From positions 1 to 64,000 of the forward strand of contig CALVOG010000004.1 in assembly GCA_944350265.1 (NCBI GenBank): a stretch of 64,000 nucleotides of DNA, read 5' to 3'. Position 1 is the stretch's first letter. Every line of letters begins with the position of its first letter. The DNA is from an uncultured Clostridia bacterium. Its GTDB lineage: Bacteria > Bacillota > Clostridia > Christensenellales > UBA1242. Shown piece by piece: positions 1-64,000 of the stretch. Made by a program: the position numbers and the translations under genes. The notes under the pieces were generated by a model. The model made no database searches. It was not told the DNA's origin and saw only the letters and a list, made by a program, of their open reading frames with translations.

Positions 1-64
1 ACAACGAACTAAAACTTCCAAACGATTTCGGCAAAAACTTAAAAAAATTCAATATTTTATAAAA

Positions 65-91
65 TTCGACATCTTTATCAAACTTTCGACA
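65..91. promoter_or_regulatory. Pair of Spo0A-type boxes (TTCGACA)
   Basis: TTCGACA occurs at 65-71 and again at 85-91, exactly 20 bp apart on the same strand. A looser TTCGGCA lies at 27-33. The B. subtilis 0A box is TTCGNCA (TGNCGAA on the other strand). The regulated gene would lie left of the window or is not visible. The rest of 1-300 is AT-rich with no credible gene. Confidence 0.4.
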
Positions 92-300
92 AAATTCTTT
101 ACAAAATGCTGTTTTATACCAAATTCTCGCTTAAATTCTTTACAAAAATACTCCAAACTTACGAACAAAATGGAAAGTATATATGGACGAGCAAATGAAG
201 AGGGGACAGGCAAAGAGGATGGATAAGATATATGCGTTTTTTGAAGTGGATGAATTAGATATTTTAGTTTTTTAAGGGTTTGGGTTAATATACGCGGGAA

Positions 301-545
301 AGTGGATAGATTAGACATACGCGGGTGGGTGCTACGACGAGATTCTTCGCTTCGCTCAGAATGACAAATAACTGCCCTGCCTAACGGTATGGGCGGGACT
401 GCGCGTTGAAGGTTATATAAAATGTGGCGTCGCCACCTCAGAATGACAAATAATCATCCTGCCTAACGGTAGAGGCTATGCTGCGCGTTTAACATAATAT
501 AAAATGTGGCGGTGCCACCTCAGAATGACAAACAACCATTTGCCG
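301..545. repeat. Dispersed intergenic composite repeat, copy 1
   Basis: The copy begins with the TTAGACATACGCGGG core, then the near-palindrome ATTCTTCGCTTCGCTCAGAAT, then CTGCCCTGCCTAACGGTA, followed by two further modules ending CACCTCAGAATGACAAA. The same modules recur in at least ten other gaps in this window. It is non-coding. Confidence 0.8.
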
Positions 546-634
546 TTGGTCAGTGTTTCTATGCAAGCTGGGCGTGAACGGGTTATATTTTGAGGGTTGG
601 TGCCTTGTGCGAGCTTGGGGCGAAACTGTTAGTG

Positions 635-686
635 CAATGGGGTGCGAGCCTAGGTGAAAACAATGGGGTGCGAGCCTTAGTGAAAA
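635..686 (+). repeat. 26-bp tandem repeat, two copies
   Basis: Units at 635-660 and 661-686 begin CAATGGGGTGCGAGCC and differ at about two positions. A degenerate third unit may precede them. The repeat lies just beyond the comF stop codon. Confidence 0.8.
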
Positions 687-724
687 CGTTGGCATCTCTG
701 TGTGAGCTGGGTGTGAGCGGGTTG

Positions 725-1468
725 TTATTTTTGCACGGGGAGGGTTTTGCGTTTATTGCGGGCGACGGCACACACCGAAACGGAGGAGGCGTATTTGGCG
801 AGTTCTGCGCTACACGCATCCACGGTTGAGCAAGTTGTGATGATATCGTCGACGAGAAGAACATTTTTATTTTTAATCGCCTTTTTGTCGATGACGGAAA
901 AGGTATTTTTCAAATTTTTCATTCTATCCACGTAGCCGAGTTCTTTTTGTGCCTTGGTGTCGAAATTTTTTCTTAGAACCTCCACCACCTCGACGTTTGT
1001 GAGTTTTCCAAGTTCTTCGGCGAGAAGTTTGGATTGATTAAACGAGCGCTCGCGTTCCTTTTTCGGCGTCATTGGCACGAAGGTGATTAGGTCGAAATTT
1101 TTGATGTTCTCGCCGATATATTTTGCAATCAAAACAGCGAATCCCAAAGCAAGATAACGGCGATTATTTTTCTTATACGAAAGAATTGCGTCGCGCACAG
1201 CCCTGTCATACACAAACGGGCAGAACGCGTGTTTGAAGTGGTGCTTTGTCTTTTGACAATTATCGCAAACAATCGCCTCGTTCAGTATTGGTTCGTCACA
1301 AACCAAACAGCGGTTGCCAGTGTTAAATGGCAAATCTTTCGCGCACGAATCGCAAAATGGGCGAGAATAAAAATCTTTGACATCCCTTCCGCAAAATATG
1401 CACTTAATGTCAGGCGGAAACATCAAATTTAAGCACTTATTTAAAAACTCACCAAACTTACTTTTCAT
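725..1468 (-). CDS. comF: ComF family phosphoribosyltransferase-like protein
   Basis: ComF family protein linked to DNA uptake and processing in competence; the exact reaction is not established. The N-terminus has four CxxC pairs (about residues 23-26, 39-42, 54-57, 68-71), expected to bind zinc. The C-terminal half holds the PRPP-binding loop VLLVDDIITTCST near residue 203. ATG at 1468 is preferred over the in-frame TTG at 1471. The start overlaps the end of recD2 by 11 bp, so translation is probably coupled. The length (247 aa) is normal. No other competence gene is visible here, so a role outside competence is possible. Confidence 0.9.
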   Translation of the reverse strand: MKSKFGEFLNKCLNLMFPPDIKCIFCGRDVKDFYSRPFCDSCAKDLPFNTGNRCLVCDEPILNEAIVCDNCQKTKHHFKHAFCPFVYDRAVRDAILSYKKNNRRYLALGFAVLIAKYIGENIKNFDLITFVPMTPKKERERSFNQSKLLAEELGKLTNVEVVEVLRKNFDTKAQKELGYVDRMKNLKNTFSVIDKKAIKNKNVLLVDDIITTCSTVDACSAELAKYASSVSVCAVARNKRKTLPVQK

Positions 1469-3695
1469 CAAACAACTTTGCCATCTTTTCCTCGGCAGTT
1501 ACGAGGAGTTTTTTTAATAGTGTGAAGCGTGTGGCGGTGTATTTATTAGAAACCATACGCTTAAGGTATTGCTTTTCGCCAACAATAACCACCATTTTTT
1601 TCGCGCGTGTGACGGCGGTGTAGATAAGGTTGCGGGTGAGGATGATGCTTGGACCTGCGATTGCGGGAATTATCACCGTGTCAAACTCGGAGCCCTGGCT
1701 TTTATGAATGGTGATGGCGTATGAAAGCGAAAGGTCCATAAGGTCGGGGCGGGAGTAGAGGCAATTTCTGCCGTCCTCAAACTCCACATTAACCTCGCTT
1801 GAGTTCGGGTCGATGAGGGTGATATAGCCGATGTCGCCATTAAAGACGCCTTGCCCTGTTTCGTCGGCGTATTTGCCGTGTTTTTTCCACTCTAAATCGT
1901 AGTTATTTGTGATTTGCATAACTTTATCGCCAAGGCGGAAAATGGTTTGGCCAACCTCCACCTGAGGCTTTCGAACATCAGGCGGATTTATCACCTCTTG
2001 CAAGGTTTTATTCAAACTTTCAATTCCGCAAACGCCCGCTTTCATAGGTGCCAGAACCTGAATTTCGCGCGGGTCTGTTTTGAGGTATTTAGGTAGGCGC
2101 GTGGTGACCAAATCGATGATGGTGTTCTTTATGCTTTCGCCGTCGCCCTTGCTTTCAAAGAAGAAATCCATACTCGAATTGTCGATAAGAGGCATCTTTC
2201 CGTCGTTTATGAGGTGGGCGTTGGTGATAATCAAACTTTTTTCGCTTTGCCTAAATATTTTTGTGAGCATACAAAACTCAATCGTTCCGCTTCCCAAAAT
2301 ATCCGCAAGCACGTTGCCCGCGCCCACGCTTGGAAGTTGGTCTTTATCACCAACAAGGATGAGTTTGCAGTCACGTGGGAGGGCTTTAAGGAGGTTGCAC
2401 ATAAGGGCGGAGTCCACCATCGACACCTCGTCGCAAATGACGGCGTCCACTTTAAGCGGGTTGCTTTCATTGTGCATAAAGTAACTCTCATCGGTTTTAA
2501 TCACATTGACTTCAAGGAGGCGGTGAATGGTTTTTGCCTCTCTACCCGTGCTGTCGCTCATACGTTTCGACGCGCGCCCTGTTGGAGCAACAAGTGCAAC
2601 GCGAAGTTTCATATTCTCAAAGATTTCCAAAATACACTTAATAATGGTGGTTTTGCCTGTTCCGGGCCCGCCAGTTATCACAAAAACGCCGTTGTTGACC
2701 GCGCCTTTAATTGCCCTAATCTGTTCGTCGTGGAAGGAAATCTTGTTCTTCTCTTGAAAATTTTTAATATCCGCGTCCACATCATACGATATATCCTTGC
2801 TGACATTTTTAAGCCACGTCAACTTTTGTGCGATGGTGTTTTCGTAGTAATAATATTTTGAAAGCATCACAATTTCAGTGCTGTCATAAAAAAGTGTTAC
2901 GCAGGTTCTGTCTAGGCAAAGGGTGTCGAAAGTGCTGTCGAAAAGTTCCTTATTTTCGTCGTATAATAGGTCAAGCGCTTTCTCTGCTTCGCCAAAAAGC
3001 ATATTTTTAGGTAAATATGTGTTGCCATTTTTTTCGCAACTGGTTTTAAGAACGTGAACAAGCCCTGCTCGAACGCGAAAGGCGCTGTTTGAAGGGATGC
3101 CCGCGTTTTTGGCAATTCTGTCAGCCGTGGTGAAGCCGATGCCGTCGATGTCCTCAATGAGTTTATATGGGTTGTTTTTAACGATATTGGCGGTTTTTTC
3201 CTTATATACATTATATATTTTAAGCGCCATATTTGTGGAAATGTTGTAGTTTTGCAAAAACATAATGGTGTTTTGCACTTCTTTATGCTCTCTAAAACTC
3301 ATTCCAATTTCCAGCGCTTTTTTTTCGCTTATTCCTTTAATAGTGGCAAGTTTTTCGGGAGAGTATTCGATAATCTCCAGCGTGTCCGCACCAAAAACAT
3401 CCACAATCCGCTTTGCCGTTATTGGACCCACTCCGCGGATAAGCCCGCTTCCAAGGTATTTTTCCATCCCTGCGATGGTTTTTGGCTGAGTGAGCTCGTA
3501 GGAGGTGAAAGCAAACTGCACGCCAAACTTAGAGCGCTCAAACTTTCCTTCAAGCGACACCATTGCGCCGATTTTCACGTCAATAAATTTTCCAACCACG
3601 GTGACAAGCGTGCCATCCTTTTCAAGTTTTGCCACAGTGTATCCATTCTCTTCATTACGAAAGACGATGTCGTCAATAGTTCCAATTAAAGCCAT
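1458..3695 (-). CDS. recD2: RecD2 family 5'-3' DNA helicase
   Basis: SF1B helicase of the RecD2 type, which works without RecBC in Gram-positive bacteria in replication-fork maintenance and repair. The 745-residue protein has an N-terminal OB-like segment, helix-hairpin-helix motifs (for example GLIRGVGPITAKRI), Walker A GGPGTGKTT near residue 341, a DEVSMVD Walker B, and the C-terminal motif YTAVTRAKK. The ATG at 3695 has no Shine-Dalgarno sequence. A TAAAAT -10 box ends 6 nt upstream, with TTGCTT as -35, so the mRNA is probably leaderless. It is divergent from marR and cotranscribed with comF. Confidence 0.95.
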   Translation of the reverse strand: MALIGTIDDIVFRNEENGYTVAKLEKDGTLVTVVGKFIDVKIGAMVSLEGKFERSKFGVQFAFTSYELTQPKTIAGMEKYLGSGLIRGVGPITAKRIVDVFGADTLEIIEYSPEKLATIKGISEKKALEIGMSFREHKEVQNTIMFLQNYNISTNMALKIYNVYKEKTANIVKNNPYKLIEDIDGIGFTTADRIAKNAGIPSNSAFRVRAGLVHVLKTSCEKNGNTYLPKNMLFGEAEKALDLLYDENKELFDSTFDTLCLDRTCVTLFYDSTEIVMLSKYYYYENTIAQKLTWLKNVSKDISYDVDADIKNFQEKNKISFHDEQIRAIKGAVNNGVFVITGGPGTGKTTIIKCILEIFENMKLRVALVAPTGRASKRMSDSTGREAKTIHRLLEVNVIKTDESYFMHNESNPLKVDAVICDEVSMVDSALMCNLLKALPRDCKLILVGDKDQLPSVGAGNVLADILGSGTIEFCMLTKIFRQSEKSLIITNAHLINDGKMPLIDNSSMDFFFESKGDGESIKNTIIDLVTTRLPKYLKTDPREIQVLAPMKAGVCGIESLNKTLQEVINPPDVRKPQVEVGQTIFRLGDKVMQITNNYDLEWKKHGKYADETGQGVFNGDIGYITLIDPNSSEVNVEFEDGRNCLYSRPDLMDLSLSYAITIHKSQGSEFDTVIIPAIAGPSIILTRNLIYTAVTRAKKMVVIVGEKQYLKRMVSNKYTATRFTLLKKLLVTAEEKMAKLFDEK

Positions 3696-3701
3696 AACAC
3701 T

Positions 3702-3730
3702 ATTTTAATAACTTTTTACCTAAAAAGCAA
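3702..3730 (-). promoter_or_regulatory. recD2 promoter, leaderless type
   Basis: On the minus strand this reads TTGCTT (3730-3725), a 17-bp spacer, then TAAAAT (3707-3702). The -10 box ends 6 nt before the recD2 ATG, so transcription should start at or next to the start codon. Confidence 0.6.
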
Positions 3731-3739
3731 GCAAAACAG

Positions 3740-3768
3740 TTGCAAAATATTGAAAGGTTAGATATAAT
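3740..3768 (+). promoter_or_regulatory. marR promoter, leaderless type
   Basis: TTGCAA (3740-3745), 17-bp spacer, TATAAT (3763-3768). The -10 box ends 7 nt before the ATG at 3776. This makes the upstream in-frame TTG at 3740 a promoter element, not a start codon. Confidence 0.75.
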
Positions 3769-3775
3769 TAACAAT

Positions 3776-4159
3776 ATGAAAAACGCAGAAAAACTTATTG
3801 AAATTGAGGCGCTACTCGAAAATATCACCAAACACTATGCAAAAAACAACCTTTTGCGGTTTAAGTTTTTGTATTTCGTCAATCAGTATGAAAACTTGTC
3901 GGTGGGAATGATTATCTCAAAATTGGGCATCAAAAAGTCGAATTTCGCTTTGATGAGCAAAAAATTGGAAGAGGAAGGCGTTGTTGAAATAAGACAGGGC
4001 GAGTTAGATAAGCGCATTCGCAAACTTTTTTTGACCGAAAAGGGGAAGGAACAACTAAAAAAATACATTGCCGATATCAACAAGTTTTTTGCCGATTTCG
4101 ACCCGCAAGTTGATAACTCCATTGAACAATTAAACTACTATTTGAATAAAAAAGTTTAA
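3776..4159 (+). CDS. MarR-like winged-helix transcriptional regulator
   Basis: A 127-residue winged-helix protein. The recognition segment LGIKKSNFALMSKKLEEEGVV is followed by a wing (ELDKRIRKLFLTEKGKE), the usual MarR layout. Flanking helices would form the dimer interface. The ligand and targets are unknown. The start is ATG 3776; the longer reading from TTG 3740 is rejected because that TTG is the -35 element. No Shine-Dalgarno sequence is present, so the mRNA is probably leaderless. It is divergent from recD2, and autoregulation or recD2 control from the shared 80-bp gap is possible but unproven. Confidence 0.8.
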   Translation: MKNAEKLIEIEALLENITKHYAKNNLLRFKFLYFVNQYENLSVGMIISKLGIKKSNFALMSKKLEEEGVVEIRQGELDKRIRKLFLTEKGKEQLKKYIADINKFFADFDPQVDNSIEQLNYYLNKKV

Positions 4160-4179
4160 TTGAAAGAGTGGAGTTAGTG

Positions 4180-4455
4180 CGCTTGCGGTGAAGTGTTAAG
4201 TAACGCGTGGTTGCAACATAACCAAAGACGATGCCATTAAATGTCGTTTTGAGGTGGCAATGCCACTTTCTATGATATGACTAGCCTGCTATAACACCTC
4301 AGCCGTAAGGAAACACTGCTTAATGTCATTCTTCGCTCCGCTCAGAATGACAAATAAACTAACAGTCCAAACGGTATAAGCGATATGGCGTGCTAAACAA
4401 TCCAAAATGTAAGGTGATACGCGACACTTTAAAATATGGCGGTGCCACCGACAAC
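4180..4455. repeat. Dispersed intergenic composite repeat, copy 2
   Basis: Modules present include GCCATTAAATGTCGTTTTGAG, CATTCTTCGCTCCGCTCAGAA, and ACGCGACACTTTAAAATATGG. They fill the marR-cysS gap. No gene is seen. Confidence 0.75.
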
Positions 4456-4474
4456 TTAAATAGTGGAGATTTTT

Positions 4475-5872
4475 ATGGAACAAATTAAATTTTATAATTC
4501 ACTTTCACGTCAAAAAGAGGTTTTTGTGCCGTTGGAGGCGGGAAAGGTTAAGATGTATGCGTGCGGAATCACGCCGTCGGCGGAGGCCCATATCGGGCAT
4601 CTTTATCAGGCGCTTATATACGACATTATGCGCTCTTTTTTGGTGAAAGAAGGGTATAAGGTGACATATGCGCGAAACTACACCGACGTTGACGACAAGA
4701 TTATTGCAAAATCGAACGAACTTCACCTGCCAGCCGACGTCTACGCCAAAGAGATGATTAAGAAAATCGACGCCGAAATGCACGCGTATGGCATTGGTGA
4801 GCCTGACATTTGGCTTTACGCCACCAAAACGATTGGCGATATGATTAAGTTCATCCAAAAATTGATAGACAGCAAAAAGGCCTACGTCACAAAGGGCGGT
4901 GATGTATATTTTTCGGTTGATAGTTTTAAAGATTACGGCAAACTTTCGGGCAGACGCACTGACGAGGCGCTTGACGGAGTTAGGATTGATAATGACGAGG
5001 AAAAGTTGAGTCCGCTTGACTTTGCGCTTTGGAAGTCGGCAAAAGAGGGTGAGCCGTTTTGGGATTCACCTTGGGGTAAAGGGCGACCGGGGTGGCATAT
5101 TGAGTGTTCGGTTATGAACTATGTGACTTTCGGCGACCAAATTGACATCCACGGCGGTGGCAGGGACCTACTCTTTCCTCACCACGAAAACGAAATCGCA
5201 CAAAGTGAGAGTTTGACGGGCAAGCCGTTTGCAAAGTATTGGATACACAACGGGCTTATCCGCGTCAATGGGCAGAAGATGAGTAAAAGTTTGGGCAATT
5301 CTCTTCTTATGGGCGAACTTAGAGAAAAGTATGATGTTGAAGTTGTGAAAATGGCACTTTTGCAAAATTCCTATCACACCGACATTAACATAACCGACAA
5401 ACTTTTCACCGACACTGAAAAACATCTCTATGAATTTTACAGCGTTTTGAAACTTGCAAAGGCAAAGTTTGGCGATTTCGCTGGAAAAGACCAAAAAGTG
5501 GAGGAAGATTTTGACAGCGCTATGCGTGATGACCTTAACACCTCAAAGGCGCTTTCCTATCTTTATAACATCTTCAAAACGGCAAGAGAAAGGGTGGAAA
5601 AGGGCGACAAGAGCGTTGTTGCCACACTTAATAGCGTTGTGAAAACCTATTCGCTTTTGGGCATATTTAAAGAGGACGCGGAAACTTTTGTTGCTAACGT
5701 CGAAAAAAAGACGGCGATTTCAATACCTAACAATGTGAAAGAGTTAGCCGAAAAGCGTTGGCAGGCGAAAAAAGAGAGAAATTTCGCCCTTGCTGACCAA
5801 CTCCGCAAGGAAATTGAAGAGTTAGGCTACCTTGTTTTGGATGCAAAAGATGGGTATAAAATCACAAAATAG
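4475..5872 (+). CDS. cysS: Cysteinyl-tRNA synthetase
   Basis: Charges tRNA-Cys with cysteine in the cytoplasm (class I aminoacyl-tRNA synthetase). The 465-residue protein has the HIGH motif at about residues 39-42, KMSKS at about 268-272, and the expected zinc ligands: Cys30, a Cys in HIECSVMN near 211, and the PHHENE segment. The ATG at 4475 follows a GGAG Shine-Dalgarno sequence at 4465-4468; the upstream GTG at 4463 lacks one. I see no T-box leader, since the upstream gap is filled with a dispersed repeat. Length is normal. Confidence 0.97.
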   Translation: MEQIKFYNSLSRQKEVFVPLEAGKVKMYACGITPSAEAHIGHLYQALIYDIMRSFLVKEGYKVTYARNYTDVDDKIIAKSNELHLPADVYAKEMIKKIDAEMHAYGIGEPDIWLYATKTIGDMIKFIQKLIDSKKAYVTKGGDVYFSVDSFKDYGKLSGRRTDEALDGVRIDNDEEKLSPLDFALWKSAKEGEPFWDSPWGKGRPGWHIECSVMNYVTFGDQIDIHGGGRDLLFPHHENEIAQSESLTGKPFAKYWIHNGLIRVNGQKMSKSLGNSLLMGELREKYDVEVVKMALLQNSYHTDINITDKLFTDTEKHLYEFYSVLKLAKAKFGDFAGKDQKVEEDFDSAMRDDLNTSKALSYLYNIFKTARERVEKGDKSVVATLNSVVKTYSLLGIFKEDAETFVANVEKKTAISIPNNVKELAEKRWQAKKERNFALADQLRKEIEELGYLVLDAKDGYKITK

Positions 5873-5956
5873 TGTCGATTTTTGCTTATTTGGTGCGAAA
5901 TTTTCCCAAAAAACCACATTTTATTAAACAAAAATTAAAAATTAGTTGATTTTGTT

Positions 5957-5984
5957 TTGAAAATCTCCCAAAAAGTTGTATTAT
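5957..5984 (+). promoter_or_regulatory. pgk promoter
   Basis: TTGAAA (5957-5962), 16-bp spacer, TATTAT (5979-5984), followed by a GGGGGAT Shine-Dalgarno sequence and the pgk ATG. Confidence 0.55.
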
Positions 5985-6006
5985 ATACTTAGCGGGGGAT
6001 ATTTTT

Positions 6007-7170
6007 ATGAAAAGAACGATAAGAGATTTGAAAAATATTGGCGGAAACAAAGTGCTTCTCCGTTGTGATTTCAATGTGCCACTTGATAAGTATGGCGACA
6101 TTTTGGACGCCACCAGAATTTTGACCTCTCTTCCCACCATTCGTTACCTAAACGAGCAGAACTGCAAACTTATCATTTGTTCGCACCTTGGTCGGCCAAA
6201 GGGGTATGACAAATATTTGTCGCTCTTTCCAGTTGCGGTGTGCCTTATGAAATATTTTCCAAACAAGGTGAGATTTTGCCCAAAGGTGACGGGTCCTGTG
6301 GTGGAAAAATATATTGACGAAATGAAGAACGGCGATATTTTGGTGCTGGAAAATCTCCGCTTCGACCCTAGAGAGGAAGAAAACGACCCAAGTTTTGTGA
6401 AGGAACTTGCCTCTTACTGCGATGTTTACGTTGATGACGCGTTCGGTGTGGCGCATCGTAAACACGCGTCAAACTACGGTGTGGCGCTTAAAAAACCAAA
6501 CGCAATCGGTTTTCTTATCGAAAAAGAGTTAAAGGTGTTCGAAAAAGCCTTTCAAAACCCGAAAAAACCGTTTGTTGCCATATTCGGTGGCGCCAAGGTT
6601 AAGGATAAACTTTTGCTTATCAAAAACATCATCGGTAAAGCCGACACCGTTCTAATCGGCGGAGGAATGGCATACACATTTTTGCTTGCCGAGGGAATAA
6701 ATATTGGTAAGTCGATTGTTGATTTGGACCTTGTGGACGAGGCAAAAAAGATTTTAAGCGACGCCAAAAATGCCAATATGAAAGTGCTTCTTCCTGTTGA
6801 CCACGTTGCGCTTAAAGGCGAAAAGGTGGTGAAAACAAACTTCTTGGACGCGGATATGGTGGGGCTTGATATCGGCAAAAAAACAGCCAAAATGTTCACC
6901 GAGGAAATCAAAAAGGCAGGGCAAATTGTGTGGAATGGTCCGCTTGGAAAGTATGAGGATAAGCGCTTCAAAAACGGCACTTTGCAAGTTGCTAAGGCAG
7001 TGGCAAAAAGTTCGGCGTATTCGATTGTTGGCGGAGGCGACAGCGTGGGCGCCATTAACACCTTGGGCTTTGCTGATAAAATCGACCACCTCTCAACAGG
7101 CGGAGGCGCTTCAATGAAACTTATGGAAGGGAAAACCTTGCCGGCGGTGGAGGTTATCGACACGCTTTAG
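6007..7170 (+). CDS. pgk: Phosphoglycerate kinase
   Basis: Interconverts 1,3-bisphosphoglycerate + ADP and 3-phosphoglycerate + ATP in glycolysis. The 387-residue length is typical. Hallmarks are RCDFNVPLD near the N-terminus, SHLGRPKG, the hinge/nucleotide segment FGGAKVKDKL, and the C-terminal GGGDSVGAI and STGGGASMKL loops. It has its own promoter and Shine-Dalgarno sequence. gap is not in the window; tpiA follows after a repeat-containing gap. Confidence 0.97.
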   Translation: MKRTIRDLKNIGGNKVLLRCDFNVPLDKYGDILDATRILTSLPTIRYLNEQNCKLIICSHLGRPKGYDKYLSLFPVAVCLMKYFPNKVRFCPKVTGPVVEKYIDEMKNGDILVLENLRFDPREEENDPSFVKELASYCDVYVDDAFGVAHRKHASNYGVALKKPNAIGFLIEKELKVFEKAFQNPKKPFVAIFGGAKVKDKLLLIKNIIGKADTVLIGGGMAYTFLLAEGINIGKSIVDLDLVDEAKKILSDAKNANMKVLLPVDHVALKGEKVVKTNFLDADMVGLDIGKKTAKMFTEEIKKAGQIVWNGPLGKYEDKRFKNGTLQVAKAVAKSSAYSIVGGGDSVGAINTLGFADKIDHLSTGGGASMKLMEGKTLPAVEVIDTL

Positions 7171-7204
7171 CTTGCGAGGCGTTAAGAGTTTAGTTGTGTT
7201 TTCT

Positions 7205-7340
7205 TAGCGACAAGAGGAAGGATTAGACATACGCGGGCAGTGATATGGCGTGACTACAATTAGCTTAAACCGCAAGGCGATACCATTAAATGTCATTTTA
7301 GGGCAAGAATGGTTGTAGAACGGCTTTCAAAAATTAGAAA
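7205..7340. repeat. Dispersed intergenic composite repeat, copy 3
   Basis: Contains GATTAGACATACGCGGGCAG, CCGCAAGGCGATACCATTAA and GTAGAACGGCTTTCAAAAAT, modules shared with the other copies. It lies between pgk and tpiA. Confidence 0.75.
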
Positions 7341-7437
7341 AACCACTTTGAGGACGAGACTTAAACAATCTAAAGAGAATATAGTTATAGAGCGCCTATT
7401 ATATAGGAATAGAATAAAAAATTAAAAACGAGGATTT

Positions 7438-8181
7438 ATGAAAAAAATTATCATTTCAAATTTCAAAATGAACACAGTGCCAAGTGATATGAAGGCGTAT
7501 TGTATGCAACTTGCCACAAAAACTTCGGGCAGTAAGAATAAGATTGTGGTTTGCCCGCCGTTTACGCATTTTTGCATCGCAAAGCAGTTCTTAGACGGCA
7601 GTAATGTGGAAATCGGTGCGCAAAATGTTTCCGATGTGGAGGTGGGCAATAACACCGGCGAAATTTCCGCGTCAATGCTTAAAGATGCGGGCGTGACATA
7701 TTGTATTGTTGGGCACAGCGAAAGGCGAAGCCGTTTTAAGGAAACCGACCGCCTTATCAACAAAAAAATCAAAATGGCGCTTTCGCAAGGGCTGAAAGTT
7801 ATCTTGTGTGTGGGCGAGGATAAGGTGACAAGAGAGGCAAAGGGTGCTTGCGCGTTTGTTAAAAAACAACTCGACGATGCGCTTAAAGGTATCTACGAAA
7901 ACGAACTTGAAAGCGTCATCATCGCCTATGAACCAATTTGGGCAATCGGCACAGGCAAAACAGCAACCCTTAAAGATATCGAAAAAATGGTGGGCGTGCT
8001 TCGAAAGGAAATTGCCTATCTATATAATGAAAAAACCAAAATCAACATTGTTTACGGCGGAAGTGTTGACATTAATAACTATAAAAAAATCATCTCTCTT
8101 TCCTGCCTTGATGGTGTTTTGATTGGTGGAGCAAGTTTGAATGTTGACAATTTCTCGGTTATTGCAAGAGAAAATTATTAG
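7438..8181 (+). CDS. tpiA: Triosephosphate isomerase
   Basis: Interconverts dihydroxyacetone phosphate and glyceraldehyde-3-phosphate in glycolysis. The 247-residue protein shows the substrate Lys in SNFKMN, the catalytic His in IVGHSERR, the catalytic Glu in AYEPIWAIGTGKT, and the phosphate-binding VYGGSV and IGGASL loops. A GAGG Shine-Dalgarno sequence precedes the ATG. dnaX starts 8 nt after the stop, so the two are probably cotranscribed, which is an unusual pairing. Confidence 0.97.
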   Translation: MKKIIISNFKMNTVPSDMKAYCMQLATKTSGSKNKIVVCPPFTHFCIAKQFLDGSNVEIGAQNVSDVEVGNNTGEISASMLKDAGVTYCIVGHSERRSRFKETDRLINKKIKMALSQGLKVILCVGEDKVTREAKGACAFVKKQLDDALKGIYENELESVIIAYEPIWAIGTGKTATLKDIEKMVGVLRKEIAYLYNEKTKINIVYGGSVDINNYKKIISLSCLDGVLIGGASLNVDNFSVIARENY

Positions 8182-8189
8182 GAGAACGA

Positions 8190-9284
8190 ATGGCACTATA
8201 CAGAGCTTATCGCCCAAAAACCTTTGAGGAGGTGATAGGGCAGGAGCATATCACAAAAACGCTCCAAAACCAGATTATGAACGGGCATATTGGACACGCC
8301 TACCTCTTCACTGGCACGCGCGGAACGGGAAAAACCAGTGTGGCAAAAATTTTTGCGCGCGCGGTTAATTGCTTAGACCCGCAAAATGGGTCGCCGTGCG
8401 GAAAGTGTGCAAACTGCCTCAAACTTCAAAACGATAACGACATCAACGTCATTGAAATGGACGCTGCCTCCAACAACAAGGTGGATGATGTGCGTGAAAT
8501 ACGAGAAAAAGTGAAGTTTATGCCAGTTGATGTGAAATATAAGGTTTACATCATCGACGAAGTGCATATGCTGACTGACTCGGCGTTCAACGCGCTTTTG
8601 AAAACGCTGGAAGAACCGCCAAAACACATCATTTTCATTTTGGCAACAACAGAGGTCCACAAACTTCCTCAAACCATCCTCTCGCGCTGTGTGAGATTCG
8701 ATTTTCGGTTGGTTTCGGTGAAAGAACTTATGGCGCACCTTGAAAAAATCTTTAAGAGAGAAAAGATTGAGTGCGATGAGGAAAGTTTAAAACTTATCGC
8801 AACGGCGGGCGAGGGGAGCGTGCGCGACACACTGTCGATTGCCGATTCGATTGCCTCATATTGTCAGGGCAAGATAACAAAAGAGGAAACGCTGAAAATT
8901 CTTGGCACCACCGACTACCTTTTAAATGTGGAATTTTTCAACTGCCTCAAAGAGCGTGAGGTGGGCAAAATGCTTGCGCTTATCGACAAAATGGAAAAAG
9001 AAGGCAAAAATTTGGCGGTGTTTGCAAAGGACATTTCGAGGCACGCGCGTAACCTTTTGGTGGTTAAAACGTGCGAGAACGCGAACGAGATTTTGTCCTT
9101 GCCTGATGACGCATATGCGCTTTTCGATGAACAAGCAAAACTCTTTGACGAAAAGGACTTAATTAGGTATATGCAAGTGTTTTCGTCGGCGGAAAACGAA
9201 CTGCGCTACACCCTTTCGGTGCGACTTTTACTTGAAACAACTTGTCTTACCGCAATGTCGGGCGAGCAAGTAAAAAAAAACTGA
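8190..9284 (+). CDS. dnaX: DNA polymerase III gamma/tau subunit, 0-frame product (gamma-like)
   Basis: Clamp-loader ATPase of the replisome. The 0-frame product is 364 residues: Walker A GTRGTGKTS at about 42-50, zinc cysteines 61, 70, 73 and 76, the DEVHML Walker B, and the sensor motif ILSRC. The frame ends with GTA AAA AAA AAC TGA inside a run of nine A. The -1 frame is open from there to 9616 and encodes a typical DnaX tail. This matches the way gamma and tau are made from one gene in E. coli (ribosomal -1 shift) or Thermus (transcriptional slippage on A9). A sequencing error in the A run is the main alternative. Confidence 0.93.
   Translation: MALYRAYRPKTFEEVIGQEHITKTLQNQIMNGHIGHAYLFTGTRGTGKTSVAKIFARAVNCLDPQNGSPCGKCANCLKLQNDNDINVIEMDAASNNKVDDVREIREKVKFMPVDVKYKVYIIDEVHMLTDSAFNALLKTLEEPPKHIIFILATTEVHKLPQTILSRCVRFDFRLVSVKELMAHLEKIFKREKIECDEESLKLIATAGEGSVRDTLSIADSIASYCQGKITKEETLKILGTTDYLLNVEFFNCLKEREVGKMLALIDKMEKEGKNLAVFAKDISRHARNLLVVKTCENANEILSLPDDAYALFDEQAKLFDEKDLIRYMQVFSSAENELRYTLSVRLLLETTCLTAMSGEQVKKN
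9272..9280 (+). promoter_or_regulatory. A9 slippery run in dnaX
   Basis: Nine A residues lie immediately before CTGAC. One extra A in the mRNA, or a -1 ribosomal slip, joins the 364-residue frame to the tail ending at 9616 and gives a 475-residue tau. The 0-frame TGA at 9282-9284 directly follows the run. Confidence 0.7.
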
Positions 9285-9616
9285 CAAATAGGCAAGAGGT
9301 CGGCTCCTTGTCGCCAAAAAATGTTTGGGGGAAGGTGGTTTTATACCTTAAAGAGCATAAAAAAATTTCGCTTTTCGTGGCGTGTGGCGACATAACCGAT
9401 GTTCAAATCGAAAACAACCAACTTTTCATTAAAACCAGCGACGACTTTCTTGTCAGCGTTTTAGAAGAGGGCAAAAAGGAACTTGAAAACGCGTTGCGCT
9501 GGCAAGGGCTTAATATGGAAGTTAAAATTGTTAAGTTTGAAAACAATGAGCAGTTGAGAGATAAGGACATAATAAAGTTAAAGCGTTTTTTTGGAGACAA
9601 ACTTGTGCAAGATTAG
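9281..9616 (+). CDS. dnaX: DnaX tau-specific C-terminal tail, reached by frameshift
   Basis: About 111 codons in the -1 frame relative to the dnaX start. The segment KNVWGKVVLYLKEHKKISLF and the following alpha/beta stretch resemble the C-terminal domain of Gram-positive tau, which in tau contacts the polymerase and helicase. The ATG codon at 9257 in this frame lies inside the upstream gene and no convincing Shine-Dalgarno sequence is seen, so independent translation is unlikely. The 9617-9857 gap has a small GCGAC/GTCGC hairpin at 9695-9707 and no gene. Confidence 0.75.
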   Translation: MTNRQEVGSLSPKNVWGKVVLYLKEHKKISLFVACGDITDVQIENNQLFIKTSDDFLVSVLEEGKKELENALRWQGLNMEVKIVKFENNEQLRDKDIIKLKRFFGDKLVQD

Positions 9617-9857
9617 GCGAAAGGTTTGAAATGGTGCGCGAAAGAATGTTTAAAACGAGTTAGTTTCCTATATATTACGGAGGTCGAACCAAACGCGACA
9701 AAGTCGCATTTCTGTGAGACTGATGTTTAAACAAAGGGTGATGTGGCAAAGCGCGCTAAATTCGTTAGAATTTATTATAATTTTGTTTCAATAACATCAC
9801 ATAGTTCATATAAAGATAACTAAATTTTTGGTAAACAAAAAATAAAAGGAGAAGATT

Positions 9858-10172
9858 ATGGGTTATAACTTTGGAGGCTTTGGCGGAGGAAATATTGGGC
9901 AACTTATGCGCCAAGCACAAAAAATGCAAGAGGATATGAAAAGAACGCGCGAGGAAATTGACAGCACGGAATATTCTTCGCAGGTGGGCGGTGGTATGGT
10001 GGAAATCACAATGCTTGGTAACCGCACTGTGAGCGCTGTGAAAATCAAAAAAGAGGTGGTTGACCCAGACGATGTTGAAATGCTTGAAGACTTAATTCTT
10101 TCTGCGTGCAACGATTGTTTGAGAAAAATCGCCGATGACGAGCGCGCAAAATTGCCGAATATTGGGATGTGA
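9858..10172 (+). CDS. ybaB: YbaB/EbfC family nucleoid-associated protein
   Basis: Small dimeric DNA-binding protein whose gene usually sits between dnaX and recR, as here. 104 residues: a Gly-rich start (FGGFGGGN), an M/Q-rich helix ([12 protein letters not shown]), and the conserved [14 protein letters not shown] core. AAAGGAGAAG precedes the ATG. recR starts 1 nt after its stop. Confidence 0.93.
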
Positions 10173-10173
10173 T

Positions 10174-10761
10174 ATGTTTGACGAACCGATTGAAAGGCTT
10201 ATAGAATATTTCCGCCAACTTCCAGGCGTGGGCAAAAAAACTGCTCAGCGCTATGCCTTTTTTGTTATCGAAAACAGCAAAGAAAAAGCCGAAAACTTCG
10301 CAAAAGCAATCGTTGAAGTGAAGGAAAAGGTTAAACTTTGCGCTGTGTGTGGTAACTATTCAACCACCGAAATCTGCCCGATTTGTTCGGCGCGTAATAG
10401 GCAAATTGTGTGCGTTGTGCAAGAGCCAAAGGATATCGTTTCAATGGAAAAGGTGAAAAGTTATAACGGCGTCTACCACGTCCTTTTCGGCACGATAAGC
10501 CCGCTTGAAAATCGCGGTCCTAACGATATCAAAATTAAGGAACTACTTGCGCGCGTTGAAAAGGATGGCGTGAAAGAGGTGATTATGGCAACCAACCCCG
10601 ATGTTGAGGGTGACGCAACAGCAATGTATATTTCTCGCCTATTAAAACCTCTTGGAGTGAAGGTGACGCGCCTAGCGCAAGGAATTGCAATGGGGAGCGA
10701 TATTGAATTTACCGACGAGGTCACGCTTGAACGCGCCCTTGAACAGCGAAAGGAAATTTAA
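10174..10761 (+). CDS. recR: Recombination mediator protein RecR
   Basis: Works with RecF/RecO to load RecA on SSB-coated gaps. 195 residues: N-terminal helix-hairpin-helix (LPGVGKKTAQR), a four-Cys zinc finger (CAVCGNYSTTEICPIC), and a Toprim domain starting CVVQEPKD. ATG 10174 comes 1 nt after the ybaB stop. A longer in-frame reading starting inside ybaB at 10135 is rejected because RecR proteins begin at this point. Confidence 0.95.
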   Translation: MFDEPIERLIEYFRQLPGVGKKTAQRYAFFVIENSKEKAENFAKAIVEVKEKVKLCAVCGNYSTTEICPICSARNRQIVCVVQEPKDIVSMEKVKSYNGVYHVLFGTISPLENRGPNDIKIKELLARVEKDGVKEVIMATNPDVEGDATAMYISRLLKPLGVKVTRLAQGIAMGSDIEFTDEVTLERALEQRKEI

Positions 10762-10794
10762 AGAAGAACTATGGATTTATATTTGTTGTTGTGA

Positions 10795-10828
10795 ATGCTT
10801 AGCGTTTACTTTGCGCTAAGCGTTTTTT
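10795..10828 (+). terminator. Rho-independent terminator after recR
   Basis: GCTTAGCG (10797-10804), 9-nt loop, CGCTAAGC (10814-10821), then T6. An identical stem and loop recurs at 38212-38236, and variants appear at 23458 and near other repeat copies. Confidence 0.85.
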
Positions 10829-10935
10829 AGTGGATAGATTAGACGTTCGCGGGTGGGTGCTACGACGAGATTCTTCGCTTCACTCAGAATGACATTTAAT
10901 GGTATCGCCTTCGGTATGAGCTAGGTTGCAACCAC
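10829..10935. repeat. Dispersed intergenic composite repeat, copy 4
   Basis: AGTGGATAGATTAGACGTTC followed by the CGCGGGTGGGTGCTACGACG and TTCTTCGCTTCACTCAGAAT modules. The rest of the gap to 11161 shows no gene. Confidence 0.75.
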
Positions 10936-11161
10936 GGCTGTATTATTTTTATTGTTGCGTATTTTCCTAGTGGTAGAGGCAATATCGCGAGCCAAATAAT
11001 ATTGACGTGTGGCGTGTTGACGGTATATGCCGTGACACAAGAATTTTATTAAACCGCTTAGCACAGTAGAAGTTGTATGCAAACTGTGCTTTCGTTTGTC
11101 ATATTTACAACAAAACCACTCATATACTTTTTGTGTATAAAAAGAGCGTGAGGGGTGAATA

Positions 11162-11560
11162 ATGAAAATTAAAGCAAAGATTCTTGCAGACGAAAAAAAG
11201 TTTTTGCCGATAATTAAGGGTGTTTTGTGTGCGCTTTCGGTGTCGCTTGTTGCCATTTTGCTTTTCGCTTTTCTTCTTCGCTGGACAAATATCTCTGACA
11301 CCATCATCGCACCGATAAATCAGGTGATAAAGGGGATTTCCATTTTTGTCGGCGTCTTTTTTGGTATGAAAAAGGTGAAGAAAAACGGCATAATAAACGG
11401 GCTTTTAATCGGTTTTTTCTACACTATCATTGCATTTTTGGTCTTTTCTTTGCTTGACGGGGCTTTCAAATTTGACCGTTCCTTTTTAAATGACCTTTTG
11501 TTTGGGGTGATAACTGGCGTGATTTGCGGAATAATTTGCGTGAATTTAAAAAAATTTTAG
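11162..11560 (+). CDS. TIGR04086 family membrane protein
   Basis: A 132-residue protein with four predicted membrane helices (about 18-42, 55-70, 78-97, 108-127). It matches the Firmicutes TIGR04086/YrzE-type family often found next to protein-export genes, and secD follows directly. GAGGGGTGAAT is the Shine-Dalgarno sequence. Function is unknown; a role in the membrane near the Sec system is suggested only by context. Confidence 0.75.
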   Translation: MKIKAKILADEKKFLPIIKGVLCALSVSLVAILLFAFLLRWTNISDTIIAPINQVIKGISIFVGVFFGMKKVKKNGIINGLLIGFFYTIIAFLVFSLLDGAFKFDRSFLNDLLFGVITGVICGIICVNLKKF

Positions 11561-11568
11561 TTTTTTAA

Positions 11569-11597
11569 TTGACATATGCTCCGTTTTAATATATACT
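11569..11597 (+). promoter_or_regulatory. secD promoter
   Basis: TTGACA (11569-11574), 17-bp spacer, TATACT (11592-11597): near-consensus vegetative promoter. Confidence 0.8.
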
Positions 11598-11631
11598 TAA
11601 ATGGTAGTTCGACTAAAATTTAAGGGGCAGT

Positions 11632-13008
11632 ATGGCTAAGAAGATAAATAGACTTAAAAAGAATTCCATAATGAATTTTGTTGCCGTTGCGGTTTTGACT
11701 GCAATCGGCATTGTGCTTTCGGTTTGCAGTTTCATAATTCCTTTCACAAGCACCGTTTTTAATGGCTTCGCTTCGTCCATCTCGCTTGGGCTTGACCTCG
11801 CGGGCGGTGTTTCGGTGGTTTATGACTGCGCGCTTTCCGAGAACAGTAACACAAATGACCTTGATTCCGCAATCGATGCAACTGTAAAAAGGCTTCAATC
11901 GGTGATAGGTGGGGAATATTCCGAGGCGTTAATCACTCGTCAGGGCAATTCCGAAATTCGAATTGAAGTGCCAAGTGTCACAAACAGTGACGAGATTTTT
12001 GGGCTTATTGGTGACCCAACTCCACTTTATATGACCCTTGAAGAGGGGGCAGTTGAGGACGGCGACCTTTATATTTCGGGTGCGGACATTAAAAACGTTT
12101 TCGTTTCCTTCCAAGACAGCAACTATGGCGTTGTTATCAACTTTACCGACGAGGGTAAACAAAAATTTGCTGATTTAACGGGGAAAGCGTCGGATGGCGC
12201 TGGAAAAATTTATATCTATCTTGGTGACCCAGCCTCTCCAACTTGGGAGAATGAACTCACTTGTGACGAAAAAATAACAAGTGGAAGCACCTTCATCTCC
12301 TCTGGCGCAGGCGAGGAAGGCTGGACTTATGAGGACGCGGAAGAATATTCTCTTCGCATTATGAGCGGAACCTTTAATGTCACTTTGAACCTTAAAGAAA
12401 ATTCGGTCATCTCGGCAACTCTCGGCGAAAACGCGCTTAAATATTGCCTTATTGGCACGGCGGTTGGGCTTTTTGTGATTTTGCTTATTATGTGGCTCCG
12501 CTATGGCGACTTCGGGCTTTTGGCGTTCTTCGGGCTTATCATTTACATCGTGCTTATGGTGTTCTTCTTGCAAGCAATCTCCTTCGTGCAACTCACATTG
12601 CCAGGGCTTGCGGGCATAATTTTGAGTATTGGTATGGCGGTCGACGGTGCAATCATCATCTTTGAAAAGGTGAGGGAGGACTATCGCGCTGGCAAGAAAA
12701 TTCCACTTGCGTGCAAAAACGGCTTTAAACGCGCTTTCTGGCCGATTTTTGACTCGAATATCACAACAATTTTCTCCGCACTTATCCTGTATATTCTCGG
12801 CACGGCATCCATTCAGGGCTTTGCAATAACACTTCTTATCGGTATCGTTTTGTCGATGTTTATGAACCTTGTTGTTTTACGCTTCTTTGTTAAGTGGTAT
12901 TTGCCGATAAACAGCGTTAAGGCAAAACGTTTGCACCTTCCAAAACAAGTTAGACCTCTAAGGCAAGATGTGGTGGAAGTGACAGCAGGAGGTGAGGCAA
13001 ATGAGTAA
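11632..13008 (+). CDS. secD: Protein translocase subunit SecD
   Basis: Membrane component that uses the proton-motive force to complete Sec-dependent export. 458 residues: one N-terminal helix, a large extracellular P1 region (starting after LGLDLAGGVSVVYDC), then five membrane helices with the IVLMVFFLQ and GMAVDGAIIIFEKVREDY segments. It is translationally coupled to secF by an 8-bp overlap. yajC is not nearby, and SecD and SecF are separate rather than fused. Confidence 0.96.
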   Translation: MAKKINRLKKNSIMNFVAVAVLTAIGIVLSVCSFIIPFTSTVFNGFASSISLGLDLAGGVSVVYDCALSENSNTNDLDSAIDATVKRLQSVIGGEYSEALITRQGNSEIRIEVPSVTNSDEIFGLIGDPTPLYMTLEEGAVEDGDLYISGADIKNVFVSFQDSNYGVVINFTDEGKQKFADLTGKASDGAGKIYIYLGDPASPTWENELTCDEKITSGSTFISSGAGEEGWTYEDAEEYSLRIMSGTFNVTLNLKENSVISATLGENALKYCLIGTAVGLFVILLIMWLRYGDFGLLAFFGLIIYIVLMVFFLQAISFVQLTLPGLAGIILSIGMAVDGAIIIFEKVREDYRAGKKIPLACKNGFKRAFWPIFDSNITTIFSALILYILGTASIQGFAITLLIGIVLSMFMNLVVLRFFVKWYLPINSVKAKRLHLPKQVRPLRQDVVEVTAGGEANE

Positions 13009-14191
13009 GCAAATGAACAAAATGAAAAGATTTTCCATCGACGAAAGGCTGGAAAAGAGCAAGTTTAGTTATTCTAAAAATTTAAAATATTTCATAATCG
13101 CACCAATTATTATTGTGGTTGTGGGAATCATCCTCCTTTGCACGCTTGGCTTTAATTTGGGCTTCGATTTCACGGGCGGAACGAATATGACCATTTATAT
13201 GAATGACTCAAGTTCCACTTCAGGTGAGAAGTTCAGCGACCAAAGTTACGATTTGTCGAAGGACGAAGATTATGCCGAGGCTTCGCAAAAGATTGAAAAG
13301 GTGCTTGGGCTTTTTGGGCTTACATCAAGTGCCATTCAAAAGAGTGAGTTTAATGTTAATGCCGATGCTGGCTATGGCTTCACAATAAGTGACGGCGACG
13401 CAATTTTGGTGAAATTCCAAAACGGCGACAGCGACGATATCGAGGACCTAAACAATCGAATCCGCCTTGCCTTTTTGGTGGAATTTGGCTATGTTGACGG
13501 ACTGACAACTGAGGAAGTTGTTGATGTTCAAAACGCTGAAGATTACCTCGACGACGCGGAATATTCTGCACTTGTAATCAACGGCGGTGTGACAACCGCA
13601 AACGCCACAACCGAACTTATGATGAAATCGTTTTTGGCGCTTTTCGTGGCAATAGTTGTCATTCTTATCTATGTTGCCTTCCGCTTTGAACTCACAAGTG
13701 GGCTTTCGGCGATTTTGGCGCTTTTCCACGATGTGCTTGTCACTGCGTCGGTTATGCTTATGTGCAGGGTGGAAATTAACACCGCTTTCATCGCGGCGCT
13801 TATCACCATTTTGGGCTACTCCATAAACAACACAATCATCATCTTTGACCGCATAAGAGAGAATGTGAAGATGAGCAAAAACCTGGGCAAAATTGATAAC
13901 TTCGCCATTGCTGACAGGTCGGTTTCGTCCACAATGATGCGCACCGTTTTAACAACTCTCACCACTTTCGTTATGATTTTCTTCATAACCGTGATTGGCG
14001 TTGCGGATATTAGAGAATTTGCTTTCCCTATTATGGTTGGAATTTTGGCAGGTTTCTACTCCTCCGTTTTCCTCACGCCAGGGCTTTGGGCGATTGCCTT
14101 CCATCCTTCGAAGAAAAAAATTGCCAAAATGGAGGCTAAGCGTAAGGCAAAAGAAGAGAAGGCAAAAAGAGGCGAGGAATATCAAGTTTAA
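13001..14191 (+). CDS. secF: Protein translocase subunit SecF
   Basis: Partner of SecD in protein export. 396 residues with the signature LGFNLGFDFTGGTNMTIYM after the first helix, a long extracellular loop, and the C-terminal motif YSINNTIIIFDRIREN. ATG 13001 has a perfect AGGAGG Shine-Dalgarno sequence 8 nt upstream; the in-frame GTG at 12992 overlaps that sequence and is rejected. A Lys/Glu-rich tail ends the protein. Confidence 0.96.
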   Translation: MSKQMNKMKRFSIDERLEKSKFSYSKNLKYFIIAPIIIVVVGIILLCTLGFNLGFDFTGGTNMTIYMNDSSSTSGEKFSDQSYDLSKDEDYAEASQKIEKVLGLFGLTSSAIQKSEFNVNADAGYGFTISDGDAILVKFQNGDSDDIEDLNNRIRLAFLVEFGYVDGLTTEEVVDVQNAEDYLDDAEYSALVINGGVTTANATTELMMKSFLALFVAIVVILIYVAFRFELTSGLSAILALFHDVLVTASVMLMCRVEINTAFIAALITILGYSINNTIIIFDRIRENVKMSKNLGKIDNFAIADRSVSSTMMRTVLTTLTTFVMIFFITVIGVADIREFAFPIMVGILAGFYSSVFLTPGLWAIAFHPSKKKIAKMEAKRKAKEEKAKRGEEYQV

Positions 14192-14379
14192 TTTTAACCT
14201 TTTTCGGCTCGCTTTGCATACACAATAATCGGCAAAAAAGTTAAATATTTTGTTCTCGCTTAAAAATGGAACCAAAATTATGTAGATTTGATAATTGCGG
14301 ACTTTAAATTAAACATAAAGAGTGGATTTAGTGCGTAACAACCTCGCATTGTTATAATTATAAATTTGCGAATAAGAAA

Positions 14380-14417
14380 GGACATATTGACTACAATTTT
14401 TAATATGTTCTTTTTTT
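14380..14417 (+). terminator. Terminator after secF
   Basis: GGACATATT (14380-14388) pairs with AATATGTTC (14402-14410), followed by T7. Confidence 0.7.
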
Positions 14418-14470
14418 ATTTGTGTTGTTCATTTTCAATATGTTCTCTTTTTTATTTGTTGTCCATTTTT
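14402..14470 (+). repeat. 35-bp direct repeat, two copies
   Basis: AATATGTTC-T-rich-ATTTGT units start at 14402 and 14437. The first overlaps the secF terminator. The rest of 14192-14502 has no gene. Confidence 0.65.
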
Positions 14471-14502
14471 AATCAAACAACATCTTAAAGCGAGCAACTT
14501 TT

Positions 14503-15690
14503 TTAATCATCCAAAATGTGTTTGGTGTTTAGGAAAGAGGCGCCGTCGCTTGCAATGAAGATTTTGTCCTCGCCAAACTTGGTTTTTATTTTCTCAACGC
14601 ACTTTGTGACTTTTTCGTCGTCAAACATTGATAATTGTTGAAATTTTTTCACCTTATAAAGGCTAGAAACACGCACACGAACGGCGCGCACTTCTTTATC
14701 ATAATTCCAAAAACTATCGAGCAAAATCATTGCGTTTTCAAATATATTTTCATAACTATTTAACGCTGTTACCGTTTTTGCGTGCCTAAATTTTTCAAAT
14801 GTGTTGGTTTTAACAGTGACCGAAATTGTGCGCGCCTCAACACTCAAACGCGACATACGCACGGCGACTTTTTCGCATAAAAAAGCAACAACTTTTTTAA
14901 GGTCACTGCGCTTTTTGACGTCCTTTAACGTTGTGGTGCCGTTGCCGATGCTTTTGGGCGGTGTGAGATTAAAATAGCACGCCACAGGTTCGTAAAATTC
15001 ACCTAAAAGTTTCAGCCTTAACTCCACGCCCGTTTTTCCAAAAATCGACCTCACTATGCTTTCGTCAAGTGCGCAAAAATCGCCTATCGTTAGCACATTC
15101 ATATTCTCAAACCGCTTTTCGAGTTTTCCGCCAATGCCGATGATGGAGTTGAGCGGTAGGTGGTAGGTGAGGGCTTGGAAATTTTCTTTTGGAATCACGG
15201 TTGTGGCGTCTGGCTTTTTGAGGTCGGAGCCAAGTTTCGCAAAAATTTTTGAGAACGAAACGCCAACCGACACCGTTATGCCAATTTCCCTCTTCACGCG
15301 CGCGCGAATTTCGTCCGCTATCTCTTTTCCGCTCATTTTTAGGTATGCAAGCGAATTTGTGACGTCCAAAAAGCACTCGTCAAGCCCAAGTGGCTCCACA
15401 AAGTCGGTGTAATCTAGGTAAATTTCGTGCAGTTCTTTCGATATGCGCTCGTATTTGTCATAGTGCGGGGCGAGGCACACAAGTTGCGGACATTTTAACT
15501 TCGCTTCCCAAATCGCCTCGCCGGTTTTCACGCCAAAACTTTTGGCAATTTCGTTCTTTGCAAGGATGATACCATTTCGCTTTTCAGGGTTGCCAGTGAC
15601 CGCAACGGGGCATTTTTTAAGTTCCTCATTTTTCAAGCATTCCACCGAGGCAAAAAAATTGTTGGCGTCAGAGTGCAATATTACTTTCAT
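14503..15690 (-). CDS. dinB: Y-family DNA polymerase IV
   Basis: Error-prone translesion DNA polymerase. 395 residues: the first metal motif DANNFFASVEC near the N-terminus, catalytic LDECFLDV near residue 105, then helix-hairpin-helix (LNSIIGIGGKLEKR) and a little-finger domain. AAAGGAG precedes the ATG. It is divergent from the amidohydrolase-like gene. I see no LexA-type GAAC-N4-GTTC operator in the 48-bp gap, so SOS control is not evident. Confidence 0.95.
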   Translation of the reverse strand: MKVILHSDANNFFASVECLKNEELKKCPVAVTGNPEKRNGIILAKNEIAKSFGVKTGEAIWEAKLKCPQLVCLAPHYDKYERISKELHEIYLDYTDFVEPLGLDECFLDVTNSLAYLKMSGKEIADEIRARVKREIGITVSVGVSFSKIFAKLGSDLKKPDATTVIPKENFQALTYHLPLNSIIGIGGKLEKRFENMNVLTIGDFCALDESIVRSIFGKTGVELRLKLLGEFYEPVACYFNLTPPKSIGNGTTTLKDVKKRSDLKKVVAFLCEKVAVRMSRLSVEARTISVTVKTNTFEKFRHAKTVTALNSYENIFENAMILLDSFWNYDKEVRAVRVRVSSLYKVKKFQQLSMFDDEKVTKCVEKIKTKFGEDKIFIASDGASFLNTKHILDD

Positions 15691-15738
15691 TTTTCTCCTT
15701 TCTTTGTTACAATATATTGTGAAAAAAGCGAGGAAAAT

Positions 15739-16683
15739 ATGATTTTTAGAAATTGTAATATCTTAGATTTTGAAAAGGAAGGTTTGGTTCTTGCCGATAT
15801 TCGCACCGAAAATGGCGTGATAAAGGAAATTAAGGAAAATTTAAGCATAGAGGACGATGAGGTTGATGTTGGTGGCAGGATTGTTATGCCTGGTTTTTGC
15901 AACTGTTATCTTAACCTTGCGCGGGCAAAGGCAAATTCTTTTAAACTTTCCAACGAGGAAATTTTGAAGAAGAACGTGCTTAGTGGCGTCACTTTCAGTT
16001 TTTTAGAGGTAAAAAATGCCACATTTTTGGAAAATTTAGATGAATATGACGAAAAAATGCTGGATGAAATTGCGCTTAATCTTCAAAAAAAGGTGTTTGT
16101 GAAGGTGGGACAAAGTTTGGATGAACTCGGCAAACTCAACAAATTACACCAAAAATTGCCAAGCGAAGTGCTTGAAGATTTCGGTTTTTTGGATAGGAAT
16201 GCCACAATTATTGGCGGAAACTGCTTTGAAAAGGACGAACTTGAACTTTTTTCGGGCTATAACGCAAGTTTTATCCTACTCCCAAACGACGACGCGCGCA
16301 CTGGCAGACGATTTTTGAACATAAACATCTTAAAGCGCCTCCAAATTCCTTTCGGCATAGGCAGTGGCGAGTTCGCGGAGGTCGATTTCTTTGCGTTTAT
16401 GCGCCAAATCCTCTCTTTTAACTCTTTTGTTATGGAAAATTCCTCTCTTATGTCGCCCAAAGAGGTGCTTCTTTCTGCCACCACAACTGGTGCGAAAATT
16501 TTGGGTTTTGACGGCGAAATAAAGGTGGGTGGAGGCGCAAACTTTATCGCCATAAACAGAAGTTTTGGTTATGACAACATTTTTAAGGAGATTGTTTTCG
16601 GCAAATGTAAGCGCGACGTGTTTATGACGGTGAAAAATGGAAAAATTCTTCAACAAAATGGCGTATTTGCTGGCGAAATTTGA
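15739..16683 (+). CDS. Amidohydrolase-like protein lacking metal ligands
   Basis: A 314-residue protein with the outline of SsnA/MtaD-type amidohydrolases: an N-terminal beta domain, the strand GGRIVMPGFCNCYLNLA, and a C-terminal LLSATTTGAKILGFDGEI segment. The HxH pair that normally follows PGF is replaced by CNCY. The catalytic Asp position in the usual GTD motif reads GIGSGEFAEVD. No other His is placed to bind metal. It is therefore probably a pseudoenzyme or has another role. ATG 15739 with GAGG upstream is preferred to a longer reading that overlaps the dinB start. Confidence 0.7.
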   Translation: MIFRNCNILDFEKEGLVLADIRTENGVIKEIKENLSIEDDEVDVGGRIVMPGFCNCYLNLARAKANSFKLSNEEILKKNVLSGVTFSFLEVKNATFLENLDEYDEKMLDEIALNLQKKVFVKVGQSLDELGKLNKLHQKLPSEVLEDFGFLDRNATIIGGNCFEKDELELFSGYNASFILLPNDDARTGRRFLNINILKRLQIPFGIGSGEFAEVDFFAFMRQILSFNSFVMENSSLMSPKEVLLSATTTGAKILGFDGEIKVGGGANFIAINRSFGYDNIFKEIVFGKCKRDVFMTVKNGKILQQNGVFAGEI

Positions 16684-16783
16684 TTATTTTATGCTAAAAT
16701 ATAGGTGAAACATTCGACTTAAATAGTGCAACTTTAATTCTCTGTGCTACAAAGGAAAATGTGTGACAAAAAGGAGTGAAACA

Positions 16784-18940
16784 ATGGAAATTAAACAACA
16801 ACTTTCAAGCGAATTTGGGCTGAGGGCAGATTACACGGAAAACATCATCAACCTCATCGACGAGGGCAACACAATTCCGTTTATCGCGCGCTACCGAAAG
16901 GAAATGCACGGCTCGTGCGACGACCAGGTGCTACGTGACTTCGCCGACAGGCTGAAATATCTTCGCAACTTAAACGATGAAAAGGAAAAGGTCAAAAAGG
17001 TTATCACCGAGCAGGGCAAATGGACGGAAGAACTTAGCGTTGCCCTTGAAAATGCGATGACTTTAACCGAAGTTGAGGATATCTATCGTCCGTATAAACC
17101 AAAACGTAAAACGCGCGCATCGGTGGCAATCGCAAAGGGCTTAGAACCGCTTGCCGACATTTTACAGGCACAAAGCAAGAGTTTTGTGTTCTTGCAAGAG
17201 GCAGAAAAATATATTAAAGAGGACGTGCCGACAGTTGAGGACGCGGTGCAGGGCGCAAAGGATATCGTTGCCGAGCGTATTTCCGACAGTGCGGAGTTAA
17301 GAAAGGAACTACGCGAAATTTTGGCGGAAAAGGCGTTTTTAAGTTGCACGCTTTTGGATAACGAAAATAACTTAACCTATGAAACCTATGCTGGCTTTAA
17401 GCAAGAGGCGAAAAATCTTCCAAGCCACCGAATTTTGGCGATAAATAGGGGCGAAAAGGAAAAATGCTTGAAGGTGGAGGTGACTGTTGACGAAAAACTT
17501 ATGTTCGACGTCATCAATCACCATTTTAAGAAGAATAACCCTGACACCGACGCATATATGGAAGAGGTTATCCGTGACAGTTACGACCGCCTTTTATTCC
17601 CTTCGCTTGAACGCGAACTGCGTTCCAACCTCACCGACCGCGCCAACGAGCAGGCGATTAAGATGTTCGAGGTGAACTTGAAACCGCTCCTACTTGAAGC
17701 GCCACTTAAAAACAACATCATTTTGGGGCTGGACCCAGCGTATCGAACGGGGTGTAAGATTGCAGTTATCGACAAAAACGGCGCAGTGCTTGACACCACC
17801 GTCATCTATCCAACTCCACCTCAATCGAAAACGGAGGAGAGCATTGAAAAACTTAAAAAGTTGATAGAGAAGTATAACGTCGACATCATCTCAATCGGCA
17901 ACGGCACGGCGTCGAAGGAGGCAGAGATTTTCGTTGCCGAACTAATTAAGCACGTTTCGAGGCCTGTGAGTTACGCGGTAGTTTCTGAGGCGGGTGCTTC
18001 GGTTTATTCCGCCTCAAAGTTGGGCGCGGAGGAATTCCCAGACTACGACGTTTCGCTTCGTAGTGCGGTTTCCATTGCAAGACGTCTCCAAGACCCTCTT
18101 GCAGAACTAATCAAAATTGATGTGAAGTCGATTGGTGTTGGGCAATATCAGCACGATATGCCACAAAACAGGCTGACCGAAGTTTTGACGGGCGTTGTTG
18201 AGGACTGCGTAAACAGCGTGGGCGTTGACCTTAACACAGCCTCGCCAAGCCTTCTTTCCTATGTTTCGGGGCTCAATATGTCGATTGCCAAAAACATCGT
18301 CACCTATCGCACCAAAATTAAGGGTTTTAAATCGCGCGAAGAACTTTTGTCGGTGCCAAAACTTGGACCAAAAGCATATGAGCAGTGCGCGGGCTTTTTG
18401 CGCGTTGTGGGCGGGGAAAATATTTTGGATAACACTGCCGTTCACCCTGAAAGTTACGACGCCACTCGAAAACTTTTGAAGATTTTTAATATGACTGAGG
18501 AGGATGTTAAAAACCACAACCTCACACTTTTGCCTAAACTTATCGACGAAAAGGGCGAAGAAAAAGTGGCGAAAGAATGTGGCGTGGGCTTGCCTACTCT
18601 TAAAGATATAACAAGCGAATTGCAAAAGCCGGGCAGAGATATCCGTGAAAGTATGCCAAAGCCAACCCTTAGAAGCGATGTCATCCATATGGAGGACCTT
18701 CAGGCGGGAATGATTTTCGACGGCGTCGTTAGAAATGTTGTCGATTTTGGTGCGTTTGTTGATATCGGCGTGCATCAGGACGGGCTTGTGCATATCTCTC
18801 AACTTTCGAATAGTTATGTGAAGCACCCAGCAGAGGTCGTTAAGGTGGGCGACAAGGTGAAGGTGAAAGTTCTAAGTGTCGACCTAAATAAAAAGAGAAT
18901 CTCTCTCACTATGAAAGACGTTGAAGAAGAGGAAAAATAA
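16784..18940 (+). CDS. tex: Tex family S1 RNA-binding protein
   Basis: Transcription accessory protein Tex (YdcI in B. subtilis). 718 residues: helical N-terminal region, a YqgF-like RNase H fold (GLDPAYRTGCKIAVID), helix-hairpin-helix motifs (VGVDLNTASPSLLSYVSGL), and a C-terminal S1 domain (GMIFDGVVRNVVDFGAFVDI). The ATG at 16784 follows AAGGAGTG; an upstream GTG is rejected. Its last base is the first base of the mini-mcsA start codon, so it heads an unusual tex-mcsA-mcsB-clpC run in the place where ctsR would normally be. Confidence 0.95.
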   Translation: MEIKQQLSSEFGLRADYTENIINLIDEGNTIPFIARYRKEMHGSCDDQVLRDFADRLKYLRNLNDEKEKVKKVITEQGKWTEELSVALENAMTLTEVEDIYRPYKPKRKTRASVAIAKGLEPLADILQAQSKSFVFLQEAEKYIKEDVPTVEDAVQGAKDIVAERISDSAELRKELREILAEKAFLSCTLLDNENNLTYETYAGFKQEAKNLPSHRILAINRGEKEKCLKVEVTVDEKLMFDVINHHFKKNNPDTDAYMEEVIRDSYDRLLFPSLERELRSNLTDRANEQAIKMFEVNLKPLLLEAPLKNNIILGLDPAYRTGCKIAVIDKNGAVLDTTVIYPTPPQSKTEESIEKLKKLIEKYNVDIISIGNGTASKEAEIFVAELIKHVSRPVSYAVVSEAGASVYSASKLGAEEFPDYDVSLRSAVSIARRLQDPLAELIKIDVKSIGVGQYQHDMPQNRLTEVLTGVVEDCVNSVGVDLNTASPSLLSYVSGLNMSIAKNIVTYRTKIKGFKSREELLSVPKLGPKAYEQCAGFLRVVGGENILDNTAVHPESYDATRKLLKIFNMTEEDVKNHNLTLLPKLIDEKGEEKVAKECGVGLPTLKDITSELQKPGRDIRESMPKPTLRSDVIHMEDLQAGMIFDGVVRNVVDFGAFVDIGVHQDGLVHISQLSNSYVKHPAEVVKVGDKVKVKVLSVDLNKKRISLTMKDVEEEEK

Positions 18941-19083
18941 TGGAAAGATGTCCTAAGTGCGGAACGAGCGTTGAGGAAATTTTATCCACTGGCTTTGTGG
19001 GATGCGAAAAGTGCTATGACCTTCCCGCCGTTAAAAAAGCGGTGGAGAAGATGTTTAACGGCAAAAAACACAAGGCAAATTAG
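18940..19083 (+). CDS. Mini-McsA: isolated second zinc finger of McsA
   Basis: A 47-residue protein, MERCPKCGTSVEEILSTGFV then GCEKCYDLPAVKKAVEKMF and a basic end. It matches the second CxxC-CxxC module of McsA (CPxCG-x-tG-x-GCxxCY). McsA is normally about 180 residues with two such modules and a UVR motif; the first module and the UVR motif are absent. The ATG overlaps the tex stop (TAATG), and mcsB follows after 67 bp. McsA activates the arginine kinase McsB, so this may be a minimal activator. The four cysteines are intact, arguing against decay. Confidence 0.75.
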   Translation: MERCPKCGTSVEEILSTGFVGCEKCYDLPAVKKAVEKMFNGKKHKAN

Positions 19084-19150
19084 AAATTTCTCTATAATAA
19101 GAAGGGATGAATTTGAGAAAGTTTAATAATTTAATAAAGTTAGGTGGGTA

Positions 19151-20158
19151 GTGGACGAATTTAAGGATGTTGCAATATCTTCGAGAATACGGCTAGCACG
19201 CAATGTGAGTGGCTTTAACTTTTTCACGAAACTCACAAGCGAGGCGGATGCTGAATTTATCCTTAAATCGATGGAAAGAATACTCATAGGCTACGGAAAT
19301 TTTGACTTTCTTCGCCTTAAAAATTTGTCGCTTAATGAGTGCAATGCGCTTTTAGAGCGTCATATCATAAGCAAGGAACTTATCGAAAACAAGGATATTT
19401 CCGCGGTTGCCATAAGCGCTGACGGGCATAAAACTATTATGATGAATGAAGAGGACCATTTGAGGCTACAATGTATATATGACGGCTTCAACCTCTTAAA
19501 ACCGTATAGAGAAATTAAGGCGCTTGATGACATCATTTTGTCGGAGATTGACATCGCTTACAGCGACGAACTTGGCTTTATCACCGCTTCGCCGTCTAAT
19601 TTAGGCACGGGAATGCGGGCGTCGGTTATGCTTTTTTTGCCAGCGCTTGAAAGGCGAGGTGAAATTGAGATTATGAAAAACGAAGTGCGCTTGTCAGGGC
19701 TGACCATTCGCGGGCTTTACGGCGAGGGCAGTGGGAATTACGGCGGATTTTATCAAATATCCAATCAAAATTCGCTGGGGCTTAGTGAGGAAGAGATAAT
19801 CGACAATGTCACGGAGCAAATCTTTAATGTCTATGAAATGGAAATGTCGGCGCGCGAGGATATTCTTTCAAGCGACCACTTAAAACTGAAAGATGAAATT
19901 TTCCGCGCTTATGGCATTCTTAAAGAGTGCGCCTCGCTTGAAGAGGGCGAAATGATTAAACTTTTGTCGCTTGTGAAGTTTGGCGGGGTTTTGGGCTTTT
20001 TGAATATTAAAAATAAAGAGTTTGAGCGCCTTTTCACAGAGGGGGCGTCGGCAAATTTAAGAGAACTTGCAAATTTTTTTGAAATAAAAAAGGAAGAAGT
20101 GGTGCGCGCGGAGTATATAAATAAGAAGATTAAACATCTTGTCACAAAGGGAGGTTAG
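19151..20158 (+). CDS. mcsB: McsB-type protein arginine kinase with Cys-to-Ser change
   Basis: Phosphagen-kinase fold enzyme that marks proteins with phosphoarginine for ClpC-ClpP. 335 residues: SSRIRLARN near the start, NEEDH at 99-103, and SPSNLGTGMRASV at about 147-159. The position before PSN is Ser147; in B. subtilis it is Cys167, and this Cys is important for activity. The GTG start at 19151 is preceded by TAGGTGGG. clpC starts 2 nt after the stop. No ctsR gene or CtsR heptad operator is seen. Confidence 0.92.
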   Translation: MDEFKDVAISSRIRLARNVSGFNFFTKLTSEADAEFILKSMERILIGYGNFDFLRLKNLSLNECNALLERHIISKELIENKDISAVAISADGHKTIMMNEEDHLRLQCIYDGFNLLKPYREIKALDDIILSEIDIAYSDELGFITASPSNLGTGMRASVMLFLPALERRGEIEIMKNEVRLSGLTIRGLYGEGSGNYGGFYQISNQNSLGLSEEEIIDNVTEQIFNVYEMEMSAREDILSSDHLKLKDEIFRAYGILKECASLEEGEMIKLLSLVKFGGVLGFLNIKNKEFERLFTEGASANLRELANFFEIKKEEVVRAEYINKKIKHLVTKGG

Positions 20159-20160
20159 TT

Positions 20161-22575
20161 ATGGGATATAATAATGTTCAATTTTCGGATAATATCGAAA
20201 AAGTTATTAAAAATGCCAGCAAAATTGCTCTTCGTTTCGGCAGTCAACTTGTTGGAACAGAGCATATCCTTTATGGTATCGTGTGCGTGCCAGACTGCTT
20301 GGCGTCGAGGCTTTTACGGGAAAATGGCGTCACTGAAAACGCGCTTTTCGACCTTTTCGAGCAGTCCTTTTCGGGTATTTCCATCTTTGGTAATGTGGAA
20401 CTTACGCCTCGCACCAAGGAACTTTTTAAGCAGGCACAACAACTTGCAATGCAGTTTAACCATTCATTTATCGGCACCGAGCATCTTCTTCTTGCCATAC
20501 TTCAAAACAAGAGTGCGTATGCCACAAAAATCCTCGAAAGCGTTTTTGGCGTCGACACTGACGCGCTGAGAGAGGAACTTTTAGCGAATATGGAAATGCC
20601 AACAAAGCAACAGCAAGCGCGCGATGAGCAAAATGGTAGCGCATTACCAGAAAAATTGCTGGAAATGGGCAGTGATATCACGCTTAAAGCAAAACAGCAT
20701 AAACTCGACCCTGTTATCGGGCGCGAAGAGGAAATTCAGCGCGTGGTGGAGATTTTGTGCCGAAAAACGAAGAATAACCCGGTTTTAATCGGCGAGGCAG
20801 GCGTGGGCAAAACCGCCGTTGTGGAGGGCTTGGCGCAGGCGATTGTCAGTGGAGATGTGCCAGAGGAAATTAAGGATAAAACTATTTTCGCGCTGGAAAT
20901 TGGCGGGCTTATGGCTGGCACAAAATACCGTGGACAAATGGAAGAAAAACTGAAAGACACCATTGAAACCATCATTCAAAATGGCAACATTATCGTTTTT
21001 ATCGACGAAATTCACACGCTTGCGCAGGCGGGCAGTGAAAAGGGCGAAACAAGCCCAGCCGATATGCTTAAACCGTATCTCGCGCGCGGTGAACTTCAAA
21101 CAATCGGCGCCACAACCACCGACGAATACCGCAAATTCATCGAAAAGGATAAGGCGCTTGAACGTAGGTTTCAGCCTGTTATGGTCAATCCGCCAAGCGT
21201 TGAACAGACGATTGAGATTTTGAAAGGGCTTAAAGACACCTATGAAGCGTTCCACAAAATCATCATCACCAACGAGGCGATTGAAGCGGCGGCGACACTG
21301 TCGGATAGGTATATTATGGATAGGAGTTTGCCGGATAAGGCGATTGACCTCATCGACGAGGCTTGCTCGCGCGCTAAGGTGAACTTCACATTGAAACCGC
21401 AAAAGGTGCGCGACTTGGAGGAGAAAATACGCAATATTTCCGCCAACCGCGACGAGGCATCTCTTCAGCGTAACTATGAAAAAGCGGCAAAACTTCAGTC
21501 CGAAATTGTAAAGTTGGAGGAGGAACTTAAAAAACTCGACAACTCTTCAATTAAGAAGAAGGCAACAACGCAAATTGGCGCCAATGAAATCGCTGAGGTG
21601 GTCGCAAAGTGGACGGGTATCCCTGTCACCAAAATCACCGAGGGCGAAAAAGAAAAACTTGTGCATTTGGAAGAGATTTTGCATAAGCGCGTGGTCGGGC
21701 AAAATGAGGCAGTTGACGCTGTTTCAAAGGCGATTCGCCGTGCGCGCGTGGGGCTACAAGACAGCAAACGCCCAATCGGCTCTTTCCTCTTTATGGGTCC
21801 AACGGGCGTGGGCAAAACCGAACTTTCAAAGGCGATTGCTGAGGCGATGTTCGACAATGAAAACAACATCATTCGAATTGATATGAGCGAGTATATGGAG
21901 GGGCATACCGTTTCGAAACTCATCGGCTCTCCTCCGGGCTATGTCGGCTTCGACGAAGGCGGGCAACTCACCGAGCAGGTTAGGCGAAAGCCGTATAGCG
22001 TGGTGCTTTTTGACGAAATCGAAAAGGCACACCCAGACGTTCTCAACGCGCTTTTGCAAATACTTGACGACGGCAGGCTGACCGACAGCAAGGGCAGGAC
22101 GGTTAGTTTTAAAAACACCATCATCATTATGACCAGCAATATCGGCGCCAACGAAATCAAACAGCATAAAAAGTTGGGCTTTGGTGGCGAGGACGAGAAA
22201 AAGAGCGAAAAAGAGATATATATGGATGCTCTCAAAAAGCGCTTTAAGCCAGAACTTATCAACCGTATTGACGTTATTTGCATTTTCGAACCGCTTTCAA
22301 AAGAAGATTTGGAAAAAATCACCTCGATTATGCTTGATAACATCAATAAACGCTTGGCTGGGCGGGGGTTGTCGCTTGAAGTGGACGCTCCTGTTGTGGA
22401 TTTTATCGTTGCAAAAGGGTCGAATTTGGAGTATGGCGCAAGACCGCTTCGCCGTTTTATTGAGCAGGAGATTGAGGACCGTATCGCCGAAAAAATTCTG
22501 CTTGGCGAACTGAACGATAAGGGGAAAATCAAGGCGGTTCTAAACGGCGACCATTTGGATTTTGAGCAAGAATAG
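20161..22575 (+). CDS. clpC: AAA+ unfoldase ClpC
   Basis: Hsp100 unfoldase that feeds proteins to ClpP. 804 residues: two N-terminal Clp_N repeats (GTEHILYG and GTEHLLLA), first AAA domain with GEAGVGKTA near 213, a UVR-type linker helix ([19 protein letters not shown]) near 440, and second AAA domain with GPTGVGKTE near 545. The [15 protein letters not shown] segment precedes the second Walker B. Length and layout are complete. It is expressed with mcsB. Confidence 0.97.
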
Positions 22576-22724
22576 TGTTTTAAGGCTCGGCGATGTGCCA
22601 GCGGACCTTTTATGAAATTTGATTATTGAATGTAAACCTTGAAATTTCGCATTGATTCCACAAAAGTTTGAATGGCCTATTATGCAAAAATTACTAAAAA
22701 AATTTAAAAACTTTATCCAAATGT

Positions 22725-22753
22725 TTGGCAAATTCGATTTGATTTGGTATAAT
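22725..22753 (+). promoter_or_regulatory. hpf promoter
   Basis: TTGGCA (22725-22730), 17-bp spacer, TATAAT (22748-22753), followed by AAAGGAG and the hpf ATG. Confidence 0.8.
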
Positions 22754-22775
22754 ATTTATACAAAAGGAGTGTGTT

Positions 22776-23315
22776 ATGAAAGTTAAATTTGTGGAAAGAA
22801 ACTATAAGATTGCCGATAGGTTTAAGGAGGTTATGAGCGCCAAACTTGAAAAGTTAGACCGCTACTTCGGCGCATCGGCAAGCGCCACTTGTAACTGCAT
22901 AAAGCAGGGGCGGGTGGAGAAGTTGGAAATCACCATTAAAAACAAGGGCTTACTTTTCCGCTCTGAGGTGACAAGTGACAATATGTATGACAACATCGAC
23001 CTCGCTTTGCCAAAACTTGAGAGGCAAATTGTTCGTCATAGAGAGAAGAAAATCGACTCGAAAAAGACCGATAAAAAGGTTAAAGATGCAGTTGAAAGTT
23101 TTGAGTTTATTGAAGAAATGCCAGAAGTTAAATTGCCGGATGTTGCAAAGGTTAAGAAATTTGAATTAGTGCCAACGCAAGTTGAGGATGCTAAGGATGC
23201 AATCGAAAGATTAGGGCATAGTTTTTACATCTTCTTAAACGCCGAAACAGGCAAGGTGAATGTGCTTTATCGTCGAAATGACGGAAAGTATGGGCTTATT
23301 GAAGCTGAGGTTTAA
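22776..23315 (+). CDS. hpf: Ribosome hibernation promoting factor, long form
   Basis: Binds the 30S decoding site and, in the long form, dimerises ribosomes in stationary phase. 179 residues: N-terminal S30AE domain (VEKLEITIKNKGLLFRSEV, then DLALPKLERQIVRHREKK), a linker, and the C-terminal dimerisation domain (LGHSFYIFLNAETGKVNVLY). It is a monocistronic unit with its own promoter and a perfect terminator palindrome after it. Clostridial hpf is often next to secA; that gene is not here. Confidence 0.95.
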   Translation: MKVKFVERNYKIADRFKEVMSAKLEKLDRYFGASASATCNCIKQGRVEKLEITIKNKGLLFRSEVTSDNMYDNIDLALPKLERQIVRHREKKIDSKKTDKKVKDAVESFEFIEEMPEVKLPDVAKVKKFELVPTQVEDAKDAIERLGHSFYIFLNAETGKVNVLYRRNDGKYGLIEAEV

Positions 23316-23346
23316 GGCGATAGAATTTTTAATAATAGCAAAATAA

Positions 23347-23379
23347 AGTGTAGTATGCAATGCATACTACACTATATTT
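23347..23379. terminator. hpf terminator, perfect palindrome
   Basis: AGTGTAGTATGC (23347-23358), AAT loop, GCATACTACACT (23362-23373), then ATATTTT: 12-bp perfect stem. Confidence 0.8.
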
Positions 23380-23457
23380 TGTGTATATGTTATGCAAGCA
23401 ATATTTGTGTGGTTAGGCTAATTTCTTTATTCCGTATGCTTAAAATTTTAAAAAACT

Positions 23458-23491
23458 ATGCTTAGTGCGAAGTAAACGCTAAGCATTTTTT
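23458..23491. terminator. Terminator-like hairpin of the repeat family
   Basis: ATGCTTAGTG (23458-23467) pairs with CGCTAAGCAT (23477-23486) and a T run follows. It is the GCTTAGCG family hairpin also seen at 10797 and 38212, here in the opposite orientation. Confidence 0.7.
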
Positions 23492-23610
23492 CCAAGCGCG
23501 CTTGGATGGGTGATGTGTTTTTGGTTTACCGTGTTTCGCTGACGAAAGAGAGTATGGATTAGGCATATGAAAAGTGGATACATTAGACATTCGCGGGCGG
23601 GTGTGAAAAA
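23491..23610. repeat. Dispersed repeat, palindrome-headed copy
   Basis: Begins with the perfect palindrome TCCAAGCGCGCTTGGA (23491-23506), continues through ACGAAAGAGAGTATGGATTA, and ends in TTAGACATTCGCGGGCGGG. The same order is seen near 59449 and, inverted, near 34960. Confidence 0.75.
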
Positions 23611-23643
23611 TGATATTATTTATATGTTTTTTGTATAAAATCG

Positions 23644-23673
23644 TTAGGCAAATTTTTTGAAATGTATTACAAT
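23644..23673 (+). promoter_or_regulatory. Candidate leaderless promoter of the ftsQ-like gene
   Basis: TTAGGC (23644-23649) with an 18-bp spacer to TACAAT (23668-23673), ending 6 nt before ATG 23680. The -35 box is weak. Confidence 0.45.
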
Positions 23674-23679
23674 ATAGGT

Positions 23680-24633
23680 ATGAGCAAAAAGGCGATTATC
23701 ATTCTTTCGGTGGTTTTGGGTATTATTGTGACAATGCTTATCCTTTTTTGGACGCTTTTTGCGCTTTCTTCAGTCACTGTTAAATTTCACACCACCACTA
23801 AAAACTTGGCGCTGACAGAAGCGGAAATTGTGGAGACGGGAGATTTTTGCTATGGCGCATCGGTGCTTTTTGACGGGAAGAAAAAGTATGTTGAAAGGCT
23901 TGACGAGGCGGTTAACAAAAATGAAAATTTCGCCTATTTAGAGGTTGTCAACATTGAAACAATCTTTCCAAACCGCTATGTCATTCACGTTGCGGAGCGC
24001 GAGGAAGTTTTTGAGGTTCAATACGGCGAAAACATCCTTGTTTTAGACGACGAATTGCGCGTTCTTAAGATTGAGAACGCACCGTTAGGCGAGAGAATCA
24101 CTCTTAAAAACCTCACAATTTTAAACGAGAATGTTGCTGTTGGCGATTTTTTGGAGGTGAAAGAGGCGGGCGTTTTAAATTTATATAACGCGTTTTTAGA
24201 GAACAATCGCACGCTTGCCGAGCAAAAGGCGTTTGTTAAGGATATCTCTTTGAATGAATATACCGTTGAAATGACGGGGAAAAGTTATGTTTCAGCCAAA
24301 ATAACAACCCGCTCGGGGAGAGAGTTTGTGATTAACAACATCGACTTTGCGCTTTCAAACAAGATTCAACTTTTGTTCGCGGTTGACTGTGCGCTTTATG
24401 CAAATATCGACGAAAATGGCAACCTACTTAACGAGGCGGGCGAGGTTATTTTTGACTATGTTTTAGACGAAAACGGCGACGTGCAACTTGACGACGATGG
24501 TAATATGATAAAGCGGGCGTGGACACTTGAGCGCCTCAAAAATTCCTATGTTTTAATTGACAATTTCGTGCTTAATGACTATGTGGAAACCGCCGAAACC
24601 GATATATTTTACCGTTTGATGGATAAAAAATAG
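23680..24633 (+). CDS. FtsQ/DivIB-like POTRA membrane protein
   Basis: Probable division protein of the FtsQ/DivIB type. 317 residues: one N-terminal helix (about 5-27), then a POTRA-like domain starting SSVTVKFHTTTKNLALTEAE, with VVNIETIFPNRYVIHVAERE as the beta-strand segment. The C-terminus carries an acidic insert (DENGDVQLDDDGNM). The start is taken as ATG 23680 (another in-frame ATG is at 23662). A TACAAT -10 box ends 6 nt upstream and no Shine-Dalgarno sequence is present, so the mRNA may be leaderless. No other mur/fts gene is adjacent, so the assignment rests on the fold pattern. Confidence 0.7.
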   Translation: MSKKAIIILSVVLGIIVTMLILFWTLFALSSVTVKFHTTTKNLALTEAEIVETGDFCYGASVLFDGKKKYVERLDEAVNKNENFAYLEVVNIETIFPNRYVIHVAEREEVFEVQYGENILVLDDELRVLKIENAPLGERITLKNLTILNENVAVGDFLEVKEAGVLNLYNAFLENNRTLAEQKAFVKDISLNEYTVEMTGKSYVSAKITTRSGREFVINNIDFALSNKIQLLFAVDCALYANIDENGNLLNEAGEVIFDYVLDENGDVQLDDDGNMIKRAWTLERLKNSYVLIDNFVLNDYVETAETDIFYRLMDKK

Positions 24634-24642
24634 GAGAAAGAA

Positions 24643-25257
24643 ATGAGTGAAGTGGAAAATATTTTGCAGTTTTATTTTATGTCGAATAAATTGAAAAACA
24701 CCCTTCGAACAGGGTGGAAATATTGGAGCGTGGAGGGCGTTCGGGTGGAGAGCATTGCCGAGCATATCTATGGCACGCTTATGCTTGCTGTTTCAATCTG
24801 CGCGCATACCACACTCGAAATTGACATCGAGCGTGTGGCGCTTATGCTTGCCTTGCACGAAACGGAAGAGATTTTAATTGGCGACATAACAATCTATGAC
24901 GGCGAGAGGTATGAAACCAAAAAGGAGCAGGGGCATAAGGCAGTTTGCGCGCTCTTTAATGACAGCAAAAAAGACCTCTTTTTGGAAGTTATTGACGAGT
25001 TCGAAAAAGGCGAAACAAAAGAGGCGAAATTTGCCTATATGTGCGATAAGTTGGAAGCGGATTTGCAAGCGTTTTTATATAAGGACCATTTTAACCTCGA
25101 AAATGCCAACAAAACCTGCCTTGAAAATGGTGATATTTTGGCGATGATGGATAAAGGTTTTCGTCGCCCGGACCAATTTTTCCTTCAAAACGACAAGGAA
25201 AAGTTTGAGGGTATATTTAGAAAAATTGCCGACTATTTGCAAGAGTTGGAAGATTAA
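24643..25257 (+). CDS. HD-domain hydrolase, YfbR-like
   Basis: A 204-residue HD-superfamily phosphohydrolase related to YfbR-type 5'-deoxynucleotidases. Metal-site motifs are AEH in VESIAEHIYG and ALHETEEILIGDI, where the usual HD is HE; a later D lies in YMCDKLEADLQA. The substrate is probably a nucleoside monophosphate, by family only. AGGAGAAAGAA precedes the ATG, and it follows the ftsQ-like gene by 9 nt, so the two may be cotranscribed. A terminator follows at 25273. Confidence 0.8.
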   Translation: MSEVENILQFYFMSNKLKNTLRTGWKYWSVEGVRVESIAEHIYGTLMLAVSICAHTTLEIDIERVALMLALHETEEILIGDITIYDGERYETKKEQGHKAVCALFNDSKKDLFLEVIDEFEKGETKEAKFAYMCDKLEADLQAFLYKDHFNLENANKTCLENGDILAMMDKGFRRPDQFFLQNDKEKFEGIFRKIADYLQELED

Positions 25258-25272
25258 AAAAATGTTATAGCG

Positions 25273-25303
25273 TTTTGTTAATGTGCGCGGTTAACAAAAT
25301 TTT
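25273..25303 (+). terminator. Terminator after the HD-domain gene
   Basis: TTTTGTTAA (25273-25281) pairs with TTAACAAAA (25291-25299), followed by TTTT. Confidence 0.7.
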
Positions 25304-25416
25304 GCTATTTGTTTGCGTAATCAGTTATTATATTCTTTAATTTTCCTAACATTTGTGTTTAATTTTGTGTCAAAAAGAAGGAAAAGAGGTTTTAGTCTTT
25401 TATTTAGAATTGAAAT

Positions 25417-25455
25417 GGTGTTTTGCTTCAAAAGCGTAACACCTTTTCTTTTTTT
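25417..25455. terminator. Bidirectional hairpin between convergent genes
   Basis: GGTGTT and GCTT (25417-25428) pair with AAGC and AACACC, with a 2-nt internal loop, followed by TTTTCTTTTTTT. It can serve the HD gene on + or glmM on -. Confidence 0.65.
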
Positions 25456-25486
25456 AGTTTTAAAAGGATTTAACCTCTTCATCTTT

Positions 25487-26794
25487 TTATTTTTGAATTT
25501 TTACAACCAAATTTTTTATCTCTCTTGCGTATTTTTGCGCCCTAGACGCACTTTCGCACTCCACCATTATGCGTATCTTTTCCTCGGTTCCACTTGCGCG
25601 CACCAAAACTCTGCCCGCGGGCGCTAAGCGGTTGGAAATACTAAGCACCAAAAGGCGCACCTCTTCGCTGTTCACCACTCGCATTTTATCCTTAACAACA
25701 ACATCGATGTTTGCCTGTGGCAAGAGAGTGGCGTCGAAGAGTTTGTGAAGATTTTTTCTCTCTTTCGCAATGATTTCGCTAACTTTTAGGGCGGTTAAGA
25801 TGCCGTCGCCAGTTTTAATGTAATCTCGCAAAATGATATGCCCAGACTTTTCTCCGCCAAGCGAGAGGTTCATTTTCTCCATTGCTTCAATCACGTATTT
25901 GTCGCCAATATCAGTGCGAATGAGATTGCATTTTTGCCGATTGAGGGCGGTCATAATTCCACTGTTGGTGTGGCTGGTGCCGACCACGGTGCTGGCGTAA
26001 AGAGTGCCGTTTTTCTTCATATCTTTCGCGAGGATGTAAAGTAGTTTATCGCCGTCAAAAACCTCGCCATCGCCACTTACTGCAATCACTCTGTCGGCGT
26101 CGCCATCAAAGGCAAAACCAAAGTCGGCGCCCTTTCTTTTGACGCAATTTATAAGATTTTCAATATGCAAACTTCCACAATTTTCGTTTATCTTTTCGCC
26201 TCGGTTTTTACCAGCCGTCACAAACACCTTTGCACCTAGTTTTTTGAATATGCTTGGCGCAATTTTGTAACTTGCGCCGTTGCTTAGGTCGAGGCAAATT
26301 GTGAGTCCATTAAAAATGCTTTCCTCCATCAAAGAGAGGAGGTAGTTTTTATATTTTCCGCTTAAATCCTTTTGCAAATACCGCCCTTGTTTCGGTGATT
26401 CATAGGTGGAAGAAAAATATTTTTCAAGCGCCAACTCTTCGTCGTCATTCATCTTTTGCCCTGTGCTTTTGAAGATTTTGATGCCGTTATATTCTGGCGG
26501 GTTGTGGGAAGCGGATATGACCACGCCATAGTCAAATTTTAAAGTTTCGGTGAGGTGGGATATCGATGCGGTGGGCATAATCATTGTGTCCACAACATCA
26601 CCACCGCCAAGCATAACTCCAACCGCAACCGCAAGGCGAAGTATGCTCGACGAAAGGCGGGTGTCGGAGCCAATTAAAACCTTTGGCTTTTCCTTCACTT
26701 GGCTAAGTGCATTGCCAACACGTTCGGCAATATCAATGGTCAAATTCTGCCCAAAAACGCCACGAATGCCATCTGTTCCAAAAAAATTTCCCAT
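25487..26794 (-). CDS. glmM: Phosphoglucosamine mutase
   Basis: Converts glucosamine-6-phosphate to glucosamine-1-phosphate for cell-wall precursors. 435 residues: N-terminal FGTDGIRGVFG, phospho-Ser loop SASHNPPEYNG (Ser96), metal-binding FAFDGDADR, the sugar-binding GGEKSGHI, and the phosphate-binding RASGTEEKIRIMVE. AGGAGATTTTTT precedes the ATG. It stands alone; glmS is not visible. Confidence 0.96.
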   Translation of the reverse strand: MGNFFGTDGIRGVFGQNLTIDIAERVGNALSQVKEKPKVLIGSDTRLSSSILRLAVAVGVMLGGGDVVDTMIMPTASISHLTETLKFDYGVVISASHNPPEYNGIKIFKSTGQKMNDDEELALEKYFSSTYESPKQGRYLQKDLSGKYKNYLLSLMEESIFNGLTICLDLSNGASYKIAPSIFKKLGAKVFVTAGKNRGEKINENCGSLHIENLINCVKRKGADFGFAFDGDADRVIAVSGDGEVFDGDKLLYILAKDMKKNGTLYASTVVGTSHTNSGIMTALNRQKCNLIRTDIGDKYVIEAMEKMNLSLGGEKSGHIILRDYIKTGDGILTALKVSEIIAKERKNLHKLFDATLLPQANIDVVVKDKMRVVNSEEVRLLVLSISNRLAPAGRVLVRASGTEEKIRIMVECESASRAQKYAREIKNLVVKIQK

Positions 26795-26839
26795 AAAAAA
26801 TCTCCTATCTAATTAGATATGTTTAACTCGAATTTTTTG

Positions 26840-27047
26840 CTTAATTTAAGTTTAATATCGCCTGCTATTACGCGTCGGCAATGTATGTCACACTTGCTAA
26901 ATATGTAAACTTGGTATCTTTGCCAAAAGTTTAATATCACCTATTAGGTCGTCGGTCCAACTGAGATTTTTACCTAAATTAAAACACTAGGGCAAGTTAA
27001 AATCACACTTGCTAGAATTGGGAATTTTTGCGCAAACAAGCGCAAAA
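26840..27047. repeat. Degenerate duplicated block in the glmM-gtrA gap
   Basis: AAGTTTAATATCGCCT near 26848 recurs as AAGTTTAATATCACCT near 26928, and TCACACTTGCTA near 26889 recurs near 27003. A TTTTGCGC/GCGCAAAA hairpin lies at 27026-27047. No gene is seen in 26795-27192. Confidence 0.6.
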
Positions 27048-27158
27048 TCTTCGTTCTATATGATATGAATTTTATTGAAGAGTAAATTTATGCAATTCTA
27101 AAAAAAGTTAAAAATATGGTGTTTTGAATGAAATTTATAAATTGTTTTCATAAATCGT

Positions 27159-27187
27159 TTGTTAAAAATTTTTAAATGTTGTATAAT
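27159..27187 (+). promoter_or_regulatory. gtrA promoter, leaderless type
   Basis: TTGTTA (27159-27164), 17-bp spacer, TATAAT (27182-27187). The -10 box ends 5 nt before the ATG at 27193. Confidence 0.7.
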
Positions 27188-27192
27188 GAGGT

Positions 27193-27660
27193 ATGAAAAA
27201 TTTTTGGCAAGTGATTAAATTCACGCTTTTTTCAATCTCGGCGGGGATAATTCAACTCGCAAGTAATGCGCTTTTTTCCTATGTTTTTCGTTGGGACTAC
27301 TGGGTGTCCTATTTCATTTCGCTTGTGCTTTCCGTTATTTGGAACTTCACTTTCAACAGGCGTTACACCTTTAAAAGCGCCGAAAACGTGCCAAAGGCGA
27401 TGTCGCTTGTGTTTTGCTACTACTTAGTGTTCACGCCACTTTCAATTTGGTGGGGTGCAAGGCTGGAGGCGCTTGGCGTTGAGGATATTTTAGTCACCGC
27501 ATTTTCAATGGTGATAAATTTTGTCACCGAATTTGCCTTCCAAAAGTTCGTAATTTACAGGAAAAGCGAAAACACGAACGCTCTTGCTGTTACCGATAGT
27601 TTTAAAATCATTATGAAAGTTGTGAAAACACCGCTTGATAAGAAGGTTTGTTTGGCGTAA
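27193..27660 (+). CDS. GtrA-like membrane protein
   Basis: A 155-residue, four-helix protein of the GtrA family, small flippase-like proteins thought to help move lipid-linked sugars. The conserved NFTFNRRYTFKSAE segment lies between helices two and three, and NFVTEFAFQKFVIYR after helix four. No Shine-Dalgarno sequence precedes the ATG, and the promoter geometry implies a leaderless mRNA. No glycosyltransferase is adjacent, so its substrate cannot be guessed. Confidence 0.85.
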   Translation: MKNFWQVIKFTLFSISAGIIQLASNALFSYVFRWDYWVSYFISLVLSVIWNFTFNRRYTFKSAENVPKAMSLVFCYYLVFTPLSIWWGARLEALGVEDILVTAFSMVINFVTEFAFQKFVIYRKSENTNALAVTDSFKIIMKVVKTPLDKKVCLA

Positions 27661-27719
27661 TAGCCTTTGCAAAAACGTTTTACTGCAAATTTCCGCCAGA
27701 TTATTTTAGATAAAAACGC

Positions 27720-27748
27720 TTCAAATTTTGCGGAGGATATGTTATACT
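27720..27748 (+). promoter_or_regulatory. ysxC promoter, leaderless type
   Basis: TTCAAA (27720-27725), 17-bp spacer, TATACT (27743-27748). The -10 box ends 6 nt before ATG 27755. A GGAGG at 27732-27736 lies upstream of the expected transcript start. Confidence 0.6.
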
Positions 27749-27754
27749 ACTTTT

Positions 27755-28342
27755 ATGGAAATTAAGAGCGCGAAATATTTAACAAGTGTTGTAGAAGAAG
27801 AAAAGATACTTGGTGACGAGGTGCCAGAGTTTGCTTTTGTTGGCAGAAGTAACGTTGGCAAGTCGTCGCTCATTAATTCATTGACGGGGGTTCGTAATTT
27901 GGCGAAAACCTCGTCCACGCCCGGGCTTACAAAAATGATAAACTATTTTTCCATCAACAACGAATTTCGGTTCGTCGATTTGCCAGGGTATGGCTATGCA
28001 AAAACGGGGCAAAAGCACATCGCAAACTGGTCGCATTTAATGGAAAAATATCTTCTTTCTTCCGCCTCGCTAAGAACGGTTTTTGTGCTGGTTGATTGCA
28101 GGCACGAACCTTCACAACTCGACCAAATGATGCTTGATTTTTTGAAGCACTACGAAATCCCGTTTGTCGTCATCGCCACAAAGGTGGATAAACTTGCAAA
28201 GAGCAAGATTCCGCAAAGTTTAACAAAGATTGCAAGAGTGCTGGGCGTTCGTAGGGAAATGATTATGCCATATTCAAGCGAAAGTGGCGCGGGTCGGGCG
28301 CAAGTTTTAGCATACATCGAAACCGCCAAGAGTGAAAATTAG
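27755..28342 (+). CDS. ysxC: Ribosome biogenesis GTPase YsxC/EngB
   Basis: TRAFAC GTPase needed for late 50S subunit assembly. 195 residues: G1 GRSNVGKSS, the G2-region Thr in KTSSTPG, G3 DLPGYG, G4 TKVDK, and a G5-like PYSSESG. Starting at ATG 27755 gives the family-typical beginning MEIKSAKYLTS; an upstream in-frame start near 27728 would lie upstream of the -10 box. The gene is probably leaderless. Confidence 0.95.
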   Translation: MEIKSAKYLTSVVEEEKILGDEVPEFAFVGRSNVGKSSLINSLTGVRNLAKTSSTPGLTKMINYFSINNEFRFVDLPGYGYAKTGQKHIANWSHLMEKYLLSSASLRTVFVLVDCRHEPSQLDQMMLDFLKHYEIPFVVIATKVDKLAKSKIPQSLTKIARVLGVRREMIMPYSSESGAGRAQVLAYIETAKSEN

Positions 28343-28344
28343 GA

Positions 28345-28535
28345 TGAATTCGACATCCGCGGGCGGTGAATAGAGTAACCAGCCTTCAGTTTAAACGATA
28401 AAGTTTAACACGCGACACATTAGAAAGTGTATGATTGCGATGTAGTCAAAACCGAAGGTAACACCGCTAAATGTCATTCTGAGCAAGGAGCGGTAGCGAC
28501 GCCAGCGAAGAATCTCATCGTAGCACTACTTACAA
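28345..28535. repeat. Dispersed intergenic composite repeat, copy 6
   Basis: Starts GAATTCGACATCCGCGGGCG, includes AACACGCGACACATTAGAAA, then the inverted module TGTCATTCTGAGCAAGGAGC. The TTCGACA here is a variant of the repeat core TTAGACA and should not be counted as a 0A box. Confidence 0.75.
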
Positions 28536-28591
28536 AATCCTGTCACTTAGCTTGTTTTGGTGAAAATTAGTGGAATATTTATGTTAAACGC

Positions 28592-28619
28592 TTGACAAAT
28601 TGGGTTTTAGTGTGATAAT
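28592..28619 (+). promoter_or_regulatory. rplU operon promoter
   Basis: TTGACA (28592-28597), 16-bp spacer, GATAAT (28614-28619). Confidence 0.75.
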
Positions 28620-28625
28620 ATAAGG

Positions 28626-28782
28626 ATGTGTAAATTTGCGATTTTGCAATTTTCGCATTTCCGCTTGTGTCGGGTTTTAGAAGTGTGGGTGCTTCTTGGG
28701 TGCGATTTTTAGAGTTTCTTTGATTTTGCCCATTGCACTTGCCACCTAGGATGACAGCGAGTTTAAGACAGGAGGTTTAGAG
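28626..28782 (+). promoter_or_regulatory. Putative L21 leader (rplU 5' UTR)
   Basis: About 157 nt between the promoter and the rplU ATG with no ORF. Firmicutes rplU operons commonly carry an L21 leader RNA bound by the ribosomal protein. Position and length fit; I did not verify the Rfam structure. AGGAGGTTTAGAG is the Shine-Dalgarno region. Confidence 0.5.
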
Positions 28783-29091
28783 ATGTTTGCTATTGTTCAA
28801 ACTGGTGGAAAGCAATATAACGTTACCGAAGGCGATGTTATCAAAGTGGAAAAATTGCCTAACGCTGTTGGCGAAAAGGTTAATTTGGAAGTTTTGCTTG
28901 TGTCTAATGGTGACAAAACTGTTGCGGGAACACCAACCGTTAAGGGTGCAGAAGTGAATGCTGAAATTCTTTCACACGGCAAAGGCGACAAGATTGTTGT
29001 TTTCAAATATAAGCCTAAGAAGAACGAAAGAAAGAAGCAAGGTCACAGACAACCTTGGACCGAACTTAAAATCCTTTCAATTAAGATGTAA
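28783..29091 (+). CDS. rplU: 50S ribosomal protein L21
   Basis: 102-residue bL21 with the canonical start [14 protein letters not shown] and the C-terminal [18 protein letters not shown]. First gene of the classic rplU-prp-rpmA operon, probably feedback controlled through its leader. Confidence 0.98.
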
Positions 29092-29094
29092 GTT

Positions 29095-29421
29095 ATGACG
29101 AAGGTTGTGATTTTTAAGTCGAAAAGCCATATCTTGGGTTTTGAAATCTCGGGGCATTCGGGCTATGCCGAAGAGGGGAGCGACATTGTTTGCAGTGCGA
29201 TTTCGTCAATCAGCCAAATGGTGGTTGTTGGAATTAAAGATGTCCTAAAAATCGGCGCTTTTGTGGAAATTTCGAATGGGTATTTGAAACTTAACCTTTC
29301 GCAAAAAGACGCTGAAAATGAAAGCGTATCCGTTCTTCTTAAAGCGTTCGAAAAGTCGGCGCGAGGTATTGTTAAAGAGTATGGCAACTATGTTAAAATG
29401 GAGGTAAAAAATGTTTTTTAA
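29095..29421 (+). CDS. prp: Ribosomal-processing cysteine protease Prp
   Basis: Removes the N-terminal extension of L27. 108 residues with the catalytic pair in [18 protein letters not shown] (His then Cys). It lies between rplU and rpmA as in other Firmicutes, 3 nt after rplU, and overlaps the rpmA start by 11 bp. Confidence 0.95.
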
Positions 29422-29677
29422 TATTCAACTTTTTGCCCATAAAAAAGGTGGCGGAAGCACCAAAAACGGCAGGGATTCGCAAGCAAAACGTCTTGGCGTG
29501 AAGGTTTATGCTGGGCAAAGCGTAACGGCTGGCTCAATCATCGTTCGTCAACGCGGAACGGCAATCTATCCAGGTGCAAACGTTGGTCTTGGAAGAGATT
29601 ACACTCTTTTTGCTCTCAAAGACGGCAAAGTGTCGTTTGGTGAGCATAACGGCAAAAAAATAGTTTCTGTAAATTAA
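29411..29677 (+). CDS. rpmA: 50S ribosomal protein L27 with cleavable N-terminal extension
   Basis: 88-residue bL27. It begins [20 protein letters not shown]: the first eight residues are the Prp-cleaved extension, and mature L27 starts AHKKGG. GGAGGT at 29400-29405 is the Shine-Dalgarno sequence, inside prp. The stop codon overlaps the terminator stem. Confidence 0.98.
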
Positions 29678-29697
29678 GAGCCTTTGGCTCTTTTTTG
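29676..29697 (+). terminator. rplU operon terminator
   Basis: AAGAGCC (29676-29682), TTT loop, GGCTCTT (29686-29692), then a T run. Confidence 0.85.
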
Positions 29698-29747
29698 TTT
29701 TTTATAGGAATTTTTAAGCGAAGTGCGGATTTTGAATGGAGATTTTT

Positions 29748-30572
29748 GTGAATTACATAAAGGAAAATGACAGAATTTTAATTTGTGATAAAAGCGATTT
29801 TAACATTGACGACACACTTTTATGCGGGCAAATTTTTTCCTATCAAAAAACTTTAGAGGGCTATGACGTTTTTTCAAAAGATAAACGTGCAATTGTGATA
29901 AAAAAGGAAAATGGTTATGAAATCATAACCAAAGACGTTGACTATTTTGAAAATTTTTTCGATTTAAAAACCGACTATGCGAGCATAAAAAGAGAGTTAG
30001 AAAAACATCCAATTCTTAAAAAACCGATAGCCTATGGCGGTGGGATAAGAATTTTGAGGCAAGACCTTTTTGAAACGCTTTTGAGTTTTATAATTTCCGC
30101 AAACAACAACATAAAGCGCATCCAACTCATTCTAAATCGCCTTAGAGAGAGTTTGGGTGAAAATATGGGCGACTTCCACGCTTTTCCAACGCGCGAAAGG
30201 CTGATTGCCAAGGATGTTGACTTCTTTAAGGCAATCGGGGCGGGATATCGGGCGGACTACCTCTATAAAGTTCTCCGTGAGGTGGACGAGGAAAAACTTA
30301 AACGCTTAAACGCCTTGCCAACTGACGCACTGAGAAAGGAACTTATCGCGCTCAGCGGGGTGGGACCAAAGGTGGCGGACTGCGTTCTACTTTTTGGCTA
30401 CGGCAGAAAGGACGTTTTCCCGGTTGACACGTGGATTGCGAAGATGTATGCTAAATTCTATCAGCCACTTTCGAACCGCGAAGAGATAAGACGGCGCCTA
30501 ACAAGTGAATTTGGGGAACTTGCGGGCTATGCACAGCAATATTTATTCTACTACATGCGAGAAGGCGGTTGA
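29748..30572 (+). CDS. OGG1-like 8-oxoguanine DNA glycosylase/lyase
   Basis: HhH-GPD glycosylase for base-excision repair. 274 residues from GTG 29748, which has TGGAG upstream; the ATG at 29736 has no Shine-Dalgarno sequence. Hallmarks are SFIISANNNIKRI, the hairpin plus catalytic Lys in LSGVGPKVADC, and catalytic Asp in VFPVDTWIAKMY, matching the Lys249/Asp268 pair of human OGG1. No iron-sulfur cluster cysteines follow. The C-terminus runs into an array of 0A-like boxes. Confidence 0.88.
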   Translation: MNYIKENDRILICDKSDFNIDDTLLCGQIFSYQKTLEGYDVFSKDKRAIVIKKENGYEIITKDVDYFENFFDLKTDYASIKRELEKHPILKKPIAYGGGIRILRQDLFETLLSFIISANNNIKRIQLILNRLRESLGENMGDFHAFPTRERLIAKDVDFFKAIGAGYRADYLYKVLREVDEEKLKRLNALPTDALRKELIALSGVGPKVADCVLLFGYGRKDVFPVDTWIAKMYAKFYQPLSNREEIRRRLTSEFGELAGYAQQYLFYYMREGG

Positions 30573-30612
30573 CGTTTTGCTTGCGGTGAGAGTAAACATT
30601 TTGCGGTGCAAA

Positions 30613-30773
30613 TTCGACAAAAAGTGCAGTTGTTTTACAAAAAATATGATGAGTGTTCGACAAAATGTGCAGTTGTTTTATAAAAAAAATATGATGAACG
30701 TTCGACAAAATGCGTTGTGAATTCGACAAAAATGTGGAGTTGATTTGACAAAAAACACGACGAATATTCGACA
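30613..30773 (+). promoter_or_regulatory. Array of Spo0A-like boxes in 43-45 bp degenerate tandem repeats
   Basis: TTCGACA at 30613, 30656, 30701, 30722 and 30767, plus TTTGACA at 30744. Spacings are 43, 45, 21 and 45 bp, with the TTTGACA 22 bp after the fourth. Units share TTCGACAAAATGTGCAG and GATGA pieces. The array ends 38 bp upstream of the -35 box of the lipoprotein gene at 30862. Confidence 0.6.
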
Positions 30774-30811
30774 AAAATGTGAATAAAAATACAAAATTGC
30801 CAAAAATAGTA

Positions 30812-30840
30812 TTGAAAATTGGCTAGATAAGTGGTATAAT
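30812..30840 (+). promoter_or_regulatory. Promoter of the small lipoprotein gene
   Basis: TTGAAA (30812-30817), 17-bp spacer, TATAAT (30835-30840), then AAAGGAGGGGGT before the ATG. Confidence 0.8.
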
Positions 30841-30861
30841 AAGGGTGAAAAAGGAGGGGGT

Positions 30862-31197
30862 ATGAACAAAAAACTCAAGGCAAGAGTTTTTGTGGCAATT
30901 CTTGGGCTGGCATTGATTTCGGGTCCGATGTTTGTTGCGTGCAAGAATACCTCCAACGAAAAAGTTGCTGGCGCGGTTGAAATTAATATGGCTACGCATA
31001 AAAATGACGAGGTGAAATTGCAAGAAAACTATGCGCGAGGAAATATTCACGTAAACGAGAAAGAAATGAAGTTGCAAGCGCCTGTCCGCGCAAGAGAAAT
31101 CCGCGAGCGAGTTGGTGACTTAGCGAAAATGCAAGAAATTCGTGCTAATCGTGCTAATATTGAAAGTAAAATACATATGCTGGAACGAGAGAGATAA
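30862..31197 (+). CDS. Small putative lipoprotein
   Basis: 111 residues. The N-terminus is a signal peptide ending in a lipobox-like FVAC (Cys27), followed by a charged, mostly helical tail (RAREIRERVGDLAKMQEIRA). I do not recognise a family. The strong promoter and Shine-Dalgarno sequence and the upstream array of 0A-like boxes suggest it is a regulated cell-surface protein, perhaps linked to sporulation entry. A GGCGCAC/GTGCGCC hairpin follows at 31211-31237. Confidence 0.6.
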   Translation: MNKKLKARVFVAILGLALISGPMFVACKNTSNEKVAGAVEINMATHKNDEVKLQENYARGNIHVNEKEMKLQAPVRAREIRERVGDLAKMQEIRANRANIESKIHMLERER

Positions 31198-31313
31198 GTG
31201 TGCTATTTTAGGCGCACTCGGGCGGTTCTGGTGCGCCATAAAATATATGAATGCTTGATGTCTATGCTGGAAATTGCTTAGAAAAGCATTAAAGAATTAA
31301 GGAGGGATATTTT

Positions 31314-32492
31314 ATGGACGAGAAAAAGAAGAAGATTTTAAAGGGAGTTGGAATTGGCGTTTTGGCACTTGCCGTTGTTGGCACCGCGATCGGAATTGGA
31401 TTTAGCGTTTCCAACAAAGAGAAAGAACCGGATGAGCCGATTATAAATAAGCCAATAGAGCCGGACACTCCTGTTAAGCCAGAACCAAAGCCTGAGCCAG
31501 AACCAACACCAGAACCAGAGCCGACACCAGAACCAGAGCCTGAGCCGGAGCCAACACCTAAGCCAGAACCGGAGCCTGAACCTACGCCGGAACCTGAACC
31601 AGAGCCGGAACCTGAGCCAGTGCAAGATAGAGAAGATATGATTTTCTTTGACGACACCGGCGAACTCAATGTCAAAGGGTTTCACGAGGCGTTAATGGAG
31701 ATTGTTGAAAATTTTAAAAATAGAGGCGTGATTACAATCCAAGAGCAATTCATTGACCGATTATATAAAGACTATGATATGCTTGCTGTAAATTGGAACC
31801 AAGATGAAAAACAAGTGCAGATATATTTTGACGGCGAATTAATCAGTAAACGACAAAAAAACGAAAGAGAATTTTTGGTTTTAACCTTAGACGAGATTGA
31901 TATTAAAGCCAAAGAACACGAAAATAGTTTGCAAAAATTTATTGACAATTCTTTTGAGAAGAATATAATACCAACTTATGCTGAACACGAAATATTTTAC
32001 ACCTATAGCAAAAATGACGTTAGGCGGATGGATTCCTATCAAAAGGCATATGATATGGCAGTATATCGTATGGAGCAAGAACTTGGTAAAAACGAAACTG
32101 TTATTGCAAGTTTTTTAAAAGAAAAGGATGAGGCCCCAGCAGTAGATAACTTGGGGAATAATATTAAATATCAAACAAGTTTTCTTGTTCTAAATGAAAA
32201 GACGAATGAACTAAAAGAGGTGCCAATCTACATTCAATCTTCCTCAGTGTTAGGTGGAGGTAGTGATAAGAACTTGGAAGATAGTCCGCTGGAAGGTAGT
32301 AAGTATGTTAAGGTATATGCAGATAAGCGCAATGTAAAAAATATTTGTGAAATTGACCCTGAATATCTTTACGAAGTGGATGGAAACAAAGTCAGTCTGT
32401 TAAGTGCCGAAAGCGATGAAGAAATGCTTTACACCGATAATGTTAAGGGCTACACAGCCTATCTACCGAAGGATATCTCCAGAGAGTTATAG
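31314..32492 (+). CDS. Membrane-anchored protein with Pro-Glu-Pro linker
   Basis: 392 residues. A short basic N-terminus, one membrane helix (about 9-30), then a roughly 45-residue PEP/PTP repeat linker (about 50-102) and a C-terminal domain of about 290 residues with mixed alpha/beta character. The linker looks like a wall-spanning stalk with the domain outside the cell. No family recognised. GGAGGGATATTTT is the Shine-Dalgarno region. The repetitive linker DNA could vary in length by slippage. Confidence 0.65.
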
Positions 32493-32499
32493 AAAAATA

Positions 32500-32535
32500 A
32501 AATAACAAGGTTAAATTCCTTGTTATTTTTATTAG
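32500..32535 (+). terminator. Terminator after the PEP-linker gene
   Basis: AAAATAACAAGG (32500-32511), 7-nt loop, CCTTGTTATTTT (32519-32530), T run: 12-bp perfect stem. It overlaps the -35 element of the next gene. Confidence 0.85.
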
Positions 32536-32550
32536 TTATGTGATATAATA
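32521..32550 (+). promoter_or_regulatory. Leaderless promoter overlapping a terminator
   Basis: TTGTTA (32521-32526), 18-bp spacer, extended -10 TGATATAAT with TATAAT at 32545-32550. The -10 box ends 5 nt before the ATG at 32556. The -35 box is inside the descending stem of the upstream terminator. Confidence 0.65.
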
Positions 32551-32555
32551 AACTT

Positions 32556-34646
32556 ATGAAGAAAAATCACAAAATCTTAACCGTTTTTTTGTGTTTAGTT
32601 ATGTTTTTCATAGCGGGTTGTGGTGACGGCGGTTTTGGCGCTGGCACCGAGGGCTCGCCAGTTAATCTTGACGGCGTTAAGGTTATGCGTAAGCCCGCTG
32701 AATATTCCATAAGTGAAATTGTCGGTGAAGAAAACTCCGAATATTTTTATAATTTATTTTCTAAGCAAATTTTGAAGATTTTGTATTTAACATATTCCTA
32801 TGGTGTGGAAGGTGATGCACTAAAAGATAGAATTATATCAAACACGAAATTGGAAGAAATATTTAGCGATAATGCTAGTGCTGATAGGTTCTTTTATTAT
32901 GACTCAATTAGGTATAGCATAGAAAGTATCGAAGTGAATGAAGTTGATGGACAGTTGGAGATTGTATTAAACACAAATTCCGCTTGGAACTTTGGGTTTG
33001 ATAATTATTATAGTTTAGAAAGTGCTAGTGAATATCCAACTTTGGCGCTTGTAAATAATACAATCGCATATTATGATGTTACATATAATGATGACGGCAA
33101 TGGGAAATTGAATATTATTGCTAAGTATACCACCTATACCGACGATATTTACGGCACGCCAGGAGACTACTCTTCCTTCTATTTTGGCGAGGACTTTGTG
33201 GAAAATAACATCACAATGTTTGGTATGTCGCCATATTACCAACAGTATGTTTTGGGCGAGGAGGTGAGCGTTTACAATTCCTACCAAGACGCGCTGGAAT
33301 ACGTGACCTATCTCTTTGTTTTGGGCTATGATTATATTGACGAAAACGGCGCTCAAACGGAGGATGCGGATTACTTCAACCTCCAAATCGACCACACCTT
33401 AACTGACACTGAGGTAGACCTTAATGTGCCAGAAATCACTGTTGCGCGCACGCCAAACGGCACCACAAACGCCACGATAAGCGAGGCACTTGACGAGATT
33501 AAGGCGCGCTATGACACGCTTGGCACCTATATCGGGCTGACCAACGAAAACAAAGAGCAAATTGTGCGATTTATTTTGGACTACGTGATTGGGCTTGACG
33601 GCGAAACAGGCGACTATGATTTCGACCTCACTTTCCTAATTGACGGCGGTGGGAACACGCCAGTTGTGGATAGCACGCGAACGAGAAGGGTGAGCATTAA
33701 CCGCGACTATCAAAATGTTGTCACAAATATCGTCAACGTTGCGTGCAGTCAGGTGAGAATCGGCGGTTCGCAAAGCGAGGGTGAGGTGTTTATCGACACG
33801 GCGTATCCAATAAGCGAGGTGGTGGACTATAAGAATGACTACTTCTTCACGCAGTGGTATGACGAGAACGGCAACACCAGCGACGAGAATATTTTGGGGC
33901 ACGTGGAATCCGCTGAATACCAAGCAATGTGCCTTATCTTGCCGGAAGCGGAAGTCGGCTCGAATTTGACGGACGTGGCGCTTTGCTTTGAGTATTTCGA
34001 CGACGGGCAAAACCCAGACAGCGAACTTGTATACGACAAGGCGAATGGGCTGACAATCAATGTTGGCATAAACTACTATGACAGCACTTCGGGCGAAATT
34101 GTCACCTCAACGGCGCAAAAAAGGGTGAAGTATGGCAGGTTGATGGCGGATGCGGACTATCACGCGGGTATCGACCCTGATATTCGTAACGTTTACTTCA
34201 CCACGGGCGACGACGTCACCTCAACAAACCCAGACAAGTGCGTTTTTAAGCAAATTGAACCAATTCCTCTCAATATGCAGTTCAATAATAACATCTACGA
34301 CGGCGTTTTGAATGCCGAACTTAACGGCGAAAAGGTTAATGACTATGAGTATGTGATGAAGATTGACGGCAGTTCGCAAGTGAGAAAATATTACCAAATG
34401 AATGAGTCCTCTTCCTATGGGCAGTATGCCACTTTCAACCCGTCAATGTTCGAGGGTGAGACCGACTACGTGGAGATTTTCTTCGACGTTGTTAAGGATA
34501 AGGATTCGCTCGCTCTCAACAAAAACTATAACTTTAAGGTTGGAATTGTGCGGGTGCTGACCGATTCCTATCTTATGAAAACAAACAGTTTGGCGGTGAG
34601 GTCGTCTCTTAATGATGTCGATGTTGCCAAAAGGACGGAAATTTAG
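32556..34646 (+). CDS. Large putative lipoprotein
   Basis: 696 residues with a signal peptide and lipobox FFIAGC (Cys near 22), then Gly-rich residues. The exported part is Tyr/Asp/Asn-rich with no recognised domain. The first ~570 nt is much more AT-rich than the remainder, which starts near 33130 and uses GC-ending codons, suggesting a mosaic origin. No Shine-Dalgarno sequence; transcription should start at the ATG. Probably an outer-face surface lipoprotein; function unknown. Confidence 0.7.
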   Translation: MKKNHKILTVFLCLVMFFIAGCGDGGFGAGTEGSPVNLDGVKVMRKPAEYSISEIVGEENSEYFYNLFSKQILKILYLTYSYGVEGDALKDRIISNTKLEEIFSDNASADRFFYYDSIRYSIESIEVNEVDGQLEIVLNTNSAWNFGFDNYYSLESASEYPTLALVNNTIAYYDVTYNDDGNGKLNIIAKYTTYTDDIYGTPGDYSSFYFGEDFVENNITMFGMSPYYQQYVLGEEVSVYNSYQDALEYVTYLFVLGYDYIDENGAQTEDADYFNLQIDHTLTDTEVDLNVPEITVARTPNGTTNATISEALDEIKARYDTLGTYIGLTNENKEQIVRFILDYVIGLDGETGDYDFDLTFLIDGGGNTPVVDSTRTRRVSINRDYQNVVTNIVNVACSQVRIGGSQSEGEVFIDTAYPISEVVDYKNDYFFTQWYDENGNTSDENILGHVESAEYQAMCLILPEAEVGSNLTDVALCFEYFDDGQNPDSELVYDKANGLTINVGINYYDSTSGEIVTSTAQKRVKYGRLMADADYHAGIDPDIRNVYFTTGDDVTSTNPDKCVFKQIEPIPLNMQFNNNIYDGVLNAELNGEKVNDYEYVMKIDGSSQVRKYYQMNESSSYGQYATFNPSMFEGETDYVEIFFDVVKDKDSLALNKNYNFKVGIVRVLTDSYLMKTNSLAVRSSLNDVDVAKRTEI

Positions 34647-34975
34647 CCTAACTCATAAAATCTAGGCGAGACGATGTTGCTTAACTAAAGGATAGCAAAT
34701 AAGAAACGCAGGGTAGTTATTTGTCATTCTGAGCGGAGCGAAGAATCTCGTCGTAGAACGGCTTTCAAAAACAAGAGTGACACAGCGTGGTTGCAATATA
34801 GCCCTTACCGCAAGGAGATACCATTAAATGTCATTCTGAGCGGAGCGAAGAATCTCGTCGTAGCACTAGCCCGCGGATGTCAAATACATCCACATTTTGC
34901 GTAAGTTTAATTCATACTCTCTTTCGTTAGAAAAATAGGGTTAAACTCAAAACACTTCACCCATCCAACCGCGGT
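34647..34975. repeat. Dispersed intergenic composite repeat, inverted copies
   Basis: Two copies of CATTCTGAGCGGAGCGAAGA (near 34724 and 34831), CTTACCGCAAGGAGATACCA, and at the right end the inverted palindrome CCAACCGCGGTTGG with CATACTCTCTTTCGTTAG, matching the units at 23491 and 59449. No gene. Confidence 0.8.
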
Positions 34976-35009
34976 TGGAAAAATTTTTTGGAAATTTTGC
35001 GAAATCGTT

Positions 35010-35038
35010 TGGTAAATTGAGGGGTTTTAGATATAATA
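35010..35038 (+). promoter_or_regulatory. Adhesin promoter
   Basis: TTGGTA (35010-35015), 17-bp spacer, TATAAT (35033-35038), with AAGGAGGGTGG before the ATG at 35075. Confidence 0.75.
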
Positions 35039-35074
35039 AAAATGTAAGTTTTGAAAAAGCTAAGGAGGGTGGTT

Positions 35075-37656
35075 ATGAAAAGTGGAAGGATGAAGCGTAT
35101 TTTGCTGAGCGTTATCGCTTTCCTTTTCGTGGGTTGTTCCATCGCTGGCGGAACGGTCTTGCTCTCAAATACCTATATCAGCGATAGTAACCGGGGGGGG
35201 ATTCGACCTCTTCCGAAAATGAATTAACCAAAAATGCCCCAACAAACTCTGACCTTTGGACCAACGGACACTACGCGACCGCCTTTGACAACGAGGGCGA
35301 GGCTGGCATAGACGGCACCACCGAAGAAAAAGCCTACGAAATCCGCACGGCGGAACAACTAGCCCTTTTAGCTTACCGCATAAACACCACCTCCACAAAT
35401 TCCACATATAAATCACTCCACTATGTCCAAACCGCGGACATAGATTTATCTGCGCACTACTGGGATGCGATTGGGACATCATCCTATTATTTTCGTGGGC
35501 ATTATGACGGCGGAAACTTCACAATCTCTGGGTTATATACTCGGGCAGGATCAAGTTCAACATATAGTTTGCAAGGGCTTTTTGGATATGTAGAAGGTCA
35601 GTCAAAGATAGATAAAGCTATAATAAAAAATGTTGGAATAATTGACTCTAATATACAAGGATATGAATATGTCGGTGGAGTTGTGGGGCGTGCTAATTCT
35701 TATTCCACAATCACCAACTGCTATAACATCGGCGATGTAACTGGGGTACGGAGTGTCGGTGGAGTTGTGGGGTTTGCTGATTATTCCACAATCACAAACT
35801 GCTATAGCGCTGGCTCTGTAACTGGAGGGGGATATGTTGGCGGAGTGGTGGGATATGTTAATAATTCCACAATCACCAACTGCTATAACACCGGCACTGT
35901 AACTGGTAGGTATGATTATGTTGGCGGAGTTGTGGGGTATGCTTATTCTTCCGACATCACCAACTGCTATAACACTGGCACTGTAACTGGGAGTGGTTAT
36001 TATGTTGGCGGAGTTGTGGGGAATGCTGATTCTTCCACAGTCACCAACTGTTATAACGCCGGTGCTGTTGATGGAGATTCTTCTATAGGCGGAGTTGTGG
36101 GGTATGCTGATTCTTATTCCGACATCATCAACTGCTATTATGGTGGAAACTGCACGCTTTCGAATGGAATTGGGAGTTCTTCCTCTAACACTGGGGCGTC
36201 AAAGGATGAAAATTTAATAGCTAATGCCAAAAGTTTAAGTTGGTATCAAGATAGTTATAACTGGAATAGCAATAGTCCTTGGGATTTTGAAAATGTTTGG
36301 ACTTTTGTTGAGGGAATGAATGATGGGTATCCTGTTTTAAGAGGGTTTTCTACTAAAATTACATACAATTCGAACACACAACCTGAGGAGGTTGTGAGCG
36401 AATCTTTTTCCGTGGGGACAACCATTGTTTTGGCGGAGGCGGACTTGTTCGTGAGAGAGGGATATAGCGTTTCAAGCTGGAACACGGTGGCGGACGGGAG
36501 TGGTGTTAGTTATGCGCCGGGCGCAACCTACACTGGCTCAAGCGTCACTCTTTACGCTCAGTGGGAGGCGAAAATTATCCAAGTTAACCTCGACGAAAAC
36601 GGAGGGGCGGGCGGAACAAGCACGATATATTTGAAGTATGATAGCGGGTGGTATTCGAGTAGTTCCTGCACGAGTTCGAGTAAAATAACCTCACTGCCGT
36701 CCACGCCAACACGGACGGGGTATGAGTTTAAAGGATATAGCACCGGGCCTGACGGGAGCGGAACGCTGGCGGTGAGCGAGACGGGCGCAATTAACGTGAG
36801 TGACACCTTTTATTCGACGGACGGTTCGCGGACGTGGTATGCTGTGTGGGAGGCGAGGAATCCGGCGTATTATGACAGCGAGGGCGGATTTTGGTATGTT
36901 GAGAATGGCAAGTTGCCACAAAGCAAGGTGAGCGATAATTTGAAGAGCACGCTTTCGGGGCGGTGGTCGAGTTTGACTGATGGCTCAATCTACTATATGG
37001 GCGTTGAGGAGTTGGTGGCTGATGACTTGACGACCGACGGCGGGATGCAGTCGAAGGTGTATAACGGCGAGGAGTATGTGAAATTCAACGGCGAGTTTTA
37101 CCTTGTGGAGCCTATCAGGTGGAGGCTTGTGTATTCGTCCAGCCAGCAAGAGGGCTATGCGGTTGAGAATACCAGCGTTTTGGCAACAATGGCTGAGATT
37201 GTTTTTGTAGGTAGTTACTCTAGCGCGAAGATAGGCGTGGGCGAGGGATATTCCGCCGAGAGTGTGACAATGCTATTAAAAAATCAAGTTAGCACTGAGT
37301 TTTTGGTAAGTGAAATCCGAGAGGTGGAAATCTTCGGCACGCCTAAGGACACCACCACCGCAAGCGGGAGCGTGTTTGTGGCGTCTAGTGAAGAACTAGC
37401 AAACTTCAAAACGAACAAAAATAACACCACGGGCAGTGGAGTTAAACCGGGCAAGGTCTCGCTTAGCGACTTTGTGAAAGACTACCTCCGCGCAACGGGT
37501 CAGGGCAACTACTACTTCACCCGCGACCTTGGCGACCAGCTTAACACCATCCGTTGCCTTAACCCAGTGGGCGACCGCTCCCAAGCCAAAGCCCAACAAA
37601 CCCTCGGCGTGCAGTTTACAATTAAGGTGACGGAATACGCTTGCAAAGAGATGTGA
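35075..37656 (+). CDS. GLUG/InlB-repeat surface adhesin, frame-interrupted at a G8 tract (putatively phase-variable)
   Basis: From ATG 35075 the frame gives a signal sequence (RILLSVIAFLFVGCSIAGG) and stops at 35225-35227. One extra G in the eight-G tract at 35193-35200 would join it to the long frame ending at 37656, giving about 860 residues. That frame has DIDLSAHYWDAIG and GHYDGGNFTISGL, then six GLUG repeats (GGVVGYADSSTITNCYNTG type, 35670-36150), two InlB B-like repeats (TLYAQWEAK, TWYAVWEAR) and a C-terminal domain around EPIRWRLVYSS. No LPXTG is seen. With G8 only a 50-residue peptide is made. A pseudogene or a sequencing error are the alternatives. Confidence 0.8.
35193..35200 (+). 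other. G8 homopolymer tract (candidate slip switch)
   Basis: Eight consecutive G follow AACC, about 40 codons into the adhesin. G8 is out of frame with the repeat domain; G9 (or G6) restores it. It is the only G run of this length I noticed in this AT-rich window. Confidence 0.75.
35670..36150 (+). repeat. In-gene GLUG repeats
   Basis: Six imperfect units of about 75-80 bp, each with GGAGTTGTGGGG and ATCACCAACTGCTATAAC pieces. The DNA is similar enough for recombination to change copy number. Confidence 0.8.
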
Positions 37657-38037
37657 CTTTTATAGCGCCTAAAAGTCACCAAAAGACGCGTGGGGGATTT
37701 CGATTTCCCCCAGACCCCTTAAAACGACCTACTTTAAAAAAGTAGGCAAATGCAAGCATAGCGTTGTGAGGTGTGTAAGTGTGGCGCTGAAAGAAATGTG
37801 TAAGCGTGGCGTTGAGGGCTAAGAGGATAGATTTTTAGAATGTCTTAACAAGAAGGGAAGTGTCCTTTTAGTTCTACTAAACAAAAATATGCAAACCTTT
37901 GCGTTCCGCTGAAAGTTTTGTGAAAGAATGACGCTGAGGGGCAAAAGGATGCTTTTAGAGTTTCTTAACAAGGTGGGGTTACCCACTTTTTTGCTGTATT
38001 TAATAGAATATGTCAATCTTTGTGTTCCACTTTTTGT
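37657..38037. repeat. Adhesin 3' flank with a duplicated block of about 120 bp
   Basis: First a GTGGGGGATTTCGATTTCCC hairpin segment near 37690. Then two degenerate copies of a ~120-bp block starting near 37798 and 37920 (GTGTAAGCGTGGCGTTGAGG and GTGAAAGAATGACGCTGAGG, both continuing to TCTTAACAAG). A GTGGG/CCCAC hairpin with T6 at 37973-37992 is a terminator. A related block recurs near 52870. Confidence 0.65.
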
Positions 38038-38044
38038 GTGTTAG

Positions 38045-38340
38045 GCATATTTCGCAAGGCAAGGCAGTTATTTGTCATTCTGAGCGTCAGCGAAGAATCT
38101 CGTCGTAGAACGGCTTTCAAAAATTTGAAAACTACCACTTTGAATAGACTGAATGCATAGGTTTGATTTAAAAGAAAGACATATATAGGATAAGAGTTCA
38201 ATATATAAAATGCTTAGCGTTTACTTTGCGCTAAGCGTTTTTTTATGAGGATAAGTTAGACATACGCGGGTGGGAGCTACGACGAGGTTCTTCGCTCCGC
38301 TCAGAATTACAAACAAACTAACTAACAGTCCTAGCAAGCG
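38045..38340. repeat. Dispersed intergenic composite repeat, two facing copies
   Basis: An inverted copy (GTCATTCTGAGCGTCAGCGA, GTCGTAGAACGGCTTTCAAA) and a direct copy (TTAGACATACGCGGGTGGGA, GTTCTTCGCTCCGCTCAGAA) flank the hairpin at 38212. Spurious ORFs with the peptide FVILSGAKN come from this family. Confidence 0.8.
38212..38244 (+). terminator. Terminator-like hairpin, same as after recR
   Basis: GCTTAGCG (38212-38219), TTTACTTTG loop, CGCTAAGC (38229-38236), then T7. Stem and loop are identical to 10797-10821. Confidence 0.75.
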
Positions 38341-38395
38341 ATATTGTGTAACACGCGAAACATTTTTAAAGCTAGTTCGCTTCAAATTCAACCCT

Positions 38396-38422
38396 TTCGA
38401 CAATTTTCTAAAAAATTCGACA
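38396..38422 (+). promoter_or_regulatory. Paired 0A boxes upstream of Spo0A-C gene 1
   Basis: TTCGACA at 38396-38402 and 38416-38422, spaced 20 bp, ending 47 bp before the -35 box at 38470. Confidence 0.6.
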
Positions 38423-38469
38423 AAATTGCAAAATGTTTTGTAAAATATTGCACTTTTTGCTTAAATCAT

Positions 38470-38499
38470 TTGCGCTTTTCCAAAATGTTGTGCTATAAT
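38470..38499 (+). promoter_or_regulatory. Promoter of Spo0A-C gene 1
   Basis: TTGCGC (38470-38475), 18-bp spacer, TATAAT (38494-38499). Confidence 0.6.
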
Positions 38500-38521
38500 G
38501 AAAATAGTTCAGGAGGGGATT

Positions 38522-38911
38522 ATGGAAGACCAGGAACTGAAAACAAAAATTAGGCGCATACTTGTTAAACTCGATTTTCGCATCGACTTAAGTGGCTTTG
38601 ATTACCTTGTCAGCGCTGTTGCCCTCGCCATAAGAGATGAGCGTTATACGAAAAATTTGTGCGAAAAACTTTATCCAAAAGTTGCGGAACTCCACGGAAC
38701 GAGCGCATCGTGTGTTGAAAGGAGCATAAGGAACGCCATTTCAAAAGCTTCAATCAGTAGTGGTTTGAAGAAAATCAACAAAGCCTATGGCGCAATGCTC
38801 ATAACGCCTTATGAGCGCCCAAGCGTTGGCAGGCTGATAAAGGTTTTGGTGGAGGTGTATAACGCCAATCTTATCGGGGATGTGTTGCAAAAACAGGAAT
38901 TAGACGCCTGA
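38522..38911 (+). CDS. Receiver-less Spo0A C-terminal domain protein 1
   Basis: 129 residues that align over nearly their whole length with the DNA-binding domain of Spo0A: GFDYLVSAVALAIRDE, LYPKVAELHGTSASCVER, SIRNAISKA, and a closing helix RPSVGRLIKVLVEVY. The recognition helix keeps the VER-IR pattern of Spo0A (SRVERAIRHAI). There is no phosphoacceptor receiver domain and the ORF starts right at the DNA-binding domain, with AGGAGGGG before ATG 38522. The paired 0A boxes upstream suggest control by Spo0A or by itself. It could act as a constitutive activator or as a competitor of Spo0A; this is inference. Confidence 0.85.
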   Translation: MEDQELKTKIRRILVKLDFRIDLSGFDYLVSAVALAIRDERYTKNLCEKLYPKVAELHGTSASCVERSIRNAISKASISSGLKKINKAYGAMLITPYERPSVGRLIKVLVEVYNANLIGDVLQKQELDA

Positions 38912-38964
38912 GAGTGTAGAGAAACCTTTGATGAAGAGCTTAGCACTATTTCTTATACGGCAAG

Positions 38965-39090
38965 GGCGAATAACGCAAAATAAAGCCTTAACAATAGGGC
39001 GCATAAGACAAAAGTTTAAACAATAAGGCGAATTAAAATAAAGCTTTAACAACGAGGCGCGTTAAAGTAAAAGAATGAGGCGCATTTCAC
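38965..39090 (+). repeat. Degenerate tandem repeat with GGCG-headed units
   Basis: GGCG heads at 38965, 38998, 39027, 39056 and 39079, with TTAA- and AACAA-rich arms (for example AATAAAGCCTTAACAATA, AAATAAAGCTTTAACAACGA). Confidence 0.65.
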
Positions 39091-39129
39091 GCCCCATTTT
39101 ATCCGCGCAAGCCAAGGCGGTTAATTTTT

Positions 39130-39425
39130 TGCGGGCGGGTTGGTATAGCGTATTAAGCGTCACTCCCCTTTCTTGGCTTGTAGTCCTTGCGGTAGAGGCG
39201 ATACTGTGCGCTAAGCGTTTTTTTTTAAGGGGAATCATTAGACGTTCGCGGGCAGTAACGGGTGAATAATCTTTTGTGTAAATAATACAGTTTAACAGGC
39301 GACACATCAAAAAGTGACAGCGTCACCTACGACCATTCTTCGGCTCCGCCCAGAATGACAAATAATTGCCTTGCCTAACGGTAGAGGCGATACTGTCGCC
39401 GTTTGCACCGCAAGGATTACTTGCG
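39130..39425. repeat. Dispersed intergenic composite repeat, copy
   Basis: CGGTAGAGGCGATACTGTGCGC, GCGCTAAGCG with T8, TTAGACGTTCGCGGGCAG, ACAGGCGACACATCAAAAAG and CCAGAATGACAAATAATTGC modules in the same order as in other copies. Confidence 0.75.
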
Positions 39426-39443
39426 TGTTTTGTGTGAAGATTT

Positions 39444-39470
39444 TGTCGAAAAAATTATAATAGTGTCGAA
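39444..39470 (-). promoter_or_regulatory. Paired 0A boxes upstream of Spo0A-C gene 2
   Basis: TGTCGAA at 39444-39450 and 39464-39470, again exactly 20 bp apart, in the opposite orientation to the pair at 38396, and 45 bp before the -35 box at 39516. Confidence 0.6.
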
Positions 39471-39515
39471 TTTTATAAAATATTGAAAAATAAATAAAAA
39501 ACTTTTGCAAATCGT

Positions 39516-39544
39516 TTGGAAATATTTTCTTAATGTGCTATACT
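39516..39544 (+). promoter_or_regulatory. Promoter of Spo0A-C gene 2
   Basis: TTGGAA (39516-39521), 17-bp spacer, extended -10 TGCTATACT with TATACT at 39539-39544. Confidence 0.75.
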
Positions 39545-39550
39545 TTAAAG

Positions 39551-39759
39551 GTAAGCCGAACTTTAATTGCAATTTGAATTACATATTTAAAACCAACATT
39601 TTGTGACGCTTTAAATATGCGGAAAATTTAAGCGCTTAAATTTAACGAAATTTTACAATCTTGTTTTTACCCTCTTCTTTTCGAGGAGATTGTTTTGTTG
39701 GCAAAAATTTGTTTTTTACTAAATTGTAATTAATTGAATGGGCTTTAAAAGGAGTTTTT
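39551..39759 (+). promoter_or_regulatory. Long structured 5' leader of Spo0A-C gene 2
   Basis: About 209 nt between the expected transcript start and the ATG. It holds a perfect 20-bp palindrome AAATTTAAGCGCTTAAATTT (39624-39643) and a hairpin ACAATCT/AGATTGT (39656-39692) with an inner CCTC/GAGG stem and U-rich sequence after it. Candidate cis-regulatory RNA. Confidence 0.4.
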
Positions 39760-40170
39760 ATGAGTGAAGATAAAAAGATGATCAGGGTTGTGCATTACGC
39801 GTTGGCAAAATTGGGTTGCAAGGTGGATAAACTTGGCTTTCGCTACCTAAGTTATGCCGTGATGATTGTGATTAAAAATCCATCTGCCTTGCACAGCCTT
39901 TGCAAGCAGGTTTATCATGTGGTCGCTGACCATTTTGAGGTGAAAAACGCAATGACCGTGCATAGTTCGATTAGAAATATGGTTGACGAGATTTGCGCGT
40001 CAGGCAACTTTTTGATACTTAACGCGATGTTTGGTTTTGACCATTTTAAGAAAAACGACCACATCTCTTGCGGGGAGTTTATTGGGCTAATTGCCATATA
40101 TTACACCCTCGAATACTACAAAAACGACGAATTTTACAAAAGTGGAAAAATGTTTCAGGGCTTGGAATAG
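39760..40170 (+). CDS. Receiver-less Spo0A C-terminal domain protein 2 (diverged)
   Basis: 136 residues, a diverged relative of the protein encoded at 38522: ALAKLGCKVDKLGFRYLSYAV, then VHSSIRNMVDEICASGNF in the recognition-helix position, and CGEFIGLIAIYYTLEY at the end. The VER of the Spo0A recognition helix is VHS here, while the IR is kept, so DNA specificity or binding may be changed. It could heterodimerise with protein 1 or Spo0A. AAAAGGAG precedes the ATG. Confidence 0.7.
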   Translation: MSEDKKMIRVVHYALAKLGCKVDKLGFRYLSYAVMIVIKNPSALHSLCKQVYHVVADHFEVKNAMTVHSSIRNMVDEICASGNFLILNAMFGFDHFKKNDHISCGEFIGLIAIYYTLEYYKNDEFYKSGKMFQGLE

Positions 40171-40568
40171 AAGAGCGATGCGGGATTTCTTAACCACATT
40201 TTAAGCTATAATATTAAATGTTCAAACGAATGGTGAGTTTTATAAGAGCCGGCGTATTTTTCAAAGCAGAAGGTGCGGAATTTTCTTAACCATATCAAAA
40301 CACCTAGAACAACAATATTAATAATAGTGCGCAAACAAATGCGAGAGATGTTCCAAGGTTAAAGTGTGGGGCAATAGTTTTTTATTCAAAAATATGACTA
40401 TGCAAAGTTAGAAATGAAAACAAAAGCTGTTGAAATTTTTTATTCAAAAAAGTTTGGTTAGTGCGGGCGAACAAACATAGTTTAATAATTTTGCCAGCCA
40501 AAACATTTAAGCGACAAAATTATGCACACTTTTCTTGTTTGGAACTATAATGATAATGGAGGCACAAA
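40171..40568 (+). other. Non-coding gap upstream of the Cys-rich microprotein
   Basis: AT-rich. Two related segments (GGATTTCTTAACCACAT near 40183 and GAATTTTCTTAACCATAT near 40272). A TATAAT at 40546-40551 is a possible -10 box for the microprotein; no clear -35 box. No gene. Confidence 0.4.
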
Positions 40569-40733
40569 ATGAAGTATTCAACAAAATACTGTCAGGGCGA
40601 GTGTTTTAATCTTCGTCCGTGTTGTCCACCTCCTTTTTGTCAACCCTATATTCCACCTTGTCCTCCGCCTTGTCAAAAGTGCGACTTAACACTGTTTTTG
40701 ATAGGGTATATGATTGGGCAAAATTGTCGCTAA
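40569..40733 (+). CDS. Cys/Pro-rich 54-residue microprotein
   Basis: ATG 40569 follows an AATGGAGGC Shine-Dalgarno region, and the frame ends at TAA 40731. The product has nine Cys and eight Pro, with CQGEC, RPCCPPPFCQPY and PPCPPPCQKCD blocks, then a hydrophobic LTLFLIGYMIG. A 13-bp perfect terminator follows 8 nt after the stop. No family recognised. The composition resembles small spore-coat or metal-binding proteins, and the neighbouring Spo0A-C genes make a sporulation role plausible. Confidence 0.7.
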   Translation: MKYSTKYCQGECFNLRPCCPPPFCQPYIPPCPPPCQKCDLTLFLIGYMIGQNCR

Positions 40734-40741
40734 CAAATGAT

Positions 40742-40782
40742 AAAAGACTGCAAACTTTAAATTTGCAGTCTTTTAATTTTTT
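40742..40782 (+). terminator. Strong terminator after the microprotein
   Basis: AAAAGACTGCAAA (40742-40754), 7-nt loop, TTTGCAGTCTTTT (40762-40774), AATTTTTT. Confidence 0.9.
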
Positions 40783-41131
40783 GATATGAAAGTTACAGTG
40801 GAGAATGCGTTGCATTGACTATGTTACATTGACTATTATGTGAGTGATGATTTAGTGTTGAACTACTGTAGTGAGGGACAATGCATTTTCTAAGAGGAGA
40901 GATTGGATGCTCGCAGTAATTTTTTGAAAGAAGTGCTTTTTAATATTGATAGGAACGAACTTAACGCCGTATTTCGAAAAACCACACCTTTTGTGGAAAA
41001 TATTTTGCCAAAAAAGTTCCACTCAAGTCCTAGAAAAAACATTTGATTGTTTGTTACATTTGCTCTATAAACAAATATTTTAACTAATTTATCCAAAAAA
41101 CTAACCGAGCTTGAGCTTAGTGGTTTGTTAT
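40783..41131. other. Gap with a possible short gene remnant
   Basis: An open frame from TTG 40903 to TGA 41046 (47 codons, NFLKEVLFNIDRNELNAVF and so on) follows AGAGGAGA but matches nothing I know. It may be a fragment. Nothing else is seen. Confidence 0.25.
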
Positions 41132-41584
41132 TTAAGGAGTTTCTTCTAAATATGGTAAAAGTTTGTCGATGTTTTTCCGCTCAAAATGCAAAAGTTTTTC
41201 GATAAGTTCGTCTAACTCTTTCGACACATTTTTGTGGTCGCTCCTATCTTTCACGCAGGTGACAATCCCCATAAATGTTCCAAAGAGCATAAGTTCGGCG
41301 ATTTTTCGCGAGGAGTTGTCCATCATTGTTGACATATTTATACTTGTCCAAAGGCGCGCTTTTTCGATGAAGTTGTTGTCTTTAAGCCCTTCGATTTTTT
41401 CCGCTTTTGCAAAAGCCTCGCACTCTTTTGCAAGGCAGTTATATTCATCTTGCTCGGTGCTTAGTTCGCTCTTCAATTTTTCGCTTTCCGCCTTTGGGAT
41501 GATGTCCTCAATCGACTGAATGGCGGTGCGTATGTTTTGATAAATTGCGTTTAAGTATTTTGTTATTTTTTCATTTTCTTCCAT
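41132..41584 (-). CDS. Conserved clostridial helical protein of unknown function
   Basis: 150 residues, almost entirely helical. It has the pattern ITKYLNAIYQNIRTAIQSIE, then WTSINMSTMMDNSSRKIAEL and MLFGTFMGIVTCVK, which I recall from a widespread uncharacterised Clostridia family with a ferritin-like bundle look. No metal motif is clear. GAGGT precedes the ATG. Single gene, convergent with the microprotein unit. Confidence 0.65.
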   Translation of the reverse strand: MEENEKITKYLNAIYQNIRTAIQSIEDIIPKAESEKLKSELSTEQDEYNCLAKECEAFAKAEKIEGLKDNNFIEKARLWTSINMSTMMDNSSRKIAELMLFGTFMGIVTCVKDRSDHKNVSKELDELIEKLLHFERKNIDKLLPYLEETP

Positions 41585-41713
41585 TTTTTACCTCTTTTTT
41601 AACTTTTTTTCAAAAAAAATCGTTTTTTTTGCATTATTTTTGTGATTTTTATTTTTATGAAATGAATCGTTAGAAAAATTTCTTGTTGCGACTTAAACTT
41701 ATTATTGCCAAAT

Positions 41714-41720
41714 TTCGACA
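41714..41720 (+). promoter_or_regulatory. Single 0A box upstream of the cyclase-like gene
   Basis: TTCGACA 49 bp before the cyclase-like ATG. Confidence 0.35.
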
Positions 41721-41768
41721 AAATATTCAAAACTTGTGACGTATTAAAAAGATATTTTGAAAAACACT

Positions 41769-43166
41769 ATGGATATGAAAACTTCGACCAAAATATTGTT
41801 AATTTTTAATATTGCACTTCTTATCGCTAATGTTTTTTTAATAAAATACCTCGCTGAGGCGATTGTGCCAACAGAAAGTGGTTTTATCTTAAATTTTTCA
41901 CCTCTTTCGTGGGTGGCGCTTTCAGTTTTGGTGCTGTTTTTTATCTCTTTTTTGGTGCTTTATGTTAAATTTTTGAGAAACCTTCGTCTTTCGAACCTCC
42001 TTTTCTTCTCCACGCTACCACTCACTTTAATTTACGGCACTTTTGTGGCATATATTTCGCAAATTGAGATGCTGGGCGACGTAAATTCGATGTCGATAAG
42101 GGCGCTTCTTAACATAAATTCCTCAAAAAATGTGCAAAATCTTTGGATTGCGCTTGCAACGGTGGCGTATTTGGTGCTTTTGTTCGTGCTTATTTTGCTT
42201 GCGTGTAGACCTCTTCGAAATGTCGAGCGTGCTATAGAAAGGCTGGGCGACGGGCGCGCGAAGATGGATGATTATCGAATAGGTGGGAGCAGGCAGTTTA
42301 GAGAGATTGAACATAGCCTGAATAAGATTAACTATGTGTATAAGGAAAAGGATAACAAACTTAAAATTGCGAACTTAACGGCACAAAAATATTTGCCAAA
42401 GGCGCTTTTAAATTTCCTTGGCAAGAAGGGGATTGAGGATGTGGAAACCGGCAAGGCGGTCTCGCGCGAGGGAACGCTTTTGCACTGCGACCTCAAACCG
42501 AACAAAACGCTCACCTTGGAGGAAAATTTTAACTATATTAATTCCTATCTTAAAGTGGTGGCGCCTTTAATTAAGCGTTACGACGGCTTTGTGGATAAGT
42601 ATTTGGGCGACGGGCTTATTGCGGTGTTTTCAAAAGCGCAAAATGCGGTTGAGTGTTCGCACGCCATTTTAAAAGCGGTTGCGGAGAAAAATAGTAATCA
42701 AAAAAAGACTCTTAACATCGACACAAAGATTAGTATTCATACGGGCGCAATGAGCATTTCGATCGGTTCAGATGAAAAAACTCTGGTGACCTCCTCGCAC
42801 GTGCTTTCGGCGCTGTCGAAGATTGAGGAAGTGAATGACCTTTTGGGTGCGAAACTTCTCTTTTCAAAGAAGACTTTGGAAAATTTCTCTAATAAATTCC
42901 ACTTTGACTATCGCTATGTTGGCGATTTGGAGTTTGAAAAGATGATGATTTCGCTTTACGAGAGTTTAGATTGTTATCAAAAACGGGCGCGCGAAAAACT
43001 TAAAAAGGTTAAGAATGAGTTTGAAAATGGCGTGCGGTTCTATAATGAAAAGCGATATGTTGAAGCGAAAGATATGTTTGAAAAAGTGCTGAAAAAAGTG
43101 CCAGATGACCACGCCTCGTTTGTGTATTTTAATAAATGCACCGAAAAACTCAATGAGGTTGCTTAG
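41769..43166 (+). CDS. Membrane class III cyclase-like protein with degenerate active site and TPR
   Basis: 465 residues: four membrane helices (about 6-25, 47-67, 78-98, 125-145), a HAMP-like segment, then a class III adenylate/guanylate cyclase domain and a C-terminal TPR unit (FYNEKRYVEAKDMFEKVLKK). Both metal Asp are present (LLHCDLK; DKYLGDGLIAVF) with the substrate Lys of VDKYLGD. The Asn/Arg catalytic helix, normally VNxAxR, reads VLSALSK. Activity is therefore doubtful; it may sense or bind nucleotides. ATG 41769 is used; a TTG at 41757 and another ATG at 41775 are also possible. Confidence 0.75.
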   Translation: MDMKTSTKILLIFNIALLIANVFLIKYLAEAIVPTESGFILNFSPLSWVALSVLVLFFISFLVLYVKFLRNLRLSNLLFFSTLPLTLIYGTFVAYISQIEMLGDVNSMSIRALLNINSSKNVQNLWIALATVAYLVLLFVLILLACRPLRNVERAIERLGDGRAKMDDYRIGGSRQFREIEHSLNKINYVYKEKDNKLKIANLTAQKYLPKALLNFLGKKGIEDVETGKAVSREGTLLHCDLKPNKTLTLEENFNYINSYLKVVAPLIKRYDGFVDKYLGDGLIAVFSKAQNAVECSHAILKAVAEKNSNQKKTLNIDTKISIHTGAMSISIGSDEKTLVTSSHVLSALSKIEEVNDLLGAKLLFSKKTLENFSNKFHFDYRYVGDLEFEKMMISLYESLDCYQKRAREKLKKVKNEFENGVRFYNEKRYVEAKDMFEKVLKKVPDDHASFVYFNKCTEKLNEVA

Positions 43167-43223
43167 TCAAATTTATTAAAACCCGTTTCTCATATCTTAA
43201 AGTTTTATTGCATAAAATTAGTT

Positions 43224-43358
43224 ATGGAAAAACAAAAGTTGTATGCGGAAGAATACCGAGTTGTGAGGCAAGGCTATCGCATAAAGTTGAGAATTGTTTT
43301 TCCTCTTTATTTTATCACAACATTTTTTATAGTGCTTATATGTAACCTCTTTTTCTAG
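43224..43358 (+). CDS. Possible 44-residue single-pass membrane protein
   Basis: MEKQKLYAEEYRVVRQGYRI followed by basic residues and the hydrophobic stretch IVFPLYFITTFFIVLICNLF. There is no Shine-Dalgarno sequence, but TAAAAT (43213-43218) ends 5 nt before the ATG, the same geometry as the leaderless genes. It lies between the cyclase-like gene and the SpoIVFB-like gene. No family recognised. Confidence 0.4.
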   Translation: MEKQKLYAEEYRVVRQGYRIKLRIVFPLYFITTFFIVLICNLFF

Positions 43359-43531
43359 TTTTTAAATCATTATTTGTGCTAAAAATATGTAGATGTTGCA
43401 ATGTTGTTAAAACGTTAAAGAGTTTAAAGTAAGTAAATTTTTGATTATGTTTTGAGAATGTTTATATTTAAACAAAATTGCAGTAGCATTATCTTTCGAC
43501 TGTGTGAATGAGAATAGGGCGGGATGCTAAA

Positions 43532-44437
43532 ATGTTCGAAGTTTCAAAAATTGCCAAAAATATAGGCAAAAAATCAAAAAAAAGTGAAAAAAAGCGCAAT
43601 TTTTCAATAAATCCTGTGTTTTTTGTGGTGTTGGTGTGGTTGGCTGTTAATTTTGGTGTGCTATCATTTTTCGGTTATCTTCTTGCAATTTTAATCCACG
43701 AGGTAGGTCATTATTTTGTTGCGAGAGCGCTTGGCTATCATTTGTCCAAATTTTCGCTGTCTCCATATGGCGTGAGTTTATCATATTATGGCGAGGAGAT
43801 TGATGAGAGAGATGATGTTCTTATTGCGCTTGCGGGTCCGCTTTCAAACATTGCTTCCATTCTTTTATGCTATTCACTTTGGTGGGTGTGTCCAGCGACG
43901 TTTAACATATTGGCGCCATTTGCAAGTGTGAGTTTGGTGATTGCACTTTTCAATCTTTTGCCTTGTTATCCTCTTGACGGCGGGCGGGCGTTCATTAATT
44001 TGAGTTCGAAATTTTTGGAGAGAAAAAAGGCTGTTAGGCTGACCTATGTTTTCAATCTTTTGTTCGCAATTTTCTTCTTTGTGATTTTTATCGTTTTATG
44101 CTTTGTGGATTTTAATCCTACCTATCTTCTGTTTGCCGTATTCCTTATTTTGGGGTTATTAGATTTAAGTTTTTTAAGTCAATACGAGCGCATTTCGATT
44201 TACGAAAAAAGGACGAAATCTTTTTCAAAGCCAAGGGTTTTTGTGGTGGATGAAAACATCACTTTGAAGGAACTTTTAAGGCGGGTGAGAAAAAACAGGA
44301 CAACTGTTTTCGTCCTTATTTTGAAAAATGGCAAGTGCATTTTTTTAAGTGATGAGACGGTCCTAAGAATTGCGCTGAAAGTTGATATAAACACAAAAAT
44401 AGGTGAATTATATCAAAAAAATGCAAAAAAATCGTAA
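43532..44437 (+). CDS. SpoIVFB-like intramembrane metalloprotease
   Basis: M50 (site-2) protease. 301 residues: zinc motif HEVGH at 56-60, third ligand region NLLPCYPLDGGR with Asp149, about six membrane helices, and a cytosolic C-terminal domain (about 225-301) in the position of the SpoIVFB CBS domain. SpoIVFB releases pro-sigma-K in the mother cell. No SpoIVFA partner is adjacent. ATG 43532 follows a GGGCGGG stretch; ATG 43508 is possible. Its stop codon lies within the terminator stem shared with pyk. Confidence 0.82.
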   Translation: MFEVSKIAKNIGKKSKKSEKKRNFSINPVFFVVLVWLAVNFGVLSFFGYLLAILIHEVGHYFVARALGYHLSKFSLSPYGVSLSYYGEEIDERDDVLIALAGPLSNIASILLCYSLWWVCPATFNILAPFASVSLVIALFNLLPCYPLDGGRAFINLSSKFLERKKAVRLTYVFNLLFAIFFFVIFIVLCFVDFNPTYLLFAVFLILGLLDLSFLSQYERISIYEKRTKSFSKPRVFVVDENITLKELLRRVRKNRTTVFVLILKNGKCIFLSDETVLRIALKVDINTKIGELYQKNAKKS

Positions 44438-44461
44438 AAAAATGCACTTTTTACGATTTTT
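44427..44461. terminator. Bidirectional terminator between the spoIVFB-like gene and pyk
   Basis: AAAAATCGTAAAAA (44427-44440), 7-nt loop, TTTTTACGATTTTT (44448-44461). Confidence 0.75.
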
Positions 44462-44545
44462 GTTGCTTATTTTACTTTATTTACAATTTTTCGTTACTTA
44501 TTTTACAATTTTTCGTGCCATTTAACTTTATACTTTTTTAGTTGT

Positions 44546-45943
44546 CTATTTCACCTTTTTGACGGTGAGGAGGTTGCTTCCGCTCAAGCCTGCCTTTCCG
44601 CCAGTTTGCACAATTTTGTCGCCACTTTTAACAAGCCCTGTTGCAATGGTGTGTTTTAAGCCTTGTTTTAGGATGTCGTCCATATTCTCGTAGTTATTTT
44701 CAAGCACAGGCACCACTCCGTAAAGCATACTCATTTGGTAGTAGATTTTTTTCTCTGGGGTGCAGGCGACGATAGGTATTTGAGGGTGAAAACGGCTGAC
44801 GTTTTTCGCGGTGATTCCTGTTTTTGTGGCAACATTAATCGCTTTCACATTTTCGGTTTGTGCAAGACTGCAAACTGCGTAACCTATGCTTGCCGAAGTG
44901 TTGTGTGTTTTGAATGTTGGCACTTTGAACTCTAGGTGTTTTTCCACTTCTTCGGCGATTTGTTGCATAGTTGAAACGCTTTCAACAGGGTGGTCGCCCG
45001 AAGCGGTCTCGCCCGAAAGCATAATTGCGGTTGAGCCGTCGAAAATGGCGTTTGCCACATCGCTGACCTCTGCTCGCGTTGGTCGTTTGTTGTGAATCAT
45101 ACTTTCAAGCATTTGTGTGGCGGTTATTGAAATCTTCCCAAGCGCACCGCACTTTTCGATAAATTGTTTTTGAAGGATTGGCAATTTTATAAATTCCACT
45201 TCAACTCCCAAATCGCCACGCGCCACCATTATGCCGTCGCAAGCGTTGAGAATCTTATCGAAATTTTTAACGCCGTCCACGCTTTCGATTTTTGCGATGA
45301 GAAGAGGCGTGGTGAAGTTTATACTTTTCAAATATTCTTTAACCGCGCGCACATCCTCTTCGCCACTCACAAAGGAGAGGGAGAGAAAATCAGCGTCCAT
45401 CTCTTTGGCGAAAAGTAGGTCCGACTTGTCGGCGTCGCTAAGGTATGGCATATCGGTTTTCACGCCAGGGATGTTGATGCTTTTATGATTGGAAAGTACT
45501 CCGCCAGTGAGAACTTTGCAAACGCAGTCAGTTTTGGAAATTTTTTGCGCTAAAAGTTCAACTGTTCCGTCGTTAAGAAGGATATGGTTGCCTTTTTCGA
45601 GAATTTTTGGCAGATTTTTGTAGGTGACTGCCACAATATTCTCGTCGCCAACAACGTCGTTCGTTGTTAAAGTGAAGGTGTCGCCAGTTTTTAAAATAAC
45701 ACTTTCATTTTTAAAGTTTTTAATTCGAATTTCCGGTCCTTTTGTGTCGAGCATTATGCCGATTGGCACGGAAAGTTTTTCGCGCACTGCCTTCACCTTT
45801 TCCATCATCTCTTTGTGGGAGGCGTGCGTGCCGTGGCTCATATTAAACCTTGCAACATTCATTCCGTTTTTTGCCATTTTTTCCAGCGTTTCAACGTTGT
45901 TGCAGGCAGGTCCGATTGAGCATATAATTTTGGTTTTATTCAT
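44546..45943 (-). CDS. pyk: Pyruvate kinase
   Basis: Makes pyruvate and ATP from phosphoenolpyruvate and ADP. 465 residues without the extra C-terminal PEP-utiliser domain found in some Bacillus enzymes. Motifs: KIICSIGPACN, ARFNMSHGTH, LLIAKIES with the catalytic Lys, GIMVARGDLGVEV, TATQMLESM, and a C-terminal domain with SGDKIVQTGG. GAGGTGATTTT precedes the ATG. Single-gene unit; pfkA is not nearby. Confidence 0.96.
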   Translation of the reverse strand: MNKTKIICSIGPACNNVETLEKMAKNGMNVARFNMSHGTHASHKEMMEKVKAVREKLSVPIGIMLDTKGPEIRIKNFKNESVILKTGDTFTLTTNDVVGDENIVAVTYKNLPKILEKGNHILLNDGTVELLAQKISKTDCVCKVLTGGVLSNHKSINIPGVKTDMPYLSDADKSDLLFAKEMDADFLSLSFVSGEEDVRAVKEYLKSINFTTPLLIAKIESVDGVKNFDKILNACDGIMVARGDLGVEVEFIKLPILQKQFIEKCGALGKISITATQMLESMIHNKRPTRAEVSDVANAIFDGSTAIMLSGETASGDHPVESVSTMQQIAEEVEKHLEFKVPTFKTHNTSASIGYAVCSLAQTENVKAINVATKTGITAKNVSRFHPQIPIVACTPEKKIYYQMSMLYGVVPVLENNYENMDDILKQGLKHTIATGLVKSGDKIVQTGGKAGLSGSNLLTVKKVK

Positions 45944-46351
45944 AAAATCACCTCATTTTTTATATTTTTTTTGAAAAAAAGTGAATTTTTCGTGTTTTTT
46001 TCGTGTTTTTTTAATTATATTACAAATTTCTAGCATTCTCTTCGCGCACTATTTTTTATCACAATTTTGCTATTTTTGGTTGCTTTGCTAATTTTAAATG
46101 GGTGTCAATTTATCACAAACTTAAACTCGATAGGCGTATAGATGTGGTAATTTTTTAATTGCAGTTGTATGGCAAGTTGTGGTTATATATAAAGAGAAGG
46201 TTGGGATTATATAAAGTCTTTCTACCATATAACTCCTCATAAAAACCCTTCCTATATATAATAGCAAAATAGTAAGAAAAACGCAAACAATTTTATGAGT
46301 TGTAAAAATATTCATTGACAAGCGAAAAATAAAAAAAGTTTTGAAAAATAG
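45944..46351. other. Non-coding AT-rich gap
   Basis: Long T and A runs next to pyk, and a loose inverted pair (GGTTATATATAAAGAGAAGG near 46182, CCTTCCTATATATAAT near 46247). No gene seen. Confidence 0.4.
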
Positions 46352-46380
46352 TTGTATTATTTTTTCGTTTGTGCTAAAAT
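46352..46380 (+). promoter_or_regulatory. Promoter of the secG unit
   Basis: TTGTAT (46352-46357), 17-bp spacer, extended -10 TGCTAAAAT with TAAAAT at 46375-46380. A TTGACA also lies at 46316-46321. Confidence 0.6.
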
Positions 46381-46399
46381 AACTTAGCAAGGAGTTTTT

Positions 46400-46633
46400 A
46401 TGAGTATGCTTTGCAATCTTTGGACGGACTTTCAGCATTGGATTTCAAATGATTGGACCGACGTCACGTTTTACATCGTTATGTCTATCTTCGCAATCAT
46501 TGGGCTTTTGGCGCTGGTTTCGTTCGTTAAAGGGTCGTATAATAAAGACGGCAAAATCAAGTGGTTAAAACTTATTGGCAGTGTCATATGCCTTGCGATT
46601 GTTGGCGTTTTATGTGCAGCAAAGTTTGCTTAA
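46400..46633 (+). CDS. Small membrane protein upstream of secG
   Basis: 77 residues with two predicted membrane helices (about 21-43 and 57-75) separated by a short Gly/Lys loop (KGSYNKDGKIKW). AAGGAG precedes the ATG. It sits directly before secG with matching topology (two helices), so it may be a Sec-associated protein or a diverged SecG-like copy; no family is recognised. Confidence 0.65.
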   Translation: MSMLCNLWTDFQHWISNDWTDVTFYIVMSIFAIIGLLALVSFVKGSYNKDGKIKWLKLIGSVICLAIVGVLCAAKFA

Positions 46634-46653
46634 ATTAAAAGGAGTTAGTGGTT

Positions 46654-46974
46654 ATGCAGGTTCCTCAATGGGTGTCGGATTCTTTTCCTATTATAAGAAT
46701 TGTGCTGTTTTGCCTTATTGCAGTTTCGGCAATCATTATGATTATTGCCATCCTCTTTCAAGCGGAAGATGCGGGAAGTGCCGAGTCGATAACGGGTGTT
46801 AAAGAGAGTTATTATGCGCAAAACAAGGGCAGTTCGCGCGATGGCAAATTGAAACTTATCACCATTATTATGGCGGTTGTGATTTTTGTTTGTGCAATTC
46901 TTTATTTTGTTACCCTTCTTCCATTTAAAGGGCAAGAAGTGGTTGAGAGCGCGCTAAGTTTTTTAGGAGTATAA
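46654..46974 (+). CDS. secG: Preprotein translocase subunit SecG
   Basis: Small SecYEG subunit. 106 residues with two helices (about 14-36 and 68-92); the connecting loop has the SecG-like ILFQAEDAGSAESITGVKES. ATG 46654 follows AAAGGAG; a GTG at 46648 is the alternative. rnr begins 1 nt after its stop, the usual secG-rnr-smpB order. Confidence 0.9.
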   Translation: MQVPQWVSDSFPIIRIVLFCLIAVSAIIMIIAILFQAEDAGSAESITGVKESYYAQNKGSSRDGKLKLITIIMAVVIFVCAILYFVTLLPFKGQEVVESALSFLGV

Positions 46975-46975
46975 G

Positions 46976-49057
46976 ATGAATAAAAAAGAGCAAATTCTTT
47001 CGCTCATAGACAAAAATAGTTTGGTCTTTTCTAATATCGACAAACTATTTTTATTTATGTCGTCGGCGCTCAACACGAGCATAGAACAAGTGAAAAAAAT
47101 TTTCTATGAACTTGTTGGAAACGGCGATTTATATGAGATTAGGAAAAATAAGTTTATCACCATACCGTCGCACGGGTTTGTGAAGGGCGTTTTTTGCGGA
47201 ACCACAAAGGGTTTCGGTTTTGTCAGTGTGAAGGGGCGAACGGAGGATATTTTCATCCCTGCCAACAAAACTTTGGGCGCTTTGGACGGCGAAAAGGTGA
47301 TTGTTAAAATTTTGGCGGAAACGGCGGATGGTTGCGACGGCGAGGTGGTTTCCATTTACGACGAACTTAAAAATATCGTTGGGCTTGTGAAGCTTGTTGC
47401 GGGGAATTACTTTTTGGACCCCGACAATAAACGCATCATCCAAGATTTTCCAATCGTCAAAACGGGGCTTAAAATTAAGAAGGACATGAAGGTGAGCGCG
47501 CGCATTGTGCGTTTGGATAGTGGGAAGATTAAGTGCATTGTTGACGAAATTTTGGGTATGAATGACGATGTTAAAACGCTGGAGCTTTCGCTCATTCGTC
47601 AGCATCATCTTTACGAAAACTTCCCTCAGGTGGTGGTCGAAGAGGAAAAACGCGTGCCGAAAACGGTTAGTGAAAAGAGCAAGAAGGGCAGGCTTGATTT
47701 GACGAATGAGGTGATTTTCACCATCGACGGTGCGGACGCAAAAGACCTTGACGACGCAGTTTCAATTAAAAAATGCGATGGCTACTATGAACTTGGCGTG
47801 CATATTGCGGACGTGGGAGAGTATGTTCCGCGTGACAGCGTGATTGACGAGGAGGCGTATAGGCGCGGGACCAGTGTTTATTTTCCAACTTCCGTTTTGC
47901 CGATGCTTCCGCGCTCGCTTTCAAATGGCATTTGTTCGCTTAACGAGGGCGTTGAAAGGCTGACGCTTTCGTGCATAATGAAGGTTAATTTTGACGGCGA
48001 AGTTATTGACCATAAAATTGTGGAGAGCGTCATTAAAAGCAAGGCTCGCCTTACATATGACGAGGTGTTTGAGGCTTTAAGTGAGGGAAAAGTTAACGAA
48101 AAAACCAAAAATCTTCTTCCACATTTCAAAATTATGCGTGAACTTTGCGATGTGCTTGAAAAAAATTCGGTTAAGCGTGGTGCGCTTGACTTGGAAGTGC
48201 CAGAAGTTGAGTTTGTGTTCGACGAAAATGGGGTCGCAGTTGGGATAAAACGCCGTGAACGCAACGAAGCGCACAGGCTTATTGAAGATTTTATGGTGCT
48301 TGCGAATATCACGGTGGCAAAAGAGTTTGACTCCTTAAAAATTCCGTTCGTCTACCGCGTGCACGAGGCGCCGACCAAGGAAAAAGTGTTTGCGCTTTGC
48401 GATTTTATTAAGGGGCTTGGCGTGCCGTATCCAAAGGTGCCTGACAATATCACTTCAAAATACTACCAAAAAATTTTGGAGGCGAGCGAGGACTCCTCTT
48501 CCAAGGATGTCATCAACAAAATGCTTTTAAGAAGTATGCAAAAGGCGAAGTATATGAATAAAAACTTGGGGCATTTTGGCTTGGCACTTGAAAATTACTG
48601 CCACTTCACATCCCCGATTAGGCGTTACCCAGATTTATGTATTCACCGCATAATTAAAGACTATCTCCACGGCAAGATTGACGCGGAAGCTAAGGAGGAT
48701 TTGGAAGTTTTCACGTTTGATGCGAGCGAACAGTCCAGCGAGTGCGAGCGAAATGCGGATATGGCAGAGCGAGATGTCGACGACCTTTGGAAGGCATATT
48801 TGTTGAAGGATAAAGTGGGCGAGGTGTTTGAGGCAACGATTTCATCAGTCACCAACTTCGGTGTTTTTGTTGCGCTTGAAAATACTGCCGAAGGGTTGGT
48901 GCGTATTGAAAATTTGCCTAATGACACATACATTTTTTTAGAAAAACAACTTAAACTTAAAGGCTCGTCAAATGTGTTTTCGATTGGAGACAGGGTGAGT
49001 GTGCAACTAACAAACGTCAACCTCTATTCTAGGGAAATCGACTTTAAAATGGTTTAA
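46976..49057 (+). CDS. rnr: Ribonuclease R
   Basis: 3'-5' exoribonuclease that degrades structured RNA and acts with tmRNA in quality control. 693 residues: N-terminal winged helix and cold-shock domains (FVKGVFCGTTKGFGFVSV), RNB catalytic core with Asp cluster in IDGADAKDLDDAVS, HFTSPIRRYPDL, and a C-terminal S1 domain (ATISSVTNFGVFVALE). It lacks a long Lys-rich tail. Cotranscribed with secG. Confidence 0.96.
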   Translation: MNKKEQILSLIDKNSLVFSNIDKLFLFMSSALNTSIEQVKKIFYELVGNGDLYEIRKNKFITIPSHGFVKGVFCGTTKGFGFVSVKGRTEDIFIPANKTLGALDGEKVIVKILAETADGCDGEVVSIYDELKNIVGLVKLVAGNYFLDPDNKRIIQDFPIVKTGLKIKKDMKVSARIVRLDSGKIKCIVDEILGMNDDVKTLELSLIRQHHLYENFPQVVVEEEKRVPKTVSEKSKKGRLDLTNEVIFTIDGADAKDLDDAVSIKKCDGYYELGVHIADVGEYVPRDSVIDEEAYRRGTSVYFPTSVLPMLPRSLSNGICSLNEGVERLTLSCIMKVNFDGEVIDHKIVESVIKSKARLTYDEVFEALSEGKVNEKTKNLLPHFKIMRELCDVLEKNSVKRGALDLEVPEVEFVFDENGVAVGIKRRERNEAHRLIEDFMVLANITVAKEFDSLKIPFVYRVHEAPTKEKVFALCDFIKGLGVPYPKVPDNITSKYYQKILEASEDSSSKDVINKMLLRSMQKAKYMNKNLGHFGLALENYCHFTSPIRRYPDLCIHRIIKDYLHGKIDAEAKEDLEVFTFDASEQSSECERNADMAERDVDDLWKAYLLKDKVGEVFEATISSVTNFGVFVALENTAEGLVRIENLPNDTYIFLEKQLKLKGSSNVFSIGDRVSVQLTNVNLYSREIDFKMV

Positions 49058-49140
49058 ATTTCCGTGTTGTTGATAAGGTTACTTTTTATTAAAAAGTTGC
49101 AAAAAACGCGTAAAAATGCAGAAAAATTCAAAAAAATATC

Positions 49141-49175
49141 AAAAAAGTGGCTATTTTTTGCCATTTTTTATTTTT
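49141..49175 (+). terminator. rnr terminator
   Basis: AAAAAAGTGGC (49141-49151) pairs with GCCATTTTTT (49160-49169), followed by ATTTTT. Confidence 0.7.
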
Positions 49176-49197
49176 CACACAAAAATTGCACACTGAA

Positions 49198-49320
49198 TTT
49201 GTTAAGTTGTAAGTAGGGTTAAAAACGGTGGAGTTTTTAAGTTGTGAACAGGGTTAAAAATGAGTGGAGTTTTTAAGTTGTGAGCAGGAAAGAATAAGCT
49301 GAGTTTTTTAGATATGAATG
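49198..49320 (+). repeat. 36-bp degenerate tandem repeat
   Basis: Units begin TTTTTAAGTTGTGA-like at 49198, 49234, 49270 and 49304, with shared AGGGTTAAAAA and GGAG parts. The remaining 49058-49587 gap shows no gene. Confidence 0.75.
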
Positions 49321-49493
49321 AAGTTTTTAAGGATGTTTAGTTTGTTGAAGTTGTGGAGAGGTTTTTCTACGATATCGTTGGTAGTTACTGTTGGTATTGG
49401 TGAAAATTCATAGTTTTTTAAAAATATGTTTTCAAATTAGCGACGACAAGCGGCAAAAATAAGGTTAGACGAGAAATTATGTTTTCGACAAAA

Positions 49494-49500
49494 TTTTGAA
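49494..49500 (+). promoter_or_regulatory. Single 0A box upstream of smpB
   Basis: TTCGACA, 28 bp before the -35 box at 49529. Confidence 0.3.
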
Positions 49501-49528
49501 ATTACCCTTAATTTTTCCAAGGCGCCTC

Positions 49529-49558
49529 TTGCAATTTTTGAATATAATATGTTATAAT
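49529..49558 (+). promoter_or_regulatory. smpB promoter
   Basis: TTGCAA (49529-49534), 18-bp spacer, TATAAT (49553-49558). Confidence 0.65.
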
Positions 49559-49587
49559 ATATAAGACGCTTTTAAAAGGAGGGAGAT

Positions 49588-50028
49588 GTGAGAATTATTG
49601 CTAACAACAAAAAAGCAAGTTTTGACTATTTTCTCTCCAATCAAACTGAGGCGGGTATTGCGCTTGTTGGCGCGGAAGTTAAATCGGTGCGAGGGGGCGG
49701 TGCAAGTTTGGCGGATAGTTTTGTGCAGATAAAAAACGGCGAGATGCTTTTGAAAAATGCTTATATTAAGCCTTACGAAAAAGCAACCGTTTTTAAAACT
49801 GACGAGCGTCGCACAAGAAAACTTCTTCTTCACAAAGCGGAAATTATGAAATTTGAAAAAGCGGTGAAAGAAAAGGGGTTTTCCATTGTGCCAACCAAAC
49901 TCTACCTTAACAACAAAGGTGTTGTCAAGGTGGAGATTGCGCTTGCGAAAGGCAAAAAACTTTACGACAAACGCCAAGCCTTAAAAGAGGAAAGCGTCAA
50001 ACGCGACATTGCAAGATATGTTAGGTGA
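49588..50028 (+). CDS. smpB: SsrA-binding protein SmpB
   Basis: Binds tmRNA and brings it to stalled ribosomes. 146 residues: NKKASFDYFLSNQTEAGIAL, GAEVKSVRGGGASLADSF, and the basic tail KGKKLYDKRQALKEESVKRD. It starts at GTG 49588 after AAAGGAGGGAG. Its TGA directly abuts the 5' end of the tmRNA. Confidence 0.97.
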   Translation: MRIIANNKKASFDYFLSNQTEAGIALVGAEVKSVRGGGASLADSFVQIKNGEMLLKNAYIKPYEKATVFKTDERRTRKLLLHKAEIMKFEKAVKEKGFSIVPTKLYLNNKGVVKVEIALAKGKKLYDKRQALKEESVKRDIARYVR

Positions 50029-50428
50029 GGGGGCGATTTAGTTTCGACAGGGTTTTGTTTGAAAAATGTAAAGCACGTGGCGGTTGTCCATCACGCCTAA
50101 AAAGGGACGCGCGAATTAAACGCAGACAAAAATGAAAACGTTGTTTCTATGAACACAATGCCTTGCGCAGCGTAAGTAAGAAGAAATAACAGCCCGATTG
50201 GAGCAGTATCCAATCCGCCAAGTTTTGATTTGCCGACAAAACTCTCGGTGTCAGAAGGCAAAAATTTTGCATAAAGTTCTTCCTTCTATATGCAAAAAAA
50301 TTTAAAGGGATAGTTATGGCGACTTGTTTATGGGTGACGCCGTAATGAAATCTAAGCATAAACTAAACGTGTAGAAAAGTTTTTCGAAGAAATTTTGGAC
50401 TCGGGAGCATAACCCGACGCCTCCACCA
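50029..50428 (+). ncRNA. ssrA: tmRNA (one-piece ssrA)
   Basis: 400 nt. The 5' end GGGGGCG pairs with CGCCTCC before the 3' ACCA (50425-50428). GTTTCGACAGGG follows the 5' stem and CTCGGGAGCATAACCCGA is the T arm (GTTC replaced by GCAT in the loop). The tag frame runs from GCA 50122 to TAA 50175 and encodes ADKNENVVSMNTMPCAA. It directly follows smpB, so both may be on one transcript and be processed apart. Confidence 0.93.
50122..50175 (+). other. tmRNA proteolysis tag frame
   Basis: 17-residue tag ending PCAA rather than the usual ALAA or VAA. It starts with Ala as expected for the resume codon. Confidence 0.8.
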
Positions 50429-50542
50429 AAATCTCCAAAATGGAAAAATCGCAAAAAAATGGCTAATTTTTTGAAAAAACTTGAAATTTTGTGTGTTTTT
50501 TCTTATTTTTCAACAAAAAATTGAGTTTTTTGTTTTTTGCTA

Positions 50543-50571
50543 TTGACTTATAGAGCGCAATATGATAAAAT
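50543..50571 (+). promoter_or_regulatory. Promoter of the coiled-coil gene
   Basis: TTGACT (50543-50548), 17-bp spacer, extended -10 TGATAAAAT with TAAAAT at 50566-50571. Confidence 0.8.
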
Positions 50572-50607
50572 ATGGGTGAAGAAAAAAATCGTTAAAAGAG
50601 GTGAGTT

Positions 50608-51711
50608 ATGTTGAATTTGTTAAGTGCAAATGTTGAATCAACTTTAATGGAAGTGTTCATCATTTTGGGCGTAGTTATTGCAGCAAGTTTGATTATCTAC
50701 TTCATTTGGGAGGCAGTTCTTTCTTATTCTGCCAAGAAGAGGGGCGTTGAAAGAAAGGATGAGGTAAAACCTGCGAAGAATGAATCAAATGTTCAAAGTT
50801 ATTCGTTTGAAGAGCCAAAACTTTTGGAAGAACCTAATGTTGTTGACGTTGCCAGTGAGGAACCTGTTGCCGAGGCGGGCGAAACTGAAGAGGAACGTTT
50901 GAATAGGGAACGAAGGGAATACCTTGAAAGACGTCGCCAAGAACTTATCCGTAGACTCCAAGAAGAGCAAGAGGAAGAAACTGAGGATGTTGAAGAGGAC
51001 GAGGAACTTGAAAGCGATGAGCAAGAAGAACAAGAAAATGTGACCGTGGAAGAAGTTGCCGAGGAGGAACAAGAGGACGACCGAACCGAAGAGGAAATTG
51101 AAGAAGACAACAACGCTGAGGAAATTGCAAGGCTTCAAGCAGAGAAAGCGGAAATTTTGAAAGAAAAAGAGAGATATGAAGAAATGTGCCGTGCGCTTGA
51201 AGAAGAAAAACAACAACTTTTGGAAAGCGTGCAAGAAAATAATCTTCCTGTTGTGGTTGCTCCAAAACTTACCCTTGAAGAATTGGAAGCACGCCTTGCT
51301 GAGGCTGAGGAAAAACTTAAACTCAACGAAAAAGACTTGAAAACCTGCAAGAAAGATTTCATTCCACTTAACCGCATTTGGAAAACTTACGATAAAGATA
51401 AGAAAAAGTTGGAAAGAAAAGAGGCAAGGGTTGCAAAGCAAAAAGTTGTGCTTTACGGTGTGAACAACTATGAGGATATCGACGAGGAAAAGGCAAGAAA
51501 ACTTGCTGAGGATTTGGACCTCTACGACGGGCTTAAACTTTCAGTGCAACACTGCGAAGAGGTTATGGAAAAGAATGCTGATAGATATCCACTTCTCAAA
51601 AAGATGTATGAGGTTTTGAAGCGTCAAAACACCGAACTTAAAGACGAGATTAAATCGCTCAAAGATAAAATTGCCGAAATCGAGGAAGAATCGGCTGACG
51701 GCGAAGAATAA
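50608..51711 (+). CDS. Acidic coiled-coil membrane-anchored protein
   Basis: 367 residues. One membrane helix near the N-terminus (about 13-36), then a Glu-rich disordered stretch (about 85-180, for example EEQEEETEDVEEDEELE) and long coiled coils (about 190-290 and 320-360). The topology suggests the coils face the cytoplasm. No family recognised; EzrA-like or scaffold roles are only guesses. Strong promoter, GAGGTGAG Shine-Dalgarno sequence and its own terminator suggest high expression. Confidence 0.7.
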   Translation: MLNLLSANVESTLMEVFIILGVVIAASLIIYFIWEAVLSYSAKKRGVERKDEVKPAKNESNVQSYSFEEPKLLEEPNVVDVASEEPVAEAGETEEERLNRERREYLERRRQELIRRLQEEQEEETEDVEEDEELESDEQEEQENVTVEEVAEEEQEDDRTEEEIEEDNNAEEIARLQAEKAEILKEKERYEEMCRALEEEKQQLLESVQENNLPVVVAPKLTLEELEARLAEAEEKLKLNEKDLKTCKKDFIPLNRIWKTYDKDKKKLERKEARVAKQKVVLYGVNNYEDIDEEKARKLAEDLDLYDGLKLSVQHCEEVMEKNADRYPLLKKMYEVLKRQNTELKDEIKSLKDKIAEIEEESADGEE

Positions 51712-51726
51712 TTTAAAACTTAAAAG

Positions 51727-51759
51727 TGACGTCACGAAAATGGTGGCGTCATTTTTTTT
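51727..51759 (+). terminator. Terminator after the coiled-coil gene
   Basis: TGACGTCAC (51727-51735) pairs with GTGGCGTCA (51743-51751, one G-U), followed by T8. Confidence 0.85.
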
Positions 51760-51829
51760 GTGACTTTTTGATGTTTTGCGTGTTAAATTTTATCTTTTAC
51801 CCCATTTTTAGCATTTAGCACAATGTTTA

Positions 51830-52930
51830 ACTTATACCGCAAGGATTGGTCTAAATCGTCCCCATAGAAATATTTAAGGCGTGGTATTGTTCATACCGCA
51901 AGGGAACACCGCTAAATGTCATTCTGAGGTGCACTTTTTATGATATGCTTAACTTGCTATAACACTTCAGCCGTAAGGGAATACGGCTAAATGTCATTCT
52001 TCGCTTCGCTCAGAATGACAGATGGGGCGACAGTCCTTGCGGTAGAAGCGATACTTTGTGCTAAGCGTTTTCAAGAGGATGTTTTAGACATTCGCGGGCG
52101 ATGATATTGTGTTTTTCCTTGGTGTAAGCAATAATGTTTAACACGCGACACCTTAGAAAGTGACAGTGTCACCTACGACGAGATTCTTCGCTACGCTCAG
52201 AATGACAAACGGGGTGGTAGTCCTAACGGTATAAATCGTAGTGTGCGTTAGGCAATAAAAGAATAAAGTGTAGCACGTGATATCTTAAAAAGTGACAGCG
52301 TCACCTACGACGAGATTCTTCGCTACGCTCAGAATGACAAATAACTGCCCTTCCTAACGGTAGAAGCAATACTACGCGTTAGACGTAATATAAAATGTGG
52401 CACTGCCACCTCAGAATGACAAGCAAGCCGACAGTCCCGTTGGGTGAGTTGGTATAGCGTATTAAGCGTCACTCCTCTTTTTTGGCAGGAAGTCCTTGCG
52501 ATATTGGCGATATGTTGTGTTAAATGATACAGTCGTAGTTGCAAACGCAAAATTACGCCAACTTTTGTGTTTAGTTTTTTTGTTGTTCGGTTTATTCCGT
52601 AAGGCAAGGAAGTTATTTGTCATTCTGAGCAAGGAGCAAGGCGACGCCAGCGAAGAATCTCGTCGTAGAACGGCTTACAAAAATTCAAATATTACCACTT
52701 TGAGCGAATGATGTTTTCTTGTTATCGTTAAGCATATTTTTAAAGAGGAAAGATAGACATACGCGGGCGGGTGCTACGACGAGATTCTTCGGCTTCGCCT
52801 CAATTTGACAAACGGGGTGGTAGTCATTGCTTTCAAAATCAATTCGCAAACAGGTGTGGTGTTGTAAGGGTTGTGTAAGTGTGACGCTGAAGTAATGTGT
52901 AAGCGAGGCGTTGTGAGATAAGGGGATATT
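51830..52930. repeat. Cluster of dispersed composite repeats (largest block)
   Basis: At least five copies of the ATTCTTCGCT-CAGAATGAC module in both orientations, with CCGTAAGGGAATACGGCTAA, ACACGCGACACCTTAGAAAG, AGACATTCGCGGGCG and GTCCTTGCGGTAGAAGCGAT modules between. Near 52870 a block resembles the ~120-bp duplication at 37798. The remaining 52931-53207 has no gene. Confidence 0.85.
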
Positions 52931-53207
52931 TTTAGAATGTCTTATTAAGCACTTTAGTTTCATCTCCACGATTAGGAGTGAATTTGCGCGTTTGCTTTGA
53001 ACTATGGCGAGCGCGTTTTGTTTTTTTTGCAATTAGGTTAAAGTTTAATCTATTTAACACTTTAAGATTTTTGCATTTTTATTAAAATATTCCTATTTAA
53101 TTTTTGTTTTAATGGCGTGAATGTGGTTATCAAAATTAAGAGATACCTGCTTTTAACAGCGATTTAATAACTATGTGCCGAAATTAGACGTTTACACCAA
53201 AGGCGCA

Positions 53208-53270
53208 AAAAAAGGAACCTATTTGAGTGACCGTTCTTGGTCGCACTATAAGGCTCCTTTTATTTTTTAA
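53208..53270. terminator. Long imperfect bidirectional hairpin
   Basis: AAAAGGAACCTAT...GAGTGACC pairs with GGTCGCACT...ATAAGGCTCCTTTT around a GTTCTT loop, with T/A runs outside. It fits as the terminator of the minus-strand gene at 53295. Confidence 0.65.
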
Positions 53271-53294
53271 TTAAGTTTTAATTTGCGAGGGTGA

Positions 53295-53903
53295 TTATTT
53301 TGAAATCTTTCCTTCCGCCTGCAAATCTTGCATACTTTTTTGTCGCATATTATAGTCAGCAATGACGCTTGGGTGTTGCTCTAAGGCTCTGGCGATGTCT
53401 GGGTAAGGCGGGTTATTTGGGTTTTGCCTATTAAACTCATTAGCCGTTAAGATTTCATTCATATTGTTTTGATAGCAAGTGTCAAACGCTTCGGCAATAT
53501 TCTTCGCAAGCGCGAATAATTCATTTGCCGATTGCCTTTTTACAGCGTCAGGTGTGTATGGATTTTTCGCAATTTCAACGCAACTCGCTTGCATTGCCGA
53601 ATAATCTTCCACAATCTTTTTTATGTCAGGCATATAGAAAGTTTCTAAGTTCCAAAGATGACTCGCTAAAAATCCTTGCTGATTATCCAAAAGTTGAACA
53701 AGCCCGCTGTTCGCGTTGATAAATTTGCGATAAGCCACCTTGTCGCGTTGATGAAGGCGGGTTGCTATGTTGGTGTAGGCTTTTCGAACATCGCTTGGGT
53801 TATTACTTGGCACAATAAAAGAGTGGTAGGTTAAAAGTGTGCTTTCCAATTCTTTGTTACTTGGCTTAAAAACATACTTTTCAATTTCATTATTTACTGT
53901 CAT
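53295..53903 (-). CDS. Hypothetical helical protein
   Basis: 202 residues from ATG 53903, which follows AAAGGAGATTATT. Mostly helical, Asn/Gln-rich, no membrane segment, no Cys motif. A Pro/Asn patch (NRQNPNNPPYPDIARALEQH) sits near the C-terminus. No family recognised. It stands alone between a repeat block and the flippase gene, so it may be an accessory gene. A TGTCGAA lies upstream at 53980-53986. Confidence 0.6.
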   Translation of the reverse strand: MTVNNEIEKYVFKPSNKELESTLLTYHSFIVPSNNPSDVRKAYTNIATRLHQRDKVAYRKFINANSGLVQLLDNQQGFLASHLWNLETFYMPDIKKIVEDYSAMQASCVEIAKNPYTPDAVKRQSANELFALAKNIAEAFDTCYQNNMNEILTANEFNRQNPNNPPYPDIARALEQHPSVIADYNMRQKSMQDLQAEGKISK

Positions 53904-54109
53904 AATAATCTCCTTTTGTTTTCTTAAGTATAGCATATATTTAGGAAAAAGTAAATACTCTTTTTGAAATTTTTTTTGTTGTCGAACATTGTTAAATTTT
54001 ATTTTATTTTGCCAATTTTAATCGGTTTTGAATAATAGGCGCAAACTCGACCACCCTTTCTATATATTAGTTTAATTTTTTGCTTTTCGTATAGGTTTAG
54101 GTGGTGGTT

Positions 54110-55636
54110 ATGAAGTTTAAAAGTGGTGCGTTTGTCCTTTTGGTGAGCGGGGTTCTGTGCAAATTTTTGGGCGCTTTTTTCCGTTTGCCATTGACGAATA
54201 TGCTTGGCATTGAGGGAATCGGCGTCTTTCAACTTGTGATGTCGCTTTATTCCTTCGCGCTTGTTTTAACCTCTGGTGGGGTTTGCGCTTCCCTTTCAAA
54301 ACTGATTAGTTCGGCGCGCGCGAATGAGAGGACGGAAAAAATTTCTCGCTATCTTAAAACGGCGCTTTTTTCGTCGGTGGGTGTGGGGCTGGCGATTGGG
54401 CTAATTTTTCTAATTTTTGGGCGATATATCGCTTTTTTGCAACAAATTTCCTCCTCAATAAGTTACGCACTGTTCGTTTTAATGCTTCCACTGGGGGCGG
54501 GCATTGCAACGCTTAAAGGCTTTTTTCAAGGCTATCAAAATATGCTTCCAACGGCGATAAGTCAGGTCATTGAGCAAACTTTCAAGTTTGTGTTCGGGCT
54601 GATTTTTGCCTATTATTTTTCGAAAATTGGCATTGCTGAGGGCGTTTTTGGCGCATTTTTGGGGATAACGATAAGCGAGGTGGTGGCGCTTCTTTACCTA
54701 CTTATCTATTACCAAATAAAGGGGCGCGGGCGCAAAGAGGTTTACAGCAAAGAATACGCAAGAATACTTCGAAAAGAGTTTAATTCGGCGCTTTTGCCAC
54801 TCACGCTTTCCGCCTCAATCCTGCCACTTGTCAGCGCTTTCGAAGGGCTTGTTATCATTTCAAGGTTGACGCTTGGAGGTTTGGAGGCGTCGGTTGCGAC
54901 GAAATTATATGGCTTGCAAACGGGCGTTGTGGGAGCACTTTTGCATTTTCCGCTGATAATTTCTTCGGCGGTGACCACGGCGCTTCTTCCTAACATCTCC
55001 TACCACATTTCGCGCGGAGATGGCGGAAAAAGGCGAGTTGAAAGCGGGCTTAAAAGCCTTCTATATCTCATTTTGCCAACCACTTTTGGTATTGTGGCAA
55101 TTTCCAAGCCGATTTTCTCTTGTCTTTACAGCGGTATGACAAGCGCGATGCAGGAAGTGGCGTTTTCGCTGGCGTTTTACGGCGCTTTCACCACGATTTT
55201 TATGGCGATTATGCAGTTTTTGATTATGCTTTTGCAGGCGAATGGCGAGTTTAATTACATCCTCTTAATAACCACAATCGGCGGGGCGCTAAAGGCGGGG
55301 CTGTCGTTTTTGCTTGCCAGTGTGCCGTCGATTAATATTTATGCGCTGGTGCTTAGCGGAGTTGTTCTTTCGGCAACAATTTGCCTTCTTGGGCTTATGA
55401 GACTTAAAAAAATTGTCACCTTTTCGCTTCCGTTTTTGGATGTTCTATCACTACTTTTCGGCACATTTTTGATGTATGTGGGCGTCTATACCTTCGTTGA
55501 ATCTTCCTACTTTTCGCCGATTGTGAACATAATTTTGGGTGTTTTGATTGGTGTTTTGGTTTATGTGGTGCTGACCATTGGCTACCTTATCAAAATTTTT
55601 CCTAAAATTAGGGTGTTTAAAAAGGCGAGAAAATGA
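54110..55636 (+). CDS. MATE/MOP flippase of the SpoVB/MurJ type
   Basis: 508 residues with about 14 membrane helices. It starts KFKSGAFVLLVSGVLCKFLG, followed by FRLPLTNMLGIEGIGVFQL and MSLYSFALVLTSGG, the pattern of the Gram-positive SpoVB/YtgP (Amj-independent MurJ) group, which flip lipid II or other lipid-linked precursors. Whether it is the sporulation or the vegetative member cannot be told. ATG 54110 follows AGGTGGTGG; a GTG at 54101 is possible. An HU gene follows by 23 nt. Confidence 0.88.
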   Translation: MKFKSGAFVLLVSGVLCKFLGAFFRLPLTNMLGIEGIGVFQLVMSLYSFALVLTSGGVCASLSKLISSARANERTEKISRYLKTALFSSVGVGLAIGLIFLIFGRYIAFLQQISSSISYALFVLMLPLGAGIATLKGFFQGYQNMLPTAISQVIEQTFKFVFGLIFAYYFSKIGIAEGVFGAFLGITISEVVALLYLLIYYQIKGRGRKEVYSKEYARILRKEFNSALLPLTLSASILPLVSAFEGLVIISRLTLGGLEASVATKLYGLQTGVVGALLHFPLIISSAVTTALLPNISYHISRGDGGKRRVESGLKSLLYLILPTTFGIVAISKPIFSCLYSGMTSAMQEVAFSLAFYGAFTTIFMAIMQFLIMLLQANGEFNYILLITTIGGALKAGLSFLLASVPSINIYALVLSGVVLSATICLLGLMRLKKIVTFSLPFLDVLSLLFGTFLMYVGVYTFVESSYFSPIVNIILGVLIGVLVYVVLTIGYLIKIFPKIRVFKKARK

Positions 55637-55659
55637 GAATATTTTGAGTGGAGGAAAGT

Positions 55660-55932
55660 ATGAATAAGCAAGAAATGATTTCGGTGCTGTCCAAAAAGAC
55701 GGCAATATCCAAAGAAAAATGCGAAAAGGTGATTGATGAATTTAAGAATCTCATCTTGGAGGTTTGTAAGAAGGGCGAGGAGGTGTCGCTTCGTAACTTT
55801 GGCAAGTTTAAAATGCAACAAACCAAAGAGCGCAGAATGATTAATCCGCAAACTAAGCGATTTTATGTTTGTCCGCCTAAAAAGATGATTGCTTTTAAGG
55901 GCTACAAAAATTTCAAATACCTCTTGGGCTAG
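55660..55932 (+). CDS. HU-family DNA-binding protein
   Basis: 90 residues: MNKQEMISVLSKKTAISKEK, EVSLRNFGKFKMQQTKERRM, and INPQTKRFYVCPPKKMIAFK with the DNA-bending arm (NPQT in place of NPxT). GTGGAGGAAAG is the Shine-Dalgarno region. In Firmicutes an HU gene often follows the SpoVB-like flippase, as here. Confidence 0.95.
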   Translation: MNKQEMISVLSKKTAISKEKCEKVIDEFKNLILEVCKKGEEVSLRNFGKFKMQQTKERRMINPQTKRFYVCPPKKMIAFKGYKNFKYLLG

Positions 55933-55944
55933 GTGGCTCGTCTT

Positions 55945-56092
55945 ATCTTAGGCGCTAATTATTTAGCACGGCTAGATATATTAAAAACTGCCTGCGTGAA
56001 AACTAAACGCGCGTAAATATGTGAAACTCGCATAATAAATCTTATAAATCTTCCTAAATTTTGTTGCAGTATTCTAATTAGCGCCGATAATA
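55945..56092. repeat. Inverted repeat in the HU-spmB gap
   Basis: GGCGCTAATTA (55951-55961) and TAATTAGCGCC (56075-56085), 113 bp apart, with loosely matching flanks (TTATC and GATAA). It could be a long hairpin or a small inverted-repeat element. No gene in it. Confidence 0.5.
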
Positions 56093-56133
56093 CGATTTTA
56101 GCGTTATTTAGCAAATTCGCTCGCAAAATTCCG

Positions 56134-56640
56134 TCACATCACTTTGCAAAGTAGGCAGGCGAGAATTGTGCCGATAATTGAGCAGAGTAGCGCGACGGGA
56201 ATGGCGTAAAATAGGCGCTTGACCTTGGTTTTGGAGAGGTAGATTGTTGCAACGTAAAAGATTGTTTCGCTACATCCCATTATCACGCACGCGCAACGCG
56301 AGATGTAACTGTCCGCGCCATAGGTTGAGAGCACGTCCTCAAGAAGCGCGTAACTGCCACTGCCGGTGAAGGGGCGGAGTAAGACAAGTTCGGTGAGTTC
56401 TGGTGGAACGCCCAGCGCGGTGAATATAGGGGACAAAATTTCAGTTAGCCAATCGGTTATTCCGCTTGCGCGAAGTAGCGCCACGGCAATCATAATTGAG
56501 GCGATGAATGGGAAGATGTCAAAAACAAGTTTTATGGCACCACTTGCACCTTTGACGAATGTGTCGTAGGTGTTAATTCGCTTATATATGCAATATAAAA
56601 TGAGGAGAATGAAAAGAATGGGGAGGATGTATGCACTCAT
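56134..56640 (-). CDS. spmB: Spore maturation protein SpmB
   Basis: 168-residue membrane protein of the nucleoside-recognition (Gate) family needed for spore core dehydration. Motifs: GASGAIKLVFDIFPFI, LRPFTGSGSYALLEDVL and MGCSETIFYVATIYL. It overlaps the spmA stop by 4 bp (ATGA), so translation is coupled. Confidence 0.93.
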   Translation of the reverse strand: MSAYILPILFILLILYCIYKRINTYDTFVKGASGAIKLVFDIFPFIASIMIAVALLRASGITDWLTEILSPIFTALGVPPELTELVLLRPFTGSGSYALLEDVLSTYGADSYISRCACVIMGCSETIFYVATIYLSKTKVKRLFYAIPVALLCSIIGTILACLLCKVM

Positions 56641-57215
56641 TTCTTTCGCTCCTTTATTTTTTTGCGGAGTTTTTCGATGCCGTGAACAAGTAGTATTCCA
56701 ATCACAGTGGTGGTTACTGTCACAATGAGGGTGGGCAAAATTATGTCGGCAGGGGCACTACTTCCCGCGCTCGCCCTAAGCCCTATGACCGTGGTTGGCA
56801 AAAGTTGAATGGAAGTGGCGTTTATAACAATCAGCATAATCATTGCAAAGTTGGCTTTTCCCGTGTGGTCGTCGAGGGCACTGACGGCTTTAATTCCAAG
56901 CGGGGTTGAGGCGTTGCCGACGCCGAGCATATTTGCCGACAAGTTGAGCGCGATGAGTTTTTGCGTTTCTTCATTATCCACTTTGAAGATTTTTTTGATG
57001 AGCGGGCGGAGTAGTTTTGCAAGTTTTTCCGCAAGCCCGCTGGCGTCGATAAGTTCGATAAATCCAAGCCAAACAACGTAAACGGCGCAAAGTTCAACAA
57101 CAAGCGAAAGTGCAGAGGTGGATGCGCCAATCATCTCTTCAAGCATAGCCGAAGGGTTGGTGATAAGAAGCACCAGCATTGAAAACAGCATCATCATAAG
57201 CCAAAAGATATTCAT
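56637..57215 (-). CDS. spmA: Spore maturation protein SpmA
   Basis: Partner of SpmB. 192 residues from ATG 57215, which gives the family start MNIFWLMMMLF. Gate-domain motifs: CAVYVVWLGFIELIDASG, NLSANMLGVGNASTPLGI. Upstream in-frame ATGs add residues not seen in the family. There is no Shine-Dalgarno sequence; TAAAAA ends 5 nt upstream, so it might also be leaderless, but the -35 box is poor. Probably sporulation controlled. Confidence 0.9.
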   Translation of the reverse strand: MNIFWLMMMLFSMLVLLITNPSAMLEEMIGASTSALSLVVELCAVYVVWLGFIELIDASGLAEKLAKLLRPLIKKIFKVDNEETQKLIALNLSANMLGVGNASTPLGIKAVSALDDHTGKANFAMIMLIVINATSIQLLPTTVIGLRASAGSSAPADIILPTLIVTVTTTVIGILLVHGIEKLRKKIKERKK

Positions 57216-57354
57216 ACTTATTTTTATGCTTAAACTTAGATAAAAAGACATCGCATAGCAGGAAGGATAATGTTGGCGTTTTTTAGAAAGAGTGTTATAA
57301 ACCATTTACTTTTTTAAGTTATAACAAAGAACGTTATTTTGAATTTACTTTAAT

Positions 57355-57383
57355 TTGACTTTGATGTTGAAATTTGCTAGAAT
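57355..57383 (+). promoter_or_regulatory. tatD promoter, leaderless type
   Basis: TTGACT (57355-57360), 17-bp spacer, TAGAAT (57378-57383), ending 6 nt before ATG 57390. Confidence 0.7.
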
Positions 57384-57389
57384 GATATT

Positions 57390-58268
57390 ATGGAACTAAG
57401 TTTTGTTGATGTTCACGCGCATTTGTGTGATGAAAAATTTGAGGGTGTTTTGGGCGTTATTGAAAGCGCGAAGAAGGTGGGCGTAAAAAAAATCATCACC
57501 GCAAGTTACAATCTTTTTTCGTGCGAGAAAAACCTTGGTATTGCAAAAGATGTGGAGGGAGTTTTTGCTACGGTTGGCGTTCACCCAGAAAATGTGGACG
57601 AGGCGACGGTGTCGGTCGAAAATATTGCAGGCGAAGATGTTGGTGTTCGCCTAGAAACTGTGGATGAGGAAATCTTAGGCGTTGGAAGCAAAACTGCCAC
57701 TCACATAGAAAGCGAAGCGAGTGACTATCTTTCGAAACTCGAAGAACTTGCGAGGAATAAAAAGGTGGTGGCGATAGGAGAAATTGGGCTTGACTATCAT
57801 TGGCGGACGGACAACAAAGAGCGCCAGAAAAAATTTTTCATCCTGCAAATTCAACTTGCCAATAAACTTAACTTGCCGATTGTGGTGCATTCGCGGGATG
57901 CGTTGGGAGATACGCTTGAGATTTTGAAAAATTGCCCGCCGAAGAGGGAGAGTTTAATGCATTGTTACGGCGGAAGCATTGAAAGTGCAAGAGAACTTAT
58001 GAAACTTAACTTCTCTTTTTCTTTTGGAGGGGTTTGCACTTTTAAAAATGCTAAAAATGTTTGCGAGACAATTAAGGCGTTACCGATTGAAAAAATTATG
58101 ACCGAAACCGATTGCCCATATATGACCCCAGAGCCATATCGGGGGAAAGTAAACGAGCCAAAATATATTCCGTTGATTGCAAAGCGTATTGCGGAAATTA
58201 AAAATTTACCACTCGAAGAAGTTGCAAGGCAAGTTTCCTTAAATGCCGAAAAAATGTTTAAAATTTAA
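57390..58268 (+). CDS. tatD: TatD family metal-dependent DNase with an insertion
   Basis: TIM-barrel hydrolase. 292 residues against a usual ~255. Metal ligands: HAH at 9-11, Glu in AIGEIGLDYH, His in VVHSRD, His in MHCYGG, and Asp in TETDCPYMTP. About 38 extra residues (roughly 70-108, with ENIAGEDVGVRLETVDEEIL) lie between GVHPENVDE and the next helix. The insert looks low-complexity and does not touch the ligands. No Shine-Dalgarno sequence; probably leaderless. ksgA follows, the common tatD-ksgA order. Confidence 0.92.
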   Translation: MELSFVDVHAHLCDEKFEGVLGVIESAKKVGVKKIITASYNLFSCEKNLGIAKDVEGVFATVGVHPENVDEATVSVENIAGEDVGVRLETVDEEILGVGSKTATHIESEASDYLSKLEELARNKKVVAIGEIGLDYHWRTDNKERQKKFFILQIQLANKLNLPIVVHSRDALGDTLEILKNCPPKRESLMHCYGGSIESARELMKLNFSFSFGGVCTFKNAKNVCETIKALPIEKIMTETDCPYMTPEPYRGKVNEPKYIPLIAKRIAEIKNLPLEEVARQVSLNAEKMFKI

Positions 58269-58454
58269 AAAACGCAAAATTTGCCCTAAAAAACGCAAAA
58301 AAAGTGAAAAAAAGTGATTTTTTTGGTGTTTTTGTGGCGTTATAGCAAAAAGATAATTATGTAAGTTCAATGAAGCGACTTGGGAATTTAAGCGCAAATA
58401 TGTTTTATATATGAGTGCGCATTAAAATAAAACAATGGAAAAATAGGAGAAAGT

Positions 58455-59222
58455 ATGTTTAATTTTAAGAAAAAATATGGGCAAAACTTTTTAACAGATA
58501 AAAATCTTTTGAATGCGATTGTGAGAGATGCTGGCATAAATAAAGATGATTTTGTTGTTGAAATTGGCGCGGGTGCTGGCGCGCTAACCGAAGTTTTATC
58601 GCAAAATGCACGCGAAGTTTTGGCTTTTGAAATTGATGAAGAACTAAGAGAAACTCTTCTTTCTCTTCAACTTAAAAATGTGAATTTTAGGTTTGAAGAT
58701 TTTATGAAAGTTGACCTTAGCGAACTAAATGAGCCGTTTAAGGTGGTGGCAAATTTGCCGTATTACATCACAACGCCTATCATTTTTAAATTGTTAGAGG
58801 AAACCGACAAACTTTTGTCGCTAACCATAATGGTGCAAAAGGAAGTGGCAGAACGAATGGTTGCAAAACCATCAGGCGATTATGGGTTGTTATCGGTTAT
58901 GCTTGCCTTTTATGGCGAGGCGAAAATCACGCGTATCGTCAAGCGAAATATGTTTCATCCAGAACCAAATGTTGACAGCGCGGTCGTCACCCTTGAAATA
59001 CAAAAAAAGTTTGATGTTGACAAAAAAATGTTTTATAATTTTGTTAAAACAGCATTTTCGATGCGTCGTAAAACTCTTTTAAATAATCTTTCCACTATAT
59101 ATGAAAAAGAAAAACTTAAACGCGTTTTTGGTGAGGAATTTTTAAAGCGTCGCGCTGAAACTTTGACGATTGAGGAGTTCGTTGAGGCGTATAAAAAAAT
59201 AAATCAACATAAGATGATTTAG
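58455..59222 (+). CDS. rsmA: 16S rRNA dimethyladenosine transferase KsgA/RsmA
   Basis: Dimethylates A1518/A1519 in 16S rRNA using S-adenosylmethionine. 255 residues: KKYGQNFLTD, SAM-binding VEIGAGAGALTEVL, catalytic NLPYYITTPI, and the C-terminal FSMRRKTLLNNL. TAGGAGAAAGT precedes the ATG. rnmV, often between tatD and ksgA, is missing here. Confidence 0.96.
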   Translation: MFNFKKKYGQNFLTDKNLLNAIVRDAGINKDDFVVEIGAGAGALTEVLSQNAREVLAFEIDEELRETLLSLQLKNVNFRFEDFMKVDLSELNEPFKVVANLPYYITTPIIFKLLEETDKLLSLTIMVQKEVAERMVAKPSGDYGLLSVMLAFYGEAKITRIVKRNMFHPEPNVDSAVVTLEIQKKFDVDKKMFYNFVKTAFSMRRKTLLNNLSTIYEKEKLKRVFGEEFLKRRAETLTIEEFVEAYKKINQHKMI

Positions 59223-59935
59223 ACGTTCGCGGGCAGGTGCTACGACCATTCTTCGCTACGCTTAGAATGACAAACGGGGTGGTAGACCTTGCGGTAGAGG
59301 CGATATTTTGTGCTAAGCGTTTTTAAGAGGACGTATTCGACATACGCGGGTGTCTTAACGGATTGCCTTAGCATAAGCAATAAACACGCGGCAACCTAAA
59401 AAAGTGACAGCGTCACCTACGGCGAGATTCTTCGCTTCGCTCAGAATGACCAAGCGCGCTTGGATGGTTGAGAGTCTTTGGATTTTAGCCGTGCTTTGCT
59501 GACAAAAGAGAATATGGATAGGCTTATATGAGAAGAGGAATTATTAGACATTCGCGGGTGTTTTAATGGGTTACTTTTGCATAAGCAATAAAGACTAACA
59601 CGCGACGCATTAGGTGACAGCCTCACCTATGACGAGATTCTTCGGCTTCGCCTCAGAATGACAAATAACTGCCTTGCCTTCGGTATTAGCGATACATTGT
59701 GGTAAGCCCATTTTTAGGAGAATAATTCGATATACGCGGGTGGAGTGCCTACGCTATAAGCGATACAGTCTAGCACGCAACACAATAAAAAACTAGCGCA
59801 TAGCAGTGCTTCTACCGCAAGGAAATACCATTAAATGTCACAAAAATCCTAAAAATACCATTTAAAAAATAGTATTTTTCTGCCATAACGTGTCATTTTT
59901 ATGTGGATGTGTTCGACGTTCGCGGGCAAAAGTTA
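59223..59935. repeat. Cluster of dispersed composite repeats
   Basis: Three or more copies: AGACGTTCGCGGGCAG at 59221, ATACGCGGGTGTCTTAACGG near 59342, the palindrome CCAAGCGCGCTTGG near 59449 with AAGAGAATATGGATAGG, AGACATTCGCGGGTG near 59547, and the ATTCTTCGCT modules near 59249, 59428 and 59637. The first copy begins at the ksgA stop. No gene. Confidence 0.85.
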
Positions 59936-60676
59936 TTCGGTGCTTTCTTGTGAGGAGATGTAGTTCATAATGTCGCCCACATTGTGAAATCTTCTAACGT
60001 ATCCAAGTTGGCGATGACTTAAAATTCCGTCAAGCCCAACAATGAAACTGTCAATAAATTTAATATCAAAATTTTCAGCAGTTGCTATGATTCTTTCCAT
60101 CGCGTCCGCGTCGTTTGGAGAAGGTGTTGCAAGTCCGCCAGGATGATTGTGCGCGACGGCAATATAGGCAGGCTTTGCGGAAGCGATAAAATCGTATAGG
60201 TCGAACGCGGAAAATGCGACGTCGCGTATGCTTTTATTTGTGAATTTTCTCGTGTGGGTGAGGATGAAGTTTGAGTTAAAACCGTAAAGCACGAGGTTCT
60301 CGTTCGGTTTGAAGCGTAAATATTGCTCCATCAAATCCAAAAATTCATCCCTATCATCAATGGAAATTTTTTCTTCCATCGAGGAGATGGCGTAAAGGTC
60401 GATAAGTTGTGAGAAAAGTGTGATTTTCTTTGCGCTACGCTCATTGATTCCTTTCACTTTAATTAAATCAACTGGACTGGCGTTTATGATGTTGGCAAAA
60501 TTTCCGTATCTGTCAAGCAGGCGGTGGGCGAGCGGATTGACATCACCTCGCGGAAAAATGTATGTCAAAAAATATTCCACCGCTTGGATTTTGCTGACAT
60601 TCTCAATTCCTGCGTTGTCGATTAAATTTAGCAGACGCTCTCTATGCCCTTCGTGGCTGACATCATTATTTTTCAT
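59933..60676 (-). CDS. radC: RadC/JAB domain protein
   Basis: 247 residues: N-terminal helix-hairpin-helix (DLIKVKGINERSAKKI) and a C-terminal JAB1/MPN domain with the metal motif AVAHNHPGGLATPSPND. The canonical RadC reads HNHPSG; here the Ser is Gly. Despite the name, a DNA-repair role is not established for the family. GCGAGG precedes the ATG. Confidence 0.9.
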   Translation of the reverse strand: MKNNDVSHEGHRERLLNLIDNAGIENVSKIQAVEYFLTYIFPRGDVNPLAHRLLDRYGNFANIINASPVDLIKVKGINERSAKKITLFSQLIDLYAISSMEEKISIDDRDEFLDLMEQYLRFKPNENLVLYGFNSNFILTHTRKFTNKSIRDVAFSAFDLYDFIASAKPAYIAVAHNHPGGLATPSPNDADAMERIIATAENFDIKFIDSFIVGLDGILSHRQLGYVRRFHNVGDIMNYISSQESTE

Positions 60677-60903
60677 TTATGCCTCGCTTATTTTTTCTTC
60701 ATTATTCTAAAATTTTTTTAATTTTCACTTATATATTCCACTTATTTCACTTAAATAATTTTTTTAAATAATTCTAAATTTTTTAAATTTTTCTCATTTT
60801 TTCTCATTTTTTGTCTGTTTTTTATATATTTTTCTATTTTTTTACATTTTTTTTTCTTATTTTTATGCGTTTTGTCTATTTTTTCTATTTTTTTTGCGAT
60901 TTT
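60677..60903. other. T-rich gap
   Basis: Very T-rich on the plus strand (A-rich on the coding side of fba), with TTTTTCTCATTTT-type runs and no gene. It may act as a terminator region for fba. Confidence 0.4.
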
Positions 60904-61878
60904 TTAATCTTTTATATGTTTTTTTACATTCTTACTTAAATTTTTTAAGTCACTCTTAATTTTAATCCTTTTTATATTGTTCATATTTCGATTTTTTTCA
61001 GCAACTAAATTTTTGATTTCTTCAATCGCTAAAACGTTAAATTTTCTTAAATCGATGTTTGACGGATTCTCTTTTAGGTGCTTGCGCAAGGTGGAGATAT
61101 ATGCCATTCGTAGGTCGGTGTCGGTGTTGATTTTGCATATATTGTGCTCACTGCACGCAGTTTTCAGTAAGTTTTCGTCCACGCCTTTCGCGCCAGCAAC
61201 ATCTCCGCCATAGTTGTTAATAATTTCCACATATTTTTGCGGAACGGACGATGCGCCGTGAAGAACGAGTGGAAAGTTTGGGAGTTTTTTTTCAATCATA
61301 GATAAAATATCAAATCTTAGCGTTGCGTTGCCACTAAATTTATACGCGCCGTGACTTGTGCCAATGGCAACGGCGAGGGTGTCGACGTTAGTTTTTTCAA
61401 CGAATATTTTTGCGCTGTCGGGGTCTGTGAAGATGTTTTTGTCTGCGCTCACGTTGTCCTCAATGCCCTTCAAAACGCCAAGTTCGCCCTCCACTAAAAC
61501 TCCTTTCTTGTGGGCGTAGTCAGTGACGCTTTTTGTGAGGGCAACATTTTCCTCAAATGGCAATGCACTTCCGTCAATCATAACGGAATCGAATTTTAAG
61601 TCCACCGCTCTTTTGCAAATTTCGTAACTTTTGCCGTGGTCTAGGTGGAGAAAAAGCGGAAAGTTGTAAGTTTTTTTCGCGCTATTAAATAGTGAAAGCA
61701 AAAATTCCTCACCCATATATTTGAATGCGCCTTCGCTCACCGCCACAATGGTGGGAGAAAGCGTTTCTTTCGCACCCTCGCAAATACCTTTCAGCATTTC
61801 CATATTAACAAAATTGTATGCGCCGATGGCATAATGATTTTTCACGCTGTCGGCGATATAAGATTTCAGTGACTTCAT
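60904..61878 (-). CDS. fba: Class II fructose-bisphosphate aldolase with basic C-terminal tail
   Basis: Splits fructose-1,6-bisphosphate in glycolysis. 324 residues against the usual ~285-310. Zinc and catalytic motifs: FLHLDHGKSYE, VEGELGVLKGIED, AIGTSHGAYKF, VLHGASSVP and KINTDTDLR. The last ~30 residues (NIKRIKIKSDLKNLSKNVKK) are very basic and beyond the normal end. ATG 61878 follows GGAGGGAAT; a longer reading to 61941 is rejected. A TTCGACA lies upstream at 61892-61898. Confidence 0.93.
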   Translation of the reverse strand: MKSLKSYIADSVKNHYAIGAYNFVNMEMLKGICEGAKETLSPTIVAVSEGAFKYMGEEFLLSLFNSAKKTYNFPLFLHLDHGKSYEICKRAVDLKFDSVMIDGSALPFEENVALTKSVTDYAHKKGVLVEGELGVLKGIEDNVSADKNIFTDPDSAKIFVEKTNVDTLAVAIGTSHGAYKFSGNATLRFDILSMIEKKLPNFPLVLHGASSVPQKYVEIINNYGGDVAGAKGVDENLLKTACSEHNICKINTDTDLRMAYISTLRKHLKENPSNIDLRKFNVLAIEEIKNLVAEKNRNMNNIKRIKIKSDLKNLSKNVKKHIKD

Positions 61879-61973
61879 ATTCCCTCCAAAGTTCGACATT
61901 ACAAGATATATTTTAACATATTTTGCATTTTTTACCAACATAAATTAAGGTAAATTCCAAAAAAGGAGGAAAA

Positions 61974-62693
61974 ATGTTTAAAAAAATTTTTGTTTCACTT
62001 TCGCTTTTTGTGGTAATGCTTGGGCTGACTGCTTGTGGCAAGACCACAAAAAAGTGGGCGGTGGAAAATATGGCGGAAATTACCAAGGAATACTATTTTG
62101 GCGAGAATGACGATGTTTTTGTGACGCTGGCGGTGGGTGAGCGCGAAAAGGATTATCTACTGAACGGACAGGCAACCGAACTTGTGAATTTTTCACTTTT
62201 ATCATTGAAGTTTAAAGAGGATAATTATGCGCGCGCCGAGGTTGTGCAGGTTGTTTCGAATGATAGTAAGGTGGATGTTGAGGCAAAATATAATTCCTTC
62301 AATGATTCGTATATGGTTGATATCGTGGATGATGTTGAAATCGGCGAGAGTGTTTCGGTGGTGTATGAAGGCGAAACAATCGTGCTTCAAAAACAAAATT
62401 TTGCAGTGGACTATGAAAAGGCGATTGAAATTGCAACGAATGAACTTAAAGAAAAACTTGACGAGCAAAAAAGTTTTAACCATTTTGAAGCCGAATGCTA
62501 CCTTCGCGTGATGAGTGAAAAAGATAGAGATTTCGGGGAACTTTACTGGTGCTTCACCTGCCTTAATTATGAAGGGGAAAGTTTTTCGGTTGTGATTTCA
62601 ACGAGTGACGGAAAAATTCTTGCAAACTCTCTTACTGAAGAAGGAGAGGGTGTTGCAAATTCCAAGAGTGTTGCAAATTCCAATAATGAATAA
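61974..62693 (+). CDS. Putative lipoprotein
   Basis: 239 residues with signal peptide and lipobox LTAC (Cys near 21). No recognised domain; the middle is beta-rich, and the part from FAVDYEKAIEIATNELKEKL looks PepSY-like. It ends with a small repeat (VANSKSVANSNNE) from a direct repeat in the DNA. AAAGGAGG precedes the ATG. Function unknown. Confidence 0.75.
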   Translation: MFKKIFVSLSLFVVMLGLTACGKTTKKWAVENMAEITKEYYFGENDDVFVTLAVGEREKDYLLNGQATELVNFSLLSLKFKEDNYARAEVVQVVSNDSKVDVEAKYNSFNDSYMVDIVDDVEIGESVSVVYEGETIVLQKQNFAVDYEKAIEIATNELKEKLDEQKSFNHFEAECYLRVMSEKDRDFGELYWCFTCLNYEGESFSVVISTSDGKILANSLTEEGEGVANSKSVANSNNE

Positions 62694-63373
62694 GATAAAA
62701 GAGTTTTGCTTAAATTGTGATAAATCTAAAACTAAATTATGTAAATATATTAAAAAATCACTTTGTAATAAATTAACAAATTAAGATATGTAAATATATC
62801 AAAAAATTCACTTTTTTAAAGAAAAAAATCATTTTTATAGCGTGAATTATATCATTTAAGTGATACGTAAAAATTTTTTAAGCGAAATTGCTGGTTTTAT
62901 AGTATAAAAATCATTAAAAAACACTCTAAAAACTTAGTGATTTTGAAAATTACAAAAATATATGGCTAAAAATGATTATTTTTTGAAAAAAAGTGATTTT
63001 TAATTAAAAATTATGCGCAAGTGCGATTTTATAAATAGGCTCAAAAACACTTTATATGAAAGACGGCAATTATTTTGGGCTATATTATTTTAAGTAAGCG
63101 CCTTCACTTAATTTAGTATCAGCCATATATTTAAGTTTGTAGAGAGCTACCTTTGCTTTTTCTTATTTTTTTGTCGTCTCAGTTTTCATATTTGCATAGA
63201 AAGGCGTTAAAGTTTTAATCTTTCTCTTGTTTTTAAATTGTTGAAATTTGATTTTTTCACATTTCGTTCTTTTATGTTTATGTGGTGAATTTTCTAAGTT
63301 AATTTCTATTATCTTTTTTGCGGAGAAAATTGTTGAAGATTTTTTTACATTTTGGTGGAAAAAATTATTTATA
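62694..63373. other. Long AT-rich non-coding gap
   Basis: No gene. A direct repeat TATGTAAATATATTAAAAAA near 62738 and TATGTAAATATATCAAAAAA near 62787, each followed by TCACTT, and several AAAAAGTGATTTTT-like palindromic pieces. Confidence 0.5.
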
Positions 63374-63375
63374 TA

Positions 63376-63384
63376 TGTTAAAAT
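63376..63384 (+). promoter_or_regulatory. hflX extended -10, leaderless type
   Basis: TGTTAAAAT (63376-63384), an extended -10 box without a clear -35, ending 6 nt before ATG 63391. Confidence 0.5.
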
Positions 63385-63390
63385 ATCGCT

Positions 63391-64000
63391 ATGAAAAAGA
63401 TGTTTGATAACTTTGAAAAAGAAATCGAAAAAGCGGTGGTTTTTTGTCCTATCGAAAGAGGTGAGGATAGGGACTTTCAGTTTGCGGAAATTGAAAGACT
63501 TTGTTTATCTGCAAATTTGCAAGTTTTGAAAATTTTTCACCAAGACATTAAGGCGCTTAATCGTCGCACGATTATAGGCACGGGAAAACTTGACGAAATT
63601 AAAAATTTTGTGAAGGAAAATGATGTTGATGTGCTTGTTGTGGACTTTAAGCTAACAGGCAGTCAACTTAAAAATTTAAGCGATTTTTTGGGCGTGAAAG
63701 TGCTTGATAGAATCCTTCTTATTATAGATATTTTTGCCTGCAATGCGAAGTCTAATGAGGGAAAAATGGAAGTTAAACTTGCACAAAACCGTTATCTTCT
63801 CACACGGCTTTCCTCTATGCAAGGCACGCAGGGGCGATATGGCGGGGCAGGCGCTGGAATGCGTGGACCAGGCGAAACCAAACTTGAACTCGACCGCCGA
63901 AAATTGGAAGCAGAAATTGTCACAATCAAAAAGGAATTGGAAAAGATAAAGAATGCGCGGGCGCTTAATAAATCGGCGCGCCAAAAGGCGGGAGTGAAGA
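63391..64000 (+). CDS. hflX: GTPase HflX, 5' part (runs off the window)
   Basis: The first 203 codons are present and the frame is open to the window end. HflX N-terminal features: VLVVDFKLTGSQLKNLSDFL, VLDRILLIIDIFACNAKSNE, and the signature GGAGAGMRGPGETKLELDRR followed by a coiled coil. The GTPase domain lies beyond 64000. HflX splits stalled or stressed ribosomes. No Shine-Dalgarno sequence; probably leaderless. Confidence 0.93.
   Translation, partial: MKKMFDNFEKEIEKAVVFCPIERGEDRDFQFAEIERLCLSANLQVLKIFHQDIKALNRRTIIGTGKLDEIKNFVKENDVDVLVVDFKLTGSQLKNLSDFLGVKVLDRILLIIDIFACNAKSNEGKMEVKLAQNRYLLTRLSSMQGTQGRYGGAGAGMRGPGETKLELDRRKLEAEIVTIKKELEKIKNARALNKSARQKAGVK

What the first reader, a model, noticed from the sequence alone, without database searches (positions are those of the whole stretch)
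35075..37656. Surface adhesin gene switched by a G8 tract (putative phase variation)
Seen: good promoter, Shine-Dalgarno sequence and signal sequence, then G8 about 40 codons in. Only a one-base gain (or two-base loss) joins the frame to ~820 intact codons of GLUG and InlB repeats. Known: poly-G slippage near the 5' end of surface genes is a classic ON/OFF switch. Inference: this copy is in the OFF state.
Basis: partly seen in the sequence, partly recalled or inferred. Interest (0 to 1): 0.85.

Follow-up and report, generated by a model that had tools for sequence, protein, structure and literature searches.

The report
Poly-G switch for surface-protein genes
In a bacterium that is probably an uncultured member of the Clostridia, a run of eight Gs puts the front end of a gene out of step with its 820-codon body, and because sister genes and related species carry the same run at lengths that leave some copies in step and others not, it is likely a slippage switch that turns predicted surface proteins on and off by chance.

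Summary
Confirmed and extended. The gene has a promoter-like sequence, ribosome site, hydrophobic leader, then G8 (35193-35200), and an intact 820-codon body in another frame. Its genome holds five copies of this leader with 7, 8, 9, 10 and 10 Gs; the G9 copy is in frame (1054 aa). Four share an identical 118-nt leader yet carry 7, 9, 10 and 10 Gs. In the genus, 18 of 112 genomes have the leader; of 86 hits read (of 88), 46 have a pure run of 7-13 Gs (16 in frame, 23 out, 7 undecided), while 12 of 12 runs broken by A's are in frame. Out-of-frame bodies show dN/dS about 0.2. G8+ runs also sit in promoter spacers in 44 of 112 genomes (reversed pattern: 0), some before relatives of these proteins. 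Best reading: phase variation by replication slippage, this copy OFF as assembled. Switching within one population, and adhesion, were not observed. The mechanism is known; new are the host group, the shared leader cassette and the two switch types.

The parts
35009..35037 (+). predicted sigma-70-type promoter (TTGGTA, 17-base spacer, TATAAT)
   Evidence: read directly; both hexamers identical in five own-genome copies
35062..35068 (+). Shine-Dalgarno sequence AAGGAGG
   Evidence: read directly
35075..35227 (+). short ORF in the assembled state: hydrophobic leader, then stop shortly after the tract (50 aa)
   Evidence: leader profile hits in 18 of 112 genomes of the genus, own included
35193..35200 (+). 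G8 tract, the proposed slippage site
   Evidence: tract at the same place in paralogs and congeners
35194..37656 (+). intact body frame (820 codons), out of frame with the leader
   Evidence: dN/dS 0.20 against three paralogs over 399 aligned codons of the C-terminal part
35659..36069 (+). GLUG repeats (five places over the Pfam cut-off), predicted beta-solenoid
   Evidence: model of the in-frame paralog
36355..36561 (+). best-scoring List_Bact_rpt (InlB B-repeat type) stretch
   Evidence: residues 388-456 of P0002

Best explanation
The G8 run at 35193-35200 separates a leader from an 820-codon body that lies in another frame, and it is likely a hypermutable slippage switch that leaves this copy predicted OFF. 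Shown: tract position, frames, an in-frame sister copy, length differences behind identical leaders, recurrence across congeners, and the in-frame state of 12 of 12 A-broken tracts. Inferred: during replication the run gains or loses Gs by slipped-strand mispairing, so daughter cells make either the full secreted repeat protein or a leader-only peptide of about 50 residues. With five such leaders in one genome, each with its own tract, cells of one clone would display different combinations. Attachment or immune/phage evasion as the benefit is a guess.
For: Own genome: five leader copies with tracts 7 (C1:19346), 8 (window, C4), 9 (C13:24295), 10 (C12:26969) and 10 (C15:22562, cut by the contig end); only the G9 copy is in frame, 1054 aa. 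Four copies differ at 0 of 118 leader positions yet carry 7, 9, 10, 10 Gs; the window copy differs from each of them at 6. Congeners: the same tract at the same place in other species; over 86 of 88 leader hits in 18 of 112 genomes, pure tract 16 ON / 23 OFF / 7 undecided, tract broken by A's 12 ON / 0 OFF, neither 21 ON / 2 OFF / 5 undecided; Fisher pure vs broken p = 2.0e-4, within-genome permutation p = 0.022. GGG is only 119 of 505 Gly codons in four bodies, and no G run there exceeds 5. Bodies, three of four of them OFF, show pairwise dN/dS 0.20-0.26. Public proteins carry such leaders in frame (e.g. P0005, P0007, P0023) and others, as I read them, begin in the shifted leader frames (P0016, P0022, P0027; P0036, P0069). 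Published parallels: breaking poly-G tracts made switching undetectable in Campylobacter (PMC8437040, passages); Listeria inlA has A6/A7 alleles and a stable broken in-frame allele (PMC2831843, passages).
Against: No reads, cultures or strain series: length variation was seen among paralogs and species, not within one locus over time. The data are draft assemblies, so any single tract length may be a consensus or an error. Pure tracts have a marked mode at G9 (29 of 46), which may be biology or an assembly effect. 4 of 46 pure-tract copies have only 26-66 open codons after the tract and may be decayed; 2 of 28 leaders without a tract are also out of frame with a long downstream frame. The pure/broken classes (run of 7 or more; run of 8 or more letters with one or two A's inside) were set after I had seen the list. 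G-run counts are not above shuffle expectation. A MutS gene is present, so its loss does not explain slippage. Congeners are related, so tallies are not independent events, and the within-genome test is much weaker than the pooled one. dN/dS averages over history and may partly predate the OFF state.
Confidence: 0.92

Rival explanations
1. Assembly or sequencing error: the real tract length is in frame and the gene is simply intact.
For: Homopolymers are error-prone and the genome is a draft in 18 contigs; reads were not available.
Against: Own-genome copies are assembled at 7, 8, 9, 10 and 10; 38 A/T runs of 7-8 sit in unbroken frames of the window; the same tract recurs in other species with mixed frames. 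An error at this one copy would change this copy's assigned state, not the case for a switch.
Confidence: 0.05
2. Pseudogene: a frameshifted, dying copy of a repeat-protein gene, with no regulation.
For: The body is out of frame; 4 of 46 pure-tract relatives have only short frames after the tract and 2 of 28 tract-less relatives are out of frame.
Against: 820 intact codons; dN/dS 0.20 between the three OFF copies compared; 23 OFF copies keep 177 or more open codons after the tract as far as fetched; 12 of 12 A-broken tracts are in frame.
Confidence: 0.03
3. Transcriptional slippage or ribosomal frameshifting on the G run makes full-length protein from every length, so there is no genetic switch.
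For: Long G runs can in principle slip during transcription (general knowledge, not tested).
Against: Frame would then matter little, yet A-broken tracts, expected to slip far less, are in frame in 12 of 12 cases, and many genomes of the genus place such runs in promoter spacers, where frame is irrelevant but DNA length matters. Not excluded as an addition to the DNA switch.
Confidence: 0.05
4. The tract is mainly a recombination joint for swapping bodies behind a shared leader; length change is a by-product.
For: Four leaders are identical (0 of 118) while the 68-75 bases just after the tract differ at 7 to 29 positions (ungapped count) and dS is 0.34-0.36 further on among C1, C12 and C13; P0109 has the leader with a body in which Pfam finds no GLUG motif.
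Against: Does not predict that A-broken tracts are in frame in 12 of 12 cases. The two ideas are compatible.
Confidence: 0.1

Closest known systems
Poly-G contingency loci of Campylobacter jejuni
   Same: Runs of seven or more Gs in coding sequence set the frame; many loci per genome; breaking the run locks the state (PMC8437040, passages read)
   Different: There mainly enzymes modifying surface glycans in a pathogen; here repeat proteins behind one shared leader in a probable Clostridia genus
Bifidobacterium breve sortase-pilus G-tract switch
   Same: Intragenic G-tract slippage controls a surface structure in a commensal (PMC9187656, passages read)
   Different: Two pilus clusters in that strain and another protein family; here five leader copies plus promoter-spacer tracts in one genome
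Neisseria Opa family
   Same: Several paralogs, each phase-variable (11 opa genes in one strain: PMC11868660, passages); repeat in the leader region (recalled)
   Different: Opa uses a CTCTT pentamer (recalled); here a homopolymer after the leader
Listeria inlA 5' poly(A) tract
   Same: Near-start homopolymer; an A2GA4 broken allele is in frame and stable (PMC2831843, passages read)
   Different: One gene, poly-A; here a multigene family, poly-G
Promoter-spacer switches (Neisseria porA/opc type, recalled)
   Same: Homopolymer between -35 and -10 sets spacing
   Different: Here found by pattern in 44 of 112 genomes of the genus, up to 15 per genome

Membership tests
SSR (homopolymer) phase-variable locus | Homopolymer at the 5' end of an ORF or in its promoter | tested here: met
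   G8 beginning in codon 40
SSR (homopolymer) phase-variable locus | Tract lengths differ between copies so that ON and OFF alleles coexist | tested here: met
   own copies 7, 8, 9, 10, 10 with one in frame; genus 16 ON, 23 OFF, 7 undecided of 46. Met among paralogs and species, not shown for one locus across strains
SSR (homopolymer) phase-variable locus | OFF alleles keep an intact, selected body | tested here: met
   820 codons open; dN/dS 0.20 between OFF copies
SSR (homopolymer) phase-variable locus | Loss of tract purity removes OFF alleles | tested here: met
   12 of 12 A-broken tracts in frame; within-genome p 0.022; classes set post hoc
SSR (homopolymer) phase-variable locus | Reversible high-frequency switching in a clonal population | not testable with these tools
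   needs reads or culture
GLUG / List_Bact_rpt repeat proteins | Pfam GLUG and List_Bact_rpt domains above cut-off | tested here: met
   91.4 bits vs 20.5 and 42.2 vs 27
Adhesin | Binds a host or bacterial surface | not testable with these tools
   only repeat folds: InlB B-repeat 2y5p matched at E 0.071, no fold match at E<=0.001
IgA1-protease-like proteins | Peptidase domain beside GLUG repeats | tested here: not met
   the sequence match to 7uvl_P covers query residues 178-366, in the GLUG region; Pfam lists no peptidase in P0002 (E<=1) or P0003 (E<=0.01)
Cell-surface anchoring | Lipobox or other anchor | tested here: inconclusive
   30 of 86 related leaders match a loose lipobox after residue 15 of the match; the window's leader has FVGC just before that cut, so it was not counted and stays undecided; its leader is hydrophobic

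The most novel reading that the evidence does not exclude
A whole order of uncultured, small-genome Clostridia runs a poly-G switchboard: shared promoter-leader cassettes are copied among genes whose bodies differ, and the same protein families are switched either by a G run in the leader (frame) or by a G/C run in the promoter spacer (spacing), the two types replacing each other between species, with some genes frozen ON by a single A in the run.
Probability: 0.6. Interest if true: 0.82.

Novelty: new variant of a known kind. Interest (0 to 1): 0.74.

Why it matters
[quoted passage not shown] Here genomes of about 1 Mb with several predicted poly-G switches turn up across a probable Clostridia genus (habitat and pathogenicity not examined), with the tract conserved, used in two forms on related proteins, and broken by A's in copies that stay in frame. 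That makes the question testable from existing metagenome reads, and the A-broken alleles supply a built-in control.

Tried and rejected
Loss of mismatch repair as the cause: the MutS domain PF00488 is found in the window's genome (880-codon frame) and in 21 of 21 genomes searched; MutL was not searched. Excess of G runs as evidence: rejected, count not above shuffles. Same-locus alleles in other strains: among the 120 listed matches to the window's body, apart from its own record (P0024) none exceeds 87% identity. Synteny of two G142 copies with own-genome copies: only one flanking gene of the C2 copy matched, near C15:454-1803, and only against the own-genome stretches I held. Plasmid carriage: no match to the leader. 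Rfam: only tmRNA at gathering threshold in the window. Structure: modest model (pLDDT 65.8, solenoid part about 90), no PDB fold match at E<=0.001. Literature: none of the titles listed deals with poly-G switching in this group or with switched GLUG proteins; listed were 20 of 42, 0 of 0, 4 of 4, 20 of 83, 6 of 6 and 2 of 2; the library lacks most subscription journals.

Full report
What is in the window. At 35009-35037 there is a promoter-like sequence, at 35062-35068 AAGGAGG, at 35075 ATG, then a hydrophobic leader and G8 at 35193-35200. The leader frame ends at 35227 after 50 codons; the long frame runs on to 37656, 820 codons from 35194, with six GLUG stretches and two List_Bact_rpt stretches. 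The count of G runs alone is not above chance.

The same genome. The window lies in a 1.12 Mb, 18-contig assembly. Its runs of 8 or more Gs number 11 (25 overlapping matches merged). Four follow the same leader as the window gene (window copy included), and a fifth copy has G7 at C1:19346. Two follow a second leader (C13:10869 G11, C15:5626 G10), inside the hydrophobic signal sequence; in both the long frame (840 and 1126 codons open) is not the frame of that leader, though in the C13 copy another ATG lies in the long frame 34 bases before the tract; their C-terminal parts match the in-frame member of the window's family at 43% and 75% identity over 378 and 361 residues. One (C3:113502, G11) lies near the start of a 391-codon open frame without a Pfam match. 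Two lie between TTGACA and TAAAAT/TATAAT (C7:20266 and, as poly-C, C7:22119). Two (C1:25851, C1:111860) have unclear context.

Lengths behind identical leaders. Over the 118 leader bases before the tract, copies C1, C12, C13 and C15 show 0 differences and the window copy 6, but the tracts are 7, 10, 9, 10 and 8; only C13 is in frame, as a 1054-residue protein. The bodies are older: dS 0.34-0.46 over about 400 C-terminal codons of the four copies that have a body, dN/dS 0.20-0.26, three of the four being OFF. So the leaders look recently homogenised, the bodies have been under purifying selection, and the tract is the part that differs.

Across the genus. A leader profile (11 leaders) hits 18 of 112 genomes of the genus, own included, with 88 hits. 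I read 86; two were left out (G261:C37:3 at a contig end, G282:C71:86). Of 86, 46 have a pure run of 7 or more Gs (two of 7, five of 8, twenty-nine of 9, nine of 10, one of 13), 12 a run broken by one or two A's (ten by one, two by two), 28 neither. Frames: pure 16 ON, 23 OFF, 7 undecided (three at contig ends, four with only 26-66 open codons after the tract); broken 12 ON; neither 21 ON, 2 OFF, 5 undecided. Fisher pure against broken: p = 2.0e-4; permuting within genomes: p = 0.022. The class rules were set after seeing the list. The leader is rare outside the genus: 20 of 297 genomes of the family sample, in 4 of 42 genera. Runs of nine or more Gs as such occur in 85 of 101 genomes of the genus and are absent from 16. 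Class Clostridia comes from the title of CALVZE010000002.1, whose length equals that of congener G142's contig 2; that identity, and so the class, is inferred.

Public proteins. The in-frame copy finds 7167 proteins with E <= 0.001 among the 7994 candidates scored, 120 listed. Among them are in-frame leaders (P0005, P0007, P0008, P0014, P0021, P0023, P0026 and others) and gene predictions that, as I read their letters, begin in shifted leader frames (P0016, P0022, P0027; P0036, P0069). P0109 carries the window's leader with a body in which Pfam finds no GLUG motif.

A second switch type. While reading G runs of congeners G242 and G131 (stretches, read) I saw that 12 of the 18 runs of nine or more Gs fetched from G242 lie between TTGACA and TAAAAT or TATAAT. 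A pattern scan finds such G8+ spacers in 44 of 112 genomes of the genus (150 places by my sum of the table), the reversed pattern in none; the poly-C form in 46 of 112, reversed none; the G form in 62 of 396 genomes of the order sample, 24 of 142 genera, reversed none. The reversed pattern is a simple control and does not keep dinucleotides. Of 40 distinct promoters in the loci I held (copies with the same first 80 bases dropped), spacers are 15 (9), 16 (18), 17 (5), 18 (3), 19 (4) and 12 (1). 31 of 40 have an ORF downstream by a loose start rule; 25 of 31 begin with a hydrophobic segment, and 11 of 31 match the window family or the second leader family at E <= 1e-5, partly through shared repeats. 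Two G242 proteins (L206, L138) match the second leader family at 37-40% over 446 and 514 residues: related proteins stand behind a coding tract in the window's genome and behind a promoter tract in its congener. I infer convergent selection for switching. Against strong variability there, 11 of the 15 G242 spacers listed carry exactly nine Gs (two eight, one ten, one eleven). Expression was not tested for any of these promoters.

Protein. The model of the in-frame copy is confident only for the GLUG solenoid and parts of the repeats; its only solved sequence relative at E <= 0.01 is 7uvl, over residues 178-366, named an LPXTG-motif cell wall anchor protein and listed in the fold search as an IgA1 protease. 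No peptidase domain is found. Surface exposure is likely from the leader and repeats; adhesion is not shown.

Mechanism and rivals. Slipped-strand mispairing at the G run would change the frame; cells would then make the full protein or a short leader peptide. Assembly error, pseudogene, and slippage at the RNA or ribosome level explain parts but not the in-frame A-broken tracts together with selected bodies. A recombination role for the leader-tract joint is compatible. In Campylobacter, breaking poly-G runs made switching undetectable where the pure tract switched at about 2 to 3 x 10^-2 (PMC8437040, passages), the artificial counterpart of the natural A-broken alleles here; Listeria inlA has the natural counterpart in poly-A (PMC2831843, passages).

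Verdict. The mechanism is known; the multigene, two-mode, lineage-wide use of it in a probable Clostridia group is not described in any title that the searches listed.

Noticed in passing
window 34724-34756, 34831-34863 and 38075-38108: A repeated intergenic sequence (tcattctgagcg...gcgaagaatctcgtcgtag) stands on both sides of the gene (read); origin unknown.
   Followed up: no
window 38498-38911: A 137-residue protein with a Spo0A C-terminal domain (E 6.3e-20), the next ORF of 100+ codons after the gene.
   Followed up: no
window 50029-50428: tmRNA gene.
   Followed up: no
window 31314-32492: 392-aa protein with a stretch that matches Trypan_PARP below its cut-off, probably low complexity.
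   Followed up: no
G000:C13:10869 and G000:C15:5626 (L034, L037): Second leader family with G11 and G10 inside the signal sequence, long frame shifted against the leader in both copies.
   Followed up: partly
G000:C3:113502-113512 (L042): G11 near the start of a 391-codon open frame without a Pfam match; possibly a further switch.
   Followed up: no
G000:C7:20266-20295 and G142:C5:45258-45287: Identical 30-base G8-spacer promoter core in two species; in the window's genome it precedes a 238-aa protein with a sub-threshold Pectate_lyase_5 adhesive-domain match.
   Followed up: partly
G293, G218, G246, G242: 10 to 15 G-spacer promoters per genome, many of them near-identical within G293, G218 and G246, as if one promoter cassette had been copied in front of many genes.
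   Followed up: partly
G000:C9:21396: A GLUG match lies in an open frame of 6862 codons, a very large repeat protein.
   Followed up: no
leader hits: Pure tracts peak at exactly nine Gs (29 of 46); at nine Gs 14 loci are ON, 11 OFF and 4 undecided, so the same common length leaves some genes ON and others OFF.
   Followed up: partly
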